64,000 bases of DNA from Geomonas subterranea (GTDB lineage Bacteria; Desulfobacterota; Desulfuromonadia; Geobacterales; Geobacteraceae): assembly GCF_019063845.1 (NCBI RefSeq), contig NZ_CP077683.1, forward strand, positions 3,340,501 to 3,404,500. The letters run 5' to 3'. The notes beneath the pieces were generated by a model, which was not told where the DNA came from, ran no database searches, and was given only the letters and a program-made list of their open reading frames with translations. Positions within the stretch are counted from its first letter, which is position 1. Each line of letters begins with the position of its first letter. The translations under genes and the position numbers were made by a program. Shown one piece after another: positions 1 through 64,000 of the stretch.

Positions 1-707
1 ACACCGACAACGTCCACCTGAGCCAGAAGAGCTGCCAGTACCTGCACGACGCGGTGCCGGGCGATTACGTGCAGCTTGTCGTGAGCGACACCGGGGTGGG
101 GATGGAGGCGGAGGTGCTCGAACACCTCTTCGAACCGTTCTACACGACCAAGGGGGTGGGCAAGGGGACAGGCCTGGGGCTTGCCACCGTGTACGGCATC
201 GTCCGGCAAAACGGCGGCTTCATCAACGTCTACTCCGAGGTCGGGCACGGTACCTCCTTCAAGATCTTCCTCCCGCGCACCAGCGGGGATGCCCCGGCCG
301 GGACTCAGCGCAGGTGCGCCGACGTCCGGATCGGCTCAGGCACCGTGCTGCTGGTCGAGGACAACGACATGGTGCGCAGGGTTACCAGGTCGTACCTCGA
401 GGAGTTGGGATACCACGTGATCGTTGCCGACACCCCCAGGGGGGGGATAGATATCTGCAACGACCGGCAGAACAAGATCGACCTGGTGCTGACCGACGTC
501 ATCATGCCCGGCATGAGCGGCAACGAGATGGTGCACGAGATCAAAGCGCACTTTCCCGAGGTGAAAGTGCTGTTCATGTCCGGCTACACGGCCGACCTGG
601 TGGCGAGAAGCGGCGTGGTCGAAGAGGGAATGCACTTCATCCAGAAACCGTTCGACATCAGCACCCTTTCCGTCAAAATCGAGGACACCTTCCTTTGCGA
701 CGACTGA
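1..707 (+). CDS. Hybrid sensor histidine kinase, C-terminal part (partial)
   Basis: The reading frame is open from the first bases of the window, so the N-terminal sensor and DHp domains lie outside. What is visible is the end of a HATPase_c domain with the G1 box DTGVGM and the G2 box GTGLGLATVYGIV, followed after a short linker by a complete receiver domain beginning VLLVEDND and carrying the phospho-acceptor Asp in LTDVIMPGMSG and a conserved Lys in IQKPF. This is the layout of a hybrid kinase that phosphorylates its own C-terminal receiver. The signal and the partner cannot be inferred. A strong intrinsic terminator follows the TGA stop. Confidence 0.93.
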   Translation, partial: TDNVHLSQKSCQYLHDAVPGDYVQLVVSDTGVGMEAEVLEHLFEPFYTTKGVGKGTGLGLATVYGIVRQNGGFINVYSEVGHGTSFKIFLPRTSGDAPAGTQRRCADVRIGSGTVLLVEDNDMVRRVTRSYLEELGYHVIVADTPRGGIDICNDRQNKIDLVLTDVIMPGMSGNEMVHEIKAHFPEVKVLFMSGYTADLVARSGVVEEGMHFIQKPFDISTLSVKIEDTFLCDD

Positions 708-728
708 CCGGCTCCCGCGACGTTTTCC

Positions 729-768
729 CAACCGGCTGGAGGTAGCTTGAACCGGCCGGTTTTTTTTG
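729..768 (+). terminator. Intrinsic terminator after the hybrid kinase
   Basis: ACCGGC at 731-736 pairs with GCCGGT at 755-760, and the run ACCGGCCGGT is itself palindromic. It is followed by eight T at 761-767 and beyond. It ends the kinase transcript directly before the MarR promoter. Confidence 0.75.
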
Positions 769-797
769 TTGACATTAGTTGGCCGTCAAACTAAATT
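769..797 (+). promoter_or_regulatory. marR-type promoter with operator in the spacer
   Basis: A consensus -35 TTGACA (769-774), a 17-bp spacer and -10 TAAATT (792-797) are visible. Lying between and overlapping them is an 18-bp imperfect palindrome at 776-793 with outer arms TAGTT and AACTA (14 of 18 positions symmetric), the size and form of a MarR dimer site. Binding there would block RNA polymerase, which implies autoregulation. The predicted +1 (about 803-805) falls at the ATG at 806. Confidence 0.7.
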
Positions 798-805
798 CCG
801 CTGTC

Positions 806-1231
806 ATGGAAACCAGAAACATCGCCACCATCATCAGCGAGACGCGCGCGGGGATCAACCGGTACCTGCTCCAGGAGCTCAAGCGGCTGGGGATCGACGG
901 GCTCGCCCCTTCGCACGGCGCCATCCTGTACCATCTCTTCAACAACGAAGAGGTCACCATGAAGGACCTGGCCAAGGCGGTGCGCCGGGACAAGTCGACG
1001 GTGACGGCGCTGGTAGGGAAGCTGGTTGCCAACGGCTACGTGGACAAGGTGAGCAGCACCGTCGACCAAAGGACCGTGTACGTCAGGCTTTCGCAGCGGG
1101 GGCAGGCGCTGCGCCCCGTATTCGAGGAGGTGTCGCGCAACCTTATCGATCAGATGTGGCGCGGCGTCGACGGCGCCGAGCAGCGCGAGCTGGTGCGCCT
1201 TTTGAAGAAGATCCGCGCCAACCTGCCCTAG
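806..1231 (+). CDS. MarR family transcriptional regulator
   Basis: A 141-residue protein of the usual MarR length. The winged-helix core is visible as TMKDLAKAVRRDKSTVTALV (recognition region) followed by KLVANGYV and a wing segment ending in RTVYVRLSQRG, with helices at both ends for dimerisation. The first ATG at 806 is preferred over an upstream in-frame TTG at 779, because that TTG lies inside the operator and promoter. There is no Shine-Dalgarno sequence before 806, and the predicted transcription start is within three bases, so the mRNA may be leaderless. The ligand is unknown and no obvious target gene follows, since the next gene is a short GH13-like fragment. Confidence 0.9.
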   Translation: METRNIATIISETRAGINRYLLQELKRLGIDGLAPSHGAILYHLFNNEEVTMKDLAKAVRRDKSTVTALVGKLVANGYVDKVSSTVDQRTVYVRLSQRGQALRPVFEEVSRNLIDQMWRGVDGAEQRELVRLLKKIRANLP

Positions 1232-1339
1232 GCCTTCGTCCCTTCCGTCCTGCATCTCTTTCATCCCCTTCATCCCTGTTAAAAATCCAAACGCCCTCCC
1301 CTCCCGCAAGCCATGGAATCGACGCGCTCCCGACGGAGC

Positions 1340-1366
1340 TGGGCGAATGATTATTCGCCCCTACAG
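1340..1366. repeat. Palindromic repeat family A, copy 1
   Basis: A near-perfect palindrome GGGCGAATGATTATTCGCCC followed by CTACAG. The same element recurs at 27239-27342 (as an inverted pair), 39660-39683 and 50652-50676, always in intergenic DNA just past a gene end. Confidence 0.8.
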
Positions 1367-1404
1367 TGGTCATCGCTCCCCTCCCTTGATCCCGGAGCGG
1401 GACC

Positions 1405-1794
1405 GTGGGGGCGATGTACCTGAGGATCAACGCGGCGCGCGCGGCGACACCCGAACTGCGGGAGCCGAACCGGTACTTCCTGGGACTCACGGGGGGAGGG
1501 TTCCACGAGGAGATCTTTTCGGTCGCGCGCTGGCGCGCGGAGGAGGGGGAGAGGGACGCGGTGACGCTGGTGTTCGTGAACCTGAGCGTATCCAACGGCA
1601 ACGCCGGGACCTTCCGCCTGCCCGACAGCATCCGGCTATCGGGTCTTTACCAGGTGAGGAACCTGGTGGCGGACGACGCGGACCGCAGGCTGTGGCCGGC
1701 GCCGCGCGACGCGCGGGAGATCTATCAGGAGGGGGTCTTCGTCGTCTTCACCCTTCCCAACGAGGTGCAGTACCTGAAGCTGGTTCCGGTCTGA
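1405..1794 (+). CDS. Short protein like a GH13 C-terminal beta domain (possible remnant)
   Basis: A 129-residue ORF starting at GTG 1405 (GGAG seven bases upstream; ATG 1414 is an alternative). The middle and end, VFVNLSVSNGNAGTFRLP, then GLYQVRNLVAD and a closing FVVFTLPNEVQYLKL, have the look of the beta-sandwich domain that closes alpha-amylase-family (GH13) glycosidases. No catalytic barrel is present here or upstream. It may be the 3' remnant of a lost glycosidase gene or a stand-alone carbohydrate-binding domain. The family assignment is from pattern recognition only. Confidence 0.4.
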   Translation: MGAMYLRINAARAATPELREPNRYFLGLTGGGFHEEIFSVARWRAEEGERDAVTLVFVNLSVSNGNAGTFRLPDSIRLSGLYQVRNLVADDADRRLWPAPRDAREIYQEGVFVVFTLPNEVQYLKLVPV

Positions 1795-1800
1795 CCGCTG

Positions 1801-2511
1801 TCAAGCCAGCCTCTCCAGCACGAAGCCGGCGATGGTGTGGGCGATCCGGTCGGAAGAACAGCGGTCGTTGTTGAAGAGGAGATCGTAGAGGGCGGGATCG
1901 TGCCCGTCCTGGTTGAGAAAGTCCTTGGTGAAGCGATCGCGCACCTTTTGCTGGCGGTGCATGAGCTTCTCGGCCTCCTCCTCTTCGATGCCGAGGCGGC
2001 GGGCGAGGGTCGAGATCTTGAATCGCTCGGAGCCGTAGATCCTGAAGTGGTAGGAGTGCTCCAGGTGCCTCGCCACGATGGCCCCGCCGAGATCGAGGAT
2101 CAGGACGTTCCCCTGCTCCGCGAGCGCCACCACGTGCTGGGAAAGCGGCAGGAAATAGTCGTAATTGCTCTTCCAGCGGGAGGAGAAGGTGGCGAGGATC
2201 TCGGAGAGAAGCCGGTTGTTTTCCCCCAGCGTCTTCAGGATCTCCCGGGAAAGGTTGTGGCGCTTGGCCACCTCCTCGATGATCGCCCTGTCCACCAGGA
2301 CCCATTCCTCCCCGGTCTTTCGCATCAGGATGTCGCGCAGCAGTTCCGCGGTGGGGTAGCCGGTGCAGCCGTACTCCCTCGATATGGTGATGCAGGGGCG
2401 GGCTTTCGGCTTGGCGTGCCGGGAGGCCGCCTTCTCCTTCTGTCTGCGGTTGTACTCCTCGAGGCTCCCGATCCTCAGGTCCACCGAGGGTATGAACAGG
2501 TTGTCAGGCAT
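1801..2511 (-). CDS. Cytidylate kinase-like family protein
   Basis: A 236-residue protein of the cytidylate-kinase-like P-loop family. ITISREYGCTGYPTAELL corresponds to the nucleotide-binding region, where the canonical GXXXXGK loop is replaced by GCTGYPT, and VLVDRAII and ILDLGGAIVARH follow. A basic, Glu-rich C-terminal region resembles the lid segment. The start at 2511 is supported by an AGGGGGG ribosome site, while the frame is open further upstream. It is the last gene of a receiver-PilZ-kinase operon, 20 bp after the PilZ gene. The substrate is not known, and the family name does not prove CMP kinase activity. Confidence 0.8.
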   Translation of the reverse strand: MPDNLFIPSVDLRIGSLEEYNRRQKEKAASRHAKPKARPCITISREYGCTGYPTAELLRDILMRKTGEEWVLVDRAIIEEVAKRHNLSREILKTLGENNRLLSEILATFSSRWKSNYDYFLPLSQHVVALAEQGNVLILDLGGAIVARHLEHSYHFRIYGSERFKISTLARRLGIEEEEAEKLMHRQQKVRDRFTKDFLNQDGHDPALYDLLFNNDRCSSDRIAHTIAGFVLERLA

Positions 2512-2531
2512 GATCCCCCCTTCGCGCGGCA

Positions 2532-3251
2532 CTAGCCGCTCATCTCCTTCAATTCCCGTATCAGGTCCACCTGGCGCTGAAAGATGAACCGCGAGAGTAC
2601 CCCCTCGATCTGGGGATCGGAGCCGATCGAAAAGCGGCACAACTCGCCGCCGTCCGCTTCGGCCAGTTCCACCACCGTCGCCGGCAGTTCCAGCGGGGTC
2701 ACCGTGTTGTGCAGCAGGTTGGGTATCATGACCTTCAGCAGCACCTCGTCCCCCTTTTCCAGCAGGCTCCGCTCTGAGCTCAGCGCCGAGAAGCCGCCCA
2801 GTGATACATCGAGCGCCTTCGCCGCGACCTTCCGCCCCGCGATCGTTATCTCGGCGTCAGCAGGGGGCTCCAGTTCGAGCCGCAGCGAGGCGCGCTGCTC
2901 CACCATCAGGTCCACGTAGCTGAAGTTGTGCAGCGACGCCATCATGCGCCGCACGTCCGCGTCCTTGACCTCGGCAAGCAGGGTATGGGCGAAGGTGCCG
3001 CACTTGATGCAGGTCCGCCCGGAGATCCCCAGGGCCACCGCCTGCTGCGGGTGCACGTCCAGTTCCAGGATCTCCCCGCTGACTTCCACCAGGGTCGCCG
3101 GATAGCTGATCGGCAGCCCCTTGTAGTAGTTAAGCAGTTTCACCCCGACGCCCGGACCGCGCTTGACAAGATCCCTGAAGCCGCCGAGGATCTCGGCGCA
3201 GTCCGCCTCTGTGGACGCTTTCACCATGGTCCGGTAGAAATTAGGTTCCAT
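2532..3251 (-). CDS. PilZ domain protein (c-di-GMP effector candidate)
   Basis: A 239-residue protein with an N-terminal region of about 110 residues of YcgR-like character and a C-terminal PilZ domain. The PilZ signature is visible as QRASLRLEL (the RxxxR-type segment, here R-x3-R) followed about 30 residues later by DVSLGG, the D/NxSxxG motif that contacts c-di-GMP. It lies 12 bp downstream of a single-domain response regulator and 20 bp upstream of the cytidylate-kinase-like gene, so the three are probably co-transcribed. A CIKC pair in the N-terminal half might bind metal. The output partner is unknown. Confidence 0.85.
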   Translation of the reverse strand: MEPNFYRTMVKASTEADCAEILGGFRDLVKRGPGVGVKLLNYYKGLPISYPATLVEVSGEILELDVHPQQAVALGISGRTCIKCGTFAHTLLAEVKDADVRRMMASLHNFSYVDLMVEQRASLRLELEPPADAEITIAGRKVAAKALDVSLGGFSALSSERSLLEKGDEVLLKVMIPNLLHNTVTPLELPATVVELAEADGGELCRFSIGSDPQIEGVLSRFIFQRQVDLIRELKEMSG

Positions 3252-3263
3252 GGAAAATCCTTG

Positions 3264-3656
3264 TCAGAGCAGCCCGTGGCGCTGCAGCACGGCCATCAAA
3301 TCGGCCCGCGATACGGGTTTGACCAGGTAGTCCGTGCAGTCGCCGTCCCACATCGCCTCCTCCATGTTGGCGGGAGAGTTCAAGGAGGTGGTCATGATGA
3401 TCACGCTCTTGCGCCCTGCCGTCCCCTCTTCCTTTTCGGCCTTGCGCATCAGCCGCAGCGCTTGCTGCCCGTCCATCTCCGGCATGACGATATCGAGCAG
3501 CACCAGGTCGAAAGGAGGCCCCTGTCGCAGCGCGGCGCTGAACAGATCCACCCCTTCCCGCCCGTTGCCCGCCGTCTCGATATCCGCCACCCCCTGCAGG
3601 AACATCATGAGCCCCTCACGCAGGAATTCGTTGTCTTCAATGATCAGGCACTTCAT
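3264..3656 (-). CDS. Single-domain response regulator receiver
   Basis: A 130-residue stand-alone CheY-like receiver. IIEDNEFLREGL supplies the acidic pocket, LVLLDIVMPEMDG the phospho-acceptor Asp, IIMTTS the conserved Thr position and DYLVKPVS the conserved Lys. There is no output domain. It is the first gene of the operon continuing into the PilZ protein, so a likely role is to connect a phosphorylation signal with c-di-GMP output. A GGGAG ribosome site precedes the ATG. No cognate kinase is adjacent. Confidence 0.9.
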   Translation of the reverse strand: MKCLIIEDNEFLREGLMMFLQGVADIETAGNGREGVDLFSAALRQGPPFDLVLLDIVMPEMDGQQALRLMRKAEKEEGTAGRKSVIIMTTSLNSPANMEEAMWDGDCTDYLVKPVSRADLMAVLQRHGLL

Positions 3657-3775
3657 ATCGCTCCCCCAACGGCCACGCCCGTGGCGCCGCGGCTGATTTC
3701 CCGGCCGTCATCCGCACGCCGCCGGTGATCCACTGCCATCCTTATCGGCGTCGTTTCATGAGCCTTGAATGCCGC

Positions 3776-4729
3776 TTACTGTTTTGTTTCCTGTGACGGC
3801 TCGAGCCGCTCCGCGCCTTCCTCCTCGAGCGCCAGTCGCACCGCCGCCTCGAAGCCGGTGAGCGGGATGGGGAGGATCTTCCGGATTTCCTGGTCGTGGC
3901 AGATGACCTCGTTGCCCAGCCCCTCTATGAGCGGCATGGAAATGGAGGGCTTCACGGGCGTGATAAGCCAGACCCAGTAGGAGGAGAGTTTCGGGGTGAG
4001 AAACGGGACCGGGATGATCTTGATGGACTTCTTTTCCACCGCCGCGAAGTGCTCCATCATCTCCCTGTAGGAGAGGAGTTCCGGTCCGCCGACGTCGTAG
4101 GTCTTCCCGGCCGTGCGCGGGTCCTTCAGGCACCCCACCAGGTAGGCGATCACGTCCTGCACCGCGATGAACTGGCACTTGGTCGAGACCCAGCGCGGCG
4201 TGATCATGACCGGAAGCCTCTCCACGAGGTAACGGATCATCTCGAAGGAGGCGCCCCCCGCGCCGATGATGACGGCGGCCCTCAGGTAGGTGGTCTGGAA
4301 GGCGCCGCGCTGCAGGATCCTGGCAACCTCCAGGCGGCTCGCCAGGTGCTCGGAGAGTTGGTCCCCCTCCTCCCCCAGCCCCCCGAGGTAGATGACCCGC
4401 TTCACCCCCTGCATCTCCGCCGCAGCCACGAAGTTCTCCGCCGCCTGCCGGTCGCGCCGCTCAAAGCCGGCGCGCTCCCCGGCCATGGCGTGCACCAGGT
4501 AGTAGGCCGTCTCGATCCCCCGCAGGGGAGCGAGCAGCGAGTTGCGCTGCAACAGGTCCCCCTGGGCCACCTCCACCTGCGGCGGGAAGGGGGCGTCGGG
4601 CCGGCGCACCAGGCAGCGCACCGGGATCCCTTCCGCTGTCAGCGCGTCGACGAGCCTCCTCCCTATGAAACCGGTGGCTCCGGTTATCAGTACCTTCGCT
4701 TTGGCGTTCTCACTCTGGCTCAAGAGCAT
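3776..4729 (-). CDS. NAD(P)-binding SDR-family epimerase/reductase
   Basis: A 317-residue atypical short-chain dehydrogenase. The N-terminal VLITGATGFIGRRLVDAL is the Rossmann GxxGxxG loop, and VRCLVRRPD follows strand 2, where the Arg residues suggest NADPH. The segment ETAYYLVHAM is typical of the YbjT/SDR_a5-like group. The usual YxxxK catalytic pair is not evident, so it may be a binding or quinone-type reductase rather than a sugar epimerase. It is transcribed alone on the minus strand, with a possible promoter at 4770-4797. The substrate is unknown. Confidence 0.8.
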   Translation of the reverse strand: MLLSQSENAKAKVLITGATGFIGRRLVDALTAEGIPVRCLVRRPDAPFPPQVEVAQGDLLQRNSLLAPLRGIETAYYLVHAMAGERAGFERRDRQAAENFVAAAEMQGVKRVIYLGGLGEEGDQLSEHLASRLEVARILQRGAFQTTYLRAAVIIGAGGASFEMIRYLVERLPVMITPRWVSTKCQFIAVQDVIAYLVGCLKDPRTAGKTYDVGGPELLSYREMMEHFAAVEKKSIKIIPVPFLTPKLSSYWVWLITPVKPSISMPLIEGLGNEVICHDQEIRKILPIPLTGFEAAVRLALEEEGAERLEPSQETKQ

Positions 4730-4769
4730 CTCCGCTGTTACTGTTCTTTGGGGACATCCGAATTGAATC

Positions 4770-4797
4770 AGTTTAGGTGCTGGACACTCAAAGTCAA
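4770..4797 (-). promoter_or_regulatory. Possible promoter of the SDR gene
   Basis: Read on the minus strand, TTGACT (4797-4792), a 16-bp spacer and TAAACT (4775-4770) resemble a sigma-70 promoter about 40 bp upstream of the start codon. Confidence 0.4.
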
Positions 4798-4934
4798 CAC
4801 CGCCCGAACCTGCGCGGCAAGCGTCTCATTCAATGGAAGTTTGCCGCTTTAAAACCTGCCCCGCATCCATTATCATTGCTACCTGGCCCCGCATCATCCG
4901 GGAGCCAACATCAGTCACGCAAGGAGAAAACGTC

Positions 4935-5231
4935 ATGAAAGTCATGGTTGACCTGTGCATCGTCCCGCTGGGTGTCGGCGTATCCCTTTCCAGCTACATC
5001 GCTGCCTGCGAAAAGGTTCTGAACGACGCCGGCCTGAAGATCGCGCTGCATTCCTACGGGACCAACATCGAAGGGGAGTGGGACGACGTATTCGCCGCCA
5101 TCAAGCGCTGTCATGAGACGGTTCACGCCATGGGCGCCCCGCGCATCACCTCCACCGTTAAGCTCGGCACCCGCACCGACCGGGAGCAGAGCATGGAGGA
5201 CAAGATCAGGAGCGTGAAGGAGAAGATGTAA
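4935..5231 (+). CDS. MTH1187 family thiamine-binding-type protein
   Basis: A 98-residue protein of the MTH1187/YkoF-like superfamily, small ferredoxin-fold proteins reported to bind thiamine or hydroxymethylpyrimidine. Typical features are the N-terminal VDLCIVPLGVGVSLSSYIA, the central ALHSYGTNIEGEWDDVFAAI and the C-terminal TSTVKLGTRTDR. The start at ATG 4935 is set by AAGGAG nine bases upstream. No thiamine genes lie nearby, so the physiological ligand is not shown by context. Confidence 0.85.
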   Translation: MKVMVDLCIVPLGVGVSLSSYIAACEKVLNDAGLKIALHSYGTNIEGEWDDVFAAIKRCHETVHAMGAPRITSTVKLGTRTDREQSMEDKIRSVKEKM

Positions 5232-5351
5232 GGCTCCCCTGTGCGGAGAGGTTCGAGCCGCTTGCAAAACGTGCATCCCCACATATATTTCAACAGTCCC
5301 GGCTGGCCGCGCCGGGAGGGACGTCAATCTTTTCCCATGGGAGGTTCGTCT

Positions 5352-6503
5352 ATGTCGAAGAAACTGGTGATGTGCTTTGATGGGACCTGGAACAAACCGG
5401 ACGAGAAAAGCGACGGGAGAGACACCAACACCAACGTGGAAAGGCTCTTCGTCTCCATCGCCGGCGTCGATGCCAGGAATTACGCCGGTGGTGGCCTGAC
5501 CACCGGTACCCTGAAATGGTACGACTCCGGCGTCGGCACCAAGTGGTACGAACACATCCGCGGCGGCGCCTTCGGCTACGGGCTGTCGCTCAACATCCGC
5601 GAGGGATACAAATTCCTGATCGACAACTACGATCCTGGCGACGAGATCTACGTCTACGGCTTCAGCCGCGGCGCCTACACGGCCAGGAGCCTGGTGGGGC
5701 TGATCAGGAACTCGGGGCTGCTGGACCGGGAACAGATTCTCAAGATCCGGGACGATGATAACTACCCCTGCTGGCCGCGCCCGAACCTCGATCAGTTGAA
5801 AAAGATGAAAGCCGATGACGTTCCGCACATCATGGACGCCTACCAGCTTTACCGCAACCGGGACGGCAGCGCCGACACGGATTTCGCGGTGATCTTCAGG
5901 GGAAACTATGCCTACCCCGACGTGAAGATCAGGCTGCTCGGGGTCTGGGATACCGTCGGCGCCCTTGGTATCCCGTTCAAACTGTTCGAATCCTTCAACG
6001 CCGAACAGTACAAGTTTCACGACCAGGAACTAAGCGCCATCGTCGAGAACGCCTTTCACGCCATCGCCATAGACGAGCACAGGGAGAATTACGATGTGAC
6101 GATCTGGAATCCCAAGCAGAAGGTGAACCAGGTCATGGAGCAGGTATGGTTTGCGGGTGCGCACGCCGATGTCGGCGGAGGGTACGAGGTGCCGGAGCAT
6201 CCCCTTGCCGATGCAGCGCTGGCATGGATGCAGAAGAAGAGCCTGCTGAACGGAAGCGGGCTGACCTTCACGACGATGCAGCAGGTGGATGAAGAAAAGA
6301 TCCAACAGGCGCGCCCGACAGACTCCTTTAACCAGTTCCTCGGCGGCGTGTACCGGATGTTGAAAGACCGGCACTACCGGATGATGGGGGCAACGGAGTA
6401 CGGCAACGAATATTGCCACGAGATCTGCCGCCAGATGAAGGGGTACGCCCCCAGGAACAAGGGGTATGTCACGATAAAGTTCGAACTGCCTGCGTCACCC
6501 TGA
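5352..6503 (+). CDS. DUF2235 alpha/beta hydrolase (Tle1-like fold)
   Basis: A 383-residue DUF2235 protein. It opens with LVMCFDGTWN, the family's N-terminal signature, has the nucleophile elbow YGFSRGAYTARSL (GxSxG), an acidic segment LGVWDTVGALG and a late His in FAGAHADVGGGY, giving a Ser-Asp-His triad. Relatives include type VI secretion phospholipase effectors of the Tle1 group, but no secretion genes, VgrG or immunity gene occur in this window, and there is no signal peptide. The ATG at 5352 follows GGGAGG. A strong terminator follows at 6540. The role is probably that of a cytoplasmic lipase/esterase; this is inference. Confidence 0.85.
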   Translation: MSKKLVMCFDGTWNKPDEKSDGRDTNTNVERLFVSIAGVDARNYAGGGLTTGTLKWYDSGVGTKWYEHIRGGAFGYGLSLNIREGYKFLIDNYDPGDEIYVYGFSRGAYTARSLVGLIRNSGLLDREQILKIRDDDNYPCWPRPNLDQLKKMKADDVPHIMDAYQLYRNRDGSADTDFAVIFRGNYAYPDVKIRLLGVWDTVGALGIPFKLFESFNAEQYKFHDQELSAIVENAFHAIAIDEHRENYDVTIWNPKQKVNQVMEQVWFAGAHADVGGGYEVPEHPLADAALAWMQKKSLLNGSGLTFTTMQQVDEEKIQQARPTDSFNQFLGGVYRMLKDRHYRMMGATEYGNEYCHEICRQMKGYAPRNKGYVTIKFELPASP

Positions 6504-6539
6504 TGAGCGGCGGAGTCGCCGCAGCGCCGGTCTGAATAG

Positions 6540-6579
6540 AACGCCCGCCCCCTTGGGGGCGGGCGTTGTTGTTTTCTTT
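6540..6579 (+). terminator. Intrinsic terminator after the DUF2235 gene
   Basis: A perfect 13-bp stem, AACGCCCGCCCCC against GGGGGCGGGCGTT with a TT loop, is followed by GTTGTTTTCTTT. Confidence 0.85.
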
Positions 6580-6634
6580 GCCGGTTGCGGCAGGAAACCG
6601 GTGATGGTGGAACGCACGCAGAAGGGCGCCGCGT

Positions 6635-7033
6635 TTACCGCTCCTCGACGGCGAGCATCTCGACCTCGAAGAAGACGTCCTGCCCGGCGGGAAGGGGCTC
6701 GCGGTAATCACGGGTCCTGCCGGGGAGGGAAAGGGAGACGTCCCCTCCCGCACCGGGGCCGAAATCGTAGGCGACGCCCGGGGCCCGGCCGGTCGAGAAG
6801 GCGAAGTGGGAGCCCAGGGGAAAGGGGAAGAGGTTCGCCTCTGCGCCCGGCACGCGTATCACCCGGTGATCCCCCCGGGCCATCCCCATGAGCCCCTGCT
6901 CGAGGGCGGGAGGAACGCGCCCCGTTCCCACCACGAACTCGAAGGTGTTGTGCTCGCCGACCAGGTAGACCCTGCCGTCATCGAGCCTGCACTTGTACCT
7001 GATATTGACCCTTTTGCCGGATTCGGTTTCCAT
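6635..7033 (-). CDS. FKBP-type peptidyl-prolyl cis-trans isomerase
   Basis: A 132-residue single-domain protein. VNIRYKCRLDDGRVYLV is the first FKBP strand pair, and GTGRVPPALEQGLMGMARGD matches the core G.G...P..E..L.GM..G segment of SlyD/FkpB-type enzymes. A longer flap-like insertion follows, ending in FFEVEMLAVE, the usual closing strand. It lacks the His/Cys-rich metal tail of SlyD. It has no signal peptide and is probably cytoplasmic. The gene stands alone, with a TATAGT -10 element on the minus strand at 7072-7077. The exact substrate class is unknown. Confidence 0.85.
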   Translation of the reverse strand: METESGKRVNIRYKCRLDDGRVYLVGEHNTFEFVVGTGRVPPALEQGLMGMARGDHRVIRVPGAEANLFPFPLGSHFAFSTGRAPGVAYDFGPGAGGDVSLSLPGRTRDYREPLPAGQDVFFEVEMLAVEER

Positions 7034-7121
7034 GGGGCACCGCCTTTTTTGGGGGTTGGACCAGAAACCACACTATAGTAGCAAAGACATTAATTATTTC
7101 AAACACGACACCGGAAACCGC

Positions 7122-8024
7122 TCAGACCCCGATCCAGGCGGCCCCGAAGACGCCGGCGGAATCACCCAACTCGTTTTTCAGGACCGGCGTGCGCAGGTCG
7201 TTGTGAAAGACGTAGTGCCGCACCCGTTCCAGGCCGGCGTGGTAGAGCTCCTCGATGTTGGAAAGACCTCCTCCAAGGACCACGGCGTCGGGATCGAGGA
7301 CCGAGATGAGGCCGCCCAGGCTGCGGCCGAAGTCGTCGAGGAAGGTGTTGAAGGCCAGGAGGGTACGCGCCTCGCCGCGGCGCGCTCCGGCCACGATCTC
7401 CTCCATGGTGAGGCTCACGCCGTTGCGCGCGAGATAGGCCGCCTCCACGCCGGACCCGCTGATCTTGGTCTCGATGCAGCCGCGGTTGCCGCAGTAGCAG
7501 GGGGACCCCGCGGGATCGATCGAGACATGCCCCCACTCGCCGCTGATACGGTGCGGCCCCTCGCGCACGATTCCGTCGATGCAGATCCCACCGCCGCAGC
7601 CGGTCCCCATGATCACCCCGAACGCCACCTGGTGCCCGACGCCCGCCCCCTTGCGGCACTCGGCCAGGGTGAAGCAGTCCGCGTCGTTGCGCACCCCGAC
7701 CCTTCTCCCCAGGATTTTTTCCAGGTCGGCCGGGAAGGGACGCCCGATCAGGCAGACGGAGTTGGCGTTGCGCACGAGGCCAGTGACCGCATCCACCGAG
7801 CCGGGAATGCCCACACCGACGCTGTACGGCACCCCCTCCGGGAGTCGTGCCGCGAGGTCCCGCACCAGCTGAGCCACCGACTCCAGGACGGCCTGGTACC
7901 CCTCCGACAGCGGCGTGGAGCGGCGCTGTCGGGCCAGGACCGCGTCCAGAGGGTCGAGGAGCACCCCCTCCGTCTTGGTCCCCCCGAGGTCGATGCCGAT
8001 ACGATACAGGTCAGCGTCTGTCAT
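7122..8024 (-). CDS. ROK family sugar kinase (fructokinase-like)
   Basis: A 300-residue ROK protein of usual length. IGIDLGGTKTEGVLLD is the ATP phosphate-binding motif, GIPGSVDAVTGLVRNANS closely resembles E. coli Mak fructokinase, GTGCGGGI precedes the sugar site, and GEWGH followed by CYCGNRGCIET gives the His and three Cys of the ROK zinc site. It should phosphorylate a hexose (fructose, glucose or an amino sugar) in the cytoplasm. The ATG at 8024 is chosen over the GTG at 8030, because the AGGGAG ribosome site would be too close to the GTG. No transport genes are adjacent. Confidence 0.9.
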   Translation of the reverse strand: MTDADLYRIGIDLGGTKTEGVLLDPLDAVLARQRRSTPLSEGYQAVLESVAQLVRDLAARLPEGVPYSVGVGIPGSVDAVTGLVRNANSVCLIGRPFPADLEKILGRRVGVRNDADCFTLAECRKGAGVGHQVAFGVIMGTGCGGGICIDGIVREGPHRISGEWGHVSIDPAGSPCYCGNRGCIETKISGSGVEAAYLARNGVSLTMEEIVAGARRGEARTLLAFNTFLDDFGRSLGGLISVLDPDAVVLGGGLSNIEELYHAGLERVRHYVFHNDLRTPVLKNELGDSAGVFGAAWIGV

Positions 8025-8035
8025 GTGCACTCCCT

Positions 8036-8065
8036 AAAAAAGATAGGCCCCCGGGAACGGGGGCC
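8036..8065 (-). terminator. Intrinsic terminator after the Smr gene
   Basis: On the minus strand an 8-bp stem, GGCCCCCG and CGGGGGCC (8065-8046), is followed by TATCTTTTTT. It separates the Smr gene from the downstream ROK gene, whose ribosome site begins just past the T run. Confidence 0.8.
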
Positions 8066-8084
8066 ATGCATTTGTCTTCCGCTG

Positions 8085-8120
8085 GTTCCCGCTCCTTGCG
8101 GGAGAGGGGATTGAGGGTGT
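8085..8120. repeat. Palindromic repeat family B, copy 1
   Basis: CCCGCTCCTTGCGGG forms a short hairpin and is followed by AGAGGGGATTGAGGGTG. The same hairpin-plus-G-rich-tail type recurs near 34.4, 41.9, 43.1 and 60.2 kb. Confidence 0.55.
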
Positions 8121-8146
8121 CCGTGGCGGCAGGCGAAAGCTGGCCC

Positions 8147-8863
8147 CTACTCCCCGGACTCCGTCTCTTCCGGTTCCACCTTTTTCTCCTTGAAGAACAC
8201 CACGAAGGCGCCGCTCCCCCCCATGTCGCTGGGAGCCTGCACGAACTCGGCGACCATCCCCTTGCCGTGCTCCCTGAGCCAGTTGGCCACGGCCACCCTC
8301 AGGACCGGCTCACCCGCAGAGTTGTTCCCCTTGCCCGTGATCACCAGCACACCCTTCTGCCCCCGGTTGTAGGCGCCCCTCACGAAACGCTCCAGGTTTT
8401 CCACCGCCTCGTCCCGGGTCAGCCCGTGCAGGTCGAGTTGCAGGTCGATCCTGATGCCGCCGCGGCGTACCTGGCGCAGCCGGTTCACCGCCCCCGGACG
8501 CGGAGCGGGCTCGTCGTCCTGCACCTGGTCGGAAAACCGGACATCAAGCCGCAGGGCCTCGAGCGCCTTCAGGAAAACCTCCTGGTCTTCCTCGTCACGC
8601 CGGGCCTTCGCCGTCTGCTGCGCCTTCACCTGCGCCACAGGCGCGGTCCCGGACAGACGCTTGATCCCCGCGACCGCCTCGAAGAACAACATCTCGTCGG
8701 AGAGCTCCTGTGCCGCAGCCGCGGGCTTCTCTTCCTTCTTCTTCGCCGGAGTCGAGGCCGCTGCACCCTGCAGCTGCAAAGAGGCGCCCTTGAGGGCCTT
8801 GAAGGGTGAGGCGGCGAATTCTTTCTGCTTGGGCTGCTGTTTCTCTTTGTCCTTCCTTTTCAT
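8147..8863 (-). CDS. Smr/MutS2-type domain protein
   Basis: A 238-residue protein with a low-complexity Lys/Gln/Ala-rich N-terminal third and a C-terminal Smr domain. The Smr hallmarks are LDLHGLTRDEAVENL (the DLHG motif, with metal/catalytic Asp and His) and VLVITGKGNNSAGEPVLR (the TGKG loop), closing with GGSGAFVVFFKEK. Smr domains nick branched DNA or cleave RNA, and recent work on bacterial homologues links them to rescue of collided ribosomes. The MutS-like ATPase is absent, so it is a stand-alone Smr protein like E. coli SmrA/SmrB. It is monocistronic and ends at its own terminator. Confidence 0.88.
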   Translation of the reverse strand: MKRKDKEKQQPKQKEFAASPFKALKGASLQLQGAAASTPAKKKEEKPAAAAQELSDEMLFFEAVAGIKRLSGTAPVAQVKAQQTAKARRDEEDQEVFLKALEALRLDVRFSDQVQDDEPAPRPGAVNRLRQVRRGGIRIDLQLDLHGLTRDEAVENLERFVRGAYNRGQKGVLVITGKGNNSAGEPVLRVAVANWLREHGKGMVAEFVQAPSDMGGSGAFVVFFKEKKVEPEETESGE

Positions 8864-8997
8864 AGGGCGGGCCCTTTCCTTTGCTTCAGCTCTGCCTGCG
8901 GCCCGATCCTGCGCAGTGACAGATGCGCGCTAGCACAACATGCTGTTTTTACTGGTATTTATTTCGAGAGGTGAGGTTTTTAGAAAGAGGAGATAAA

Positions 8998-9026
8998 TTA
9001 GCCTGCTCCAATCGGCATGGTATACT
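8998..9026 (+). promoter_or_regulatory. Possible promoter of the GspE-like gene
   Basis: A good -10 TATACT lies at 9021-9026 with a weak -35 TTAGCC at 8998-9003 and a 17-bp spacer, about 85 bp upstream of the ATG. Confidence 0.4.
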
Positions 9027-9113
9027 ACCAAGGTTTTGGGGCCCATGTCAACGAGGAGTGTCAATCAGCGTCAGGCAGCCGGGATATGCCGGCGCTCACG
9101 CGGGGGAAGGTGC

Positions 9114-11030
9114 ATGGAAAGCTACGGCAACTACCCGAACAAATCCACCCGCAAAGACGGGATGGAAGACTCCGGCCTGGAGATCGCCTCGCTGCTGGTC
9201 AGATCCGGCTACCTGGCTGAGACCCAGCTGGCGTATGCCCAGCGGGTGAAGACCAAGCTGGTGACGCCGAGAACCCTGATCGCGGTGCTGCTCGAGCTGG
9301 GATTTTTCAGTCGGGGGCAGCTGCGGGAGACCCTGCGCAACAACATCGTGTCGGTGAAGCTGGGGGCCCTGCTGGTGGAGCTCGGCTACCTCAAACCCGC
9401 GGAACTGCAGGCCGCGCTCGGGATCCAGCGCGACGGGGACAACTGCAAGATGCTGGGCGAGATCCTCGTGGAGCAGCGTTTCATCGAGGAGTACACGCTG
9501 GCCGAGGTGCTCGCCTTCCAGCTGGGCTACCCCTTCATCGACCTGCAGGCCGCCGACATCGACCGGTCGCTTTTGGCAAAGGTCCCGCAGCACTGGCTCG
9601 CCCAGCACAACTTCGTCCCGGTCCGGGAGGAGAACGGACAGATCCTGGTGGCGATCGCGGACCCGTTGAACCTGGAGGGAAGGCGGACGGCGGAGAAGCT
9701 CTTCGGCCAAGGGAACACGGTCTTCACCATCTGCACCATGAAGGCGATCCGCGAGGCCTTCACCCTCCTGAAAAGGGGGATGATCCAGGGCGACGGCACC
9801 GCGACCGACGAGCACACCGTCACCGGCATCGTCAATTCCATCTTCGAGGAGGCGCTCAAGGAGGGGGCAAGCGACATCCACATCGAGCCGATGCGCAGCG
9901 TGCTCAGGGTCCGCTTCCGCCGGGACGGGATGCTGGTGCTCTACAAGGACCTCGCCAAGGAACTGGCGCTGCCGGTCAGCAGCAGGATCAAGGTGATGGC
10001 CGAGGCCGACATCGCGGAGAGAAGAAGGCACCAGGACGGCAGGATATGCTACGAGAGCCCGAAGAGCGGCGCCACCCTCGACATGAGGGTCTCCTTCTAC
10101 ATCACCATCCACGGCGAGAAGATCGTGCTGCGCCTGTTGAGCATGAAGGGTGAGCTGCTCGACCTCAAGGAGATCGGCATGCCGGCACGCATGCTGGAGC
10201 GCTTCATCGACGACGCCCTGGATACGCCAAGCGGCGTCCTCATCGTCACCGGTCCCACCGGCAGCGGCAAGACCTCGACTCTTTACAGCTGCGTGCAGCA
10301 CCTGAACGAGCTCACGACCAGTATCGTCACCGCGGAGGAACCGGTCGAATACGTGATCGAGGGGATCGCCCAGTGCTCCATCAACCAGAAGATCGGGGTG
10401 ACCTTCGAAGAGACGCTGCGCCACATCGTGCGCCAGGACCCCGACATCATCGTGCTCGGCGAGATGAGGGACAACTTCTCGGCCGAGACGGCGATCCAGG
10501 CCGCATTGACGGGACACAAGGTCCTCACCACCTTCCACACCGAGGACAGCGTCGGCGGGCTGCTGCGCCTTATGAACATGGACATCGAGGCGTTTTTGAT
10601 CGCCTCCACCGTGGTCTGCGTCCTGGCCCAGCGCCTGCTGCGCCGGATCTGCCCGGAGTGCGCCGAGCCGTACCTCCCAAACCCCACCGAACTGAGGAGG
10701 ATCGGCTACAGCAACACAGACCTCAGGGGCGCCGAGTTCAAGACCGGACGGGGGTGCGGGAAATGCCGTTACAGCGGCTACCGTGGCAGGGTCGGCGTAT
10801 TCGAGATGCTCATTTTGAACGAACTGGTGAAGGACGCCATCCTGAGCAAGAAGACCTCCTACGAGATCAGGAAGATCTCGACCGAAACCACGGGCATGGT
10901 CACCCTTTTGGAATCGGGGCTGTGCAAGGCGGCGCGGGGCGAGGTTTCGCTGCACGACACGGTGCGGCTGCTGCCGCGAATCGGCAAACCGCGCCCGATC
11001 GCCGAGATCAGGCGCCTTCTGGGGGAATGA
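9114..11030 (+). CDS. GspE/PilB-family secretion or pilus ATPase with two MshEN modules
   Basis: A 638-residue type II secretion/type IV pilus assembly ATPase. The N-terminal part holds two MshEN-like repeats, KLGALLVELGYLKPAELQAA and MLGEILVEQRFIEEYTLAEV, the pattern that in MshE binds c-di-GMP. The ATPase core shows Walker A TGPTGSGKTSTL, the Asp box with ASDIHIEP, Walker B IIVLGEMRD and the His box TGHKVLTTFHTED. The zinc-type CPEC and CGKC pairs precede GRVGVFEML. The start at 9114 follows an AAGG. No other pilus or secretion genes are adjacent. It is followed one base later by an HDOD gene, so it may serve a distant machine or act in c-di-GMP signalling. Confidence 0.9.
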   Translation: MESYGNYPNKSTRKDGMEDSGLEIASLLVRSGYLAETQLAYAQRVKTKLVTPRTLIAVLLELGFFSRGQLRETLRNNIVSVKLGALLVELGYLKPAELQAALGIQRDGDNCKMLGEILVEQRFIEEYTLAEVLAFQLGYPFIDLQAADIDRSLLAKVPQHWLAQHNFVPVREENGQILVAIADPLNLEGRRTAEKLFGQGNTVFTICTMKAIREAFTLLKRGMIQGDGTATDEHTVTGIVNSIFEEALKEGASDIHIEPMRSVLRVRFRRDGMLVLYKDLAKELALPVSSRIKVMAEADIAERRRHQDGRICYESPKSGATLDMRVSFYITIHGEKIVLRLLSMKGELLDLKEIGMPARMLERFIDDALDTPSGVLIVTGPTGSGKTSTLYSCVQHLNELTTSIVTAEEPVEYVIEGIAQCSINQKIGVTFEETLRHIVRQDPDIIVLGEMRDNFSAETAIQAALTGHKVLTTFHTEDSVGGLLRLMNMDIEAFLIASTVVCVLAQRLLRRICPECAEPYLPNPTELRRIGYSNTDLRGAEFKTGRGCGKCRYSGYRGRVGVFEMLILNELVKDAILSKKTSYEIRKISTETTGMVTLLESGLCKAARGEVSLHDTVRLLPRIGKPRPIAEIRRLLGE

Positions 11031-11031
11031 C

Positions 11032-11883
11032 ATGCAGAGCAAACCCTTCGTGGAGGTCGTCAAGGAACAGTTGGAATCGGAAACCCTGAATCTTCCCGTC
11101 TTCCACCCGGTCGCGGTCAAGCTGCAGGGTATCCTCGCCGCCAAGGATTTCACCATCGACCAGGTGGTGGCGCTGATCATCAAGGACCAGGCGCTGACAA
11201 GCCAGATCCTCAGGCTCGCCAACTCCGCCTTCTTCAGCGGGCTCGCCAAGGTCACCACCATCACCGACGCGGTGGTCCGGCTGGGGGCACGCGAGATCGC
11301 CAGCGTCGCCATGCTCGCCTCCCAGCAAAACAGCTACAACAGCTTCACCCACCCGGAGCTTAAGAGCCACTCGCAGGTTCTTTGGAAGCAGGCCATCGGC
11401 TGCGCGATCGGCACCCGCTGGCTGTGCGAGAAAAGCGGCTACAAGCAACTCGCGCAGGAGGGTTTCATCGCCGGGTTGCTGCACGACATCGGGAGCCTGT
11501 TGATACTGAAGGTCCTGGAGGGGATTTTCGCCTCGGACGGGGAACGGAAGGGGGTGTCGCGCGAACTCACCTCGGAGATCATCGCGGCCATGCACACGGA
11601 GTCGGGGTACCAGCTGATGCAGAAGTGGAACCTGCCGGAACTCTACTGCACCATCGTGCGCGATCATCACACCGAAGTCACCGATACCAGCAACGTGCTT
11701 TTGAGCCTGGTACGGCTGGTGGATCACGCCTGCCGGAAGCTGGGGCTTGGGGGGGCGCCGGAGCCGAACCTGATGCTGGCGGCGACGTTCGAGGCGCAAA
11801 GCATGGGGATAAAGGAGATCATGCTCGCCGAGTTGGAGATCATGATCGAGGATGCCATGGAGATGGTCACCGCTGCCGCTTGA
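11032..11883 (+). CDS. HDOD domain signalling protein
   Basis: A 283-residue protein made of one HDOD domain. It opens with LPVFHPVAVKLQ and shows QILRLANSAFF, which is characteristic of HDOD, then GLLHDIGSLLIL and a later DHH. HDOD proteins are HD-related scaffolds without confirmed catalysis, often tied to motility, chemotaxis and c-di-GMP networks. The ATG comes one base after the GspE-like stop, so the two are translationally linked. The 3' end overlaps the convergent PilZ gene by 17 bp. Confidence 0.9.
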   Translation: MQSKPFVEVVKEQLESETLNLPVFHPVAVKLQGILAAKDFTIDQVVALIIKDQALTSQILRLANSAFFSGLAKVTTITDAVVRLGAREIASVAMLASQQNSYNSFTHPELKSHSQVLWKQAIGCAIGTRWLCEKSGYKQLAQEGFIAGLLHDIGSLLILKVLEGIFASDGERKGVSRELTSEIIAAMHTESGYQLMQKWNLPELYCTIVRDHHTEVTDTSNVLLSLVRLVDHACRKLGLGGAPEPNLMLAATFEAQSMGIKEIMLAELEIMIEDAMEMVTAAA

Positions 11884-12856
11884 GGAACTCCACGAACCCC
11901 TCGTCGAAGATGCGCTGCACCTCCCACTTCTCGCCGCGTTCCTTGGCCATCCGGATGGCCCGCACCTGGCAGCCGACGAAGGCGACCAGGAGGAGGAAGG
12001 CCAGGGCGATCTGCAGGCGCCAGGCGAAGGGGGAGATCTTCGGCTCCGGGGACGGCAGCACCCTCGGAGTCTGCTGGGAAAGCTGAAGCAGTTGCTGCGC
12101 CGAGATATATCCGATCAGGCGGTCACGGTCGGCCTCATCGATCATGCGGTACCTCACCGCGGTGCTGAAGCGCACCTGGTCCGGCAGGTCCCGCACCTCC
12201 ACCACCTCTCCCACGATCTCTATCAGGTGTGCCGAGTTGGGGACGTAGATGCTCAGCTCGATCAACTGCCCGACGATCAGCTTCTCGTTGGTGTTGATGC
12301 GCAGCCCGCCGCCGGAGATGTTGGCCGCCGCCGGCGGCCTCTCCTTGCGCTTTTCCAGCCTGGCCCGGATCTCCTCCCTGCTGTCCTCCAGTTCCTCCGG
12401 CTCTCCTGGTGCCGGGGCCTGCGCGGCGAACTCCATCTCCCGGCGGCGCGCCAGCCAGCGCAGCCTGACGTCGGCCTCGATCTGGGACAGGGGGAGCCGG
12501 TAGTCCAGGGGGAGGTAGACATCCTGGCGGTAGTACTCCCTTGGTTCGAAGGGGTAGACGTCCTCGATCAGCCGCAGTGCCAGGCGGTGCTCGACGCCGT
12601 CGACGCGGACCAGCACCGCGCGGCAGGTGAGCCCCTGCTCCTGCTCGGGGAGCCCCACGTTCAGGGTCTGGCCGGTCTCGAGCCTCGTCTCCTCGGGAAG
12701 CTGGTCCCGCGAGAGATCGACCAGCAGCAGGTCGTCGTCCAGCGTGGCGACCGAGCCCCACTCGGGAAACCAGCCGCCCCCCTCCAGCGGTATCCCCACG
12801 CGGACGCGGGCCCCTTCATGGAAGTATCTCGCGTATTGTTCCAGCTCCTCAGCCAT
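11867..12856 (-). CDS. PilZ-type protein with C-terminal membrane anchor
   Basis: A 329-residue protein. The N-terminal half resembles the YcgR/flagellar-brake N-domain, and a PilZ-like segment around ANISGGGLRINTNEKLIVGQ has the N-x-S-x-x-G motif. The usual upstream RxxxR is weak (LEKRKER is the nearest basic patch). Near the C-terminus LQIALAFLLLVAFVGCQV is one transmembrane helix, so the PilZ part would be tethered to the inner membrane. It lies 50 bp after polA on the same strand and may be co-transcribed. Its end overlaps the HDOD gene tail to tail, and both proteins suggest c-di-GMP signalling. Confidence 0.78.
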   Translation of the reverse strand: MAEELEQYARYFHEGARVRVGIPLEGGGWFPEWGSVATLDDDLLLVDLSRDQLPEETRLETGQTLNVGLPEQEQGLTCRAVLVRVDGVEHRLALRLIEDVYPFEPREYYRQDVYLPLDYRLPLSQIEADVRLRWLARRREMEFAAQAPAPGEPEELEDSREEIRARLEKRKERPPAAANISGGGLRINTNEKLIVGQLIELSIYVPNSAHLIEIVGEVVEVRDLPDQVRFSTAVRYRMIDEADRDRLIGYISAQQLLQLSQQTPRVLPSPEPKISPFAWRLQIALAFLLLVAFVGCQVRAIRMAKERGEKWEVQRIFDEGFVEFLKRQR

Positions 12857-12906
12857 AACACCTCCGTCCCTGCCAAGCACCTCTTCGGCGGTTGGCGCCG
12901 AAAACC

Positions 12907-15585
12907 TTAGTGGGCTTCGGCCCAGTTCTGGCCGAAGTTGAGGTCCACCTTGAGCGGCACAGAGAGGGGGAGCGCCCCTTCCATCTCGCTACGCACCAGC
13001 TCTTCCATCAGTTCCCGCTCGTTTTCAGGGACCTCGAACACCAGTTCGTCGTGCACCTGCATGATCAGGCGGCTGGCCACCCGCTCCTCGCGCATGCGGC
13101 GGGACACCTTGATCATGGCCGCCTTGATGATGTCGGCGGCCGAGCCCTGGATCGGGTAGTTGGTGGCGTTTCTCTGGGCGAAGGCGCGTATGTTGCCGTT
13201 CTTGCTGGCGATCTCCGGGATCTGCAGCCTTCTCCCCAATATGGTGGTGACGAAGCCGCAGGTCTCGGCCTCGGAGATGCAGCTGTCGAGAAAGCTCCGG
13301 GCCCCGGCATGGCGCTCGAAGTAGCTGTCGATGAAGGCCTTGGCCTGCTTCGCGGTAACCCCGAGCTCCTTGGCCAGCGAGAAGGCGCCCTGGCCGTAGA
13401 TGACGCCGAAGTTGATCACCTTGGCCTGGCGCCGCATCTCGGGGGTGACCAGTTCCGGGAACATGCCGAAGACCTCGGCGGCGGTGCGGCGGTGGACATC
13501 CTCGCCGGAGGCGAAGGCTTCACTGAGCACCCGGTCCCCGGAGAGGTGCGCCAGTACCCGCAGCTCGATCTGGGAGTAGTCCGCGGAGAGGATCAGGCTC
13601 CCGGGCTCGGCCACGAAGGCGCGCCTGATGTCGCGCCCCTCCGCCCCGCGCACCGGGATGTTCTGCAGGTTCGGGTCGGACGAGGAGAGCCTCCCGGTAT
13701 TGGTGACAGCCTGGTTGTAGGAGGTGTGCACGCGCCCCGTCCTCGGGTCCACCAGCTTCGGGAGCGCGTCGGTATAGGTGGATTTGAGCTTGGAGATGCT
13801 CCGGTACTGCAGCAGCAGCCGTGCCACCTCGTGCTGCTCCGCCAGCCGCTCCAGCTCCTCCACGTTGGTGGACCAGCCGGTCTTCCCCTTGGTCTTCTTG
13901 CCGACCGCGAGCCCCATCCGCTCGAAGAGGATCTCGCCCAGCTGTTTCGGGGAGTTGATGTTGAAGGGGCCGCCACAGTGGTCGTGGATCTTCGCCTCCA
14001 GCTCGATGAGCTGCCGCCCGAAGCCGGTGGAAAGCTCCTTCATGAGCTCCAGGTCCAGCTTCACGCCGCACAGCTCCATGTCCGCCAGAATCTCCAAAAG
14101 CGGCATCTCGACGTCGAAAAGGAGCGTCTCCATACCCTGCTCACGCACCTTTGGGAGCAGGATCTCGTGCAGCAGGAAGGTGGCGTCGACATCCTCGCAG
14201 GAGTATGGGCCGGCGCGGTCGAGGTCCACCTCGGAGAAGTTCAGCTCGCACTTGCCGGTTCCGGCCACCTCCGCGTAGGAGATCATGCGGTGGTCCAGGT
14301 ACTCGAGCGCAAGGGCGTCCAGCCCCTGGCTGTTGCGCGACGGGTTGACCAGGTAGGCCGCCAGCATGGTGTCGCACCAGATGCCGGCGAATTTCACGCC
14401 GGCCAGCTGCAGCACCTGGTAGTCGTACTTCAGGTTCTGGCCGATCTTCTTGCGGGCGGGGTCGGCGAGGAGCGGTCCCAGCAGTTCCAGCACCAGCTTC
14501 TCGGGGAGCTGTTCCGGTGCCCCGAGGTAGCGGTGCCCGACCGGTATGTAGTAGGCCTCGTGGGAGTGGCAGCTGACCGCGTACCCCACGACGGCCGCTT
14601 CGAAGGGGTTCAGGCTGGTGGTCTCCAGGTCGATGGCGAAGGCAGGCGCCTTTTCCAGCTTCGCCACCAGTTCGCGCAGCTCGCCCTCCGTCAGCACCAG
14701 CGCGTAATGGTCGCAGGAAAGGGTGGGCGAACTGGTCAGGTCCTTCAAGAGCGTGGCGAACCCGTACTCGCGGAACAGCGCGGCCAGCCGGCGGTTGTCG
14801 GGAGGGGTGACGGCGAAGTCATCGATGCTGTACTCGATGGGAACGTTGCAGTCGATGGTGGCCAGGGTGCGGCACAGGCGGGCCTGGTCGGCGAACTCGA
14901 TGAGCCGCTCCCCGGTTTTTCCCTTCACCTCGGAGGCCCGCGCCAGCAGTTCGTCCAGCGTGCCGAACTCCTGCAGCAGCTTTTTCGCGGTGACCTCACC
15001 GACGCCCGGGACGCCGGGTATGTTATCGGAGGTGTCCCCCCAAAGCGCCAGCACGTCGACCACCCGCGCAGGCTCCACGCCGAACTTCTCGATGACGTCG
15101 GGGATGCCGAAGCTCTTGTCCTTCATGGTGTCCAGAAGCGTCACGTGCTCGGTGACGATCTGCATCAGGTCCTTGTCGCCGGTGACCACCACGCAGTCCA
15201 GCCCGGCGGCTTGCGCCTTCTGGGCGATGGTCCCGATGATATCGTCCGCCTCCCAGCCGGGAAGCTCCAGCGCGGGGATGTTGAAGGCGCGCACCATCTG
15301 CTTGATCGGCTCGATCTGCTGGGCCAGGTCCTCGGGCATGGCGCTTCGGGTCGCCTTGTAGGCGGGAAAGAGCTCGTTTCTGAAGGTGATCTTGCCGGCG
15401 TCGAACACCACGGCCACGTGAGCCGGCGCCCTGTCCTTCATGACCTTCAGGAGCATCTGGGTGAAACCGTAGAGCGCGTTGGTGGGGAAGCCGTTGGGGG
15501 AGCTCAGGTGGCGGATGGCGAAATATGCCCGGTAGATGTAGGAAGAGCCGTCCAAAAGGTACAGTGTTTCTCTCTCGGCCGCCAC
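12907..15585 (-). CDS. polA: DNA polymerase I
   Basis: An 892-residue full-length Pol I for Okazaki fragment processing and repair. The N-terminal 5'-3' flap exonuclease domain runs from LYLLDGSSYIYRAYFAI to about residue 290, with VVTGDKDLMQIV and GDTSDNIPGVPGVG. The central 3'-5' exonuclease-like domain begins FAIDLETTSLNP, keeping the D-x-E pair. The polymerase domain shows motif A ILSADYSQIELRVLAHLSGD, motif B RRQAKVINFGVIYGQG and motif C MQVHDELVFE. Translation starts at GTG 15585, directly abutting the TAG of the upstream 57-residue gene, with GAGGAG inside that gene's last codons, so the two are translationally coupled. Confidence 0.98.
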   Translation of the reverse strand: MAAERETLYLLDGSSYIYRAYFAIRHLSSPNGFPTNALYGFTQMLLKVMKDRAPAHVAVVFDAGKITFRNELFPAYKATRSAMPEDLAQQIEPIKQMVRAFNIPALELPGWEADDIIGTIAQKAQAAGLDCVVVTGDKDLMQIVTEHVTLLDTMKDKSFGIPDVIEKFGVEPARVVDVLALWGDTSDNIPGVPGVGEVTAKKLLQEFGTLDELLARASEVKGKTGERLIEFADQARLCRTLATIDCNVPIEYSIDDFAVTPPDNRRLAALFREYGFATLLKDLTSSPTLSCDHYALVLTEGELRELVAKLEKAPAFAIDLETTSLNPFEAAVVGYAVSCHSHEAYYIPVGHRYLGAPEQLPEKLVLELLGPLLADPARKKIGQNLKYDYQVLQLAGVKFAGIWCDTMLAAYLVNPSRNSQGLDALALEYLDHRMISYAEVAGTGKCELNFSEVDLDRAGPYSCEDVDATFLLHEILLPKVREQGMETLLFDVEMPLLEILADMELCGVKLDLELMKELSTGFGRQLIELEAKIHDHCGGPFNINSPKQLGEILFERMGLAVGKKTKGKTGWSTNVEELERLAEQHEVARLLLQYRSISKLKSTYTDALPKLVDPRTGRVHTSYNQAVTNTGRLSSSDPNLQNIPVRGAEGRDIRRAFVAEPGSLILSADYSQIELRVLAHLSGDRVLSEAFASGEDVHRRTAAEVFGMFPELVTPEMRRQAKVINFGVIYGQGAFSLAKELGVTAKQAKAFIDSYFERHAGARSFLDSCISEAETCGFVTTILGRRLQIPEIASKNGNIRAFAQRNATNYPIQGSAADIIKAAMIKVSRRMREERVASRLIMQVHDELVFEVPENERELMEELVRSEMEGALPLSVPLKVDLNFGQNWAEAH

Positions 15586-15759
15586 CTAGTTCTCCTCTTT
15601 GGTGAAGACCACGAAGGCCATGGCCGGGCGCTTGCTGGCGTCACGCATGGCAAACTGCATGGCGTCGAATTTCCATCCCTTCCGGGTCCATTCGTTCAGC
15701 GCCTCCTCGATGGAGTCCTCGGAAACATGGCTTAACTCGACGACCTTGTACTGCAGCAT
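15586..15759 (-). CDS. Small DUF4177-like protein upstream of polA
   Basis: A 57-residue protein that begins MLQYKVVELSHVSEDSIEE, continues with ALNEWTRKGWKFDAMQ and closes with AMAFVVFTKEEN. This is the pattern of DUF4177-type proteins (YKVVE, then E.LN....GW, then a final beta strand). A good ribosome site, GAGGAG, precedes the ATG at 15759. Its TAG stop abuts the polA GTG with no intervening base. Function is unknown; its placement suggests it sets polA translation or is simply co-expressed. Confidence 0.75.
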   Translation of the reverse strand: MLQYKVVELSHVSEDSIEEALNEWTRKGWKFDAMQFAMRDASKRPAMAFVVFTKEEN

Positions 15760-15791
15760 AAATACTCCTCACGACAGGGATTTTCCGGCCC

Positions 15792-15820
15792 ATAATATCC
15801 GATAACCCCTTATGCTTCAA
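15792..15820 (-). promoter_or_regulatory. Promoter of the DUF4177-polA operon
   Basis: On the minus strand, TTGAAG (15820-15815), a 17-bp spacer and TATTAT (15797-15792) form a good sigma-70 promoter 30-60 bp upstream of the small gene. Confidence 0.6.
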
Positions 15821-15834
15821 GGCGAAATGTTCTG

Positions 15835-15862
15835 TTGCAAAAAAGATCCAAACTGCTATGAT
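15835..15862 (+). promoter_or_regulatory. Promoter for the 57-residue gene at 15944
   Basis: TTGCAA (15835-15840), a 16-bp spacer and TATGAT (15857-15862) form a promoter divergent from that of polA. The predicted leader is about 75 bases. Confidence 0.5.
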
Positions 15863-15943
15863 TCTCAAAACTCAAAAAAGGGGGTGCAGCAAGTTCAGGC
15901 AGTTAGGCGTCGGCGTTAACAACCAGGTAAAAGGGGAGCCAGC

Positions 15944-16117
15944 ATGGCACGAGACGAAGAAAAAACCATCGACGAATTGGCACAGCGGATGGAAATCAAC
16001 CTGGCAATGGACTACGAGAAAAAGGACTTGAAGGCACAACGGGAACTGGTGAAACAACACCTCTACGACGGCTCCAAAAAATTGAAGCACACCGTACCCA
16101 AAGGGAAGCGGATTTAA
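15944..16117 (+). CDS. Small charged hypothetical protein
   Basis: A 57-residue highly charged protein (many Lys, Glu, Asp), beginning MARDEEKTIDELAQRMEIN and ending HTVPKGKRI, with one long predicted amphipathic helix. The ribosome site AAGGGGAG stands seven bases before the ATG, and an intrinsic terminator follows the stop, so it is a complete one-gene unit with its own promoter. I do not recognise the family. It was too short for routine gene-length cut-offs. Confidence 0.7.
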   Translation: MARDEEKTIDELAQRMEINLAMDYEKKDLKAQRELVKQHLYDGSKKLKHTVPKGKRI

Positions 16118-16136
16118 ACCAGGAGAAGGAAACAAC

Positions 16137-16178
16137 GGGGAGGGGGCTTGAGGAAACGGCTCCCTCCCCTTAAATTTT
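16137..16178 (+). terminator. Intrinsic terminator after the small charged gene
   Basis: GGGGAGGG (16137-16144) pairs with CCCTCCCC (16162-16169), followed by TTAAATTTT. Confidence 0.65.
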
Positions 16179-16221
16179 GCCTACCATACGCGCCCGGTGG
16201 CGCACCTTGCGGAGGGAGAAG

Positions 16222-16644
16222 ATGGCGATCGTCAGGTACAACCCGCTCAGCGAACTCAGAAGCATGCAGGACAAGATGAACCGGCTGCTGGACCTGGCCT
16301 GGACCCGCGAGATCGGCGAGGAGATCAGGGAGGGGGTCTGGCACCCGCCGGCGGATGTCTACGAGAGCAACGCCGCGGTTACCATCAAGGTGGAACTTCC
16401 CGACCTGGACCTCTCCGACATCGAGATCCGCGCCGAAGAGCACACCCTGACCATACGGGGGGAAAGAAGGCACGGCGAGGAGATCAAAAAGGAGAACTTC
16501 CACCGGATCGAGCGCTACTTCGGCCCCTTCCAAAGGAGCTTCGCCGTCCCCCCCGACTTCGACGCCTCGAGCTTCAGCGCGAGCTGCGACTGCGGCGTCC
16601 TCACCATCGTCATCCCCAAGACCATCACGGTGGAAATCGCCTGA
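16222..16644 (+). CDS. Hsp20/alpha-crystallin small heat-shock protein
   Basis: A 140-residue ATP-independent holdase. After an N-terminal arm with LSELRSMQDKMNRLL, the alpha-crystallin domain starts at PPADVYESNAAVTIKVELPD, the canonical P.(D/V)..E....... . .ELPG-type opening, and continues through IRAEEHTLTIRGERR and YGPF-like YFGPFQRSFAVP to GVLTIVIPK, the conserved G-V-L-T-I-x-I-P-K strand near the end. The ATG at 16222 follows GGAGGGAG. It is monocistronic. It is likely induced by heat or redox stress, but I saw no CIRCE or clear sigma-32 site. Confidence 0.95.
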   Translation: MAIVRYNPLSELRSMQDKMNRLLDLAWTREIGEEIREGVWHPPADVYESNAAVTIKVELPDLDLSDIEIRAEEHTLTIRGERRHGEEIKKENFHRIERYFGPFQRSFAVPPDFDASSFSASCDCGVLTIVIPKTITVEIA

Positions 16645-16648
16645 GGCT

Positions 16649-17455
16649 TCACCCCTCGTTCATGCTGCCGGTGCGGTACCCCTGCAGGTCGAGCGAGACG
16701 TAGGTGAAACCGGCCTGCCGGAAGAAGTCCAGCGTCCGCAGCCGCAACTGCGGCTCAAGCATCCGCCCCAGTTCCGCCTCGGAGAGTTCGATGCGCGCGC
16801 TCTCCTCGTGGAACCGCACCCGGTACACCCGGAACCCCTCCCCCTTCAGGAACTCCTCGCAGCGCTCCACCTGGTTGAGCCTCTGCTCGGTGATCTCGGT
16901 GCCATAGGGAAACCGGCTGGCCAGGCAGGCGTAGGCCTGCTTGTCCCAGGTGGGGAGGCCAAGCCCGCGGGAGAGTTCCCGGATCTCTTCCTTGGCCAGT
17001 TCCGCTTCGAGCAGCGGCGAGCGCACCTTCAGTTCGCAGGCGGCCACCCGCCCGGGGCGGTAATCCCCGAGGTCGTCGGTGTTGCTGCCGTCGGCGACGA
17101 AGGCGAAGCCGAGCTCGCGCGCTTTGTCGCCGCAGATCCGGAACAGCTCGCTTTTGCAGTGGTAGCAGCGGTCCTTGGGGTTGTGGCTGAACCCCGGGAT
17201 CTCAAGTTCGTTGGACTCGACCAGGATCTGGGTGGCGCCGAGGGATGCGGCAAGGCGCTTGGCCTCGTTCAGCTCGCTTTCGGGGTAGGTGGGTGAGGTG
17301 GCGGTGACGGCCAGGACGCCCCCCGTTCCGAGGGTGTCGATGGCCGCCTTGAGCAGAAAAGTGGAGTCGACCCCACCCGAGAACGCAACCAGGACGGTTC
17401 CCATCTCGCGCAGGATCTCTTGCAGTTTGGTGTATTTTTCCTGGGGTGTTGCCAT
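16649..17455 (-). CDS. larE: ATP-dependent sacrificial sulfur transferase LarE
   Basis: A 268-residue PP-loop enzyme. VLVAFSGGVDSTFLLKAA is the PP-loop ATP-binding motif, and DRCYHCKSELF holds the Cys that donates sulfur in LarE, with SRFPYGTEIT downstream. LarE converts the biosynthesised pyridinium dinucleotide into the dithio cofactor precursor of the nickel-pincer cofactor of lactate racemase. larA, larB and larC are not in this window. The gene lies about 100 bp downstream of an Rrf2 regulator on the same strand, so Fe-S or redox-linked control is plausible. Confidence 0.9.
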   Translation of the reverse strand: MATPQEKYTKLQEILREMGTVLVAFSGGVDSTFLLKAAIDTLGTGGVLAVTATSPTYPESELNEAKRLAASLGATQILVESNELEIPGFSHNPKDRCYHCKSELFRICGDKARELGFAFVADGSNTDDLGDYRPGRVAACELKVRSPLLEAELAKEEIRELSRGLGLPTWDKQAYACLASRFPYGTEITEQRLNQVERCEEFLKGEGFRVYRVRFHEESARIELSEAELGRMLEPQLRLRTLDFFRQAGFTYVSLDLQGYRTGSMNEG

Positions 17456-17553
17456 GGGGCCTCGCAGGACCGCGCCCGGGGACGCCCCACACGTAACAGC
17501 CGTTGGTGCCGCCGCGGCTGCAGTCGTTTTTTTTATGGAAAGCTGCCTGCCGT

Positions 17554-18012
17554 CTAGATGAAGTACATGAAGCGGTGATCCTGCTCCCGCTTGATCCCCA
17601 GCGCCTCCCCCCGTTCGCAGAGCGTCTTCAAGGTGATGGACTCGAAGAACTCGTTGAGCCGGGTGTTGGACTCCTCCCACACGGTCTGCGTCACGCAGCT
17701 CCCGTCGAAGCCGCACTCCCCCTTTCTCCTGCCGGCGCAGTCGACGATGAGGGTATCCCCCTCGGTCGCCTCGATCACGGCACGCACGGTGATCTCCTCG
17801 GGGCTCTTGGCGAGGCAGTATCCCCCCTGGGGACCGCGCTTGCTCTTCAGGATGCCGTGCTTTTTCAGCCCCTGGAAGATCTGTTCGAGGTAACGGGGCG
17901 AGATATCCTGACGCCGCGAGATGTCCTGAATCTGCGCCGGCTGACTCCCGGCGTTGTAGGCGATGTCAAAAAGAGCCCTAAGGCCGTAACGGCTCTTGGT
18001 GGAAAGTCTCAT
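17554..18012 (-). CDS. Rrf2 family transcriptional regulator
   Basis: A 152-residue Rrf2 protein. MRLSTKSRYGLRALFDIA is the family start, QDISPRYLEQIFQGLKKHGI the helix-turn-helix and KRGPQGGYCLAKSPEEIT the wing. Three Cys follow, VDCAGRRKGECGFDGSC, with spacing CX7CX5C, close to the CX5CX5C of IscR, so a [2Fe-2S] cluster is likely. A further Cys lies in TLCERG. It has its own promoter. It may control itself and the downstream larE; other targets cannot be told from here. Confidence 0.9.
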   Translation of the reverse strand: MRLSTKSRYGLRALFDIAYNAGSQPAQIQDISRRQDISPRYLEQIFQGLKKHGILKSKRGPQGGYCLAKSPEEITVRAVIEATEGDTLIVDCAGRRKGECGFDGSCVTQTVWEESNTRLNEFFESITLKTLCERGEALGIKREQDHRFMYFI

Positions 18013-18044
18013 GTCTGTATCTCCCGCTGTTTAATGGTTAAGCG

Positions 18045-18073
18045 AGGATACAATACCACATTTTTCATGTCAA
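18045..18073 (-). promoter_or_regulatory. Promoter of the Rrf2 gene
   Basis: On the minus strand, TTGACA (18073-18068), a 17-bp spacer and TATCCT (18050-18045) stand about 30 bp before the ATG at 18012. Confidence 0.6.
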
Positions 18074-18123
18074 GAATATAAAGAATTGCATCTCCGCATT
18101 TACCACCGCGGACGTGCGCCATA

Positions 18124-18333
18124 TCACCAGTACCGCTGCGGCGGCTCGACCCGCTCCATCAGGGTGATGGAACCGTCGACGACCTGGAAGACATCGCCGT
18201 ACATGTTGGTCCACTTGTCCCCTTCTTCCAGCGGCACCGGAACCTCGCGGCTCCCCAGGAAAACCTCGGCGTCGCCGATGTAGGCGTACCACTCCAGGTT
18301 GCCGTTCATCCAGATCTTGTTCTTGATTTCCAT
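18124..18333 (-). CDS. Small hypothetical protein
   Basis: A 69-residue acidic soluble protein, beginning MEIKNKIWMNGNLEWYAYIG and ending MERVEPPQRYW. It is rich in aromatic residues and probably all-beta. A strong GGGAGG ribosome site precedes the ATG. It has no recognised domain. It sits between the Rrf2 gene and the divergent dapF. Confidence 0.65.
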   Translation of the reverse strand: MEIKNKIWMNGNLEWYAYIGDAEVFLGSREVPVPLEEGDKWTNMYGDVFQVVDGSITLMERVEPPQRYW

Positions 18334-18407
18334 TAATCCTCCCTGCCGTGTTTTCTCATGATACTACTGAAAAGTATACGCCCCGGTCAAGGATTCCGGT
18401 TTTTCGC

Positions 18408-18436
18408 TTGTTGCGGCAGGCCGTTTTTGTTATTAG
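18408..18436 (+). promoter_or_regulatory. Possible dapF promoter
   Basis: TTGTTG (18408-18413), a 17-bp spacer and TATTAG (18431-18436) stand 30 bp upstream of the dapF start. Confidence 0.4.
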
Positions 18437-18467
18437 AGAAAGATACTTTTCTTGGGGGTCTTTCTCT
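18435..18467 (+). promoter_or_regulatory. Inverted repeat abutting the dapF start codon
   Basis: AGAGAAAGA (18435-18443) and TCTTTCTCT (18459-18467) form a perfect 9-bp inverted repeat ending at the base before the ATG. The only ribosome-site-like run, GGGGG at 18454-18458, lies in the 15-nt loop. It could be an RNA hairpin presenting the ribosome site, or a DNA operator. Confidence 0.5.
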
Positions 18468-19304
18468 ATGAAATTCACAAAGATGCAGGGAGCCGGCAAC
18501 GACTACGTCTACGTCGACTGTTTCAAAGAATCCGTGCAGGACCCCGCCGCCGTCGCCGTCAAGGTATCCGACCGCAACTTCGGCATTGGTTCCGACGGCC
18601 TCATCCTGATCATGCCGAGCCAACAGGCCGACGTCAGGATGCGCATGTTCAACTCCGACGGCTCCGAGAGCGAGATGTGCGGCAACGGCATCCGCTGCGT
18701 CGCCAAATACGCCTATGACCACGGCATTGTGGCCAAGAAGGAGATTACCGCCGAGACCGGAGCCGGGATTCTGACCCTGCAGCTCTTTACCGGCGCGAAC
18801 GACAAGGTGGAGAAGGTGCGGGTCAACATGGGGCCGCCCCGGCTCACCCGGAAGGAGATCCCGATGGTCGGCAATCCCGACGAAAAGGTGATCGGCGAAC
18901 CGCTCAACATCCTCCACTCCACCTTCAGCATCACCTGCGCCTCGATGGGGAACCCGCACTGCGTGATCTTCGTCGACGACGTCGACAACTTCGAGGTGGC
19001 GAAGTACGGGCCGCTGATCGAGAACCACGAGCTGTTCCCGCGCCGCACCAACGTGGAGTTCGTGCAGGTGATCTCGCGCACCGAAGTGCGCCAGCGCACC
19101 TGGGAGCGCGGCGCCGGCGAGACGCTCGCCTGCGGCACCGGCTCCAGCGCGGTCACCGCCGCCTGCGTCTTGAACGGCCTCACCGAGAGGAAGATCCTGA
19201 ACCACCTCACCGGCGGCGACCTCGAAATGGAATGGAGCGAGGACGGCAATATCTACATGACCGGTCCTGCGGTTGAGGTCTTCAGCGGCGAGATCGAAAT
19301 CTAA
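18468..19304 (+). CDS. dapF: Diaminopimelate epimerase
   Basis: A 278-residue enzyme that converts LL- to meso-diaminopimelate for lysine and peptidoglycan synthesis. MKFTKMQGAGNDYV is the family start. The two catalytic Cys lie in SEMCGNGIRC and GETLACGTGSSA, both intact, and MGNPHCVIFVDD is also typical. The length is normal. It heads a run of closely spaced plus-strand genes (HIT, nfo, macrodomain, dtd). Confidence 0.97.
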   Translation: MKFTKMQGAGNDYVYVDCFKESVQDPAAVAVKVSDRNFGIGSDGLILIMPSQQADVRMRMFNSDGSESEMCGNGIRCVAKYAYDHGIVAKKEITAETGAGILTLQLFTGANDKVEKVRVNMGPPRLTRKEIPMVGNPDEKVIGEPLNILHSTFSITCASMGNPHCVIFVDDVDNFEVAKYGPLIENHELFPRRTNVEFVQVISRTEVRQRTWERGAGETLACGTGSSAVTAACVLNGLTERKILNHLTGGDLEMEWSEDGNIYMTGPAVEVFSGEIEI

Positions 19305-19315
19305 AAGGGATCCTT

Positions 19316-19753
19316 ATGAATTCATGCCCTATCTGCACCAAGTGGGAAGACGATGTGGACCAGCGGGTCATCGAACTGGAGCACACCCTGGTTTCGCTGA
19401 ACCGGGACCAGTTCTTCGCCGGGTATTGCTTCGTCTATGCCAAGGACCACGTCACTGAACTATTCCACCTCTCCGAGCCGGTGAGAAACGGGGTGATGGC
19501 GGAGGTCTGCGCCGTTGCCGAGGCCCTTTACAACGCCTTCGCCCCGGACAAGATCAACTACGAACTGCTGGGCAACATGGCGCCGCACATGCACTGGCAC
19601 GTGGTGCCGCGCCGCTCGGCCGACCCGCTCTGGCCCCGCCCGCACTGGAGCGAGCCGCACCAGGAACTGATCCTCAAAAGCGAGGAGTACCAGGCCCGGG
19701 CCGAGCTGATCAGGACCCACCTCGGGAAACTGGGCGTAAAGGGGAGGGCGTAA
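19316..19753 (+). CDS. HIT family nucleotide hydrolase/transferase
   Basis: A 145-residue HIT protein. The histidine triad is PHMHWHVVPRR near residue 95. An N-terminal CPIC pair could bind zinc, as in many HIT proteins. FFAGYCFVYAKDHVTELFHL is the usual central strand. HIT enzymes cleave AMP-linked or dinucleoside polyphosphate substrates. It lies 11 bp after dapF, and its TAA overlaps the nfo ATG by one base (TAATG). Confidence 0.92.
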   Translation: MNSCPICTKWEDDVDQRVIELEHTLVSLNRDQFFAGYCFVYAKDHVTELFHLSEPVRNGVMAEVCAVAEALYNAFAPDKINYELLGNMAPHMHWHVVPRRSADPLWPRPHWSEPHQELILKSEEYQARAELIRTHLGKLGVKGRA

Positions 19754-20604
19754 TGGACCTGCTGGGCGCGCACGTCTCCATATCGGGGGGGATCCACAAC
19801 GCCGTCGACCGGGGGGTCGCTTCCGGCTGCGGGGTGATCCAGGTCTTCACCCAGAACGCCAACCAGTGGCGCGGCAAGGCGGTTTCCGACGCGGACGCGA
19901 AGCTGTTCCGGGACAAGTTCGCGGCCAGCGGCATGAAGAGCGTCATGAGCCACGACATCTACCTGATCAATCTCGCCGCCGCCCCCGGGGAGGTGAAGGA
20001 CAAGAGCCTGATCGCCTTCCGGGAGGAACTGGAGCGCTGCGCCACGCTCGGGATAGACAAGGTGGTCATGCATCCCGGCTCGCACAACGGTGACGGCGAA
20101 GAGACCGGTATCAGGCGCGTCTGCGAGGCCTTCGACCAGCTCTTCGCCGAGGTGCCGCAGTTCACCGGGAAGGTGCTGCTGGAGAACACGGCCGGCCAGG
20201 GGAGCAACCTCGGCTACACGTTCGGGCACCTGAAGGCGATTATGGAGGGGTGCTCCGACCCGAGACGCTTCGGCGTCTGCTTCGACACCTGCCACGCCTT
20301 CGCCTCCGGCTACCCTATCGCCGACCACGACGGCTACCGCCGGACCTTCGACGAATTCGACGCCCTGCTCGGGATCGACAGACTGATGGCCTTCCACCTC
20401 AACGATTCCAAGAAGGGGCTCGGGTGCAAGGTGGACCGCCACGAGCACATCGGCGCCGGGACGCTCGGCCTGGAGCCCTTCCGCTTTATCCTGAACGACC
20501 CGCACTTCGCACTGGTCCCCAAGGTGATCGAAACGCCGAAAGGGGACGACGACGAGATGGATGCGGTGAACCTGAAACTTTTGCGGAGCCTGATCGGAAG
20601 CTGA
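19753..20604 (+). CDS. nfo: Deoxyribonuclease IV (AP endonuclease)
   Basis: A 283-residue endonuclease IV that cuts 5' of abasic sites in base-excision repair with a trinuclear zinc centre. Visible zinc-ligand motifs are [30 protein letters not shown] and [20 protein letters not shown]. The C-terminal VIETPKGDD is also conserved. Its start overlaps the HIT stop, so translation is coupled. Confidence 0.96.
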
Positions 20605-20628
20605 TCCGGCACCGGCAGGGGGTGCGGC

Positions 20629-21147
20629 ATGCGCGACAAGGTCGAGATCGTACAGGGGGATATCACCAAGGTGGCGGTGGACGCCATCGTCAACGCCGCC
20701 AACAGCTCGCTTCTGGGCGGAGGCGGGGTGGACGGCGCCATCCATCGGGCCGCAGGCCCCGAACTCCTCGCCGAGTGCCGCCCCCTCGGGGGATGCCCCA
20801 CCGGAGAGGCGAAGATCACCAGGGGGTACCGGCTCCCGGCCCGGCACGTGATCCATACCGTGGGGCCGGTCTGGCACGGCGGCGGCCGCGGCGAGGCGGA
20901 ACTGCTCCGGTCCTGCTATCGCAACTGCTTCCGGCTGGCACACGAAAACGGGCTTGCCGCAATAGCCTTCCCCGCCATCAGCACCGGCGTCTACGGCTAT
21001 CCCAAGGGTCCCGCCTGCCGCATCGCGCTGGAAGAGGCCAAGGCGGCGCTGGCGAACTACCCGGAACTGGGGAAAATTATCTTCGTTGCGTTCTCCGCCG
21101 AGGACGCGCGGATCTATCGGGAAACGGTGCAGGAGGTTTTTCAGTGA
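20629..21147 (+). CDS. Macrodomain protein (O-acetyl-ADP-ribose deacetylase type)
   Basis: A 172-residue single macrodomain of the YmdB/MacroD type. [20 protein letters not shown] is the catalytic loop, [13 protein letters not shown] follows, and [12 protein letters not shown] is the phosphate-binding loop. These enzymes remove ADP-ribose from proteins or hydrolyse O-acetyl-ADP-ribose. It is 24 bp after nfo and overlaps dtd by four bases (GTGA). Its company with HIT, nfo and dtd suggests a set for clearing damaged nucleotides and adducts. Confidence 0.93.
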
Positions 21148-21593
21148 AGGCGGTAATTCAGCGGGTCAAGCAGGCCAGCGTTACTGTGGAGGGGAAGGTG
21201 GTCGGGGAGATCGGCCCCGGGGTCCTGGTGCTGCTTGGCGTCGAGATCGGCGACACCACCAGCCAGGCAGAGTGGATGGCGGAAAAGATCGTCAACCTGA
21301 GAATCTTTTCCGATGACCAGGGAAAGATGAACCTGGCACTCCCCGACGTCAAGGGGGAGGTGCTGGCCGTCTCCCAGTTCACCCTGGCGGGCAACTGCTC
21401 CAAGGGGAGACGCCCCTCGTTCGATACCGCTGCCGCACCGGAAGACGCCAACAAGCTCTACAGCTACTTCATGGGGCAGGTCTGGGAGCTAGGCGTGCCG
21501 GTGCAAAGCGGGATCTTCCAGGCGGACATGGAGGTGTCGCTGGTAAACGACGGCCCGGTGACCTTCATCCTGGAGACCCCGCCCAAACGCTGA
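21144..21593 (+). CDS. dtd: D-aminoacyl-tRNA deacylase
   Basis: A 149-residue DTD enzyme that hydrolyses D-aminoacyl-tRNA. [20 protein letters not shown] is the classic start, [12 protein letters not shown] the conserved SQFTLxG motif, and [14 protein letters not shown] the Gly-cisPro motif that excludes L-amino acids. Translation starts at GTG 21144, overlapping the macrodomain stop. It is last in the dapF-HIT-nfo-macro-dtd run and converges on the next gene. Confidence 0.96.
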
Positions 21594-21595
21594 AC

Positions 21596-21967
21596 TCACA
21601 TGAGAGGCCGGACCTCACCGACCTTGAAATAAACGACGCGGGAAACCGCGGCACCTGCCTGCGGGCTCGCCACCAGCGCGGTCCGCTCCTTGATCTCGCC
21701 CAGCAGCTCCCCTTCACCCTTTTCCTCGATCATCGTGAGGGTCACCCTCCAGCCGCTGTAGCCTCGCGACGGTGCCAGGTACAGGTAGCTCGCATGCGGG
21801 TTCTGCCTCAGATTCGCGATGCTGCGCCCGTCGCCAAAGCCCCAGGCCAGGGTTTCGTCGTCGACTACATGAGGTATGGCGAAGACGGCGAGATTGACCA
21901 CTCCGTTCGCGTCGGCCGTGCCGAGGATGCCGCGCCCCCCTTCCGGAAACAGTTCCGCAAGCTTCAT
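21596..21967 (-). CDS. Pyridoxamine 5'-phosphate oxidase-like flavin-binding protein
   Basis: A 123-residue split-barrel protein. GGRGILGTADANGVVNLAVF is the opening of PNPOx-like/general-stress flavoproteins, and LRQNPHASYLYLAP resembles the conserved N-P-x-a-x-l segment. It probably binds FMN or F420-like cofactors and may be a small reductase. It is monocistronic and converges on dtd with a two-base gap. Confidence 0.8.
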   Translation of the reverse strand: MKLAELFPEGGRGILGTADANGVVNLAVFAIPHVVDDETLAWGFGDGRSIANLRQNPHASYLYLAPSRGYSGWRVTLTMIEEKGEGELLGEIKERTALVASPQAGAAVSRVVYFKVGEVRPLM

Positions 21968-22080
21968 GTGTTCCGCCCCCTTTTCTCTTTAAGCTGATGA
22001 AGCAACTATGATAATCTAGCAGGCTCGAACCAATTGTCTACCGCGCCGACACCGGGGCGGCCGCAGCGAAGGAAGGGCAC

Positions 22081-22938
22081 GTGGAGCTGAAAACCATACT
22101 CGAAGCACTGTACCGGAACCGCTCCCAGGCCCACCTGGCCAACGACCCGCTCTCGTTTTGCCACCGCTACCAGGATCCCCCGGACCAGGAAGTTGCCGGG
22201 CTGGTGGCCTCCTCCTTCGCCTACGGCAACGTCAAGATCATCAAGAAGAACCTGGCAGTCATCTTCGAGGTGATGGGACCTTCCCCGCGCCGCTTCGTGG
22301 AGCGCTTCGACCCGGAGGAGGGGAGCCGTCTCTTCGCCGGGTTCAAGCACCGCTTCAACGACGCACGCGACCTCTGCGCCCTGCTCTTCGCCTGCCGCAT
22401 CATGATCGAGGAGGGAGGCTCCATAGAGAAGTGGCTGCTGCGCTTCTACACCCCGGCGGACGAGGACCTGACGGGGGCCCTCTCCGGTTTTTCCGAGGCG
22501 GTGAAGAACCTCGACCTCTCCCCCGTATTCGGCCCCGGCGGCGTCCCCGCGGACTCCTATTTCCCGTTCTTCTTCCCCTCCCCCGCTTCGGGGAGCGCCT
22601 GCAAGAGACTCTGCATGTATCTCAGGTGGATGGTGCGCCCGGCCGACGGCATCGACCTCGGCATCTGGCAGGGCATCTCCCCCGCGCAGCTGGTCATCCC
22701 CGTCGACGCCCACATCCAGCGCATCTGCCGCTTCCTCGGCTTCACCAGCCGCAAGCAGGCGGACTGGCGCATGGCCCGCGAGATCACCCGCGCCCTGCGC
22801 GAACTGGATCCCGCCGACCCGGTGAAGTATGACTTCTCCATCTGCCACCTCGGGATCTCGGAAGGGTGCGACGGCAAGGACCGCCTCAAATGCGCCGCCT
22901 GCCCGATCGGCGACATCTGCTCCGCAGGCCCCACGTGA
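22081..22938 (+). CDS. TIGR02757 (DUF2400) family protein
   Basis: A 285-residue protein of the TIGR02757/DUF2400 family, of unknown function. Visible family traits are DPLSFCHRY near the start, VASSFAYGNVKIIKKNL and RLCMYLRWMVRPADGIDLGIW. IPVDAHIQRICRFLGF resembles the HhH-GPD DNA-glycosylase helix, and the C-terminal Cys cluster C-D-G-K-D-R-L-K-C-A-A-C-P-I-G-D-I-C is like the [4Fe-4S] loop of endonuclease III. A role in DNA repair is inference. It starts at GTG 22081 after AAGGAAGG and overlaps pabBC by four bases. Confidence 0.85.
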   Translation: MELKTILEALYRNRSQAHLANDPLSFCHRYQDPPDQEVAGLVASSFAYGNVKIIKKNLAVIFEVMGPSPRRFVERFDPEEGSRLFAGFKHRFNDARDLCALLFACRIMIEEGGSIEKWLLRFYTPADEDLTGALSGFSEAVKNLDLSPVFGPGGVPADSYFPFFFPSPASGSACKRLCMYLRWMVRPADGIDLGIWQGISPAQLVIPVDAHIQRICRFLGFTSRKQADWRMAREITRALRELDPADPVKYDFSICHLGISEGCDGKDRLKCAACPIGDICSAGPT

Positions 22939-24665
22939 CGCACCCTTTCCCGGCATACCTGCACGGTTTCGCCTTCACCGGGCAGGTCGGTGCGATCGTC
23001 GCATCGACGCCGGGGGAGGTGCAGCCCGCCTTCGAGGAACTGCAGCGCCAGGTGGCAGCGGGGCTCCACGCCGCCGGCTTTGTCTGCTACGAGGCCGCCG
23101 GCGCCCTCAACGAGGCATTCAACGATGCCTTCAGCACGACGCCCGGGCACCCGATGCCGCTCATGTGGTTCGGTCTCTTCACCGGGCGGAATGCGGAAAC
23201 CTTTCCGCAGCACGGCGCCCCCTTCCGCTGCTCCGACTGGCAGACCACCCCCGGTTCGCAGAGGTATCGGGACTCCGTGCAGCAGATCCGGGAACTGATC
23301 GCCGCCGGAGACAGCTACCAGGTCAACTACACCATGCGGCAGCGCTTCGCGTTCAGCGGCTGCTCCCGCTCCTTCTTCAGCGAACTCTGCCGCAACCAGC
23401 CCACCCGCTACAACTGCTACCTCGAGTGCGGCAGGTGGCGCGTGCTGTCGGCCTCGCCCGAGCTGTTCTTCTCCCTCTCCGGCGGGCGGCTGGTCACCCG
23501 CCCCATGAAGGGGACCGCCCCGCGCGGCCGCTGGTACGAAGAAGACCTGGACCTGAAGGAGCGACTCAGGCGAAGCCCCAAGGAAGTAGCGGAGAACCTG
23601 ATGATCGTCGACCTGCTGCGCAACGACATGGGGATGGTGTCCCGGACAGGCTCGGTCCGGGTCAACGCGCTCTTCGACGTGGAGAGCCACCCGACCGTGC
23701 ACCAGATGACCTCCACCATAGAGTCCCGGGTCGGGGAAGGGGTGACGCCGCTGGAACTGTTCCGGGCCCTATTCCCTTGCGGCTCGGTGACCGGCGCCCC
23801 CAAGAGACGCAGCATGGAGATCATCGGGGAGTTGGAAAGAGCACCGCGCGGGCTGTACACCGGCTGCCTCGGCTATTTTTCTCCCGGTGGCGAGGCGCTC
23901 TTCAGCGTTGCCATCCGCACCGCCATCCTCGACTGTGAGACCGGTCAGGGCGAGATCGGCATCGGGAGCGGTATCACCTATGACTCCCGGCCGGAGGCGG
24001 AATACCGCGAGTGCCTGGACAAGCGAGCCTTCATCGAGGAGCAGCGGCCGGAATTCCACCTGATCGAGTCGCTGCTGCACGACGAGCGGGGTTACTTCCT
24101 GCTCGAGCGGCACCTGGAGCGACTGGAGCGCTCGGCGCGCTATTTCTCCTTCCCCCTCGCCGAGGGCGCGCCGCGACGGGCGTTGGAGGAGACCGCGGCC
24201 GGGCTCGACAGATCGGCGCCCCACAAGGTGCGCCTGCTCCTCTTCAAGGACGGGTGCCTCCGCTGCGAAGCTGCGCCGCTCCCCGGGGCGGCGCGGGAAG
24301 TGAAGGCTGCCTTCGCGCGACAGCGCGTCAGCTCCGCCGATCCCTTTCTCTACCACAAGACCAGCCGCCGGGAACTCTTCCACCAGGAACGTGCCCACCG
24401 CCCGGAACTGGACGAGGTGATTTTCGAGAACGAGCGTGGCGAGGTGACCGAAGGGGCCTACAGCAACCTGATCGCCGTGATCGACGGCACGAAATGCACT
24501 CCCCCCCTTGGCTGCGGCCTCCTCCCCGGCACCCTGCGCCAGGAGCTGCTGGCGCAAGGAACCATCGAGGAGCGGGTCCTGAGCAGGGAGGACCTGGCAC
24601 GGGCCGAGGTGGTTTTTCTGGTAAACTCGGTGCGCGGGTGGCGGCGGGTGACACTGGTACCATGA
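22935..24665 (+). CDS. pabBC: Fused aminodeoxychorismate synthase component I / 4-amino-4-deoxychorismate lyase
   Basis: A 576-residue bifunctional enzyme of folate (p-aminobenzoate) synthesis. Residues to about 370 form the chorismate-binding PabB module, with AAGDSYQVNYTMR, MKGTAPRG, LLRNDMGMVS, HQMTSTIESR and FPCGSVTGAPKRR. From about 375 an aminotransferase-IV-like PabC domain follows: HLIESLLHDERGYFLLERHL, HKTSRR near the PLP lysine, and VTEGAYSNLIAVIDG. The start GTG 22935 overlaps the previous stop (GTGA). The glutaminase PabA is not in the window. Confidence 0.93.
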   Translation: MTHPFPAYLHGFAFTGQVGAIVASTPGEVQPAFEELQRQVAAGLHAAGFVCYEAAGALNEAFNDAFSTTPGHPMPLMWFGLFTGRNAETFPQHGAPFRCSDWQTTPGSQRYRDSVQQIRELIAAGDSYQVNYTMRQRFAFSGCSRSFFSELCRNQPTRYNCYLECGRWRVLSASPELFFSLSGGRLVTRPMKGTAPRGRWYEEDLDLKERLRRSPKEVAENLMIVDLLRNDMGMVSRTGSVRVNALFDVESHPTVHQMTSTIESRVGEGVTPLELFRALFPCGSVTGAPKRRSMEIIGELERAPRGLYTGCLGYFSPGGEALFSVAIRTAILDCETGQGEIGIGSGITYDSRPEAEYRECLDKRAFIEEQRPEFHLIESLLHDERGYFLLERHLERLERSARYFSFPLAEGAPRRALEETAAGLDRSAPHKVRLLLFKDGCLRCEAAPLPGAAREVKAAFARQRVSSADPFLYHKTSRRELFHQERAHRPELDEVIFENERGEVTEGAYSNLIAVIDGTKCTPPLGCGLLPGTLRQELLAQGTIEERVLSREDLARAEVVFLVNSVRGWRRVTLVP

Positions 24666-24774
24666 GCGACCTCCGCACCCGCCCCGCGCCCACCTCTCCC
24701 GGCTGCCGGCCGGACCCTTCCGCGGAGGGTGCCGACAAGCGAGTCCGCTATTTCAGATTAAAGGAGACATCACT

Positions 24775-25638
24775 ATGGAAACGTACGGCTTTTTAGGGCT
24801 GGGCATCATGGGGAGCGCCATGGCCAAAAACCTCATCAAGGCGGGTTTCAAGGTCAAGGTGTGGAACCGCTCCCCGGCCAAATGCGAGGAGTTCGCGGCA
24901 CTCGGCGCGGCCGTCGCGGCGACGCCGGCGGAGGTGACTTCGACCTGCGCCATCACCATCGCCATGCTGGCCGACCCCGCCGCGGCCCATGAGGTCTGTT
25001 TCGGACCCCGGGGCGCGCTCGAAGGGATCGGCTCGGGGCGCGGCTACGTGGACATGTCCACCGTCGACGCCGCCACGGCCCAGGAGATCGCAGCGGCGGT
25101 TACCGCCAAGGGGGGGAGGTTCCTGGAGGCGCCCGTTTCCGGAAGCAAGAAACCTGCGGAGGACGGCACCCTGATCATCCTCGCCGCCGGCGACCACGGC
25201 CTCTTCGACCAGACCATGCCGCTCTTCGAGAAGATGGGAAAGAAGAGCCTGTTCCTGGGGGAGGTGGGGCGCGGCGCCGAGATGAAGCTCATCGTCAACA
25301 TGGTGATGGGGGGGATGATGACCATCTTCTGCGAAGGGCTCGCCCTCGCCGACAAGGCCGGCCTCTCCAGCGCCGACCTTCTGGACGTGCTCGATTCGGG
25401 GGCCCTGGCCAACCCGATGTTCAAGCTGAAGGGGGCCCAGATGACGCAGGGGCTCTTCGACCCGGCCTTCCCGCTCAAGCACATGCAGAAGGACATGCGC
25501 CTGGCCGTCGCCCTGGGGGACTCCTTGAACCAGCCGCTGCCGTCCGCCGCTGCCGCCAATGAGAGCTTCAAGAGGGCGAAGGGGATGGGACTTGCCGACC
25601 GCGACTTCTGCGCGGTCCTGAAGGCCATCACCTCATGA
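24775..25638 (+). CDS. Beta-hydroxyacid dehydrogenase (succinic semialdehyde/gamma-hydroxybutyrate type)
   Basis: A 287-residue NAD(P)-dependent beta-hydroxyacid dehydrogenase. GFLGLGIMGSAMAKNLIKAG is the Rossmann loop, and WNRSPAKC after strand 2 suggests NADPH. FLEAPVSGSKKPAEDG is the substrate loop, and EMKLIVNMVMGGM holds the catalytic Lys. Close relatives in Geobacter were characterised as succinic semialdehyde/glyoxylate reductases. AAAGGAG precedes the ATG. A 56-residue membrane protein overlaps its stop. Confidence 0.92.
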   Translation: METYGFLGLGIMGSAMAKNLIKAGFKVKVWNRSPAKCEEFAALGAAVAATPAEVTSTCAITIAMLADPAAAHEVCFGPRGALEGIGSGRGYVDMSTVDAATAQEIAAAVTAKGGRFLEAPVSGSKKPAEDGTLIILAAGDHGLFDQTMPLFEKMGKKSLFLGEVGRGAEMKLIVNMVMGGMMTIFCEGLALADKAGLSSADLLDVLDSGALANPMFKLKGAQMTQGLFDPAFPLKHMQKDMRLAVALGDSLNQPLPSAAAANESFKRAKGMGLADRDFCAVLKAITS

Positions 25639-25805
25639 AAAAGTTCCTCTCCTTTGCCGGGGTGACGCTTCTGACCACCGCACTTCTGGACCCGCTGATA
25701 CAGTCGGGCCTGGACAAGCCGGTCCCCTGGCCTCGCGACATCGGGATGTTCGTGGCGGGTGCAGCCTGCCTGTACCTCCTGGTCAAATACCGCCGGGAGT
25801 TGTAG
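25635..25805 (+). CDS. Small membrane protein
   Basis: A 56-residue protein with two hydrophobic stretches, FLSFAGVTLLTTALL near the N-terminus and IGMFVAGAACLYLLV near the C-terminus, separated by a short Pro-rich loop, and a basic tail KYRREL. Its ATG overlaps the dehydrogenase stop (ATGA), so translation is coupled. There is no recognised family, but the two-helix pattern and coupling favour a real gene. Confidence 0.65.
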   Translation: MKKFLSFAGVTLLTTALLDPLIQSGLDKPVPWPRDIGMFVAGAACLYLLVKYRREL

Positions 25806-25837
25806 CAGGGGTCGTGAACCTGGGGCGCAGTTTGCCG

Positions 25838-25866
25838 TTGACAAATAGGAGCGGCTCCCTTATTCT
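25838..25866 (+). promoter_or_regulatory. Promoter of the metX riboswitch leader
   Basis: TTGACA (25838-25843), a 17-bp spacer and TATTCT (25861-25866). The predicted start is about 20 bases before the SAM-I aptamer. Confidence 0.65.
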
Positions 25867-25894
25867 GCACCCGAAAACTGAATAGAAAGACCTG

Positions 25895-25989
25895 CTTATC
25901 TAGAGTGGTGGAGGGAAAGGCCCTGCGAAGCCACAGCAACCGGCCCATTGGGCGACAGGTGCTAAATCCTGCCGAAAGGCGAAGATGAG
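25895..25989 (+). ncRNA. SAM-I (S-box) riboswitch aptamer
   Basis: The P1 strands CTTATCT (25895-25901) and AGATGAG (25983-25989) pair fully. Between them stand the S-box landmarks in order: AGAGTGGTGGAGGGA, GGCCCTGCGAAGCC, CAGCAACCGG and GGTGCTAAATCCTGCC. SAM binding should stabilise P1 and allow the terminator downstream to form, shutting off metX when methionine/SAM is plentiful. Confidence 0.93.
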
Positions 25990-26018
25990 AAAGGCGCTTT
26001 TAGCTATTGTCACACCCG

Positions 26019-26054
26019 AAAAGCCCCTTCTCACACCGAGACGGGGCTTTTTTT
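26019..26054 (+). terminator. Riboswitch expression-platform terminator
   Basis: AAAAGCCCC (26019-26027) pairs with GGGGCTTTT (26043 onward), reinforced by inner CTC/GAG pairing, and runs into seven T. It lies between the SAM-I aptamer and the metX start. Confidence 0.85.
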
Positions 26055-26090
26055 GTGCCGCCGGCCGGCACCCGAAAGTACGAGAGAGAC

Positions 26091-27194
26091 ATGTCCTACG
26101 GCATCGTGAATGAACAAATCGCCACCTTCGACACCGAACTGCGCCTGGAGAGCGGCCGCATCCTCGGGCCGATCGACATCGCCTACGAAACCTACGGCAC
26201 CCTGAACGAGCAACGCTCCAACGCGATCCTCGTGACCCACGCCTGGACCGGTAGCGCGCACCTGGCCGGCCGCCATAGCGAGGACGAGAAGCGGGCGGGT
26301 TGGTGGGACGACATAGTGGGCCCCGGCTCCCTTCTGGACACCGACCGCTACTTCGTCATCTGTTCCAACGTGATCGGCTCCTGCTTCGGCTCCACGGGAC
26401 CGACCTCCGTAAACCCGAAGACCGGCAAGCGCTACAACCTGGCCTTCCCGGTGATCACGGTGCGGGACATGGTCAACGCCCAGGCGTTGCTCCTGGACCG
26501 GCTCGGCATCGACAAGCTCTTCTGCGTTCTAGGCGGCAGCATGGGGGGGATGCAGGCCCTCGAGTGGGCGACGCAGTACCCGGAAAGGGTCGCCTCTGCG
26601 GTGGTGCTGGCCACCACGCCGCGCCCGTCGGCGCAGGCAATCTCGCTGAACGCCGTGGCGCGCTGGGCGATCTTCAACGATCCCACCTGGAAGAAGGGGG
26701 AGTACCGCAAGAACCCCAAGGACGGGCTGGCGCTGGCCCGCGGCATCGGCCACATCACCTTCCTCTCTGACGAGTCCATGACCTCCAAGTTCGGGCGCCG
26801 CTTCTCCGCCCGCGACGGCCAATTCGACTTCTTCGGCCAGTTCGAGGTGGAGCGCTACCTCAACTACAACGGCTACAACTTCGTGGACCGCTTCGACGCC
26901 AACTCCTTTCTCTATCTGGCCAAGGCCCTCGACCTCTACGACGTCGCCGCCGGCTGCGAGTCACTGGAGGAGGCCTTCGAGCCGGTGCGGGCGCCGATCC
27001 AGTTCTTCGCCTTCACCTCAGACTGGCTCTACCCGCCGGCGCAGACCGAGGAGATGGTCGCATCGCTCCAGAAGCTGGGCAAGCCGGTGGAGTACCACCT
27101 GATCACCTCGGCCTACGGCCACGACGCCTTCCTGCTCGAACACCAGACCTTCACGCCCATGGTGCAGCAGTTCCTGGACGGAATCGGAACCTAG
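26091..27194 (+). CDS. metX: Homoserine O-acetyltransferase
   Basis: A 367-residue alpha/beta-hydrolase enzyme that activates homoserine with acetyl-CoA (or succinyl-CoA) for methionine synthesis. [11 protein letters not shown] and [10 protein letters not shown] are family marks, [12 protein letters not shown] is the nucleophile elbow, and [11 protein letters not shown] carries the catalytic His. The ATG at 26091 (MSYGIV) has a weak GAGAGA ribosome site and lies 37 bases after the riboswitch terminator. Regulation is by the SAM-I riboswitch. Confidence 0.95.
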
Positions 27195-27238
27195 ACGCCT
27201 CGCGCAACCGGCATTACTGGATCCGCACATCGGAAAAC

Positions 27239-27342
27239 CTGTAGGGGCGAATAATTATTCGCCCCGTTGGCACCGTTGCCATCTCGCCATTAACGGCGGT
27301 CGGGCATCGGCGGCTGGGGCGAATGATTATTCGCCCCTACAG
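27239..27342. repeat. Inverted pair of family A palindromes
   Basis: CTGTAGGGGCGAATAATTATTCGCCCC at 27239-27265 is faced by its near reverse complement at 27316-27342 with a 50-bp centre. Each arm is palindromic by itself, and the outer CTGTA/TACAG ends mark a unit of about 104 bp, like a BIME or a small non-autonomous element. It lies between metX and the convergent acetate-kinase-like gene. Confidence 0.8.
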
Positions 27343-27375
27343 AAAAAAAGGCGGATGATTATCGAGTCATCCGCC
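27343..27375 (-). terminator. Intrinsic terminator of the acetate-kinase-like gene
   Basis: On the minus strand, GGCGGATGA (27375-27367) pairs with TCATCCGCC (27358-27350) and is followed by seven T. Confidence 0.85.
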
Positions 27376-27404
27376 CTTCGTCGTTTCTTTTCACAGGCTT
27401 GCCG

Positions 27405-28607
27405 CTACTGCCACCCCATGATGGCGGCGACGTCCTCGTTGAGCACCAGGTCCTCGCCGCTTGGGACCACGAAGACCTTGACCGGGGAGTGGTCCGCGCT
27501 GATCAGCATCTCCTCGCCTCCCTTGAGCGCCTCCTCGTCCCGTTTCAGATCCACCTCGATGCCGAACTGGCTCATCCCCTGGAGCGCCATGCCGCGCACC
27601 GGCCAGTCCTCCCATCCCTCTCCGTAGGTGAACACGATGGCATCCGGCCTGCCGGTGACGGCGATGTAGGCGCCCAGGTACTTCCTCAGCCGGTAGGCCT
27701 CCATGTCGAGCGCGAGCTGGCAGCGGGGGTCACCGACTACCGCCTCGTCCACCACGGTCCGACGGCTGACCCGGCGTCCCACGATGCCGGCCAGGCCGCT
27801 CTTCTGGTTCAGGAACAGGTCGAGCTCCGTCACCGAAACACCCGCCTCGTTGGCCATGAACGGGATGATGCCGGGATCGATGTCCCCGCAGCGGGTCCCC
27901 ATCATGACACCCTCGAGCGGGGTGAGCCCCATGCTGGTGTCGACCGACATGCCGTTTTTCACGGCGCAGAGAGAGACGCCGTTGCCGGTGTGGATGGTGA
28001 CCATGTTGGAACTCTCCAGCGCCACCCCGGCGAGCTCCGCACCTCTCCTTGCGGCGTGCAGGTGGGACTGGCCGTGGAAGCCGTAACGCCTGACGCCGTG
28101 CTTTTGGTACCACTCGTAGGGAAGCGGGTACATGTAGGCCGGCTCGGGCATGGTCTGGTGGAAAGCGGTATCGAAGATGGCTACCTGGGGCAGCTCCGGC
28201 AGTAGTTCCTGCGCGGCACGGATGCCGGCGAGGTTGGGGGTGTTATGCAGCGGCGCGAGTGTCGCCACCTCCCTGATCGCCTCGACGACGTCCTCGTCGA
28301 TCAGCACCGATCTGGTGAAGCGCTCTCCCCCGTGCACCACGCGGTGCCCGATGGCCTTGATATCGCTGACGCCCGAGATCAACCCCTCTCCGGCCAGGGT
28401 ATCCAGAATCAGCCGCAGCGCATCCTTGTGATCCGCGCACTCCCCTTCCAGGTGCTTTGGGTCCGCCCCGGGTACCCGGTGGGTCAGGAAGGAATCTCCT
28501 ACCACGATTCTTTCCACCTTGCCGGTGGCCAAAAGGGCCTGCTTGCCCCAGTTGTAGAGTTGGTATTGCGCCGAGAACCTACGGCAGTTCAGGGTGAGAA
28601 TCAGCAT
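27405..28607 (-). CDS. Acetate kinase-like protein with altered active-site motifs
   Basis: A 400-residue ASKHA kinase of acetate kinase length and overall sequence (GHRVVHGGERF, LAPLHNTPN, FDTAFHQTMPEPAYMYPLPY, YGFHGQSH, MGLTPLEGVMMGTRCGDIDP). Several motifs depart from the family. The N-terminal NxGSSSLK is NCRRFSAQ, so the Lys is Gln and the first Ser is Arg. HLGNG is HTGNG, and GIGENS is GEGWED. The residues matching Arg91, His123, Asp148, His180, Arg241 and Glu384 of the Methanosarcina enzyme remain. No pta is adjacent. It may be a paralogue with another substrate or a non-catalytic form. Confidence 0.85.
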   Translation of the reverse strand: MLILTLNCRRFSAQYQLYNWGKQALLATGKVERIVVGDSFLTHRVPGADPKHLEGECADHKDALRLILDTLAGEGLISGVSDIKAIGHRVVHGGERFTRSVLIDEDVVEAIREVATLAPLHNTPNLAGIRAAQELLPELPQVAIFDTAFHQTMPEPAYMYPLPYEWYQKHGVRRYGFHGQSHLHAARRGAELAGVALESSNMVTIHTGNGVSLCAVKNGMSVDTSMGLTPLEGVMMGTRCGDIDPGIIPFMANEAGVSVTELDLFLNQKSGLAGIVGRRVSRRTVVDEAVVGDPRCQLALDMEAYRLRKYLGAYIAVTGRPDAIVFTYGEGWEDWPVRGMALQGMSQFGIEVDLKRDEEALKGGEEMLISADHSPVKVFVVPSGEDLVLNEDVAAIMGWQ

Positions 28608-28821
28608 GCTGCGAAACTCCGATCCGGGCAGGAGAAAGCTCAGCCGTGCCCGCTGCTAGTTGCGTATCAACCGGGAGAGGTACCGGGATGTCAGCTACGA
28701 TACGTGTGGAGAGTATGATCGGTGGGATGCCGCGGTCTTCACGGTCTCGCATTGACGGAACGTCCATAACTAGCACTATCTGTTGAAAAGTGCAAACAGT
28801 AACGGGTATGACAAAAGGAAA

Positions 28822-29859
28822 CTAACGGGAATCACTGAGGAAGAAGTCGGCTATGACGGGACGGTGATCCGAGGCCCTGCGGGTCCCGACCCAGCAGCGC
28901 TGCGCCTTGATCCCGGGGGTGGTCATGATGTGGTCGATGCGCATCCAGGACGCCCGCAGCCAGGGGACCTTGTTCTTGAGCAGGAAATGCCCGTAGGTGT
29001 AACCGTACCCCCTCCCCCCCCGGGCGAAGGCGTCGACGAGGCCGGCTTTTCTCAGGGTCTCACAGACCAGCGAGTGGTCAGGCGAGTTGAAATCGCCGGC
29101 GACGACTACCTCCCCCTTCTCCTGTGCCAGGTACCCGGACACCGCCTGTGCCTGCCTGAGGCGCGTATCCACGTTGGCCTCGAAGCGGTCGATGGCCTTG
29201 GGGATGTACCAGGCGCCCCGCCGCGCCTTGCGGAAGGCGTTCAAGCCTCTTCTGGGGGTCTTGAAGTGGACGTTGTACAGGGAGATGTCGCGGGAGCCGA
29301 CCTGCACCCGGCAACGCAGGAAGGATTCCCCCTTCCTCTCGTGGTAGGGGAGATCATGGACCTCGACATCGGAGATGGGAAACCTGCTGGCAACCAGGTA
29401 CTGCCCTTCGTTGTGCATCTGCCACCCGGCCAGGTAGTCGGACAGCGGCCCGTCCCCGGCATCCACCGCGTCCTGGAACAGGATGATGTCGGGACGGCTC
29501 CTTGCCAGTTCCTCGACGAGCGGCATCAGGTCCCGTTTGCCGTACTTGACGTTCCAGGTCATCACCCGCAGCGTCTGCGGGGAATTGGCCCACGCCTTGC
29601 GCGGAGCCCAGTGCCAGTCCATGATCGGCCCCAAAACCCACAGGACTCCCAGAAGTGGCACCCACACCAGGATTTTTGCGCCGCGGCAGGCGGCAAGGGC
29701 CAGCAGCAGCCCCGGAGCCGCCCAGATGAACTGGGGGAGGTAGAAGTTCAAGGCGCCGGCCCAGAAGCGGTCCGGGCCTGCCCAATTGAGAATGGTGATG
29801 GCGGCCAGCAACACGATGTAGGCCGCATTCAGTCCCAGGAGCCAGTTGAACATACTCAT
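28822..29859 (-). CDS. Membrane-anchored endonuclease/exonuclease/phosphatase family protein
   Basis: A 345-residue protein with three N-terminal hydrophobic helices within the first 85 residues, then an EEP (DNase I-like) domain. Motifs present are RVMTWNVKYG, the metal-site region DIILFQD (the usual Glu of the QE motif is Asp here), VVAGDFNSPD, WMRIDHIMTT and the closing RASDHRPVIADF. The catalytic domain would face either side of the inner membrane; likely substrates are phosphodiesters or lipid/nucleotide phosphates. ATG 29859 follows AAGGGAGG. It is in the same direction as the deacetylase upstream, 56 bp away. Confidence 0.85.
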   Translation of the reverse strand: MSMFNWLLGLNAAYIVLLAAITILNWAGPDRFWAGALNFYLPQFIWAAPGLLLALAACRGAKILVWVPLLGVLWVLGPIMDWHWAPRKAWANSPQTLRVMTWNVKYGKRDLMPLVEELARSRPDIILFQDAVDAGDGPLSDYLAGWQMHNEGQYLVASRFPISDVEVHDLPYHERKGESFLRCRVQVGSRDISLYNVHFKTPRRGLNAFRKARRGAWYIPKAIDRFEANVDTRLRQAQAVSGYLAQEKGEVVVAGDFNSPDHSLVCETLRKAGLVDAFARGGRGYGYTYGHFLLKNKVPWLRASWMRIDHIMTTPGIKAQRCWVGTRRASDHRPVIADFFLSDSR

Positions 29860-29915
29860 CCGCCTGCCTCCCTTGGCGCCGGCGGGGTGTTCCTTTGCCC
29901 CGCCGGCGCCGTGCT

Positions 29916-30848
29916 TCAAGGCTTGCACATGCTCTTGTTCCAAAAACATGCCACCTCGTGAGGCAGTTGGTGCCAGTACTGCCCTTCGTACTCCGTCTTG
30001 ATATGGTCCAGCAGTTCCCGGTACAGGTGGTGAGGATACTCGTCGTAATCTACATTGCCATCGAAGCTCATGTAGTCGGGGTGGGTGATCAGCAGGGCCA
30101 TGCCACCATGCTCCGCGATCCAGCGCAGTTTTTCCTTCCAGATGGTGATGTCCTTCTCCCGAAACAGGATGAACACCGTGAAGTCCTGGGGGAGCGTGTA
30201 GGGGAGCACCACGTATTCCCTTCCCGGGACCTTGGTCTGGTGCACCGGAAAGATCGTTTTCAGCCCGTCTGACTGCGGCTCGAAGGGGTCGGTATCGAAG
30301 GCCGAGGCCTCGTAGACGATGTCCAGCCGGTGCAGCCATTCGAAATTATGGTAGACGCACGGGGAGCGAAAGCCGACGGCTCCCCATTCCTTCAGGTAGT
30401 TGTTGATCTTCACGGCATGCTCTTCGAAGGTCTCGGGTGACTCGTAAAGCTTCCTGTTATGCTCCAGGCCGTGCACCCCCACCTCGAAACCGTGGGCGAC
30501 CAGCTTCTTACGCAAGGCGGGGGGGAGATGGTAGTCATGAGCCACGAAGTTGAAGGAGGAGCGAAAGCCCAACTCCTGTTCGAGGGCCATGAGTTGCTCG
30601 CACCGCGCCACGCCGCGCGCCGTATCGACATCGTGCGTCAGCACCACTGAAAACCGTCTTCCATCCGGCCACCCCTGGAAACCGGGGGGCATTGCGCCCG
30701 CTTCGGGGTCTATGGGCCAGACGTTCTGGAAGATGTAGCGCTTGTACTTCGCGACGACGCTGCGCAACATGATTTGAAGCCGACGCGACATCCAGGGCTT
30801 GACCTGGTAGTAAGCGCGTGCGAGGGCCTCTTCGATGAAAGGCTTCAT
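29916..30848 (-). CDS. Polysaccharide deacetylase (NodB-like) family protein
   Basis: A 310-residue protein. VVLTHDVDTARG is NodB motif 1 (metal-binding Asp pair), VGVHGLEHNRKL motif 2 (His-x3-His), GFRSPCVYHNFEWL motif 3, and LLITHPDYMSF near the end resembles motif 5. It probably deacetylates an N-acetylated sugar polymer or precursor. It has no signal peptide, so cytoplasmic or membrane-face action is likely. It heads a minus-strand pair with the membrane EEP protein. Confidence 0.85.
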   Translation of the reverse strand: MKPFIEEALARAYYQVKPWMSRRLQIMLRSVVAKYKRYIFQNVWPIDPEAGAMPPGFQGWPDGRRFSVVLTHDVDTARGVARCEQLMALEQELGFRSSFNFVAHDYHLPPALRKKLVAHGFEVGVHGLEHNRKLYESPETFEEHAVKINNYLKEWGAVGFRSPCVYHNFEWLHRLDIVYEASAFDTDPFEPQSDGLKTIFPVHQTKVPGREYVVLPYTLPQDFTVFILFREKDITIWKEKLRWIAEHGGMALLITHPDYMSFDGNVDYDEYPHHLYRELLDHIKTEYEGQYWHQLPHEVACFWNKSMCKP

Positions 30849-31024
30849 GACCTCTCCTTTGCATGCCCCGCGGGCCCTGATCCCTGGAGTCCGCGGGTAG
30901 AAGGTGAAGGGGAAACAATCCGGTAATGCGAATTAATTAGGAAACACAAAGACAAAATATATCCAAAGCCGCGCGCAATGCAAGCCCCCCGAAAGCGGGG
31001 GACGGCCCGGTGCGGAGACCTCTT

Positions 31025-31054
31025 TTGACCGAGACAGCTGCGGGCGGATATGGT
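31025..31054 (+). promoter_or_regulatory. Possible recC promoter
   Basis: TTGACC (31025-31030), an 18-bp spacer and TATGGT (31049-31054) stand about 75 bp upstream of the recC ATG. Confidence 0.4.
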
Positions 31055-31126
31055 ATGTTCACCCGTCCGCGAGGGTGGGTCCTCCCCCCTCCGAAAACCC
31101 CGTACGCCCCCGAACCACGAGGACCG

Positions 31127-34100
31127 ATGCCCCTGTACATCCACACCAGCAACCTGATGGAACACCTGGTGGACCGCCTGGAAAAGGTGGTCCGCGCGCC
31201 GCGGCGCGCGCCCGCCCACCCGTTCGACAAGGAGCTGATCGTGGTGCAGAGCAAGGGCATGCAGCGCTGGCTCTCCATGGAGCTGGCGGCGAGGATCGGC
31301 GTCTGGGCCAACGGCGAGTTCCTCTTCCCGAACCGTTTCGTGGAGCGGGTCTTCGCCAAGGTCCTCCCCGACGCGCCCGAGGAAGCCCCCCTGTTCTCTC
31401 CCGAGGTCATGACCTGGAGAATCCTCGACCTTTTACGGCAGTCGGCCGGCACGCCGGGGTTCGAGGAGATTGCGGCGTATCTCCGCGATGACGCCGACGG
31501 GCTGAAGCGGATGCAGCTCGCCCAACGCGTCGCGGACACCTTCGACCGCTACACCGTCTACCGCCCGGAAAAACTCCTGGAATGGGAGCAGGGGAGGGAA
31601 GATCACTGGCAGGCGCAGCTCTGGCGCTCCCTCACTGCCGGGATCACCCAAAAGCACCGCGCCCGACTGCTGCATGAGTTCCGCAAGGCGCTCGACGACG
31701 GCCGGCTCCCCGAACAGCGGCGCATTTCCGTTATCGGCATCCCCTCGCTCCCCCCCTTCCACCTCGAGGTCCTGGCCCGCCTCGCCCGCCACGCCGAGGT
31801 GAACCTGTTCCTCCTCAACCCCTGCCGCCAGTACTGGGGGGAAATCGTGTCGGAGCGCGAGCTGGCCCGGCTCGATAAGGAGAGTGGGGGGACGGAGCAA
31901 TGGTACGAGACCGGCAACCCCCTGCTCGCCTCCTGGGGAAAGCTGGGACGCGACTTCTTCGACGCGATCATCGACGGCTGCGGTGAGCACGAAAGGCAGG
32001 ACAGCTTCTCCGAACTGCCGCAGGGCGCACTGCTCCACGAAGTCCAGGCCGACATCGTGGAGCTGCGCGGCGCCGAGGCCGGGGTACGCCAGCTTGACGC
32101 CGGGGATCTCTCCCTCGAGGTGCACTCCTGCCACTCGCCCATGCGCGAAGTCGAGGTGCTCTACGACACCCTGCTCTCGGTATTCGACTCGAACCCCTCC
32201 CTGTCGCCCCGCGACGTTCTGGTGATGACCCCGGACATCGAAAGCTACGCCCCCTACATCTCCGCCGTGTTCGGCAGCCCCGAAAGCGGCGCCGAACGCA
32301 TCCCCTATTCCATCGCCGACCGCAGCTTAAAGAACGAAGGTGAGGCGGCCCAGGCGCTTTTGTCCATTCTCGGGCTGTGCGGCGGCCGGTACGGTGTGGC
32401 CACCGTGCTGGACATCCTGGAGTCGGCGCCGGTGGCGCGGCGCTTCGGCCTCAGCGAGGACGACCTGGAGACGGTGCGCGACTGGCTCAGGGGGGCCAAC
32501 ATCAGGTGGGGCATCGATGCCGCCCAGCGCGCGGAACACGGTGTCCCCCCCTTCCACGAGAACTCCTGGTCCGCCGGGCTGGACCGGCTGCTCCTGGGGT
32601 ACGCCATGAGCGGCGACGGGCGCTCCTTTTACAACGGCATCCTTCCCTTCGACGACATGGAGGGGGGCGTGGCGCTGGTGCTGGGACGCTTCCTCGCCTT
32701 CTGTGAAAAGCTCTTCGCCGAGACGCAGGCGCTCTCCACCCCCCGCGTCCCCGCCGAGTGGGTACCGGTCCTGCGCCGTATCCTGGATGATTTCATCCTC
32801 CCCGACCAGGAGGGGGAACGTGAGTTCCTCTCCCTGATCGAGATCGTGAAAAAACTGGGGGAGTGCGGCGGCCAGGCCGGGTTCGAGGAACAGATCGGGC
32901 TCGAGGTGGTGCGCTACTGGGTGGAGCAGCAACTGGGGAGCTCCGAGCGCGGCCTTGGCTTTCTTACCGGCGGGGTCACCTTCTGCGCCATGCTCCCGAT
33001 GCGCAGCATCCCGTTCCCGGTGGTCGCCCTGATCGGCATGGACGAGGGGCGGTTCCCGCGCGGAAACCCCGCACAGGGGTTCGACCTCATGACCAGGGAG
33101 CGGCGCCCCGGCGACCGCTCGCCACGCGACGAGGACCGTTACCTGTTCCTGGAGGCGCTCCTCTCCGCCCGTAAGCGGCTGCACATAAGCTACGTGGGGC
33201 AGAGCATCAAGGACAACGCCGAGCTCCCCCCCTGCGTGCTGGTGAGCGAACTGCAGGATTACCTGGCCAGGTGCTTCGTGACCTCCGAGGGGAGACCCGC
33301 CGGTGAGGCGCGGCGCCACCCGCTGCAGCCGTTCAGTCCCAGATACTTCTCCGGCGACAACGGGCACTTCAGCTACTCGCAGCAAAACTGCGCCGGGGCG
33401 CAGGCGAAGCTTCTCCCTCCCGCCCCCCCCGCGCCGTTTCTGGCCTCCCCCCTCCCGCCGTGGGAGGAGGCGTCGACCGTCCCCCTGAAGGCCCTGGCCG
33501 ATTTCCTGTGCAACCCGTCCAAGGAGCTGTTGCGGCGCAGGCTGGGCGTCCGCATCGTGGAGGGGGACGACCCGCTGGAAGAGGTGGAGCCGTTCGCGCT
33601 CGGTTCGCTGGAGAAATACCAGCTGGAGCAGGAAATCGTGGCAGCGGTGCTGCGCGGTGATGCGCTGGAAGTTCCCTTCGCCGTTGCCTGCGCCCGCGGC
33701 GACCTCCCACCCGGGGTCTGCGGTGCCGCGCTGTACCAGAAGCTGGGCGAGCCGGCGGCCGAATTCGCGGCCAAGGTCGAAGAGGTTTGCACGGGCGATC
33801 CTCTTCTTCCCCTGGACATCGACCTGAAGCTCCCCGCCGGGCGCATCATCGGACGGCTGGAAAACCTGAGAAACGACCGGATGGTGCGCTACCGCTACAC
33901 CGACCTGAAGCCCAAGGACCAGCTGCGGCTCTGGATCGAGCACCTGGCGCTCAACTGCGCGAAGGCGGATGGCTATCCCTTGGAGAGCACCTTCATCGCG
34001 GCCAAGGGCACCGTCCACCTCCCCGCCATCTCCGGGAGCGAGGAGCACCTGAACCAGCTCCTGGAGCTCTACCAGAGGGGGATGAGCCACCCGCTGAAGT

Positions 34101-34344
34101 TCTTCCCGGACACCTCGTTCGAGTACGCCAAAAACGCCCGGGAGCCGAAGCATGCGGGGAAGGCGCTCGGCGCCGCCGCCACGGCGTGGCGGGGGGGCGA
34201 ATTCAAAAGGGGGACGGCCAGGACGAGTACTGCCGCCGCTGCTTCGGTGAAGATCCCCCGCTGGACGAGGAGTTCCAGGCCCTGGCCCGGGGGGTCTGGG
34301 ACCCTATCCTGGATAACCAGGTGAAGAGCGGCAGAAAGAAGTAA
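31127..34344 (+). CDS. recC: Exodeoxyribonuclease V gamma subunit, with an apparent frameshift near the 3' end
   Basis: RecC, the Chi-scanning subunit of RecBCD. MPLYIHTSNLMEHL, VVQSKGMQRWLSMELA, FPNRFVE and MTRERRPGDRSPRDEDRYLFLEALLSAR are family segments. The ATG at 31127 has GAGG upstream. As sequenced, the frame goes wrong after EFKRG at about 34213 and ends at 34324 in a low-complexity tail. The -1 frame continues with DGQDEYCRRCFGEDPPLDEE and stops at TAA 34344, an ordinary RecC C-terminus. One G missing from the G5 run at 34209-34213 explains this. It is either a sequencing error or a real mutation. The coordinates given span the corrected gene. Confidence 0.88.
34209..34213 (+). other. 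recC: Frameshift site in recC (G5 homopolymer)
   Basis: A run of four A and five G. A sixth G would restore one frame from 31127 to 34344. It lies just after a G7 run at 34191-34197, so homopolymer length error is likely. Confidence 0.7.
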
Positions 34345-34349
34345 CGACT

Positions 34350-34442
34350 CCCCCGCCATCCCCTCTCCCGGTGGCAGAGGGTGGCCGCAGACCGGATGAG
34401 GGCGACGCCCTCACCCCGCCCCTCTCCCACCGTGAGAGGGAG
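34350..34442. repeat. Palindromic repeat family B, copy 2 (recC-recB gap)
   Basis: The gap holds CCCCTCTCCC followed by a GGTGG/AGAGG hairpin, then GCCCTCACCCCGCCCCTCTCCC with a GTGAGAGGG return arm. It fits the family B pattern seen at 43.1 and 60.2 kb. Confidence 0.55.
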
Positions 34443-34449
34443 GATACGA

Positions 34450-37400
34450 ATGAAGAGATTTGACCTCCTGCATACCCCGCTTGGCGGGCGCAACCTGATC
34501 GAGGCGAGTGCCGGCACCGGCAAGACCTTCACCATCGCCGGCGTCTACCTGCGCCTTGTGCTGGAGGAGGAGCTCGACGTGTCGCGCATCCTCGTGGTGA
34601 CCTTCACCGAGGCCGCCACCAAGGAGCTCAAGGAGCGCATCCGCAAGAAGCTCAAGGACGCCGAAACCGCCTTCGACACCGGCACCAGCGACGATTTCCT
34701 CATCGCGGGGCTCGTGGAGCGGACCGCCGACAAGGCCAAGGCGCGCCGCCTGCTGGCGAGCGCCGTGCGCGGCTTCGACGAGGCCGCCATCTTCACCATC
34801 CATGGCTTCTGCCAGAGGATGCTGCAGGACAACCCCTTCGAAAGCGGCTCGCTGTGCGATACCGAACTTCTGACCGACCAGGGGAAGATCCTCAAGGAGA
34901 TAGCCCAGGACTACTGGCGCATCAACTGCTACGGCGAGCCCGTTGACCGGATCGCCGCGGCCGACCATGCCAGGATCACGCCCGAGTCTCTGCTCAAGCT
35001 CGCCAAGAGGGTCTGCAGCGATCCTTACGCGCGCGTCATCCCCGATCCTCCCGCCGGCACGGAGGAGGTCGCAGACTGGCTCCTGGCGCTGCGGCGGAAC
35101 TTTTTCGACTACCTGCGCGCCGAGCTCCCCAAAAGAAAGCGGCTCAAGAACGTGCGCGGCTTCGACGATCTCCTGGGCGACCTGCACACCGCCCTGACCC
35201 GCCCCGGCTCTTCGCTGGCGCGGCTTATCAGGGAGCGCTTCCAGGCGGCCCTCATCGACGAGTTCCAGGACACCGACCCGGTCCAGTTCGCCATCTTCGA
35301 CGCCGTCTACCCGGTGGGGCACGAGGCCCCCTTCTTCCTGATCGGCGACCCGAAGCAGGCGATCTACAGCTTCCGCGGCGCCGACATCTTCGCCTACCTC
35401 GGGGCGGCCGAGGCGACCGAGCAGCGCCACACCCTCCTGCAGAACTTCCGTTCCGAGCCGGGGCTGATCAGGGCCGTGAACAAGCTCTTCACCTCGCGGG
35501 AACTCCCCTTCCTGCACGAAAAGATCGGCTTCAACGAGGTGGAGGCGGCTCCCAAGGAGCGGAGCATCCTTACCGAGGGTGGTGAACGGAAGGCACCGCT
35601 CACGTTCTGGGTCGCGCCGCGCAAGGAAGCGGGCAAGCCGATCAACAAGGGGGAGGCGTGGGAGCTCCTCCCGGAAACCGTGGCCTCCGAGATCGCCCGC
35701 ATCCTGCGCGACGGCGCGGCGGGAAAGCTCACCATCGAGGAGCTCCGGCAGGATGGGGAGGAGGAGCGCTGGGTGCCGCGGCCGGTCCGGCCGCGCGACG
35801 TGGCGGTACTGGTGCGGGCCAACCGGCAGGCGAGGCTGATGCAGCAGGCGCTTAGCCGCAGGGGTATCCCGAGCGTCCTTTGCAGTGCGGGAAACCTGTT
35901 CGAATCGGATGAGGCGGCGGAACTCCTGCGGCTCCTCTCGGCGGTAGCCCAGCCCGGGCACGAGGCGCTCTTACGCGGGGCGCTCGCAACAGAACTGGTA
36001 GGCGTTACCGGATCGGAACTGGCGCAACTGATCGACGACGAGGAGAAGTGGGAGGAGGTCCTGGAGGAATTCCGGGAGTACCACGACACCTGGAACTCCT
36101 CTTCCTGCATGGCCATGGCCCTGCAGTTCCTGGAGCGGCGCAAGGTGCGGCAGCGGCTCCTGGCCGGGCCGATGGGGGAGCGGCGCATCACCAACGTCCT
36201 GCACGCCATCGAGACCATCCACCAGGCCCAGGTGAAGGAGCGTCTGGGGATGGAAGGGGTGGTCGCCTGGCTCTCCTGCCGCGTCACCGAGGAGCCCAAG
36301 AAGGAGGAGTACGAAGTCCGCCTGGAGACCGACGAGGCGGCGGTCCAACTGGTGACCATCCACAAGAGCAAGGGGCTCGAGTACCCCATCGTCTTCCTCC
36401 CCTTCTGCTGGGCCGAGACTGGCGGCAAGGACGAAGGGGCGCTCTTCCATGACGACAACGGCAAGGTGGTGCTCGACATCGGCTCCGAGGAGATCGGACA
36501 GAGCAAGGCGCAAGCCGCGCAGGAGGCGCTTGCCGAGAGCCTGCGGCTCCTCTACGTCGCGCTCACCCGGGGCAAGCACCGCACCTACGTCATCTGGGGC
36601 GCCTTCAAGGACGCAGGCGAGAGCTCGCTGCACTACCTGCTGCACCCCGGCCAGGACGTGGTGAAGGGGCAGGTGACGCTCTCCGACGAGGATATCAGGG
36701 AGCGCCTGGCCGAGTTGTCCGCCGCTTCCGCCGGGGCCATGGAACAGCTGGATATGCCGGGAGCCGACCTCCTTGGCTTCCGCGCCGGCAACGACGAGGT
36801 GCCCGCACTGGCACCGCTTCGCTTTACCGGCACCATCGCCCGTGACTGGCGCGTGGCGAGCTTCACCTCCCTTTCCAGCCGCCAGCATCACACCGCCGAA
36901 CTCCCCGACCGCGACGAAACGACGCCGGTCGAGGAAAGCCCGGTGCGCGAGGTCGAACCGGCCGGCATCTTCGCCTTCCCCAAGGGGGCCAAGGCCGGCA
37001 TCTTCCTGCACAAGGTATTCGAGGAGCTCGACTTCACGCAGGCCGAACACTTTCTGGCACCGCTGATCGAGGACGAGTTGGACAAGCATGGCTTCGCCGC
37101 CGAATGGAGTGGCGCCGTGCGCGACATGGTGCTGAACGTGCTGCAGGCGCCGCTAGGAGAAAAGGGGATCAACCTTGCACAGGTGACCACAGAGCGGCGT
37201 TTGACCGAGCTGGAATTCTTCTTCCCGCTGGCCCACGTCACCTCCGATGGGCTCAAGGACGCCGTCACGCGCTTCATGGCCCAGCATGGCGCCGCGGCCG
37301 CGTTCCCGGTGGACATGGCGGAACTGTGCGGCCGTCTCTCTTTCTCGCCGGTACGGGGGATGCTGCTCGGCTTCATCGACCTGGTATTCGAGCAGGACGG

Positions 37401-37809
37401 GCGGTACTACATCGTGGATTGGAAGTCCAACCATCTCGGCAACACCCCCGGAGAGTACGGCCAGGCGGCCCTGAAAAGGGAGATGGAAGCCAGCTTCTAC
37501 CCGCTGCAGTACCTCCTCTACACCGTGGCGCTCGACAACTACCTGAGGCTGCGCATCGAGGATTACGATTACGACCGTCATTTCGGCGGTGTATTTTACC
37601 TCTTCCTGCGCGGCATCGACGGCACCGGCAACGGCGTCTTCGCCGACCGCCCCCCCAAGGAGTTCATAGCCGAGCTCGCCGGTGTGCTGCTGCCGGAAAC
37701 CGTGCGGGGGGCTGCTGAGGCGCTCCCCTCTCCCAAGGGGCGGGGGGGAGCCGGCAACAAGTCCAGGAAGGGTGCGGTCGAGGGGCAGTTGAGCCTGGAT
37801 CTGTACTGA
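34450..37809 (+). CDS. recB: Exodeoxyribonuclease V beta subunit
   Basis: RecB helicase-nuclease, 1119 residues. LIEASAGTGKTFTIAGVYLR is Walker A, LVVTFTEAATKELKERIR motif Ia, FTIHGFCQRML, LIDEFQDTDPVQFAIF motif II, IGDPKQAIYSFRGADI motif III, TIHKSKGLEYPIVFLP motif V and LLYVALTRGKHRTYV motif VI. The C-terminal nuclease has GFIDLVFEQDGRYYIVDWKS with the D-x-K signature. The ATG at 34450 follows GGGAGG; the upstream reading frame runs through repeat DNA and is not part of the gene. It acts with RecC and RecD on double-strand breaks. Confidence 0.97.
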   Translation: MKRFDLLHTPLGGRNLIEASAGTGKTFTIAGVYLRLVLEEELDVSRILVVTFTEAATKELKERIRKKLKDAETAFDTGTSDDFLIAGLVERTADKAKARRLLASAVRGFDEAAIFTIHGFCQRMLQDNPFESGSLCDTELLTDQGKILKEIAQDYWRINCYGEPVDRIAAADHARITPESLLKLAKRVCSDPYARVIPDPPAGTEEVADWLLALRRNFFDYLRAELPKRKRLKNVRGFDDLLGDLHTALTRPGSSLARLIRERFQAALIDEFQDTDPVQFAIFDAVYPVGHEAPFFLIGDPKQAIYSFRGADIFAYLGAAEATEQRHTLLQNFRSEPGLIRAVNKLFTSRELPFLHEKIGFNEVEAAPKERSILTEGGERKAPLTFWVAPRKEAGKPINKGEAWELLPETVASEIARILRDGAAGKLTIEELRQDGEEERWVPRPVRPRDVAVLVRANRQARLMQQALSRRGIPSVLCSAGNLFESDEAAELLRLLSAVAQPGHEALLRGALATELVGVTGSELAQLIDDEEKWEEVLEEFREYHDTWNSSSCMAMALQFLERRKVRQRLLAGPMGERRITNVLHAIETIHQAQVKERLGMEGVVAWLSCRVTEEPKKEEYEVRLETDEAAVQLVTIHKSKGLEYPIVFLPFCWAETGGKDEGALFHDDNGKVVLDIGSEEIGQSKAQAAQEALAESLRLLYVALTRGKHRTYVIWGAFKDAGESSLHYLLHPGQDVVKGQVTLSDEDIRERLAELSAASAGAMEQLDMPGADLLGFRAGNDEVPALAPLRFTGTIARDWRVASFTSLSSRQHHTAELPDRDETTPVEESPVREVEPAGIFAFPKGAKAGIFLHKVFEELDFTQAEHFLAPLIEDELDKHGFAAEWSGAVRDMVLNVLQAPLGEKGINLAQVTTERRLTELEFFFPLAHVTSDGLKDAVTRFMAQHGAAAAFPVDMAELCGRLSFSPVRGMLLGFIDLVFEQDGRYYIVDWKSNHLGNTPGEYGQAALKREMEASFYPLQYLLYTVALDNYLRLRIEDYDYDRHFGGVFYLFLRGIDGTGNGVFADRPPKEFIAELAGVLLPETVRGAAEALPSPKGRGGAGNKSRKGAVEGQLSLDLY

Positions 37810-37851
37810 CGCAAACAGGGATGAAGGGGATAAAAGGGATACGGTGGTGAC

Positions 37852-39648
37852 ATGGCTCCTGAAGGAGTTCAGCTCGACGACATAGACCGGCAGTTCGCCG
37901 CTTTCATCTGCCGCCTGGCGGGGAGCCGCGACCAGTACCTGGAAGCGGCCGCCGCGCTGTTAAGCCGCGGGGTGACCGGAGGCGACGTCTGCCTCGACCT
38001 GGAAACCGCACTCGAGGAAGGTCGCGCAGCGGGATATCGCCTCGAATCCGCCAACTCCTGGCGCGAGCGGCTGCAAGCCTCGCCGGTGGTAGGCGCCGCC
38101 GGGGAATTCAAGCCGCTCATACTGGACCACGCCGGCCGGCTCTACCTGCAGCGCTACTGGCGCTACGAGAACGAGTTGGCCGAGGCCATCCTGAAACGGG
38201 GAGAACCCGCGCCGTTCGACCGGGAACCGTTGCGACAGGGACTGGCACGCCTGTTTCCGCCCACGCCGGGAGAAACCGACTGGCAACGCCTCGCCGCCCT
38301 GGCCGCGGTCACCAGGCGTTTCTGCGTCATTTCCGGTGGCCCCGGCACGGGGAAGACCACGACGGTGGTCAAGGTGCTCTCTTTGCTGCTGGAACAGTCG
38401 GAAATCTCCGGAACCGGCAGCGCCCTCCGCATCGCGCTGGCGGCGCCGACGGGCAAGGCAGCGGCACGCCTGAAAGAATCGATATCCGGAGGCCTCGAAA
38501 AGGCCGATCCGAAGGTGCGCGGGCTGATTCCGGAGGAGGTTTTCACCCTGCACCGGCTGCTCGGCTACCTGAAGGGTTCCAGCGGCTTCCGCCACAACAG
38601 CGACAACCCGCTCCCCTACGACGTCGTCATCGTCGACGAGGCCTCGATGGTGTCCCTGCCGCTCATGGCGAAGCTCGTCTGTGCGCTGCGGCAGGATACC
38701 CGCCTGATCCTTTTGGGCGACCGGGACCAGCTTGCCTCCGTCGAAGCCGGGGCCATCCTTGGCGACATGTGCGACACCGGCGGGGTGCACGGTTTCTCTC
38801 CCGAATTCGCGGAGCTTTCAGCCGACGTGGCCGGTGACGCGGTCGACGTACAGCCTGGGATAGGTCCGCTGGGCGATGCGGTGGTGCTGCTGCGCAAGAG
38901 TTACCGCTTCTCGTCCTCCGGAGGCATCGGCAAGGTCGCCTCCCTGGTCAACTCGGGAGACGCCCACGGAGCCCTCTCCGCCTGCCTCGACCCGGCCCTC
39001 GCCGGGGTCTCGCTCGCCTCGCTCCCTCCCGCACCCGGCCTCGCGGAAGCCCTCGCCAGACGCATCACCGACGGCTACGGTGCATACCTGCGCACGCAGA
39101 CACCGGAAGAAGCCTTCGCCGAGTTCAGCCGGTTCCGCATCCTGTGCGCCATGCGCAGCGGCCCGTTCGGCGTCGAGGCGATCAACGTACTGGTGCGGCA
39201 GCGGCTGGCGCAGGCAGGTCTCATCGATCCGCATGGCCGTTGCTACGCCGGCGAACCGGTCATGATCACCAGGAACGACTACAACCTGGGCCTGTTCAAC
39301 GGCGACGTCGGCCTGATCCTCCCCGACGCCGGGAACGGCGGCGAACTGCGCGCGTTCTTCCCGACCGGTTCCGGCGGGATGAGGAAAGTGTTGCCGCTGA
39401 GGCTCCCCGAGTACGAGTGCGCCTTCGCCATGACCGTGCACAAGAGCCAGGGCTCCGAGTTCGACAAGGTGCTCCTGGTCCTCCCCGACCGCGACAACCC
39501 GGTGTTGACGCGGGAACTTATCTATACGGCAATAACCAGGGCGAAGAAATCAGTCGAGCTCCTTGCCGACCAACCCCTCTTTGTCACCGCAGTCGGCCGC
39601 CGCGTAACCAGAAGATCCGGTCTGCGCGAAAGACTGTGGGGAAACTGA
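37852..39648 (+). CDS. recD: Exodeoxyribonuclease V alpha subunit
   Basis: RecD 5'-3' helicase, 598 residues. VISGGPGTGKTTTVVKVLSL is Walker A, IALAAPTGKAAARLKESI motif Ia, TLHRLLGY, VVIVDEASMVSLPLMAKL motif II, LILLGDRDQLASVEAGAIL motif III, CAFAMTVHKSQGSEFDKVLL motif V and IYTAITRAKKSVEL motif VI. It completes a recC-recB-recD block on the plus strand with gaps of about 100 and 42 bp. Confidence 0.96.
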   Translation: MAPEGVQLDDIDRQFAAFICRLAGSRDQYLEAAAALLSRGVTGGDVCLDLETALEEGRAAGYRLESANSWRERLQASPVVGAAGEFKPLILDHAGRLYLQRYWRYENELAEAILKRGEPAPFDREPLRQGLARLFPPTPGETDWQRLAALAAVTRRFCVISGGPGTGKTTTVVKVLSLLLEQSEISGTGSALRIALAAPTGKAAARLKESISGGLEKADPKVRGLIPEEVFTLHRLLGYLKGSSGFRHNSDNPLPYDVVIVDEASMVSLPLMAKLVCALRQDTRLILLGDRDQLASVEAGAILGDMCDTGGVHGFSPEFAELSADVAGDAVDVQPGIGPLGDAVVLLRKSYRFSSSGGIGKVASLVNSGDAHGALSACLDPALAGVSLASLPPAPGLAEALARRITDGYGAYLRTQTPEEAFAEFSRFRILCAMRSGPFGVEAINVLVRQRLAQAGLIDPHGRCYAGEPVMITRNDYNLGLFNGDVGLILPDAGNGGELRAFFPTGSGGMRKVLPLRLPEYECAFAMTVHKSQGSEFDKVLLVLPDRDNPVLTRELIYTAITRAKKSVELLADQPLFVTAVGRRVTRRSGLRERLWGN

Positions 39649-39659
39649 ATAAAAGAGCC

Positions 39660-39683
39660 GTAGGGGCGAATAATCATTCGCCC
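39660..39683. repeat. Palindromic repeat family A, copy after recD
   Basis: GTAGGGGCGAATAATCATTCGCCC, twelve bases after the recD stop, with one mismatch in the palindrome centre relative to the others. Confidence 0.75.
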
Positions 39684-39726
39684 GCCCACCTCCTCGAACA
39701 GAGGAGAGAACCTACAAGGAGCAACC

Positions 39727-40524
39727 ATGAACATCACTGTTGATGATATAAATCTCGCCTACGACGACGTTGGCACCGGCCCCGCCGTTCTCCTCATCCA
39801 CGGCTTCCCCTTGAACCGCCAGATGTGGCAACCGCAACTAAAGCCCATTGCCGAGGCAGGCTACCGCGTCATCGCTCCCGACCTGCGCGGTTTCGGTGCC
39901 AGCGACGCCCCGGCAGGCGGCTACAGCATGGACCGCTTTGCCGACGATATCATCGCGCTGCTCGATTCCCTTAACATCGAGCAGGCTGTGGTCGGCGGCA
40001 TGTCCATGGGCGGCTACATCCTCATGAACCTCTTGGAGCGCTACCCGGACCGGGTCCGCGCAGCCTGCTTCATCGCGACCAGGAGTAACGCCGATGACGA
40101 GGCGGGACGTGAACGTAGAAAGGCCATGGCCGCGGAAGCGGAACGGCTGGGAGCGAACCCGGTCATCAAGATCTTCGCCGAACTCCTCTTCGCCGCGGAC
40201 ACTGCCCAGGAGAGGCCGGAACTGATCGCCCGCGTCACCTCGTGGATGCGTGAGACCAATCCGAAGGGGCTCGCCGGCGGCCTGCTCGCCATGAGCGTCC
40301 GGAAGGACTACACGCAGATGCTCCCCTCCTTCCGGCACCCCTCGCTGGTCATCGCCGGAGCCGAGGACCGCGCAGCGCCAGCCGAGACCGCCCGGACGCT
40401 CATAAAAGGACTCACCGGCTGCCAGAGCCGCGTCATCGAGAAGGCCGGCCACATGGTCAACATGGAGCAACCCGGGATTTTCAACGATTGCATGATCCAG
40501 TTCCTGAAGTCGCTGCCGGAGTAA
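39727..40524 (+). CDS. Alpha/beta hydrolase
   Basis: A 265-residue alpha/beta hydrolase of the 3-oxoadipate enol-lactonase/haloperoxidase type. VLLIHGFPLNRQMW is the oxyanion-hole region, VVGGMSMGGYILM the nucleophile elbow, VIAGAEDRAAP the acidic residue and KAGHMVNMEQP the His. AAGGAG precedes the ATG. There are no aromatic-degradation genes nearby, so the substrate is unknown. rmuC follows by two bases after the stop, implying co-transcription. Confidence 0.88.
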   Translation: MNITVDDINLAYDDVGTGPAVLLIHGFPLNRQMWQPQLKPIAEAGYRVIAPDLRGFGASDAPAGGYSMDRFADDIIALLDSLNIEQAVVGGMSMGGYILMNLLERYPDRVRAACFIATRSNADDEAGRERRKAMAAEAERLGANPVIKIFAELLFAADTAQERPELIARVTSWMRETNPKGLAGGLLAMSVRKDYTQMLPSFRHPSLVIAGAEDRAAPAETARTLIKGLTGCQSRVIEKAGHMVNMEQPGIFNDCMIQFLKSLPE

Positions 40525-40526
40525 CC

Positions 40527-41849
40527 ATGAGCGCCGACGCCCTGCAATTGATCACCCTGCTGCTTTTGGCCGCCACACTGGTGGTGGCGCTTTTGTGCTA
40601 CCTGAACCTGAAGCGACTTTCCTCGTCGGAGGCGCGCTTCGATCAGCTGGAAAAGGGAGTGGAGCGGCTGGAGCGGACCCTGCAGGACGAACTGCGCCGC
40701 AACCGCGAGGAGCTTGGGGGGAACCTGCGCAACTTCGGAGAAGCTGTGCAAAAGAGGATGGTGGATATCGCCTCGCTGCAGAAGGGCCAGATGGAAGGGT
40801 TCACCCAGCAGCTCGCCAACCTCACCGCCAGCAACGAGCAGCGCCTGGACAAGTTGCGCGAGACGGTGGAAGTGCGGCTCAAGTGGCTGCAGGAGGACAA
40901 CTCCAAGAAGCTCGAGCAGATGCGGGCCACGGTGGACGAGAAGCTGCACGAAACCCTAGAAAAGCGCCTGGGCGAGTCCTTCAAGCAGGTGAGCGGGCAG
41001 TTGGAGCAGGTCCACAAGGGGCTGGGCGAGATGCAGTCGCTGGCCTCGGGCGTGGGCGACCTGAAAAAGGTCCTCTCCAACATCAAGACCCGCGGCACGC
41101 TCGGGGAGGTGCAGTTGCACAACCTCCTGGAGCAGATCCTGACCCCGGACCAGTACGGCGCCAACGTGGCGACCAAGCCGGGGAGCGACGCCCGTGTCGA
41201 GTTCGCGGTGAAGCTCCCCGGGCGCGGCGACAAGCCGCTCTGGCTCCCCATCGATGCCAAGTTCCCGCAGGAGGACTTCCTGCGCCTGGTGGAAGCCCAG
41301 GAGCAGGGGAACCAGGCTGCCGTTCTCGAGGCCACCAGGCAGTTCGACAAGACGGTCCAGGGGATGGCCAAACTGATCTGCGACAAGTATCTCGCCCCTC
41401 CCGAGACCACCGACTTCGGCGTGATGTTCCTTGCCAACGAGGCGAGCTATGCGCAGGTATTGAGCCGCCCCGGACTTTTCGACACCATCCTGCGCGAGCA
41501 CAAGGTCATCGTCGCCGGTCCCACCACCATCGCCGCCCTGCTCTCCTCCCTGAGCCTCGGCTTCAGGACGCTCGCCATCGAAAAGCGCAGCAGCGACGTC
41601 TGGCGGCTTTTGGGCGCCATCAAGACCGAGTTCATGACCTTTGGCACCCTCTTGGAGAAAACGAGGAAGAAGCTCGACGAGGCTTCCTCCAGCATCGACA
41701 CCGCCGCGACCAGGACGCGCCGGATCCAGCGCAAGATGCAGGGGATCGAGGAGTTGCCCGAGCACGAGGCTAAGGGGCTTCTGGGTGTGGAACTCCCCGC
41801 CGGACCCGATATCGAACCGGGTGAGGTGGTGCTGATCGACGAGGCTTAG
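40527..41849 (+). CDS. rmuC: DNA recombination protein RmuC
   Basis: A 440-residue RmuC. An N-terminal transmembrane helix (LITLLLLAATLVVALLCYL) is followed by a long coiled coil to about residue 190, then the nuclease-like core from TRGTLGEVQLHNLLEQIL, with FAVKLPGRG, WLPIDAKFPQEDFLRL (D and K of a PD-(D/E)xK-like site) and VIVAGPTTIAALLSSL. RmuC limits inversions and rearrangements at inverted repeats. It lies two bases after the hydrolase stop and downstream of recBCD, a context suited to DNA-end metabolism. Confidence 0.95.
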   Translation: MSADALQLITLLLLAATLVVALLCYLNLKRLSSSEARFDQLEKGVERLERTLQDELRRNREELGGNLRNFGEAVQKRMVDIASLQKGQMEGFTQQLANLTASNEQRLDKLRETVEVRLKWLQEDNSKKLEQMRATVDEKLHETLEKRLGESFKQVSGQLEQVHKGLGEMQSLASGVGDLKKVLSNIKTRGTLGEVQLHNLLEQILTPDQYGANVATKPGSDARVEFAVKLPGRGDKPLWLPIDAKFPQEDFLRLVEAQEQGNQAAVLEATRQFDKTVQGMAKLICDKYLAPPETTDFGVMFLANEASYAQVLSRPGLFDTILREHKVIVAGPTTIAALLSSLSLGFRTLAIEKRSSDVWRLLGAIKTEFMTFGTLLEKTRKKLDEASSSIDTAATRTRRIQRKMQGIEELPEHEAKGLLGVELPAGPDIEPGEVVLIDEA

Positions 41850-41861
41850 TCTTCCCCCCCC

Positions 41862-41895
41862 TCCCTTGACGGGAGGGGGCCGGGGGGTGGGTGAA
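41862..41895. repeat. Palindromic repeat family B, copy 3
   Basis: A hairpin CCCTTGACGGG extended by a G-rich tail. All 34 bases from 41862 are identical to 60148-60181, 18 kb away. Confidence 0.75.
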
Positions 41896-41938
41896 GCCGC
41901 AACTCGCGTAAATGATGCCACCCTCCCTCGTTGTGCCC

Positions 41939-41989
41939 AAAAAAAACAGCCCGCCGGCAGGTGGTCCAAAGGACCGCTGCCGACGGGCT
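41939..41989 (-). terminator. Intrinsic terminator of the CHRD gene
   Basis: On the minus strand a 13-bp stem with one mismatch (41989-41977 with 41960-41948) plus an inner GGTCC/GGACC hairpin is followed by eight T (41946-41939). Confidence 0.85.
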
Positions 41990-42017
41990 TTATGATGCAG
42001 CCGGGATAACCGCTGCG

Positions 42018-42482
42018 TTATTTGATCTGTCCGCGGATCTCGCCGTCCGGATATTTGTCGGTGTGAACGTTCACGTAGGTGTCCCCGGACCTCATGAGTT
42101 TGACCAGTTCGTCGAATTTCCCTTTGTAGTCGCCCATCAGGTCATTGGCACCGACTTTACCCTCGGAGAGCACGCCCGAGAATTTCCCTTTCTTGCCACC
42201 GCTGAAGAGTCCGACGATCGGCGGGCCGTTCTCACCTTTTTTGCCGACATGGATATGTGCCGCGCTGGCATCAACGACGTTTTTGACGTAGAGCTTGTAG
42301 GTCAGCTCCTTGCCATCTTTAGTGAGCTTGAATTCAGCCTTGCCTGAAGATTTGGCGTCAGGCTTGCCGACTTCCTCTTTAGGGGTCAATTTCGTCTTGA
42401 AGCTGTGCTCAGCGGCATAGCCGGTTGAGACAGCAAAAAACGCGGCTACCAACACCAGCAGTAACAGCCTAACCTTTCTCAT
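42018..42482 (-). CDS. Exported CHRD domain protein
   Basis: A 154-residue exported protein. MRKVRLLLLVLVAAFFAVST then GYAAEH is a clear Sec signal peptide. The mature part is one CHRD domain, with SGKAEFKLTKDGKELTYKLY, ASAAHIHVGKKGENGP and TYVNVHTDKYPDGEIRGQI, the last being the characteristic N.HT..YP.GEIRGQ ending. Bacterial CHRD proteins are periplasmic or surface proteins of unknown function. AAAGGAGG precedes the ATG. It is monocistronic with its own terminator. Confidence 0.9.
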   Translation of the reverse strand: MRKVRLLLLVLVAAFFAVSTGYAAEHSFKTKLTPKEEVGKPDAKSSGKAEFKLTKDGKELTYKLYVKNVVDASAAHIHVGKKGENGPPIVGLFSGGKKGKFSGVLSEGKVGANDLMGDYKGKFDELVKLMRSGDTYVNVHTDKYPDGEIRGQIK

Positions 42483-42522
42483 CGCTTGCCTCCTTTACAG
42501 CCTTTGTACTCCACTAGTGCCG

Positions 42523-42557
42523 ATTGTATCTCTTATATTCAAAAAACTCTATACAAT
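42523..42557 (-). promoter_or_regulatory. Inverted repeat and possible promoter of the CHRD gene
   Basis: ATTGTAT (42523-42529) and ATACAAT (42551-42557) form a 7-bp inverted repeat. On the minus strand TATAAG lies between the arms as a possible -10, so the repeat may be an operator. Confidence 0.35.
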
Positions 42558-42599
42558 TAATTTGGCGGTTTCAGTGACGTGGTGCACATCGCCCCTCCA

Positions 42600-43007
42600 T
42601 CATGTGAATTCCGCGATGGCCTGCCCCGGCTGAACCGCTTCCCCGACGGAGACCAGGATCTTCTCGACCTTCCCTGACATGTGGGCGGTGATGTTGGTCT
42701 CCATCTTCATCGCCTCCAGGATCACGAGCAGGTCATTTACCTCGAGGTGCTGCCCCACCTGCGCCACCACCTTGAAGACAACGCCTGCTATCGGGCTGCG
42801 GCAGATCTTGTCCGATCCCGCTGACACGCCTCCCGGCGGCGCGCCGGTTACCGGCGTGGGAGCGGCCATCGGCATCCCGGCCATCGGCGCCGGTGCCGCC
42901 TGCACCGTCGTGGTCGGATAGGACTCGGCCAGCCGGACCTCTTCGCCCTCCTCGACTTCCACGTCCACCCGGTACTTCTTTCCGTCAATGGTCATGATCA
43001 GTTGCAC
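42600..43007 (-). CDS. Biotin carboxyl carrier subunit (transcarboxylase 1.3S type)
   Basis: A 135-residue biotinyl-domain protein. It opens with MTIDGKKYRVDVEVEEG, has an Ala/Pro/Met-rich flexible linker (residues about 35-60), and ends with a biotinyl domain whose LEAMKMETNI carries the biotinylated Lys. This matches the 1.3S subunit of Propionibacterium transcarboxylase. The start is GTG 43007, six bases after AAGGAG. It is the last gene of the operon with the 5S and 12S subunits. Confidence 0.9.
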   Translation of the reverse strand: MQLIMTIDGKKYRVDVEVEEGEEVRLAESYPTTTVQAAPAPMAGMPMAAPTPVTGAPPGGVSAGSDKICRSPIAGVVFKVVAQVGQHLEVNDLLVILEAMKMETNITAHMSGKVEKILVSVGEAVQPGQAIAEFT

Positions 43008-43029
43008 GGTGGTCTCCTTATCGTCTGCT

Positions 43030-43225
43030 GTTCGGTGCAAGCATCCGGTTGCCGCTCCCCCCACTGGAACGAGAGGCGGTGGGGTGCATCCCCTTCCGGG
43101 GGAGGGAATTGAGGCATCTCCCCCTGGGACGTGAGGCATCTCCGCTGCCCCTCAGGGGAGAGATGAGAGGTGTCTCCCCTCGCCCTATGGGAGAGGGGCG
43201 GGGGGTGAGGGCATCGCCTTGCCCA
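43030..43225. repeat. Repeat-rich gap inside the transcarboxylase operon (family B)
   Basis: Between the small-subunit gene and the biotin carrier are several short hairpins: CCCCTCAGGGG, a CCCTC/GAGGGG unit with CCCTCACCCCC-type arms, and two direct copies of GAGATGCCTCA on the minus strand. It codes for nothing evident. Confidence 0.55.
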
Positions 43226-43253
43226 TTCATCGCACCTTGCCCATGCAAAGAAC

Positions 43254-43454
43254 CTACGTATGTCTAATGTTGAGGTTATGCGAAGCCTGCAGCACCACGC
43301 GGCTCGACTGCCCCCACGCATTGACCTGCATCGGATCGACGAACCTCGCCTTCCGGATGCGGACGCTCCTGCCCAGGTAGGCCGCTACCGACGCCGACAT
43401 CACCATCAGCAGTTCGGGCGTTATCTCCTCGTGATCCCCTGCGCTCTCTTCCAC
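43254..43454 (-). CDS. Small subunit-like protein of the transcarboxylase operon (OadG-tail-like)
   Basis: A 66-residue protein. EEITPELLMVMSASVAAYLG, then RSVRIRKARFV and NAWGQSSRVVLQASHNL, resembles the soluble C-terminal segment of gamma/delta subunits of sodium-pump decarboxylases (pattern: PE..A.I.AAV..YLG, VR.IR, W...GR). Here there is no membrane helix. Start GTG 43454 has AAGGAGGAG upstream. It lies 10 bp after the 12S gene. It may help assembly of the biotin-dependent complex; this role is inferred. Confidence 0.65.
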   Translation of the reverse strand: MEESAGDHEEITPELLMVMSASVAAYLGRSVRIRKARFVDPMQVNAWGQSSRVVLQASHNLNIRHT

Positions 43455-43464
43455 GGTCTCCTCC

Positions 43465-45009
43465 TTACAGCGGGATCAGCCCGTGCTTCTTCATGGGCCT
43501 GAACTCGCGCTTGGTGTGCAGGATTTCGAGCGTCATGGCGAGGTGACGCCTGGTCTCGGCGGGCTCGATGATGTCGTCCACGTCCCGCCGCCCGGCCGCC
43601 GCATACGGAGTGGCAAAGGTGCCCTGGTAGGACTCGATCAGCTCCTGCCGCCTCTTCTGCGGGTCTTCCGCCTGCGCGATCTCGTTCCTGAAGATCACGT
43701 TGACCGCCCCCTGCGGCCCCATCACGGCGATCTCGGCGGTGGGCCAGGCGAAGACGCGGTCGGTCTCCAGCTCCTTGCCGCACATCGCCAGGAAGGCGCC
43801 GCCGTAGGCCTTGCGCATGATCACGGTGATCTTCGGAACCGTCGCCGCCGAGTAGGCGAACAGCATCTTGGCGCCGTGGCGGATGATCCCCCCCTGCTCC
43901 TGCTGCACGCCCGGCAGGAAGCCGGGGACGTCCACCAGCGTGATCAGCGGGATGTTGAACGCGTTGCAGAAGCGGACAAAGCGCGCCCCCTTGTCGGAGG
44001 CGTTGATATCGAGGGCGCCGGCAAGGACGCTGGGCTGATTGGCCACGACACCCACGCTCCGCCCGAGTATCCTTGCGAAACCGACCACGATGTTCGGCGC
44101 GAACAGCGGCTGCACCTCGAGGAAATCGCCGCCGTCCACCAGGCGCGTGATCACCTGGCGCACGTCATACCCCTTCTTCGGGTCGGTGGGAACCACGGTG
44201 TTCAACGTCTTGTCAGGCACCACTACATCGTCTGCTTGCAGTTGCGGCGGGTCCTCGAGGTTGTTGGAAGGGAGGAAGGAAAGGAGCCGCTTGCAGATGC
44301 GCAGCGCCACCAGGTCGTTCTCGGCGACGAAGTGGGCCACGCCCGCGTAGTTCATCTGGGAGAGAGGACCGCCCAGCGCCTCGGCCGTGATCTCCTCGCC
44401 GGTGGCCTCCTTGATGACGGACGGGCCGGTAATGAACATACGCGCGCTAGCGGTCTGGATGATGAAGTCGGTGAGCGCCGGGCTGTAGGCGGCGCCGCCT
44501 GCACATGGGCCGCAGATCAGCGAAATCTGGGGCACCACGCCGGAGAGCATCACGTTGTGGTAGAAGATCTTGCCGTAGCCGGCAAGGGAGTCGATTCCTT
44601 CCTGGATGCGGGCGCCCCCCGAATCGTTCATGAAAACGAAGGGGGTTCCGGTCTTCAGTGCCGAAAGCATGGACTGGACGATCTTGTCGCTGTGCACCTC
44701 CCCCGCCGAGCCCCCTGCCACGGTGAAATCCTGGCTGGCCAGGTGCACCAGGCGCCCGCCCACCGTGCCCGCGCCGGTCACCACGCCTTCAGCGGGGAAC
44801 TCCTTTCCCGCCATCCCGAAATTGGTGCAGCGGTGCCTGGCGAAGAGGCCGACTTCCTGGAAACTATCCTTGTCGAGCAGCGTCTCAACCCGTTCCCGCG
44901 CGGTAAGGCTCTGCTGGGCGTGCTGCTGATCGATCTTGGTCCGCCCTCCCCCCAGCTTCAGCCTCTCTTTCCTTTCGTTCAGTTCCTTGACCTTTTCCTC
45001 TATCGACAT
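43465..45009 (-). CDS. Acyl-CoA carboxyltransferase subunit (transcarboxylase 12S type)
   Basis: A 514-residue carboxyltransferase, as in methylmalonyl-CoA:pyruvate transcarboxylase 12S, propionyl-CoA carboxylase beta and methylmalonyl-CoA decarboxylase alpha. LTARERVETLLDKDSFQEVG opens the crotonase-fold core. MNDSGGARIQEG and GPCAGGAAYSPALTDFI form the first oxyanion site; DVPGFLPGVQQE and AYGGAFLAMCGKELETD the second. It moves CO2 between biotin and an acyl-CoA. It follows the 5S gene by 28 bp. The company with a 5S subunit rather than a biotin carboxylase favours transcarboxylase. Confidence 0.92.
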   Translation of the reverse strand: MSIEEKVKELNERKERLKLGGGRTKIDQQHAQQSLTARERVETLLDKDSFQEVGLFARHRCTNFGMAGKEFPAEGVVTGAGTVGGRLVHLASQDFTVAGGSAGEVHSDKIVQSMLSALKTGTPFVFMNDSGGARIQEGIDSLAGYGKIFYHNVMLSGVVPQISLICGPCAGGAAYSPALTDFIIQTASARMFITGPSVIKEATGEEITAEALGGPLSQMNYAGVAHFVAENDLVALRICKRLLSFLPSNNLEDPPQLQADDVVVPDKTLNTVVPTDPKKGYDVRQVITRLVDGGDFLEVQPLFAPNIVVGFARILGRSVGVVANQPSVLAGALDINASDKGARFVRFCNAFNIPLITLVDVPGFLPGVQQEQGGIIRHGAKMLFAYSAATVPKITVIMRKAYGGAFLAMCGKELETDRVFAWPTAEIAVMGPQGAVNVIFRNEIAQAEDPQKRRQELIESYQGTFATPYAAAGRRDVDDIIEPAETRRHLAMTLEILHTKREFRPMKKHGLIPL

Positions 45010-45037
45010 GAGCGCGCTCCTTTGGCGGGTGCGGCGT

Positions 45038-46543
45038 CTATTCCTGGCCGTACGGCGCGACGGTGACCTTGTGCTGCTGCCCGCTCAGGGTGACCGTGTA
45101 GGTGACGGGGCCGGTGATCTTGCCGGGGTGCCCCTCGGGGATGTTGGTTTCGGACGCGCCCGTGGCGGGATCCTTGCCGACGTTTCTGGGGCCCTCGTGC
45201 CTGCTGGCGAAGAACTTGGGCGCCACCTGGGGGAAAAGGGCGTAGGTGAGGACGTCCTCGTCGCTGCCGTCGCATCCTTCCAGCGGCAGCGCCGCCGCCC
45301 GCAGCTTGCCCCATTCAGGCTCGAGCAGGTCCGCCGGTCGGACGTTGATCGGCTCCTTCTTCGCGTGCCGCCGGGCCATCTCCACCACCTCGGGGTTCAG
45401 CTCTCCCGGCGCGGCCCCGTAGTAACCGAGCATCAGGTCGGCGAACTCGCCGGTCAGCACCTTGTAGCGCCCCATCAGCGTGTTCAGCACCGCCTGCGTC
45501 CCCACGATCTGGCTCGTGGGGGTCACCAGCGGCACGTAGCCGGTGTCCTTGCGCACCACCGGGATCTCGTCCAGCACCTCGTGCATGCGATCGGCCGCCC
45601 CCTGCTGTTTCAGCTGGCTTTCCATGTTGGAGAGCATCCCCCCCGGGATCTGGCTCCTGAAGATCTCGGTCTCAACCCCGGTCACGGTGGAGAGGAACTC
45701 GCGGTAGCGCGGCAGGATCTTGGAGAAATGCTCCTTCACGCGCAGCATGCGGCCGAGATCGATCCTGGTGGCGTTGCCGGTGTGGTCCAGCATCTCCACG
45801 AAGCTCTCGGTCGGGTTGTGTCCAGGCCCGAGAGACATGGAACTGACCGCCGTGTCGACGCCGTCCACCCCCGCCTCCACCGCCTTCATCAGGCTCACCA
45901 TGGTGACGCCGGTGGTGGCGTGGACGTGCAACTGCACGCGGGTCTGCTCGCCGCAATATTCCTTGATGCCGCGCACCAGCTCGTAGGCCGCCTGCGGCTT
46001 GATGAGCGCCGCCATGTCCTTGATGCAGATGGAGTCGCACCCCATCTCCACCAGGCGTTTGGCCTGGTCCAGGTAGGCCTGGGTGGTGTGGATCGGGCTC
46101 ACCGTGTAGGAGATGGCGCCTTGAGCGTGCTTGCCGACCTTCTTGACGGCTTTGACCGAGCGCTCCAGGTTGCGCAGGTCGTTGAGCGCGTCGAAGAGGC
46201 GGAAGACGTCGATGCCGTTCTCCGCGCTCTTCTGGACGAAGCGGTCCACCACCTCGTCCTGGTAGTGCCGGTAGCCCAGGAGGTTCTGGCCGCGCAACAG
46301 CATCTGCAGCGGTGTTTTGGGCATGAGCGACTTGAAGGTCCGCAGGCGCACCCACGGGTCCTCGTTCAGGAAGCGGATGCAGGCATCGTAGGTGGCGCCT
46401 CCCCAGCACTCCAGGGACCAGAAACCCGCGTTGTCGAGGTCCTCGCAGGCAGGGATCATATCGTCTATGCCCAGACGGGTGGCTATAAGGCTCTGGTGGG
46501 CATCGCGCAGGGCCAGCTCGGTGATGTCGATGATACGGTTCAT
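45038..46543 (-). CDS. Transcarboxylase 5S / oxaloacetate decarboxylase alpha-type subunit
   Basis: A 501-residue pyruvate carboxyltransferase subunit. ITELALRDAHQSLIATRLGI is the metal-binding opening (D-A-H-Q), GGATYDACIRFLNEDPW and LRGQNLLGYRHY follow, CIKDMAAL carries the carbamylated Lys, and VQLHVHATTGVTMVS the two His metal ligands. Domain 2 follows from about 310. There is no fused biotin domain, which agrees with a separate 1.3S gene downstream. It exchanges CO2 between biotin and pyruvate/oxaloacetate. First gene of the operon, with a promoter at 46571-46598. Confidence 0.92.
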   Translation of the reverse strand: MNRIIDITELALRDAHQSLIATRLGIDDMIPACEDLDNAGFWSLECWGGATYDACIRFLNEDPWVRLRTFKSLMPKTPLQMLLRGQNLLGYRHYQDEVVDRFVQKSAENGIDVFRLFDALNDLRNLERSVKAVKKVGKHAQGAISYTVSPIHTTQAYLDQAKRLVEMGCDSICIKDMAALIKPQAAYELVRGIKEYCGEQTRVQLHVHATTGVTMVSLMKAVEAGVDGVDTAVSSMSLGPGHNPTESFVEMLDHTGNATRIDLGRMLRVKEHFSKILPRYREFLSTVTGVETEIFRSQIPGGMLSNMESQLKQQGAADRMHEVLDEIPVVRKDTGYVPLVTPTSQIVGTQAVLNTLMGRYKVLTGEFADLMLGYYGAAPGELNPEVVEMARRHAKKEPINVRPADLLEPEWGKLRAAALPLEGCDGSDEDVLTYALFPQVAPKFFASRHEGPRNVGKDPATGASETNIPEGHPGKITGPVTYTVTLSGQQHKVTVAPYGQE

Positions 46544-46570
46544 GTTTCCCCCCCCTTGTCACGAAGGGAT

Positions 46571-46598
46571 AGTCTACGGGAAGGAAACTCATTGGCAA
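46571..46598 (-). promoter_or_regulatory. Promoter of the transcarboxylase operon
   Basis: On the minus strand TTGCCA (46598-46593), a 16-bp spacer and TAGACT (46576-46571), about 30 bp before the ATG. Confidence 0.55.
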
Positions 46599-46629
46599 GT
46601 ACTAATTTCTATTTTAAGGTGGGGGGCTG

Positions 46630-46773
46630 GCAGCGCAGGTGGACGCACAGGGGAGACCGGCGGAGGCCGGGGGCAGCGGCAGGTGGACGGCATGGACAAA
46701 GAAGTGGACCCGGTGGACTCGGTGGACGGGGATCGCCGGGTGGACCCTGCCAAGGCACCTGCGGCGCCCGCGC
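46630..46773. repeat. GTGGAC-rich degenerate repeat region
   Basis: GTGGAC occurs seven times in about 120 bp, several at 9- or 10-bp spacing. It leads directly into the nonamer array at 46774 and lies between the 5S gene and the glycosyltransferase. Confidence 0.5.
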
Positions 46774-46827
46774 GGGTGCGGCGGGTGCGGCGGGTGCGGC
46801 GGGTGCGACGGGTGCGACGGGTGCGGC
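46774..46827. repeat. Six tandem nonamers, GGGTGCGGC type
   Basis: Six contiguous 9-bp units: three GGGTGCGGC, two GGGTGCGAC and one GGGTGCGGC. The last base touches the stop codon of the glycosyltransferase on the minus strand. Confidence 0.9.
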
Positions 46828-47849
46828 TAGGCTGCGGAGAGGATGTCGCGGTACAGGGCGAGGTAGGAGCCGGCTTCTTTCTCGGGACAACAGCTGTCAC
46901 GGACCAGGCACCTGCCGTTTTTCCCCAACCGGCCGCGCAGATGCGCGTCGGTCACCAGGTGTTCGGCTTTGCCGCGGAAATCGGCTGCGTCGCGGTAAAC
47001 AAGGCCGGTGACGCTGTCCTTGATGATGGAACGGTTACCCTCGATATCGGAGACCAGGACGGGTTTGGCGTAGGCAAGGGCCTCGAGGACGGTATTGGCC
47101 ATTCCCCCTTCGGTCAGGGAGGTGTTGAGAACAACGTCGACCCGGCGGTAGAGCTCTCCCATGGCGTCGTGGGCCACCACCCCCAGGTAGCGCGCGAAAG
47201 GGTACCGCTCCAGCTCTTCCATCACCTGCGCGGCATACCCCGGCTCAAGCACCGGCCCCGCCAGTTCCAGCCGCACCTGCGGGTAGCGGGAATGCAACTC
47301 GGCCAGGGGGGCCAGCGGGAACAACACGTTCTTTACCGGACGCATACCGGCGGGAAGCAGAAAAACAAATTCATCCTCCGCCCCGGCGCCGGCGAGGGGA
47401 GCATAGTCCGCCGGAAGCTCCACCCCCTGGTGGATCAGGACGGTCCGCTCTTCGATGCTGGGCAGATGCTCCCCCAGGCGCTTCTTGACGCAGGCGTGAA
47501 AGGCCACCAGCCGCGCCGCACAACGTAAGGCACCGTGCATCTCCAGGCCGCGCTGGTCGCACAGCGCCTGGTACACGTCGGTCCCGGTCAGCGTGATCAG
47601 GTAGGGGATCCCGAGCGATGTGGAGAGCGCGTGCGCCACCCTGCCGCCGTGATAGGCATGAAAGGCATGCAGCAGCTGCGGCGAGAACTCCTCCACGGCC
47701 GCCTGCAGCCGCTCGCCCGCCAGCCGCCCCACAGGAAAAACCCGCACGTCGCACCCCAAAAGCCGCAACTGGCGCTCGATGCGCCTGACTGTGACGGCAT
47801 TGCCGGTTTCCGCGGGATAGTAGTTGGGGGCGATGATGCCGACACGCAT
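46827..47849 (-). CDS. GT4-type glycosyltransferase
   Basis: A 340-residue GT-B glycosyltransferase. MRVGIIAPNYYPAETGNAVT is the N-terminal nucleotide-independent start of GT4 enzymes, and HAFHAYHGGRVAHALS and TLTGTDVYQAL follow. The donor domain has ILLPAGMRPVKN-like FVFLLPAGMRPVKN and the EX7E-type STEGGM-like segment LTEGGMANTVLEALAYAKPV with DIEGNRSII. Start 47849 has AGAGG upstream. The acceptor is unknown, and no polysaccharide cluster is nearby. The stop abuts a tandem repeat array. Confidence 0.87.
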   Translation of the reverse strand: MRVGIIAPNYYPAETGNAVTVRRIERQLRLLGCDVRVFPVGRLAGERLQAAVEEFSPQLLHAFHAYHGGRVAHALSTSLGIPYLITLTGTDVYQALCDQRGLEMHGALRCAARLVAFHACVKKRLGEHLPSIEERTVLIHQGVELPADYAPLAGAGAEDEFVFLLPAGMRPVKNVLFPLAPLAELHSRYPQVRLELAGPVLEPGYAAQVMEELERYPFARYLGVVAHDAMGELYRRVDVVLNTSLTEGGMANTVLEALAYAKPVLVSDIEGNRSIIKDSVTGLVYRDAADFRGKAEHLVTDAHLRGRLGKNGRCLVRDSCCPEKEAGSYLALYRDILSAA

Positions 47850-47937
47850 GGGAACCTCTGCTAAAGTTTTTCCGCAGGCCATCATTAGAAAGTTCAGGCC
47901 GCGACAGGTTCAGATAATAGCGGTAAAACCCGCACTA

Positions 47938-47961
47938 GGCAAGGGATAAACCCCTTGCCTC
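47938..47961 (+). promoter_or_regulatory. Perfect hairpin upstream of the MBL hydrolase gene
   Basis: AGGCAAGGG and CCCTTGCCT form a perfect 9-bp stem with loop ATAAAC. There is no T run after it, so it is a leader hairpin or operator rather than a terminator. Confidence 0.45.
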
Positions 47962-48006
47962 ACTCAAAGGTTCATGGTACTTTACCCGCATTCCGAGGTG
48001 CGACAC

Positions 48007-48762
48007 ATGAAAATTACCATCCTCGGCTCTGGTACCTCGACCGGGGTCCCCATGGTCGGCTGCCACTGCCAGGTCTGCGGTTCCTCTGACCCGCGCGACA
48101 AGAGAACACGTGCCTCCATCCTGGTCGAATCCAGCGGCCAACGCATCCTCGTCGATACCTCGACCGACTTGAGGACGCAGGCGCTGCGGGAAGGGATTCC
48201 GCAGATCGATGCCGTTCTGCTCACCCACACCCACGCCGACCACATCCATGGCATCGATGACTTGCGCGGCTTTCACTTCATCCACCGCAGGGTGATTCCA
48301 TGCTATGCCAGCCAGGACACCATCGACCAGGTTCGCACCAACTTTTCGTACATCTTCGAGGGGCTCCACTCCGAGGGATACTGGCCGCTTCTGGAGGCCT
48401 TCCCCGTCGAGGCCCCCTTCGACCTGTTCGGCTGCCGCATAACACCGGTGCCGATCATGCACGGCTCCTTCCCGGCCACCGGCTACCGGTTCGACAACGC
48501 TGCCTACCTCACCGACTGCAGCGAGATTCCGGAGCGGTCGATGACCCTCTTACAGGGACTCGACCTGTTGATCATCGACGCCCTGCGCTTTTCCCCGCAC
48601 CCCAACCATTTCAACATAGAGGGGGCGCTCAAGATAACGGAGATCCTGAAACCGCGCCGGACCGTGCTGACCCACCTGACCCACGAGGTGCACCACAGCG
48701 ACGGAGAGCGGCTCCCCCAGGGCGTTGAATTCGCTTACGACGGCTTGTCGGTCGCGCTTTGA
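48007..48762 (+). CDS. MBL-fold metallohydrolase (PhnP/RNase Z-like group)
   Basis: A 251-residue metallo-beta-lactamase-fold protein. ITILGSGTSTGVPMVGCHC is the opening of the PhnP group, followed by a CxxC-type CHCQVCGSSDPRDKRTRAS, and LTHTHADHIHGIDDLR is the HxHxDH metal motif. Later His ligands are in MHGSFPATGYRF and LTHLTHEVHH. It likely acts on phosphodiesters such as cyclic phosphates. No phn genes are adjacent. Confidence 0.9.
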   Translation: MKITILGSGTSTGVPMVGCHCQVCGSSDPRDKRTRASILVESSGQRILVDTSTDLRTQALREGIPQIDAVLLTHTHADHIHGIDDLRGFHFIHRRVIPCYASQDTIDQVRTNFSYIFEGLHSEGYWPLLEAFPVEAPFDLFGCRITPVPIMHGSFPATGYRFDNAAYLTDCSEIPERSMTLLQGLDLLIIDALRFSPHPNHFNIEGALKITEILKPRRTVLTHLTHEVHHSDGERLPQGVEFAYDGLSVAL

Positions 48763-48799
48763 AGACGAACGAAAAGAACCTGAGAAACGGACGGAACTG

Positions 48800-50644
48800 A
48801 TGTTCAGAGACATTCGGCTGCACGGCTATGCAAACGACCAGATCGAGTTCTATGCCATCACGGCGGGTAGCGAGGCGTACAACCGTTACTTCTTCAACAC
48901 CGATCCCTCCGATCCCGACGAGATCCGGTTCTTCTCTCCCGGCAACGAGTTCATCATCGGCAAGAGCGGCATCAGCCACCGGGGCAACGGCGGCTCCTTC
49001 TGCGAGTACATGTTCGGCGTGGACCAGCCCATCGCCGACCTCGCCAAGGAGGACGTCTGCAACCGCCTCATCATCTACGGCACCCACTACGACCATAGAA
49101 CCAGCACCCTGCGTTTCAGCGATCGCACCGAAGGATATGTCAGCTACGACAAGATCTTCTTCGACGGCAACGCCATCTTCAACTACTTCTTCGCGCTCAC
49201 CGGCGTAGACTTTGCCGGACCGATGCACGAGCAGCAGGAGCGCATCCTCAGGGTGCTGGGCAAGGCCATGAAGCGCTCTGACGCCGTCGGCGAGGAGCAG
49301 GACAACCTCATCATCCAGGAGATCCTGGACATCGTCGACGATCCCAGCGCCCACCTCTTCCTTTTCAAGCTGATCAACATCCGGCACCGCGAGTACAGCG
49401 AGGCGTTCAAGTCGCTGTACTTCAACAACAAGAAGATCACCGACGCCGAGTTCCAGTCGCTGGCCGTGCTCGCCGAGCGCTACGGCATCGACCGGTACCA
49501 GCAGGAGCGGATCCGGATCGACGTGATGTACAAGCACCCGGACAACAGGCGCATCGTCGACGAATACAAGAACATCCTGATCGCCTGCAACCGCAAGGGG
49601 GAGATCAACAAGCTGGAGAACGCGCGCCTGACCCGCCTGAAGACCCTGTCGGTGCGCAACAAGATCCCGGGGGCGCTCTTCTATACGCTGGACGAGATGC
49701 TCAAGAAGGACAAGAAGCTGGTCGACCTGGAGGAGAGCAACTACATCTCCGAGACCAGGCAGATCCTGGAGGGGATGTTCCTTTCCGAGCGGCACATCGA
49801 GAGCACCATCGAGCCGGAGGACATGCTGAAGCTCCTCTTCGCCAAGAAGCAGGCGGCCGAGAACCGCGACCACGCCTTCGAGGAGATGCTGCTCGACGCC
49901 AGCAAGGCCTGCGACGAGAAGATCCGCGACGGCGCCGACATCTCCATCCTCGAGGGATACTCGTACATCATCACGTACTTCGACCGCTACGATGCGACCT
50001 CATCCGCCATCAACCAGCTGGCCTTCATGGAGAACGTGAGGATCTCGGAGGAGATGATCCGAAGCCTCCTGGGGAACAAGCACGCCTTCGACATGCTGGC
50101 CCCGCAACTGTTCACCAAGCTTTTCCTCTCCGGCATCTTCGAGGACAAGTACCTGGGGATCTACGGCAGAAAGAAGGTGAGCCACCTAGCCTCCGGATTG
50201 AAGCTCATCGAAGAGAACCGGCTCACCACCACTGCGCTCCTGGAACAGCTGGTGCAGATCGACAGCGACGAGCGTCTGCACCTCACCCTGCTCGAACACG
50301 TCAAGGACCGTATCCGCAACTTTTACTCGAAGTACGCCACCAAGGCGGACCAGGACGCGCTCAAGAAGGAGCTCACGGAAGAACTTCTCAACAAGAAGCT
50401 CATCGACGACGAGATCCCGGACCACCTGTTCCGCGAGGCGATCCTCACCATCAAGAAAGAGGCTGTGTACATTCACAATCTGCTGCCGCAGATCATCATC
50501 GAAAAGAACTCCTCGCTGCGTGAGGACTTCCTCGAGAACTCCGGACTGGACCGTTTCTACGTGGAGGAGCTGGAGCGCGAGTTCTTCGACCTGAACGGCC
50601 TGAACCTGGAAGAGCTGTACCAGATCAGGAAGGGGTTCAACTAA
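48800..50644 (+). CDS. Large uncharacterised protein (TIGR04442-like)
   Basis: A 614-residue soluble, mostly helical, charged protein beginning MFRDIRLHGYANDQIEFYAI. The first 130 residues look like a beta-rich domain; the rest is alpha-helical with many Lys/Glu/Asp residues. I see no catalytic motif, signal peptide or membrane helix. It resembles what is annotated as TIGR04442 in delta-proteobacteria, but that is from memory. It precedes the GAF-AAA sigma-54 activator by 288 bp on the same strand, and the pair may function together. Confidence 0.7.
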   Translation: MFRDIRLHGYANDQIEFYAITAGSEAYNRYFFNTDPSDPDEIRFFSPGNEFIIGKSGISHRGNGGSFCEYMFGVDQPIADLAKEDVCNRLIIYGTHYDHRTSTLRFSDRTEGYVSYDKIFFDGNAIFNYFFALTGVDFAGPMHEQQERILRVLGKAMKRSDAVGEEQDNLIIQEILDIVDDPSAHLFLFKLINIRHREYSEAFKSLYFNNKKITDAEFQSLAVLAERYGIDRYQQERIRIDVMYKHPDNRRIVDEYKNILIACNRKGEINKLENARLTRLKTLSVRNKIPGALFYTLDEMLKKDKKLVDLEESNYISETRQILEGMFLSERHIESTIEPEDMLKLLFAKKQAAENRDHAFEEMLLDASKACDEKIRDGADISILEGYSYIITYFDRYDATSSAINQLAFMENVRISEEMIRSLLGNKHAFDMLAPQLFTKLFLSGIFEDKYLGIYGRKKVSHLASGLKLIEENRLTTTALLEQLVQIDSDERLHLTLLEHVKDRIRNFYSKYATKADQDALKKELTEELLNKKLIDDEIPDHLFREAILTIKKEAVYIHNLLPQIIIEKNSSLREDFLENSGLDRFYVEELEREFFDLNGLNLEELYQIRKGFN

Positions 50645-50651
50645 AAGGCGG

Positions 50652-50676
50652 GGGGCGAATGATTATTCGCCCCTAC
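50652..50676. repeat. Palindromic repeat family A, copy 5
   Basis: GGGGCGAATGATTATTCGCC followed by CCTAC, seven bases after the stop of the preceding gene and 46 bp before the octamer array. Confidence 0.8.
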
Positions 50677-50722
50677 CCTTCCCCCACGCCCCTCCGCCCC
50701 AGCGTCCGGCCGGCGCCACCCC

Positions 50723-50868
50723 ATCACCCCATCACCCCATCACCCCATCACCCCATCACCCCATCACCCCATCACCCCATCACCCCATCATCCCATCAAC
50801 CCATCATCCCATCATCCCGTCATCCCGTCATCCCGTCATCCCGTCATCCCAGCTATCCCAGCTATCCC
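50723..50868. repeat. Octamer tandem array upstream of the sigma-54 activator
   Basis: Sixteen contiguous 8-bp units (50723-50850): eight ATCACCCC, then ATCATCCC, ATCAACCC, two ATCATCCC and four GTCATCCC. Two 9-bp AGCTATCCC units follow to 50868. The next base begins a TTGACA -35 box. There are no spacers, so it is not CRISPR. Confidence 0.93.
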
Positions 50869-50897
50869 TTGACACCCGCCATCAATTCCTCTAGTGT
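50869..50897 (+). promoter_or_regulatory. Promoter of the GAF-AAA activator gene
   Basis: TTGACA (50869-50874), a 17-bp spacer and a weak TAGTGT (50892-50897). The -35 box abuts the octamer array. Confidence 0.5.
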
Positions 50898-50932
50898 GCC
50901 CTCGTGTGTATCTTTTGTACTCAGAGGAACTC

Positions 50933-53719
50933 ATGTCCGTCACAGAGCTGCAACTTAAGACCCTAGGCGACCGGATCGCCTCTTTCGGCAAGGAAAACCT
51001 GGACGAGATGCTGCACCTGGTAGGGGAGGGAGCGCGACTGGTCTCGGACCAGGAGCGGGTGCGCATCTACCTGGAGGACCTGACCCGCGGCGCGCTCTCC
51101 TGCGCCTTCGCCTGCGGCAGTTTCGCCGCCGAGATCCGCGACGAGACCTTCCCGATCATCTCCGCCGAAGCCGGCGTTTCCAATACCTTCGTCACCCAGA
51201 TGCCGTCCCAGTTTCTGCGCCCCGCAGACAGCGGGCTCCCCCTGGACCAAGACTTCTCCCGGCGCTTCCAGATCGACGGCACCACCATGCTCCCCATCAC
51301 CAGCGAGGGTAAATCGATCGGCGTCGCCTGCGTCGACGGGGAACTCCTCTCCCGGGACCGGATCGAGATGCTGCTCCCGTTCCTGGCCAGAGCCGGCGAA
51401 CGGGTGGACCATGCCCGCAAGTACCACCAGCAGCTGCTGCTGGCCCGCCGGGTCGAGGTCTACAAGAGAAGGGAGGCGGCGGGCTTCATGGTGCGCTCCG
51501 CCGTCAACCTGATCGACGGCCTGACTCTCGCCTCGGTGCTGGTCCCCGCGCGCGGCGGCATGGAGGTGCTGGCGAGCCACGCCGAGGACCCGGATCTGAA
51601 ATCCCGATACGACAACGTCGGCAGCATCGACTTGAAACACGGCACCTCGCTGGTGTCGCGCTACGTCAACGAGGCAGGGGTGGTGACCGACGACCAGCTC
51701 CTGAAACCGCTCTTCATCGCCGACCTCCAGGACCAGACCATACAGCGTCGCGCCCTGACCGAGGAGATGGGACTGAGAACGCTGTACATGGTGCCGCGCA
51801 TCGAGCCGGGGACGCGCCGGATCATCTGCCTCATCAACTACTTCACCCGCCAGCTCGCCAGCTTCTCCGAGTTCGAGGAGGGGCTGCTGCAGACCCACGC
51901 CGAGATGGTGGAGCGGGTCATCAACGAGGTGGGGGGCGAGCACCTCGAGATCAAGGTACTCTCCGAGATCTCCGACCTGCTGCAGGAGCGCAACGAGGGG
52001 CTGCACCCTTTCCTCACCAAGGTGCTCTCCAAGGCGACCGAGCTCATCGGCGCCGACACCGGGAGCATCGCCATCGTGCAGGAGCGCGAGGGGCAGAAGT
52101 ACCTGGTCGTCGAGAACGAGGAAGGGACCATCGTCGGAGCGAAAAACAAGGAGTGGCTGAAGAAGAAGATCCCCCCCTTCAAGATCGGTGGAAGCGACCT
52201 TCCCGCTGAAGAGCGCAGCCTCACCGGTTACGTCGCCTGGACCAAGGAGCCGAAGATCATCGGGCAGGTCACCGACACCTCGCAGCACGAGGGTTTCCAC
52301 CGCCCCATGAACGAGCTCATCAAGAGCGAGATGGCGGTACCGGTGATCAGCGATGACGAGGTGATCGCCGTCATCTGCCTCAACTCGCTCCAGGAAGGGT
52401 ACTTCACCGAAGAGCACAAACGCATCCTGCAGATCATCGACCGCCTCACCTCGCGGCACATCTCCGACATCCAGCGCATCGAGCGGCTGCAGTCCGAGGT
52501 GAACAAGCTGCAAAGCGACATCGCCTACAAGGACCCCAAGGTTTCTTCCTACCGGCTGGGCAACATCATCGGCAACAGCCGTAAGGCACAGGAGATCGTC
52601 GCCTTCATCAACACCGTGTCGCAGCCGCTCTCCAACCGGATCGCCCTTTGGAGCCGGCACGTATTGCAGGAGGCCACCATCGGCCTCCCCTCCATCCTGG
52701 TCCTCGGCCCTACCGGCGCGGGGAAGGAGTTCTTCTTTAACAACCTGTACAACAAGCTGAACGAGCTGTACCGGCAGCAGATCAACCCGGACGGCGAGCT
52801 CCCGGTCAAGAAGACCAACATCGCCGCCTACAGCGGTGATCTCACCTACTCCGAGCTTTTCGGGCACATCAAGGGCGCCTTCACCGGCGCGTACAGCGAC
52901 AGGAAGGGCATTCTGGAGGAAGCCTCCGGCGGCATCGTCTTCTTGGACGAGATCGGCGACGCCGACCCGAAGACCCAGGTGCAGTTGCTGCGCTTTCTTG
53001 ACAACGGCGGGTTCGTCCGCCTGGGCGAGAACCGTGAGCGGATCAGCCGCGTTCTGCTCGTAGCCGCCACCAACAAGGACCTGAGAAAGGAGATCGCCCT
53101 CGGCAACTTCCGCGAGGACCTGTACCACCGGTTGACCGAGCTTTCCGTCGTGGTGCCGTCCCTGAACGAGCGGCGCGAGGACATTCCCGACCTCTCCACC
53201 CACTTTTTGGGCAAGCTCTACCGGACCTATCGAAGCACCGAAGAAGCTAGCGGCGACGACGAGCCAAGCCTCTCCAAGGACGCCAAGGAAGCACTGGTGG
53301 GGCACAACTACAAGGGGAACATCCGCGAACTGAGGAGCATCCTCTTGCGCGCGCTGTTCTTCAGGACCGGCAAATTGGTGACCGGGGAGGATATCAGGAA
53401 AGCGATCCGGGATGGTTCTCGCGAGCAGGTGTTGCCCGCGTTCGAACTGCTGGCCGAGGAAGTGGCAAGCGGCATCATGAAGGATATCGAGGCGGGGAAG
53501 GACTTCTGGGAGGCCGTGTACGAGCCCTACTCCCAGAGCCGGATTTCGAAGGATGTGGTGCGTCTGGTAGTCGAGAGAAGCCGTACCGTTGCCGGCAAGA
53601 GCATGCCCGAAGTCGCCCGTCACCTGAAAGCCATCACCGGCTCCCCCCAGGAGGACGAGGAAGAGAGGAAGCGGTTTTTCAGGTTCAAGAACTTCCTTTA
53701 CAAGACGGTGAAGATTTAG
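50933..53719 (+). CDS. GAF-domain sigma-54-interacting AAA+ regulator
   Basis: A 928-residue protein. Residues 1-520 hold two or three GAF-like sensor domains joined by helices. The AAA+ core has Walker A VLGPTGAGKE, an insertion of about 25 residues, SELFGHIKGAFTGAYSD with an intact GAFTGA loop for sigma-54 contact, Walker B GGIVFLDEIGDAD, the Arg-finger NFREDLYHRL and GNIRELRSILLRAL. The C-terminal 110 residues lack an ordinary Fis HTH; the nearest is AGKSMPEVARHLKAITG, separated from its expected partner helix. ATG 50933 follows GAGGAA. It likely activates sigma-54 promoters on a small-molecule or redox signal. Confidence 0.88.
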   Translation: MSVTELQLKTLGDRIASFGKENLDEMLHLVGEGARLVSDQERVRIYLEDLTRGALSCAFACGSFAAEIRDETFPIISAEAGVSNTFVTQMPSQFLRPADSGLPLDQDFSRRFQIDGTTMLPITSEGKSIGVACVDGELLSRDRIEMLLPFLARAGERVDHARKYHQQLLLARRVEVYKRREAAGFMVRSAVNLIDGLTLASVLVPARGGMEVLASHAEDPDLKSRYDNVGSIDLKHGTSLVSRYVNEAGVVTDDQLLKPLFIADLQDQTIQRRALTEEMGLRTLYMVPRIEPGTRRIICLINYFTRQLASFSEFEEGLLQTHAEMVERVINEVGGEHLEIKVLSEISDLLQERNEGLHPFLTKVLSKATELIGADTGSIAIVQEREGQKYLVVENEEGTIVGAKNKEWLKKKIPPFKIGGSDLPAEERSLTGYVAWTKEPKIIGQVTDTSQHEGFHRPMNELIKSEMAVPVISDDEVIAVICLNSLQEGYFTEEHKRILQIIDRLTSRHISDIQRIERLQSEVNKLQSDIAYKDPKVSSYRLGNIIGNSRKAQEIVAFINTVSQPLSNRIALWSRHVLQEATIGLPSILVLGPTGAGKEFFFNNLYNKLNELYRQQINPDGELPVKKTNIAAYSGDLTYSELFGHIKGAFTGAYSDRKGILEEASGGIVFLDEIGDADPKTQVQLLRFLDNGGFVRLGENRERISRVLLVAATNKDLRKEIALGNFREDLYHRLTELSVVVPSLNERREDIPDLSTHFLGKLYRTYRSTEEASGDDEPSLSKDAKEALVGHNYKGNIRELRSILLRALFFRTGKLVTGEDIRKAIRDGSREQVLPAFELLAEEVASGIMKDIEAGKDFWEAVYEPYSQSRISKDVVRLVVERSRTVAGKSMPEVARHLKAITGSPQEDEEERKRFFRFKNFLYKTVKI

Positions 53720-53763
53720 CTGGCGCCCCCCTGCGCACCGCCCTTATTGCATTCACGCGCGAT

Positions 53764-54450
53764 CTAGAAGGCCTGGAAAAGCAGGAAGATGCCCACCGCG
53801 GCGACAAGAGCTCCCGCTCCACGTTTCGTCCAGCGGGAGAAAGCAACGATACCCTTCGCTTTTATGAAGGAGTCGACGAAACCGGTGAACGTACCTGCCA
53901 CCAGCATGAGAAGGCAGTGGCCGATGGCGTAGGTGAACAGCAGCGCCATGCCATAGAGGAGCCCCCCTTTGGCGGCCACAACCGTCAAAAGGATCACCAG
54001 GACCGGCGTCGCGCAGGGCGAGGAAACCACGCCGAAGAAGAGGCCAAGGAGAAACGCTCCCGGCACCCCTCCCCGCTTCGGCCTGTAGTTGATACCGGAA
54101 AACCAGTTGAGCTCGTAGAGCCCCAGGAGCTGCCCCCCCATTACGAGCGCCACCGCTGCGGCGGCCACGTACCACCATCCCCCGAGTGTTCCGAACATGG
54201 TGCCGAAAAGACCGGCGGCCGCGCCGAAGGCGGTAAAGGTCAGGGACAGCCCCAACACGAAGGCAAGCGAATACCTGAAGGCGCGCGCCCGGTCGCCGTT
54301 GGCGTACCCGCCGACGAAGCCGACGACCAAAGGGATGGTCGCCAGGACGCACGGTGAAACAGAGGACAACACCCCGGCCAGGAAGACGGTCCCGAAGGCG
54401 ATCAGGGGGTAGGCGGCGATGATCTGCTCGGCGTTGTCGAGGATGCTCAC
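53764..54450 (-). CDS. CcdA/DsbD-type transmembrane thiol transporter
   Basis: A 228-residue membrane protein with six hydrophobic helices. SSVSPCVLATIPLVVGFVGG and VVSSPCATPVLVILL carry the paired Cys-Pro residues that shuttle electrons across the inner membrane in CcdA. It starts at GTG 54450, overlapping the TlpA-like stop by four bases. It should pass reducing power from cytoplasmic thioredoxin to the exported thioredoxin-like protein. Last gene of the arsenic/thiol operon. Confidence 0.9.
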   Translation of the reverse strand: MSILDNAEQIIAAYPLIAFGTVFLAGVLSSVSPCVLATIPLVVGFVGGYANGDRARAFRYSLAFVLGLSLTFTAFGAAAGLFGTMFGTLGGWWYVAAAAVALVMGGQLLGLYELNWFSGINYRPKRGGVPGAFLLGLFFGVVSSPCATPVLVILLTVVAAKGGLLYGMALLFTYAIGHCLLMLVAGTFTGFVDSFIKAKGIVAFSRWTKRGAGALVAAVGIFLLFQAF

Positions 54451-54824
54451 CTTACCCCCAGCGCCTTCAACTCCCTCACGAGGTCCGCTTTTTCCAGCGC
54501 ACCGACATGTCGTTTCACCTCGCGCCCTTTGGCGTCGAAGAACACCTGGGTCGGAATCATCTGGACTTTGAACCTCTCGGCTGCGGCGTTGTCCGCATGC
54601 ACGTCGATGAACAGCACCGAGGCCCGTCCGCGGTATTGTGATCCGAGATCCTCCAGGATCGGCGCCATCTTTTTGCATGGGATGCAGGTGCGAGCCCCAA
54701 GGTCGATGACGGTGGGCTTGCCGGAGGCGAGAGCCTTGCGGATGACGGCGTCGGAGGCCGAGGGGAGTTCGGCATGGGCGGGAAGGGCGAACAGCAGCAG
54801 GGCTGCAGCGAGCAGTCGCTTCAT
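54447..54824 (-). CDS. Exported thioredoxin-like protein
   Basis: A 125-residue protein. MKRLLAAALLLFALPAHAEL is a Sec signal peptide with an Ala-x-Ala site. The thioredoxin fold has RTCIPCKKMAPILE (active site CIPC) and the cis-Pro in QMIPTQVFFD. It is periplasmic or membrane-facing and a natural partner of the CcdA protein encoded next. Overlaps of four bases with both neighbours imply tight coupling. Confidence 0.9.
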   Translation of the reverse strand: MKRLLAAALLLFALPAHAELPSASDAVIRKALASGKPTVIDLGARTCIPCKKMAPILEDLGSQYRGRASVLFIDVHADNAAAERFKVQMIPTQVFFDAKGREVKRHVGALEKADLVRELKALGVR

Positions 54825-55051
54825 GACAGCATCTCCATGATTTCGACTACCGATGCCACCTTGCCGGAGAACTTCACCTGGCCGTCGATGACCAGCGCGG
54901 GAGTGCTCATCACCCCGTACTTCATGATGGAGGGGATATCCTCTACCTTCAGCACCTCCGCCGCGGTGCCGGTCTCCTCGACCGCTTTCTTCGTGTTCTC
55001 GTACAGGGTCTTGCATTTGGCGCATCCGGTACCAAGGACTTCGATTTTCAT
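54821..55051 (-). CDS. Small thioredoxin-like (redox-active disulfide) protein
   Basis: A 76-residue MTH895-type mini-thioredoxin. MKIEVLGTGCAKCKTLYENT holds the CxxC site, and MSTPALVIDGQVKFSGK the cis-Pro strand. It is cytoplasmic. In other genomes it accompanies DUF318 permeases and arsenic genes. It lies 14 bp after the permease and overlaps the TlpA-like gene. Confidence 0.88.
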   Translation of the reverse strand: MKIEVLGTGCAKCKTLYENTKKAVEETGTAAEVLKVEDIPSIMKYGVMSTPALVIDGQVKFSGKVASVVEIMEMLS

Positions 55052-55065
55052 GCTCTTTCTCCTCT

Positions 55066-56013
55066 CTATAGGATGGCGTTGAACAAATAGCCGACAATCA
55101 CGATCGCGGCCGCGACGATTCCGAAAAAGGTGGCGAGAAGCCTCGTCTTCAGGACGTTCTTCAAGATGACGGCCTCGGGTAAGGACAGGGCCGTCACCGC
55201 CATCATGAAAGCTAGCACCGTGCCGATCGGGAGCCCCTTCTCCATCAGGGCCTGGACCACCGGGACGATGCCGGCCGCGTTGCTGTAGAGCGGGACACCG
55301 ATAAGGACCGCCAGCGGCACCGCCAGGGGGTTGTCTCTACCCGCGTAGCGGACCAGGAGATCCTCCGGGGCGTAGCCGTGGATGAAAGCTCCCAGGCCGA
55401 TGCCGATTATCACATACGGCCAGATCTTCTTGAGGAGCCCCACCGTGTAGCCGGCGGCGTAGTCGAGTTTTTCACGGAAGGTCTGTTCCTGCATCTCGGC
55501 GGCCCCGACCTTGATCTCCCAGACATAATCCTGAACGTGCCGCTCCATGCGGAGCCTGCCGATCACCATACCGGCGACGATCGCCACCACGACGCCGGAG
55601 CCGACATAGGTGAGCGCGATCTTCCAGCCGAACAGTCCCCAGAGCATGATGAGCGCCACCTCGTTCACCATGGGAGATGAAACGAGGAAGGAAAAGGTGA
55701 CCCCGAGCGGGATGCCGGACTCGACGAAACCGATGAACAGGGGAACCGCCGAACAGGAGCAAAAAGGTGTCACTATCCCCAGAAGTGCCGCGAGCACGTT
55801 GCCGACGTACTCGCGGTTGTGGGAAAGGATGCGCCGGGTACGCTCCGGGGAGAAATAGGAGCGGATCACCGCGACGACATAGACGATAGTAGTCAGCAGC
55901 AGGAAGATCTTTACGGTGTCGTAAACGAAGAAGTCGAGGGCCCCGCCGAGCCGGCTCTTTGCATCGAGACCGACAACCTGGAACACGAAGTAATCGGCAA
56001 AGGTTTTTAGCAT
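55066..56013 (-). CDS. DUF318/ArsP-type permease
   Basis: A 315-residue permease with eight or more hydrophobic helices. VTPFCSCSAVPLFIGFVESG is the family's cysteine motif, and a second conserved half has GVPLYSNAAGIVPVVQALM. The DUF318 family includes ArsP, an exporter of trivalent organoarsenicals. Here the arsenic operon context supports export of an arsenical or thiol-bound metalloid. It is 12 bp after the AhpD-like gene. Confidence 0.88.
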   Translation of the reverse strand: MLKTFADYFVFQVVGLDAKSRLGGALDFFVYDTVKIFLLLTTIVYVVAVIRSYFSPERTRRILSHNREYVGNVLAALLGIVTPFCSCSAVPLFIGFVESGIPLGVTFSFLVSSPMVNEVALIMLWGLFGWKIALTYVGSGVVVAIVAGMVIGRLRMERHVQDYVWEIKVGAAEMQEQTFREKLDYAAGYTVGLLKKIWPYVIIGIGLGAFIHGYAPEDLLVRYAGRDNPLAVPLAVLIGVPLYSNAAGIVPVVQALMEKGLPIGTVLAFMMAVTALSLPEAVILKNVLKTRLLATFFGIVAAAIVIVGYLFNAIL

Positions 56014-56025
56014 GGAAGGCTCCTA

Positions 56026-56286
56026 TCAGGACAAAGAACAGCCACACCCCTTATCGGCACCTTCGTTGTTCAGGCCTGACACATTGAAGCTCGCGGCATA
56101 CTTATCCATCTTTGCCGCGGCACCTCTTCTGACGGTTTTACCGACCTGTATCGCATCCTGAATCTCCTGCTCGTCGGCACCGTACTCTTTGGCTTTACCG
56201 GTGTGGTACTCAAGACATGGCTGACAGTTCGCGGTGATGGAAGCTCCGATTGCAATCAGTTCCATGATGCGGTCATCAAGTTTCAT
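56026..56286 (-). CDS. AhpD/carboxymuconolactone decarboxylase-like protein
   Basis: An 86-residue protein of the AhpD-like fold. IAIGASITANCQPCLEYHTG is the motif with CxxC and a nearby His (CxxCxxxH), the peroxidase/disulfide site. The C-terminus ends GCGCSLS, an extra CxC that could bind metal or arsenite. It is likely a small thiol-disulfide protein. It is encoded between the DUF2703 and permease genes with gaps of 16 and 12 bp. Confidence 0.88.
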   Translation of the reverse strand: MKLDDRIMELIAIGASITANCQPCLEYHTGKAKEYGADEQEIQDAIQVGKTVRRGAAAKMDKYAASFNVSGLNNEGADKGCGCSLS

Positions 56287-56302
56287 GGCCCCCTCCTTTT
56301 TC

Positions 56303-56701
56303 TTATTCAGATGGCGTTATTAATTCGGCAGCAGCCAAAAGCCCGGCTTTAACAACAAGTTCCTTGGGCACCACCTCGTAATCGCGCCCAGCCACCGAAA
56401 CCGTTCTGCAATCATTGTCACCGCACGGGCCACAGCACCGGCTTTGTCCCGTTTGCACCTTCAGCCACTCTTCAAGCGGCTTCCCCGCGACCCATACCCG
56501 GTTTGACTCGAGCGGGTCCTGGGCGAATTCCGCTTCACCCAGGTGCGAGCTCTCGGCGATTACGGAGATGTTCAACGGCGCCAGCGCCACCCGTAGGAGA
56601 TCTACTGCCTCCTGGACCTCGTCCCCGGTTCCAGCACAGCGGCCACACGTCTTGCCGGCGTCATCCACGAGACGTTGCCATCTGATTCTGAGTTCGGCCA
56701 T
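56303..56701 (-). CDS. DUF2703 domain protein
   Basis: A 132-residue DUF2703 protein of unknown function. Cys-rich motifs are KTCGRCAGT near the N-terminus and SRCCGPCGDNDCRTV around residue 90. The fold is probably thioredoxin-like: the segment LNISVIAESSHLGEAEF followed by SNRVWVAGKPLEEWL resembles that of thiol-binding small proteins. ATG 56701 follows GGAGGACC. The arsenic operon context suggests arsenical binding or transfer; this is inference. Confidence 0.85.
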   Translation of the reverse strand: MAELRIRWQRLVDDAGKTCGRCAGTGDEVQEAVDLLRVALAPLNISVIAESSHLGEAEFAQDPLESNRVWVAGKPLEEWLKVQTGQSRCCGPCGDNDCRTVSVAGRDYEVVPKELVVKAGLLAAAELITPSE

Positions 56702-56721
56702 AGGTCCTCCACCGCCTTTGC

Positions 56722-57156
56722 CTACGGAGTGGCAGAAGGAATCCACCCCTTTACTTTCGCAGCTATGGCATCCCGTATCCGCCTGATTGCCAACAGCTTC
56801 TCTTCATCCGTTCCCCTCAGAGCCGACGGATCGGGAAAGCCCCAGTGCAGCCGCTTCGCCGCTCCTGGAAAGATCGGGCAGCGCTCGGCGCTCGTCTCGT
56901 CGCAAACGGTGACCACGTAATCGAAGAGGACCCCTTTCTCGATGAATCCGGCAACGTCCTTGGTCCGGTTCCCCGAGATGTCGATCCCCACCTCCTTCAT
57001 CGACTGGACCACCAGCGGGTTCAGGGTCCCCGGTTCGATCCCGGCGCTTTCAGCCTCGAAGACATCCCCGCCAAGCCGCTTCAAGAAGGCTTCCGCCATC
57101 TGGCTCCTGGCGCTGTTGTGGATGCAGACGAAAAGAACCTTCACCTTGTTTCCCAT
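56722..57156 (-). CDS. arsC: Thioredoxin-coupled arsenate reductase
   Basis: A 144-residue LMW-phosphatase-type ArsC. VLFVCIHNSARSQMAEA is the CX5R P-loop, and VCDETSAERCPIFPG holds the two further Cys of the relay, as in S. aureus ArsC. It reduces arsenate to arsenite with electrons from thioredoxin, and a thioredoxin-like gene lies in the same operon. The ATG at 57156 is preferred over a GTG three bases upstream for ribosome-site spacing. Confidence 0.95.
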   Translation of the reverse strand: MGNKVKVLFVCIHNSARSQMAEAFLKRLGGDVFEAESAGIEPGTLNPLVVQSMKEVGIDISGNRTKDVAGFIEKGVLFDYVVTVCDETSAERCPIFPGAAKRLHWGFPDPSALRGTDEEKLLAIRRIRDAIAAKVKGWIPSATP

Positions 57157-57171
57157 CACCCTCCCCTCCTC

Positions 57172-58227
57172 CTAAACCGCGGCCCGCGCAAAGTAGCGGC
57201 GCTGGAACCAGAAAGCCACGTTGACCAGGGCGATCATCACCGGCACCTCCACCAGGGGACCTATGACGGCGGCGAACGCGGCGCCCGAATTGAGGCCGAA
57301 AACTGCCACGGCGACCGCTATCGCCAGCTCGAAGTTGTTGCTGGCCGCGGTGAACGCAAGGGTCGTGGTCTTTGAGTAGTCGGCTCCGAGCCTCTTCCCC
57401 ATCCAGAAGGACACCAGGAACATGAAGATGAAGTAAATGAGGAGCGGTACCGCAATGCGGACCACGTCCAGTGGTAGCTGGACGATGAGGCTCCCCTTCA
57501 GGCTGAACATGACGACGATGGTGAAAAGTAGCGCCACCAGGGTGACAGGCCCTATCTTCGGAACGAACTCCCGGTGGTAGCGCTCTTTCCCCATGACCTT
57601 CACGCCGACGAGCCTCGTGACCGCACCGGCGATGCACGGGATGCCGAGGTAGATGAAAACGCTCTTGGCGATCTGCTCGATGCTGACATCGACGACACTA
57701 CCGGAGAGGCCGACGAGCGGGGGAAGCACCGTAATGAAGAACCAGGCATAGACGCTGTAGAAGAGCACCTGAAAGATGCTGTTGAAAGCCACCAGACCGG
57801 CCGCGTATTCGGTGTTCCCATCCGCCAGTTCGTTCCAGACGATGACCATGGCGATGCAGCGGGCCAGGCCGATCATGATCAGTCCCACCATGTATTCCGG
57901 CTTGTCCGGGAGGAACACCACGGCCAGGACGAACATCAAGACCGGTCCTATCAGCCAGTTCTGCACCAGGGAGAGCCCCAGCACGCGCTTGTTGTGGAAT
58001 ACCTCCGGCATCTCCTCGTACTTCACCTTGGCGAAGGGGGGATACATCATGAGAATGAGACCAGCGGCAATGGGTATGTTCGTCGTGCCGACCTGGAAGG
58101 AGTTGATGAAACCCTCCACTCCCGGGACCAGGTACCCTGCCGCCACGCCAAAGAGCATGGCAAGGAAGATCCAGAGGGTGAGGTAGCGGTCGAGGAACGA
58201 AAGCTTCTTGGAAACGCCGGCTGACAT
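57172..58227 (-). CDS. acr3: ACR3-type arsenite efflux permease
   Basis: A 351-residue, ten-helix ACR3 exporter. Marks are [18 protein letters not shown] (the conserved Cys needed for arsenite transport), [16 protein letters not shown] and [20 protein letters not shown] (the conserved Asn/Glu in helix 9). It exports arsenite made by ArsC. AAGGAG precedes the ATG. It follows arsR by 58 bp, with a second operator-like site in the gap. Confidence 0.96.
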
Positions 58228-58252
58228 GAAAACTCCTTAAACGGTTCTTTGC

Positions 58253-58268
58253 ATCCGAATGGGCGGAT
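58253..58268. promoter_or_regulatory. Second ArsR operator-like site (arsR-acr3 gap)
   Basis: ATCCG (58253-58257) and CGGAT (58264-58268) with a 6-bp centre, the same architecture as the arsR operator. Confidence 0.55.
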
Positions 58269-58285
58269 ATATCAGGCAAAAAAAA

Positions 58286-58624
58286 TCAGGCGCAGTGAGC
58301 ACCTTCGGAAAAGGAAGCGAGTCGCTTGATGTCTTCACCTACCACGGCGATTTCGGCCAGGCGCTCTTTGAGCACCTCGGCGAGTTGCCGCTTCATGTCG
58401 TCGTCTGTGGCGACGGTGTAAAAGATCCAGACCCCTTCCCTGCGGTCGTTCACCCATCCTGCGTTCTTGAGATAGGAAAGGTGCCTGGAGACCGTCGACT
58501 GCGGAAGCTGCAGCGTCGCGGTGACGTCGCAGACGCAGAGCTCTCCGGAGTTGAGGAGGAGTGCCAATATGCGGAGGCGGGTTTCATCCGCCAGGGCTCT
58601 GAAATACTGGACTGTCTTTTTCAT
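58286..58624 (-). CDS. arsR: ArsR family arsenic-responsive repressor
   Basis: A 112-residue ArsR/SmtB winged-helix repressor. FRALADETRLRILALL is the N-terminal helix; GELCVCDVTATLQLPQ holds the ELCVCD arsenite-binding motif of helix 3, followed by the recognition helix STVSRHLSYLKNAG and the wing RREGVWIFY. The ATG at 58624 is within two bases of the predicted transcription start and has no Shine-Dalgarno sequence, so its mRNA may be leaderless. It heads a nine-gene minus-strand operon. Confidence 0.95.
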   Translation of the reverse strand: MKKTVQYFRALADETRLRILALLLNSGELCVCDVTATLQLPQSTVSRHLSYLKNAGWVNDRREGVWIFYTVATDDDMKRQLAEVLKERLAEIAVVGEDIKRLASFSEGAHCA

Positions 58625-58631
58625 ACGGGGG

Positions 58632-58659
58632 AATATATCCGGATAAGCGGATATGTCAA
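58632..58659 (-). promoter_or_regulatory. arsR promoter with ArsR operator in the spacer
   Basis: On the minus strand TTGACA (58659-58654) and TATATT (58637-58632) with a 16-bp spacer. Between them lies the perfect palindrome ATATCCG-N6-CGGATAT (58635-58654), so a bound ArsR dimer would cover both boxes. Confidence 0.8.
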
Positions 58660-58724
58660 GGAAGAAATTGATAGTCCCGGCCCGGGGGCAGACCCGGTTC
58701 GTGCAACTTCCTGCGGCACCGTGC

Positions 58725-58757
58725 AAAAAATCCCCCGGAGCGGGTGGCGCTCCCGGG
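58725..58757 (-). terminator. Intrinsic terminator of the azlCD transcript
   Basis: On the minus strand CCCGGGAGCG pairs, with one bulge, with CGCTCCGGGG, followed by GATTTTTT. It protects the arsR promoter from upstream read-through. Confidence 0.75.
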
Positions 58758-58780
58758 CATGGATAGCGGCAACTCCCGGG

Positions 58781-58915
58781 TCAGTACGAGTAGAGGACGG
58801 TCAGGGCCGCCTTTCCCCTGGCGTTTGAGATGCTCTCACCTTCGGTCTCTATGCGGTAAAGAGGGAAGCACGTCAACGGCTCACGCTCTGGCGGGGCAAC
58901 TGCGCGGAAAGTTTA
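58781..58915 (-). pseudogene. Possible coding remnant between azlD and its terminator
   Basis: After the tandem TAA TAA that ends azlD, the same frame stays open for 43 codons to TGA at 58783-58781, finishing LYRIETEGESISNARG and then KAALTVLYSY. This ending looks like the C-terminus of PilX/PilV-type minor pilins. A TTG at 58876 is the only possible start (31 codons). It may be a 3' gene fragment; I cannot prove that it is coding. Confidence 0.3.
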
Positions 58916-59224
58916 TTACCCCATCTTACGCACGGCGAAGATGACGAGCATGCCGCAGAGCATGGCGGCGAGGGTGTTGCGGGTACGAAGCACGACGATG
59001 GCGGTAAGCGCGGCGGCCATGAGACCCCATACGCCTTCGGCGACGATGGACGGCAACACGAGCGAGAACAGCAGCGCACCCGGGAGGGCATCCATGCCGC
59101 GCCGGAAGCGACCGGAGCGCGGGAAGCGGGATGCGAGCAGCAGACCGCCCAGCCGCAAGGAGTAGGTCACCCCCGCGGCAAGCCCCACCGCGATCAGCAC
59201 CTGCGGCTCAATAGCTGGGAACAT
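58916..59224 (-). CDS. azlD: AzlD-type branched-chain amino acid exporter subunit
   Basis: A 102-residue membrane protein with about four hydrophobic helices. VLIAVGLAAGVTYSLRLGGL is typical of the family start, and LPGALLFSLVLPSIVAEGVW and the closing NTLAAMLCGMLVIFAVRK match AzlD. It forms the small subunit of the AzlCD branched-chain amino acid (or azaleucine) exporter. Its start overlaps azlC by 17 bp. Confidence 0.88.
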   Translation of the reverse strand: MFPAIEPQVLIAVGLAAGVTYSLRLGGLLLASRFPRSGRFRRGMDALPGALLFSLVLPSIVAEGVWGLMAAALTAIVVLRTRNTLAAMLCGMLVIFAVRKMG

Positions 59225-59927
59225 CTTCCGCCTCCTCGACTTCGACCGGCTCGCAGGTCCCCAACATGGCGCTGACGGCACCGGCGAGCCCCCCGGCGAC
59301 GATGTACCACTTGCCCGGCAGAAACTTGTGAACCAACAGGGCGGCTGCCCCGGCGACGATCCAGGGAACAACGTCGCCCTTGCCGCGCCACAATCCGACG
59401 GCAAGCGCGGTGAAGACGGCGGTGAAGGCAAAATCGAGGGCGTACTCTTCGGGCCTGGTGATGAAGCCGCCGCCCAAGAGACCGATCAACGTCCCGCTGC
59501 TCCAGGCAAGGTACAGGAAGACTCCGCCGCCGAAGAGAAACCAGGTGGTGGCGCTGCCGGTGCGCTGCTCGGACATGGTGACGGCCCAGTTCTCGTCGGC
59601 GACCAGGTGCATCATCCCCATCTTGTGCAGCGCCCCACGTCCCGAGAAGAGCGGGTCCAGGGAGGCCCCGATCAGCAGGTAACGCAGGTTGATCACCAGA
59701 ACGGCAAGGGTCATCTCGAATACCGGCAGGTGGTTCGACCACATGTCTACCATGACGAACTGGGCCGCGCCGGCGAACACCGCGGTGTTCATGTACATCA
59801 TGTCGAGCCAGCTCAGCCCCTTTTGCGCGGCGAGCACCCCCAGCACGCTGCCATAGGCCATGGCGCTGGCGGCCACCGGCACGTTGGCCCTGGCCCCTCT
59901 GATCATCTCCGGCTTCCTTCGTTTCAT
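59208..59927 (-). CDS. azlC: AzlC family exporter subunit
   Basis: A 239-residue membrane protein with seven or eight helices. Conserved AzlC segments are NVPVAASAMAYGSVLGVLAA, NTAVFAGAAQFVMVDMW, LRYLLIGASLDPLF and LVADENWAVTM. The start at 59927 (MKRRKPEM) has GAGG with good spacing; an upstream in-frame ATG at 59966 has no ribosome site. With AzlD it exports branched-chain amino acids. Confidence 0.9.
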   Translation of the reverse strand: MKRRKPEMIRGARANVPVAASAMAYGSVLGVLAAQKGLSWLDMMYMNTAVFAGAAQFVMVDMWSNHLPVFEMTLAVLVINLRYLLIGASLDPLFSGRGALHKMGMMHLVADENWAVTMSEQRTGSATTWFLFGGGVFLYLAWSSGTLIGLLGGGFITRPEEYALDFAFTAVFTALAVGLWRGKGDVVPWIVAGAAALLVHKFLPGKWYIVAGGLAGAVSAMLGTCEPVEVEEAEDVPSY

Positions 59928-60336
59928 ATTCCAACCTCGGTGCTGGCTGCCACGCGCAATTTTCATCCGGAGTCACCACCCTACTACGATGCAGTGGTGG
60001 GCAAAAGACACAGATGGTACTAAAAAAGAGGCGGGATTGTGTGCGGCGGGTTTTAAAAGGCAAATCCCGGAAGGCAAATACCCCCGGTCCCCCTTCGCCA
60101 AGGTTCATCCGGAAACTCCGGGGCAACATCCCAGACGGATCTCCCCTTCCCTTGACGGGAGGGGGCCGGGGGGTGGGTGAAACTGCAAGCTGAGGAACAG
60201 ATGGCCAGTTCCCCCTCCCCCTAACCCCCTCCCGCAAGGGGAGGGGACTCCAGGCAGTTCTCACCGGGCTTCCCGGTTGAAGCTTCGCAAGGGGGGGTGA
60301 CGCTCTCGTCTGCCCCCGGCTATGGAGGTCGCCGGT
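59928..60336. other. Gene-free stretch with family B repeats
   Basis: About 400 bp without a convincing gene. It holds the family B elements at 60137-60255, and otherwise GC-rich sequence with no promoter or ORF that I can support. Confidence 0.6.
60137..60255. repeat. Inverted pair of family B repeats
   Basis: The hairpin CCCTTGACGGG with a G-rich tail at 60148-60181 is 34 bases identical to 41862-41895. It is faced by a C-rich copy ending CCCCTCCCGCAAGGGGAGGG at about 60226-60248, giving a BIME-like pair. Confidence 0.7.
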
Positions 60337-60987
60337 TCAGATGCTGTTCACATCGATCATCGCTTCGCCCATGACGTATTCGGTCTTGGCGTCGCGGGAG
60401 GCTTCGGCGAGGCGGGCTACGATGCGGCGGATCTTGTCCACTTCACCCTTCAGGTCGGACAGGTGGGTGCGGGCCTTCTCATCCCCCTCGCCCAGTTCTT
60501 TGGTGGCCAAGTGCAGATGCCACAGTATCGCGGTCAAGGGGTTGTTGAACTCGTGACTGATGGCGACAGCCATCTCCCGCAACAGCTTCAGCCTTTCGAA
60601 CTCGACCGCCATCTGCTTCTCCCGCCGTGACGCGAGGTGGAGGGAGACGCGGGCTACCAGTTCCTCCGGGTAAAAAGGCTTCACGATATAATCATCCGCT
60701 CCCGCCTCGAATCCCTTCACCTTTTCGCCGCTGGTGTCGCAACTGGTAAGAAAGATTACCGGAATCTCCCGTGTGGCCGCATCCCCCTTCAGCTGCCGGC
60801 AGATGTCATAACCGTTCATCCCCGGGAGGTTGACATCGAGCAGAATCAGATCAGGACTCATTTCCAGTGCGACGGACCTGGCCAAGGCCCCGTCTTCCTG
60901 CAGGGTAACCTCGTACTCCCGGCTGAGGATGTCCAGCACCTGGGCCTGCGCCACCTTGCTGTCTTCTACGGCGAGGATCTTTTTCAT
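60337..60987 (-). CDS. Receiver-DHp protein lacking the kinase ATPase domain
   Basis: A 216-residue protein. Residues 1-122 are a receiver (ILAVEDSKVAQAQ, LILLDVNLPGMNG with the acceptor Asp, and DDYIVKPFYP). After a short helix comes a HisKA-type DHp segment with the H-box AVAISHEFNNPLTAI and a second helix. The protein then stops, with no N, G1 or G2 ATP-binding boxes. It could accept and relay phosphate or dimerise with another kinase. ATG 60987 follows GGAGAG. It is a complete ORF, not cut by a frameshift that I can find. Confidence 0.85.
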   Translation of the reverse strand: MKKILAVEDSKVAQAQVLDILSREYEVTLQEDGALARSVALEMSPDLILLDVNLPGMNGYDICRQLKGDAATREIPVIFLTSCDTSGEKVKGFEAGADDYIVKPFYPEELVARVSLHLASRREKQMAVEFERLKLLREMAVAISHEFNNPLTAILWHLHLATKELGEGDEKARTHLSDLKGEVDKIRRIVARLAEASRDAKTEYVMGEAMIDVNSI

Positions 60988-61166
60988 GGCTCTCTCCAAA
61001 GGGGGACGGGGAACAAAGCTGTACCGGAAGTCAGGGTGCTGCAGCTTAACATTCCCGTTAGTCCGAATCAACGTATGTTTGGAGCCGGCTGGGGATGAAC
61101 TGGACGTTCTGAGGAGGAGACTGTCGGCGCCCGATGGGACGCGCCGGATGGACCGGAAAGCGGGGA

Positions 61167-61193
61167 AGTGGGGGAGCCGCAACGGCTCCCCCA
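61167..61193 (-). terminator. Hairpin after the OmpA gene
   Basis: A perfect 12-bp stem GTGGGGGAGCCG/CGGCTCCCCCAC with a 3-nt loop, eight bases after the stop. The tail is only weakly T-rich (CTTCCCC), so termination may be partial. Confidence 0.6.
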
Positions 61194-61200
61194 CCATCTG

Positions 61201-61710
61201 CTACATCTTGGTGACGGTGAAATCCACGCGGCGGTTTTTAGCCTGTCCGGCTTTGGTCTTGTTGTCGGCAATCGGCTTGGTGTCGCCGAAACCTTTGGCG
61301 GAGAGGCGGTTGGCGGCTACGCCTTTCTTGTCGACCAGGTACTTCACGACGGCGTCGGCGCGGTCCTGGGACAGTTTCATGTTGGCCTCGGGCTTGCCGA
61401 CGTTATCGGTGTGGCCATCGACTTGAACATGGAAACCGGGGTAGTCGGTCAAAATCGCAGCGATGGCGATCATGGTCTTGTCACAAGCGGGATCCACCTC
61501 GGCCTTGCCGGTTTTGAACTTGATCGGCCCTTTTTCGTTCTGAACCTTCTTCAGCTTCTTGGTCACAGCGCTCAGGGCGCCCTCTTTGGCAGTCGCCGCT
61601 GCTTCCTTGCCAAGGTCTTTGCCAAGGCCTTTCACGGCATCAAGCCCCGCATAGGAAACACCCGAAACAGTCAACGTCAGCACAGCAGCAACAGCAATTT
61701 TCCGTATCAT
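61201..61710 (-). CDS. OmpA family protein
   Basis: A 169-residue exported protein. MIRKIAVAAVLTLTVSGVSY followed by AGLD is a signal peptide. A Lys/Ala-rich segment precedes a C-terminal OmpA peptidoglycan-binding domain with VQVDGHTDNVGKPEANMKLS, RADAVVKYLVDKKGV and GFGDTKPIADNKT...NRRVDF. It anchors to the peptidoglycan in the periplasm. No beta-barrel is present. GAGGAG precedes the ATG. Confidence 0.92.
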   Translation of the reverse strand: MIRKIAVAAVLTLTVSGVSYAGLDAVKGLGKDLGKEAAATAKEGALSAVTKKLKKVQNEKGPIKFKTGKAEVDPACDKTMIAIAAILTDYPGFHVQVDGHTDNVGKPEANMKLSQDRADAVVKYLVDKKGVAANRLSAKGFGDTKPIADNKTKAGQAKNRRVDFTVTKM

Positions 61711-61897
61711 CTATCTCCTCCTCTTGTTTAGTAAGCGCTCCAGGAGACATTGCTTCCCCGGAGAGCCGAACGCTATCTTATCCCTCACACCATATGAGTC
61801 AATGAAATTTTACTGATATTACCTGAACTGGAGCAATGCCGACGCCCTCTGTCCTAGGGAAAATCTCCGCAGTCACTGCGGAAAGTCCCAAATTGGT

Positions 61898-61927
61898 TTG
61901 ACTATTCTCATTGCCGGATGGTAAATT
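61898..61927 (+). promoter_or_regulatory. Possible promoter of the terminal histidine kinase
   Basis: TTGACT (61898-61903), an 18-bp spacer and TAAATT (61922-61927), 58 bp before the ATG. Confidence 0.4.
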
Positions 61928-61984
61928 CCCCCCTCGAACAAGATGCTTTGTACGTGAGTCCAAAGACAGCGGGAAGGGGGATCG

Positions 61985-64000
61985 ATGAGCGAGGCGTCAT
62001 CCTGCAACGAGGCGCAACGGGCGGAGACAAGGGTTCTCTCCCTGGTGCTGTTTGCGCTCGCCATACTGATCCTTTACGCCTGCAGCCGCTTCTCCTACCT
62101 CCTCTTCCACACCATGGTCGAGATCTTCTGTGTGCTCGTGACGCTTGGGGTCTTCCTTCTGGCCTGGAACTCCCGGAGGTTTCTCGACAACCATTATTTT
62201 CTTTTCCTGGCGATGTCCTTCGCCGTCTCCGGCATCCTGGAGCTGCTGCACACCTTCGCCTACAAAGGGATCGGGATCTTCGCCGGCTACGACGCCAACC
62301 TCCCCACCCAACTCTGGATCTCCTTCCGCTACGTGGTCAGCCTCTCCTTCCTGGCCGCCCCGCTGTTCATCAACCGGAAGCTCAACGTCGCCGCGGCCCT
62401 CACGTACTTCGGCGGCACAGCGGCGCTGCTCATCCTCGGCATCTTTTCCGGTCATTTCCCGGACTGCTTCGTGGAGGGAAAAGGGCTCACCCCCTTCAAG
62501 ATCTACAGCGAATACATCATCATCTTCATCCTGCTCGCCTCGGCGGCCTTGCTATGGGCGAACCGGGAGCGTTTCGACCGTCGCGTGCTCAGAACACTCG
62601 TCGCCTCCGTCATAAGCGCCGCCTGCGCCGATGTCGCCTTCACGCAATACCTGAGCGTGTACGGGCAGGCAAACCTGCTGGGGCACCTCTTTCTCTTTCT
62701 CTCCGCCTTCCTGATCTACCGCGCCATTGTTTCCACCGGGCTCAAGGAACCCGCCGCCGTGCTGTTTCGCAGCCTGGAACAGAGCGAACAAGCGCTCAGG
62801 CAGAGCGAGGCGCGGCTTCAACTCGCCCTGGAGCAGCGCACCCGGGAACTGATCGAGAAGGAGGCTTTAAACGAGGAGCTGCAGCGGGAAACAGCCATGC
62901 GCAGGCAGATCGAGGCGGAACTCAGGGGGCGCGAGGAACAGTTCCGTCGCGCCATAGAGGAAGCTCCGATCCCGGTCGTCATGCTCACGCAGGACGGCGA
63001 GGTGCTGCAGGCGAGCCGGAGCTGGCTTGAGGTGACCGGTTTCGTGGCGGGGAAGATTCCAACCTTCGACAAATGGCTCGAGGCACAGGTCGCCCGGCAA
63101 GCCGCTGAAACGATCACCGCCCGGATGCGCGAACTGTTTCACCAGGAGCGCAACAGCTTCACCACCGACTTCCGGATAACAGGCAGCGACGGCTGTCCCC
63201 GTCATTGGACCTTCAGCACATCCTTCCTCGGCAGGCTGCAGGACAGCCGGCCTTTCGCGGTGGGCATGGGGGTCGACATCACAGAGCGCGAAGAGGGCGA
63301 GGCCGCCCTCAAGCGGAGCAACCAGCGGCTCGACCTGCTGGCCGACACGGCGAGCCGGCTGCTGCAGAGCAAGGACCCGCGGCAGCTGGCGGATACCTTG
63401 TGCCGGGAGGTGATGACGTTTCTCGACTGCGATGTTTTTTTCAATTTCCTGATGGATGAAGAGGAAGGGGGGCTGAAACTGAACGCCTGCGCCGGGATCG
63501 GAGAGGAACAGGCCGCAGCCATTGAACGGCTGCCCCTTGGGGTGGCGATCTGCGGCTGCGCGGCCCGCGACGGCTGCAGGATCGTCGCCGAAAACATACC
63601 CGATTCGCAGGACGCCCGTGCCGACCTGGTCCGGTCTCTCGGGATCCAGGCCTACGCCTGCCATCCGCTTATGTCGCAGGGGCAGGTGCTTGGCACCCTC
63701 TCTTTCGGCACGCGGAGCAGGAACAGTTTCAGCGACGACGAACTATCCCTGATGAAGGCGGTAGCGGACCAGGTCGCCATCGCCATGGAACGCAACCGGA
63801 TGGAGGAGACGCTGCGCCAGGCCAAGCAGGCAGCAGAGGCGGCGAGCAACACCAAGAGCAGGTTCGTGGCCAACATGAGCCATGAGCTTCGTACCCCGAT
63901 GACCGGGGTGCTAGGGATGCTCGACCTCGCCCTGCTGACGCCGGACGCCGCCGAGCGGGCCGATTACATCCAGACCGCCCAAAGGTCGTCCCGCTCACTG
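61985..64000 (+). CDS. MASE3-PAS-GAF sensor histidine kinase (partial, runs off the end)
   Basis: The frame is open from ATG 61985 (AAGGGGG upstream) to the last base, 672 codons. Residues 15-250 form a multi-helix MASE3-type membrane sensor (LELLHTFAYKGIGIF is characteristic). A coiled coil at about 255-315 leads to a PAS domain (EEAPIPVVMLTQDGEVLQAS), then a GAF domain around residues 440-600 containing ICGCAARDGC. The DHp helix is then visible as FVANMSHELRTPMTGVLGML. The ATPase and any receiver domains are outside the window. The signal is unknown. Confidence 0.92.
   Translation, partial: MSEASSCNEAQRAETRVLSLVLFALAILILYACSRFSYLLFHTMVEIFCVLVTLGVFLLAWNSRRFLDNHYFLFLAMSFAVSGILELLHTFAYKGIGIFAGYDANLPTQLWISFRYVVSLSFLAAPLFINRKLNVAAALTYFGGTAALLILGIFSGHFPDCFVEGKGLTPFKIYSEYIIIFILLASAALLWANRERFDRRVLRTLVASVISAACADVAFTQYLSVYGQANLLGHLFLFLSAFLIYRAIVSTGLKEPAAVLFRSLEQSEQALRQSEARLQLALEQRTRELIEKEALNEELQRETAMRRQIEAELRGREEQFRRAIEEAPIPVVMLTQDGEVLQASRSWLEVTGFVAGKIPTFDKWLEAQVARQAAETITARMRELFHQERNSFTTDFRITGSDGCPRHWTFSTSFLGRLQDSRPFAVGMGVDITEREEGEAALKRSNQRLDLLADTASRLLQSKDPRQLADTLCREVMTFLDCDVFFNFLMDEEEGGLKLNACAGIGEEQAAAIERLPLGVAICGCAARDGCRIVAENIPDSQDARADLVRSLGIQAYACHPLMSQGQVLGTLSFGTRSRNSFSDDELSLMKAVADQVAIAMERNRMEETLRQAKQAAEAASNTKSRFVANMSHELRTPMTGVLGMLDLALLTPDAAERADYIQTAQRSSRSL

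Follow-up and report, generated by a model that had tools for sequence, protein, structure and literature searches.

A cluster of nine arsenic-type genes, all on the minus strand, was found at positions 53764-58624 of the window, a stretch of 64,000 nucleotides from the complete genome (4.99 Mb) of Geomonas subterranea. On balance, we think that this is an ArsR-repressed arsenic operon of stacked modules with two efflux arms. Judged by sequence comparison, the cluster is a set of stacked pieces, not one conserved nine-gene system: (i) the arsR-acr3-arsC set; (ii) a permease of the ArsP_1 type together with a mini-thioredoxin of the ArsE family; (iii) CcdA plus an exported thioredoxin, gained and lost jointly; and (iv) the DUF2703 and AhpD-like genes, which are optional. 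Behind a homologous permease in one relative (L217) lie true ArsE, ArsF, and ArsG genes, so the preferred reading of pieces (ii) and (iii) is a second, ArsEFG-like efflux arm whose substrate would be a trivalent and probably organic arsenical.

Layout and control region of the cluster

An earlier note on this DNA had claimed nine reading frames in a row. All nine were present on the minus strand, and the names it gave them agree with Pfam and NCBIfam profile matches, given below as bits against the cut-off.

58286..58624, minus strand: arsR, ArsR/SmtB repressor with an ELCVCD motif (PF01022, 58.8 against 22; NF033788, 95.5 against 55)
57172..58227, minus strand: acr3, As(III) efflux transporter (TIGR00832, 457.7 against 282.8)
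56722..57159, minus strand: arsC, LMW-phosphatase-type (thioredoxin-type) arsenate reductase, GTG start (PF01451, 60 against 23.2)
56303..56701, minus strand: DUF2703 protein, predicted thioredoxin-like (PF10865, 126.6 against 23.6)
56026..56286, minus strand: AhpD-like CMD-domain protein with CxxC and a GCGC tail (PF02627, 47.2 against 23)
55066..56013, minus strand: ArsP_1 permease (PF03773, 278.6 against 32.3)
54821..55051, minus strand: ArsE/MTH895-family mini-thioredoxin, CAKC (TIGR00412, 113.9 against 62)
54447..54824, minus strand: exported thioredoxin, CIPC, signal peptide by eye (PF00085, 58.8 against 23.5)
53764..54450, minus strand: CcdA-type membrane thiol oxidoreductase (PF02683, DsbD_TM, 79 against 27.1)

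The intergenic gaps from arsR to the mini-thioredoxin gene were 58, 12, 20, 16, 12, and 14 bp, and the last two junctions (mini-thioredoxin/thioredoxin and thioredoxin/CcdA) were both 4-bp overlaps. Gaps of 58 bp or less, as claimed earlier, were thus confirmed, but two overlaps are likelier than the three reported. The third requires DUF2703 to start at the upstream GTG at 56746, and the ATG at 56701 is the likelier start because it follows a good ribosome-binding sequence, judged by eye, and agrees with where the Pfam domain begins.

Four control features were assigned around arsR.

58632..58659, minus strand: sigma-70-like promoter of arsR, TTGACA-16-TATATT (11/12 consensus matches)
58637..58654, minus strand: ArsR-type operator O1, spanning the promoter spacer and contacting both hexamers (exact match)
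58288..58304, minus strand: terminator-like hairpin with eight T at the arsR end (terminator scan)
58253..58270, minus strand: second operator O2, in the arsR-acr3 gap (exact match)

The arsR promoter was the only promoter-like match in 53400-59000. Because shuffled sequences averaged 1.4 matches, the evidence for it is its position and its overlap with the operator, not the match count. O1 and O2 were the only two exact matches in the 4.99-Mb genome to a pattern that was itself derived from these two. A looser form of O1, ATnCG-n-CGnAT, was found 5' of arsR in all 10 Geomonas loci with an ELCVCD-type ArsR and in none of the three with an ERCVCE-type ArsR. O2 was kept in 9/10 of the former, regardless of the next gene, and in 0/3 of the latter. 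As a promoter, O2 was rejected, since no conserved -10 or -35 was seen by eye in the aligned gaps and none came from the promoter scan; it is left as a candidate auxiliary operator. We infer that the cluster would be repressed by ArsR.

The genes had also been described as following one another without a break. Here the hairpin with its eight T calls for caution, as it could split the transcript after arsR and was counted against the single-operon view. The terminator scan of both strands of 53400-59000 gave nine sites compared to 5.1 +/- 2.6 in shuffles, so the hairpin is weak taken alone. The T run was kept in 8 of the 11 ELCVCD-type Geomonas arsR ends compared (missing in L120, L126, and L127). 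At the arsC-DUF2703 junction, the same scan gave no minus-strand terminator-like site.

The inorganic arm and the second permease

The ELCVCD motif of ArsR is presumably of the As(III) type, and C124 of Acr3 was invariant (39/39 sequences). ArsC was below the cut-off for the pI258 thioredoxin-type family (TIGR02691, 122.6 bits against 174.3), and C12, C86, and C94, which we take to be the three catalytic cysteines of the pI258-type enzyme, were invariant in 24/24 sequences. An arsC remnant suspected by eye in the arsR-permease gap of L129 was rejected (score 11, shuffle maximum 17). No score beyond the shuffle maximum was obtained in the corresponding gaps of L122, L128, and L131, and L121 was the only gap tested that exceeded it.

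The claim that this arsenate reductase is joined to a second permease and to CcdA and thioredoxin was borne out: the LMW-type arsC is followed by both, and their cysteines are conserved. In the permease, C85, C87, and H212 were invariant in 81/81 sequences. By sequence, it had no PDB match at E <= 1, and its model (pLDDT 76.2) had no Foldseek match at E <= 0.001. The mini-thioredoxin matched PDB 1ilo (E 1.2e-16), with C10 kept in 74/74 and C13 in 73/74 sequences. It was found near the permease in 48/53 named loci with enough flank, in 13/13 same-genus loci, and in 5/5 inspected plasmid neighbourhoods (Pseudomonadota and Chloroflexota), and it stays with the permease even in loci without CcdA.

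Whether the last six genes lie mostly away from arsenic genes elsewhere had been posed as a challenge to the operon, and the answer was divided. An acr3 gene was found within 10 kb of the permease in 18/35 permease genomes, several of the others being drafts with the two genes on separate contigs; none was found within that distance in 17/35, which was counted against the reading with two arms. However, in 49/53 loci an ArsR-family gene lay on the same strand no more than 4 kb away.

One source of an organic substrate was rejected. No close match to arsM was found in the window genome (one query protein, E <= 1e-25; distant ArsM types could escape), which speaks against host-made methylarsenite, and no arsM relative was found in the scanned loci (same query, E <= 1e-15). 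Permease presence did not track arsM (permease in 5/11 arsM genomes, p 0.32). Given the missing close match and this independence, both counted against the two-arm reading, any methylarsenite would come from neighbours. Counted in its favour was Sulfuricella plasmid pSCD, where the order was arsC-acr3-permease followed by an arsenite methyltransferase.

It is possible, although we consider it improbable, that the second permease is a redundant arsenite/antimonite exporter, with the thiol proteins serving ArsC and general As(III) stress and with no organic arsenical involved. There is one ArsR, of the ELCVCD type, and one recognisable promoter, before arsR-acr3-arsC; the lack of a close arsM fits as well, and ArsC enzymes of the LMW class draw on thioredoxin. 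However, acr3 was found in 55/58 relatives, so redundancy would seldom be needed, and in 5/13 same-genus loci the permease module sits directly behind an ELCVCD arsR without acr3. In addition, ArsP, a possible orthologue of the window permease, is reported in a review not to export arsenite, its substrates being MAs(III) and trivalent roxarsone (PMC6205960).

The thioredoxin-CcdA pair and the optional genes

The exported thioredoxin and CcdA behaved as a pair. Across 80 loci, with contig ends not filtered out, both were found in 45, neither in 34, and ccdA alone in one. C47 and C50 of the thioredoxin (46/46) and C34 and C146 of CcdA (47/47) were invariant, and CcdA matched PDB 5vkv, a CcdA structure (E 1.8e-10). 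In 33/53 loci, a single strand carried permease, mini-thioredoxin, thioredoxin, and CcdA within a 6-kb span; the absence of the pair in the other 20 was counted against two arms.

That the nine genes are a one-off chance assembly of neighbours is hardly credible. The 33 loci refute it for the core, whose grouping, as far as the genomes compared can tell, exceeds chance, and it stands only for the exact nine, a content found in no other locus examined. The proposal that the nine genes form one integrated machine was not supported, since the cluster splits into separable pairs across relatives.

Metal reducers such as these depend on cytochrome c maturation. The pair could be a periplasmic repair system, regenerating cytochrome c maturation dithiols poisoned by arsenite that has been pumped into the periplasm, and unrelated to the substrate of the permease, which we regard as unlikely. 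The joint gain and loss of the two genes agrees with this, as does their absence from the five inspected plasmid neighbourhoods. However, the pair lay 3' of the permease, never 5', in 33/33 loci where it was present, and a CcdA-superfamily protein, ArsG, holds the same slot in the true ArsEFG locus.

DUF2703 had four invariant cysteines (C19, C22, C89, and C98, 15/15). Its AlphaFold model (pLDDT 92.1), in which the CxxC opens helix 1, had no Foldseek match at E <= 0.001. Comparison with PDB structures gave mostly thioredoxin, PDI, and SelW folds among 50 rows, the best with Z 7.3, rmsd 3.4, and 87 aligned residues, a Z between 7 and 8 being often reached by unrelated structures. Among the 58 relatives, DUF2703 lay within 3 kb of the permease in 10/10 carriers, eight of them within 0.4 kb. 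Outside the order, only 5/19 DUF2703 genes were within 1.5 kb of the permease, and 13/19 had no match to permease, mini-thioredoxin, arsR, acr3, or arsC in flanks of up to 1.5 kb on each side (shorter in L227, L231, and L242). Neighbours of ten of these were varied by eye, and DUF2703 was rejected as a universal arsenic gene. These data suggest that, within the order, DUF2703 is partnered more closely with the permease than with ArsC or Acr3; the linkage is a new observation here.

The AhpD-like gene lies directly beside the permease only in the window and in one other genome (G005) among the 58. Its GCGC tail is not a family trait, C81 being found in 2/9 and C83 in 4/9 sequences, the window protein counted. 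A 73-nt AhpD scar between arsR and the permease module in the sister genome marks a deletion that retained the module.

Known systems, mechanism and a possible mercury link

The ArsEFG system, from Chen, Zhang and Rosen in 2019, reportedly gives resistance to aromatic arsenicals. In L217, genes above the NCBIfam cut-offs for all three proteins lie behind the homologous permease in the order permease-E-F-G. The window has the same order, with an ArsE-family mini-thioredoxin well above its cut-off, an exported redox protein, and a CcdA-superfamily protein. It differs in that NF040494 (ArsF) was absent among 14 families for the thioredoxin at E <= 0.01 and in that CcdA scored 40 bits against 200 for NF040495 (ArsG). 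In L218, the other ArsG locus, ArsG was accompanied by the permease and by a gene that looked ArsF-like by eye, with no mini-thioredoxin found; this was counted against the two-arm reading. Since ArsE, ArsF, and ArsG fill the same slots in a relative, the earlier suggestion of a second, probably organic, arsenical held up as the most economical reading. The SaoE/SaoT system of NCBIfam also pairs a family of thioredoxin-like proteins with permeases related to this one, but the window scored 128 against 325 bits (SaoE, NF040736) and 21.5 against 65 (SaoT) and is therefore not that system; nothing related to it was found in the literature among the matches listed.

In the mechanism that we propose, ArsC would reduce arsenate and Acr3 would expel the arsenite. 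In the second arm, the mini-thioredoxin would act on a trivalent arsenical, probably a methylated or aromatic one, either keeping it reduced or passing it by thiol exchange to C85/C87 of the permease, which would export it. As a separate pair, the exported thioredoxin and CcdA may carry electrons from cytoplasmic thiols to the periplasm, where they would keep the arsenical trivalent or mend dithiols that it attacks after export. For the permease, DUF2703 might serve as one more Cys-rich carrier of thiols; the AhpD-like protein may be an optional scavenger or disulfide reductase. What we infer here comprises the substrate, which way thiols are passed on, and these last two roles.

The core of the cluster is not new, and the cluster here is a variant of known systems. 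In 2010, CcdA, thioredoxin, and "redox-active disulfide protein 2" were described within ars operons, with eight instances in seven organisms and arsC in 7/8 (PMC2963123). Thioredoxin was proposed there to supply ArsC, and CcdA perhaps to carry electrons across the membrane, which the authors doubted. The window has the same three redox genes, but the accessible part of that paper does not connect them with the slot of the ArsP_1 permease, with DUF2703, or with the AhpD-like gene and gives no operator. The Campylobacter jejuni operon likewise puts ArsP and Acr3 together as organic and inorganic arms, with no redox genes named in the available text (PMC6205960). In Rhodococcus aetherivorans BCP1, DUF2703 adjoins an arsenate-induced arsR-acr3-arsC set but, according to the part available, is paired with arsO and not co-transcribed with arsC3 (PMC6514093), whereas in the window it is paired with the permease.

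If the reading with two efflux arms is true, anaerobic metal-reducing soil bacteria, paddy species included, already possess a second efflux arm directed at trivalent organic arsenicals, put together and taken apart gene by gene beside the inorganic one. Within this order, DUF2703 would gain a partner open to testing, and the role of CcdA and thioredoxin in arsenic operons, a question from 2010, would gain a handle.

We give very little credence to a broader possibility, that the permease and thiol proteins are a general exporter of methylated soft metals and metalloids, including HgcAB methylmercury in mercury-methylating relatives, with ars and hgc forming one regulon through ArsR at the same operator. 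The permease lay within 11 kb of hgcA in 5/27 genomes with both. A methylmercury exporter was rejected as the main reading since the two occur independently (hgcA in 27/35 permease genomes and 18/23 others, p 1.0) and acr3 was found in 9/46 hgcA loci read. The next-best operator match in the genome was 5' of arsR-hgcA; this apparent resemblance to O1 and O2 is a new observation here, and a shared operator would make the published link between arsenic and mercury methylation testable in Geomonas.

Layout and synteny of the nine genes

The host genome of the window is complete (4.99 Mb, one contig). The nine genes lie in it as follows.

58624 to 53764, minus strand: nine-gene cluster, with gaps of 58, 12, 20, 16, 12 and 14 bp, then two 4-bp overlaps

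Family scans identified the products as ArsR, Acr3, an LMW-type ArsC, DUF2703, a CMD/AhpD-like protein and an ArsP_1 permease, followed by a mini-thioredoxin of the ArsE/MTH895 family, a thioredoxin that by eye carries an N-terminal signal sequence, and CcdA. The contiguous layout with gaps of 58 bp or less agreed with the earlier note, except that two overlaps were found instead of three. Its description of the genes as running without a break calls for caution, since a terminator-like hairpin and a T8 run lie at the end of arsR; the T8 run was kept in 8 of 11 arsR ends compared.

The earlier note had also read the nine genes as one fused system. For the synteny comparison, 80 named permease loci were read, the nearest to the window permease being that of Geomonas diazotrophica (91% identity). 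The neighbourhood count left out 27 loci with less than 4 kb of contig downstream or less than 2.5 kb upstream. Same-strand genes within 4 kb of the permease in the other 53 loci were arsR (49), mini-thioredoxin (48), thioredoxin (33), CcdA (33), acr3 (24), arsC (13), DUF2703 (11) and AhpD-like (1), and acr3 or arsC occurred at any place in the locus in 32. Across all 80 loci, with contig ends unfiltered, 45 had thioredoxin together with CcdA, 34 had neither, and 1 had CcdA alone. Within the genus, 13 of 18 genomes carry the permease. All 13 loci have permease, mini-thioredoxin and thioredoxin, and 12 have CcdA, which was not found in L125. The gene immediately before the permease encodes an ELCVCD-type ArsR (a subtype named by its Cys motif) in 5/13 and an ERCVCE type in 3/13, and acr3 lies between arsR and the permease in 5/13. 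An AhpD-like gene directly adjoins the permease in one other genome (G005), and the order arsC-DUF2703-permease recurs in one other (G008). These neighbourhood and same-genus counts show that the nine genes are not one fused system; smaller units are stacked locally, and they separate across the 80 named and 13 same-genus loci. The cluster is best read as a standard ars operon onto which a second efflux arm, conserved and linked to ArsR, has been stacked.

Genome G003 has the permease most similar to that of the window (95% identity, the highest found), and there arsR leads directly to the permease with no genes between. The gap holds 73 nt matching the end of the window AhpD-like gene (94.5%, E 1.5e-28; local score 68 vs a shuffle maximum of 15). 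Judging from this scar, the AhpD-like gene was deleted and the module, meaning the permease and thiol-protein genes, kept; the genes preceding it were presumably lost along with it. With the module kept after such a deletion and acr3 667 kb off, the permease module needs no adjacent Acr3 and ArsC. No AhpD-type scar was present in the other four stand-alone arsR-permease gaps.

Thiol proteins and substrate of the permease

Five plasmid neighbourhoods were chosen among 30 listed of 628 records. The mini-thioredoxin was near the permease in all five (1.8 kb in Sulfuricella) and the thioredoxin-CcdA pair in none, and, therefore, the mini-thioredoxin's first association is with the permease. The Sulfuricella locus additionally has arsC, acr3 and an arsenite methyltransferase, and those of Comamonas and NT-25 have other ars genes nearby. 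The Citrobacter locus has DUF2703 without an annotated ars gene, and an ArsR-family gene is the sole ars-type gene in Chlorohelix. A relay from mini-thioredoxin through CcdA to the exported thioredoxin is possible in the window and is not general.

A gene over the ArsG cut-off was found in 2 of 146 genomes of the class, at these loci.

L217: permease, ArsE (106.9 bits, cut-off 62), ArsF (114.8, cut-off 60), ArsG (304.5, cut-off 200), in that order
L218: consecutive permease, ArsF-like gene (by eye) and ArsG; no mini-thioredoxin found

The window permease, ArsE-family protein, thioredoxin and CcdA occupy the same slots as in L217. The thioredoxin is not ArsF and CcdA is not ArsG (40 bits), so that the window set may work like ArsEFG without belonging to it. 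Among the matches listed, with most subscription journals outside, CcdA appeared in the ars-operon literature in PMC2963123 alone, besides a toxin-antitoxin paper. L217, a true ArsEFG locus, also encodes an iron-sulfur protein between arsR and the permease (10856-12469); it is a relative of GlpC and of heterodisulfide reductase, and scores under the cut-off of every model listed.

ArsP elsewhere is described in a review excerpt as an exporter of trivalent organoarsenicals, not arsenite (PMC6205960); that the window permease is an inorganic back-up pump is a fair rival reading. No close arsM was found in the window genome, and permease presence does not track arsM (5 of 11 arsM genomes have the permease, p 0.32). 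Thus, should the permease export methylarsenite, neighbouring organisms would be the source. Methylarsenite production has been reported for an anaerobic paddy-soil methylator (PMC11653729). One in-frame TGA was seen in the AhpD homologues of G012, G023 and G031 and in arsM-like genes of G028, G038 and G041, as would fit selenoproteins in this arsenic-linked group.

DUF2703 was found in 10 of 58 relatives (E <= 1e-8), with the G039 copy broken by two stops and the G034 copy partial. It lies within 3 kb of the permease in all 10 carriers (within 0.4 kb in 8), whereas just 3 carriers have acr3 within 2 kb of it. Full-text literature, with most subscription journals outside, mentions DUF2703 together with arsenic in two papers. 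Across the phylum, 20 of 297 genomes have it (E <= 1e-12). For 19 DUF2703 genes outside the order, the flanks as fetched (up to 1.5 kb each side) held the permease in 5 and the mini-thioredoxin in 4; 13 were without permease, mini-thioredoxin, arsR, acr3 and arsC. The same four cysteines are kept in all 15 sequences compared, and a Cys-rich tail is found at the end of three sequences. The structural model has high confidence (pLDDT 92.1) and resembles a thioredoxin, helix 1 starting with the CxxC motif. It had no Foldseek match at E <= 0.001 and a best pdb_via Z of 7.3, which leaves a thioredoxin fold likely, short of proven. That fold was predicted already in 2010 (PMC3091736).

At L038:8914-10546, the permease and the mini-thioredoxin are separated by two genes that by eye resemble cation-diffusion transporters, and one of these families is within 4.5 kb of the permease in 16 loci. 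MoaA-like and MoeA-like genes (names by eye) recur near the permease in 7 loci each (L044:5267-6286, L020:12298-13659).

A putative operator shared by the ars cluster and arsR-hgcA

Within 53400-59000 there is a single sigma-70-like promoter, TTGACA-16-TATATT. It precedes arsR, and its spacer is spanned by an inverted repeat, a putative operator. The operator pattern was derived from this repeat and a copy in the arsR-acr3 gap; genome-wide it matches exactly at those two source sites alone, matches that follow from its construction. Allowing up to two mismatches gave 15 genome matches vs 1 for the reversed control pattern, and the three best all adjoin arsR genes. A one-mismatch site, single in the genome once the other-strand reading of the same palindrome is excluded, lies directly 5' of an ELCVCD-type arsR followed by hgcA.

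G000:C1:13952-13969 (window's genome): one-mismatch putative ArsR operator, next-best site after the exact pair
L119, 4980-5381: second ELCVCD-type arsR, with the operator directly before it
L119, 5612-6541: hgcA

HgcA in this locus scored 418.6 bits (cut-off 275). Because the next-best operator directly precedes arsR-hgcA, the mercury methylation genes look, from sequence, to be within an arsenic-type regulon. An ATCCG-n-CGGAT operator-like site occurs within 2.5 kb upstream in 10 of 46 hgcA loci (L171-L216, 45 genomes), a count leaving out three further loci with looser matches only. The permease module is less than 11 kb from hgcA in 5 of 27 relatives having both genes (L171, L172, L173, L174, L175), and among all 80 named loci 5 contain hgcA in flanks of up to 8 kb. 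Published work already describes control of hgcAB by ArsR and the presence of ars genes close to hgcAB (PMC7438021, PMC10349881). No report of an operator common to ars and hgcAB genes was found among the matches listed from full-text literature, with most subscription journals outside. The cluster's kind is already known; the new points, both worth following, are the linkage of DUF2703 to the permease in this order and the operator-like site that the cluster shares with arsR-hgcA.

A looser operator form was found 5' of arsR in 10/10 and again 3' in 9/10 ELCVCD-type loci, and on neither side in 3/3 ERCVCE-type loci, among the 13 same-genus loci, whose species are related so that the counts are not independent. 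By eye, the nearest same-strand ArsR belongs to a distinct subtype in 37 of all 80 named loci (e.g. L003-L007), with ERCVCEI or EKCVCEI rather than ELCVCD. Its arsR had no operator in the upstream region of three Geomonas, and this subtype may have a ligand differing from that of the ELCVCD type.
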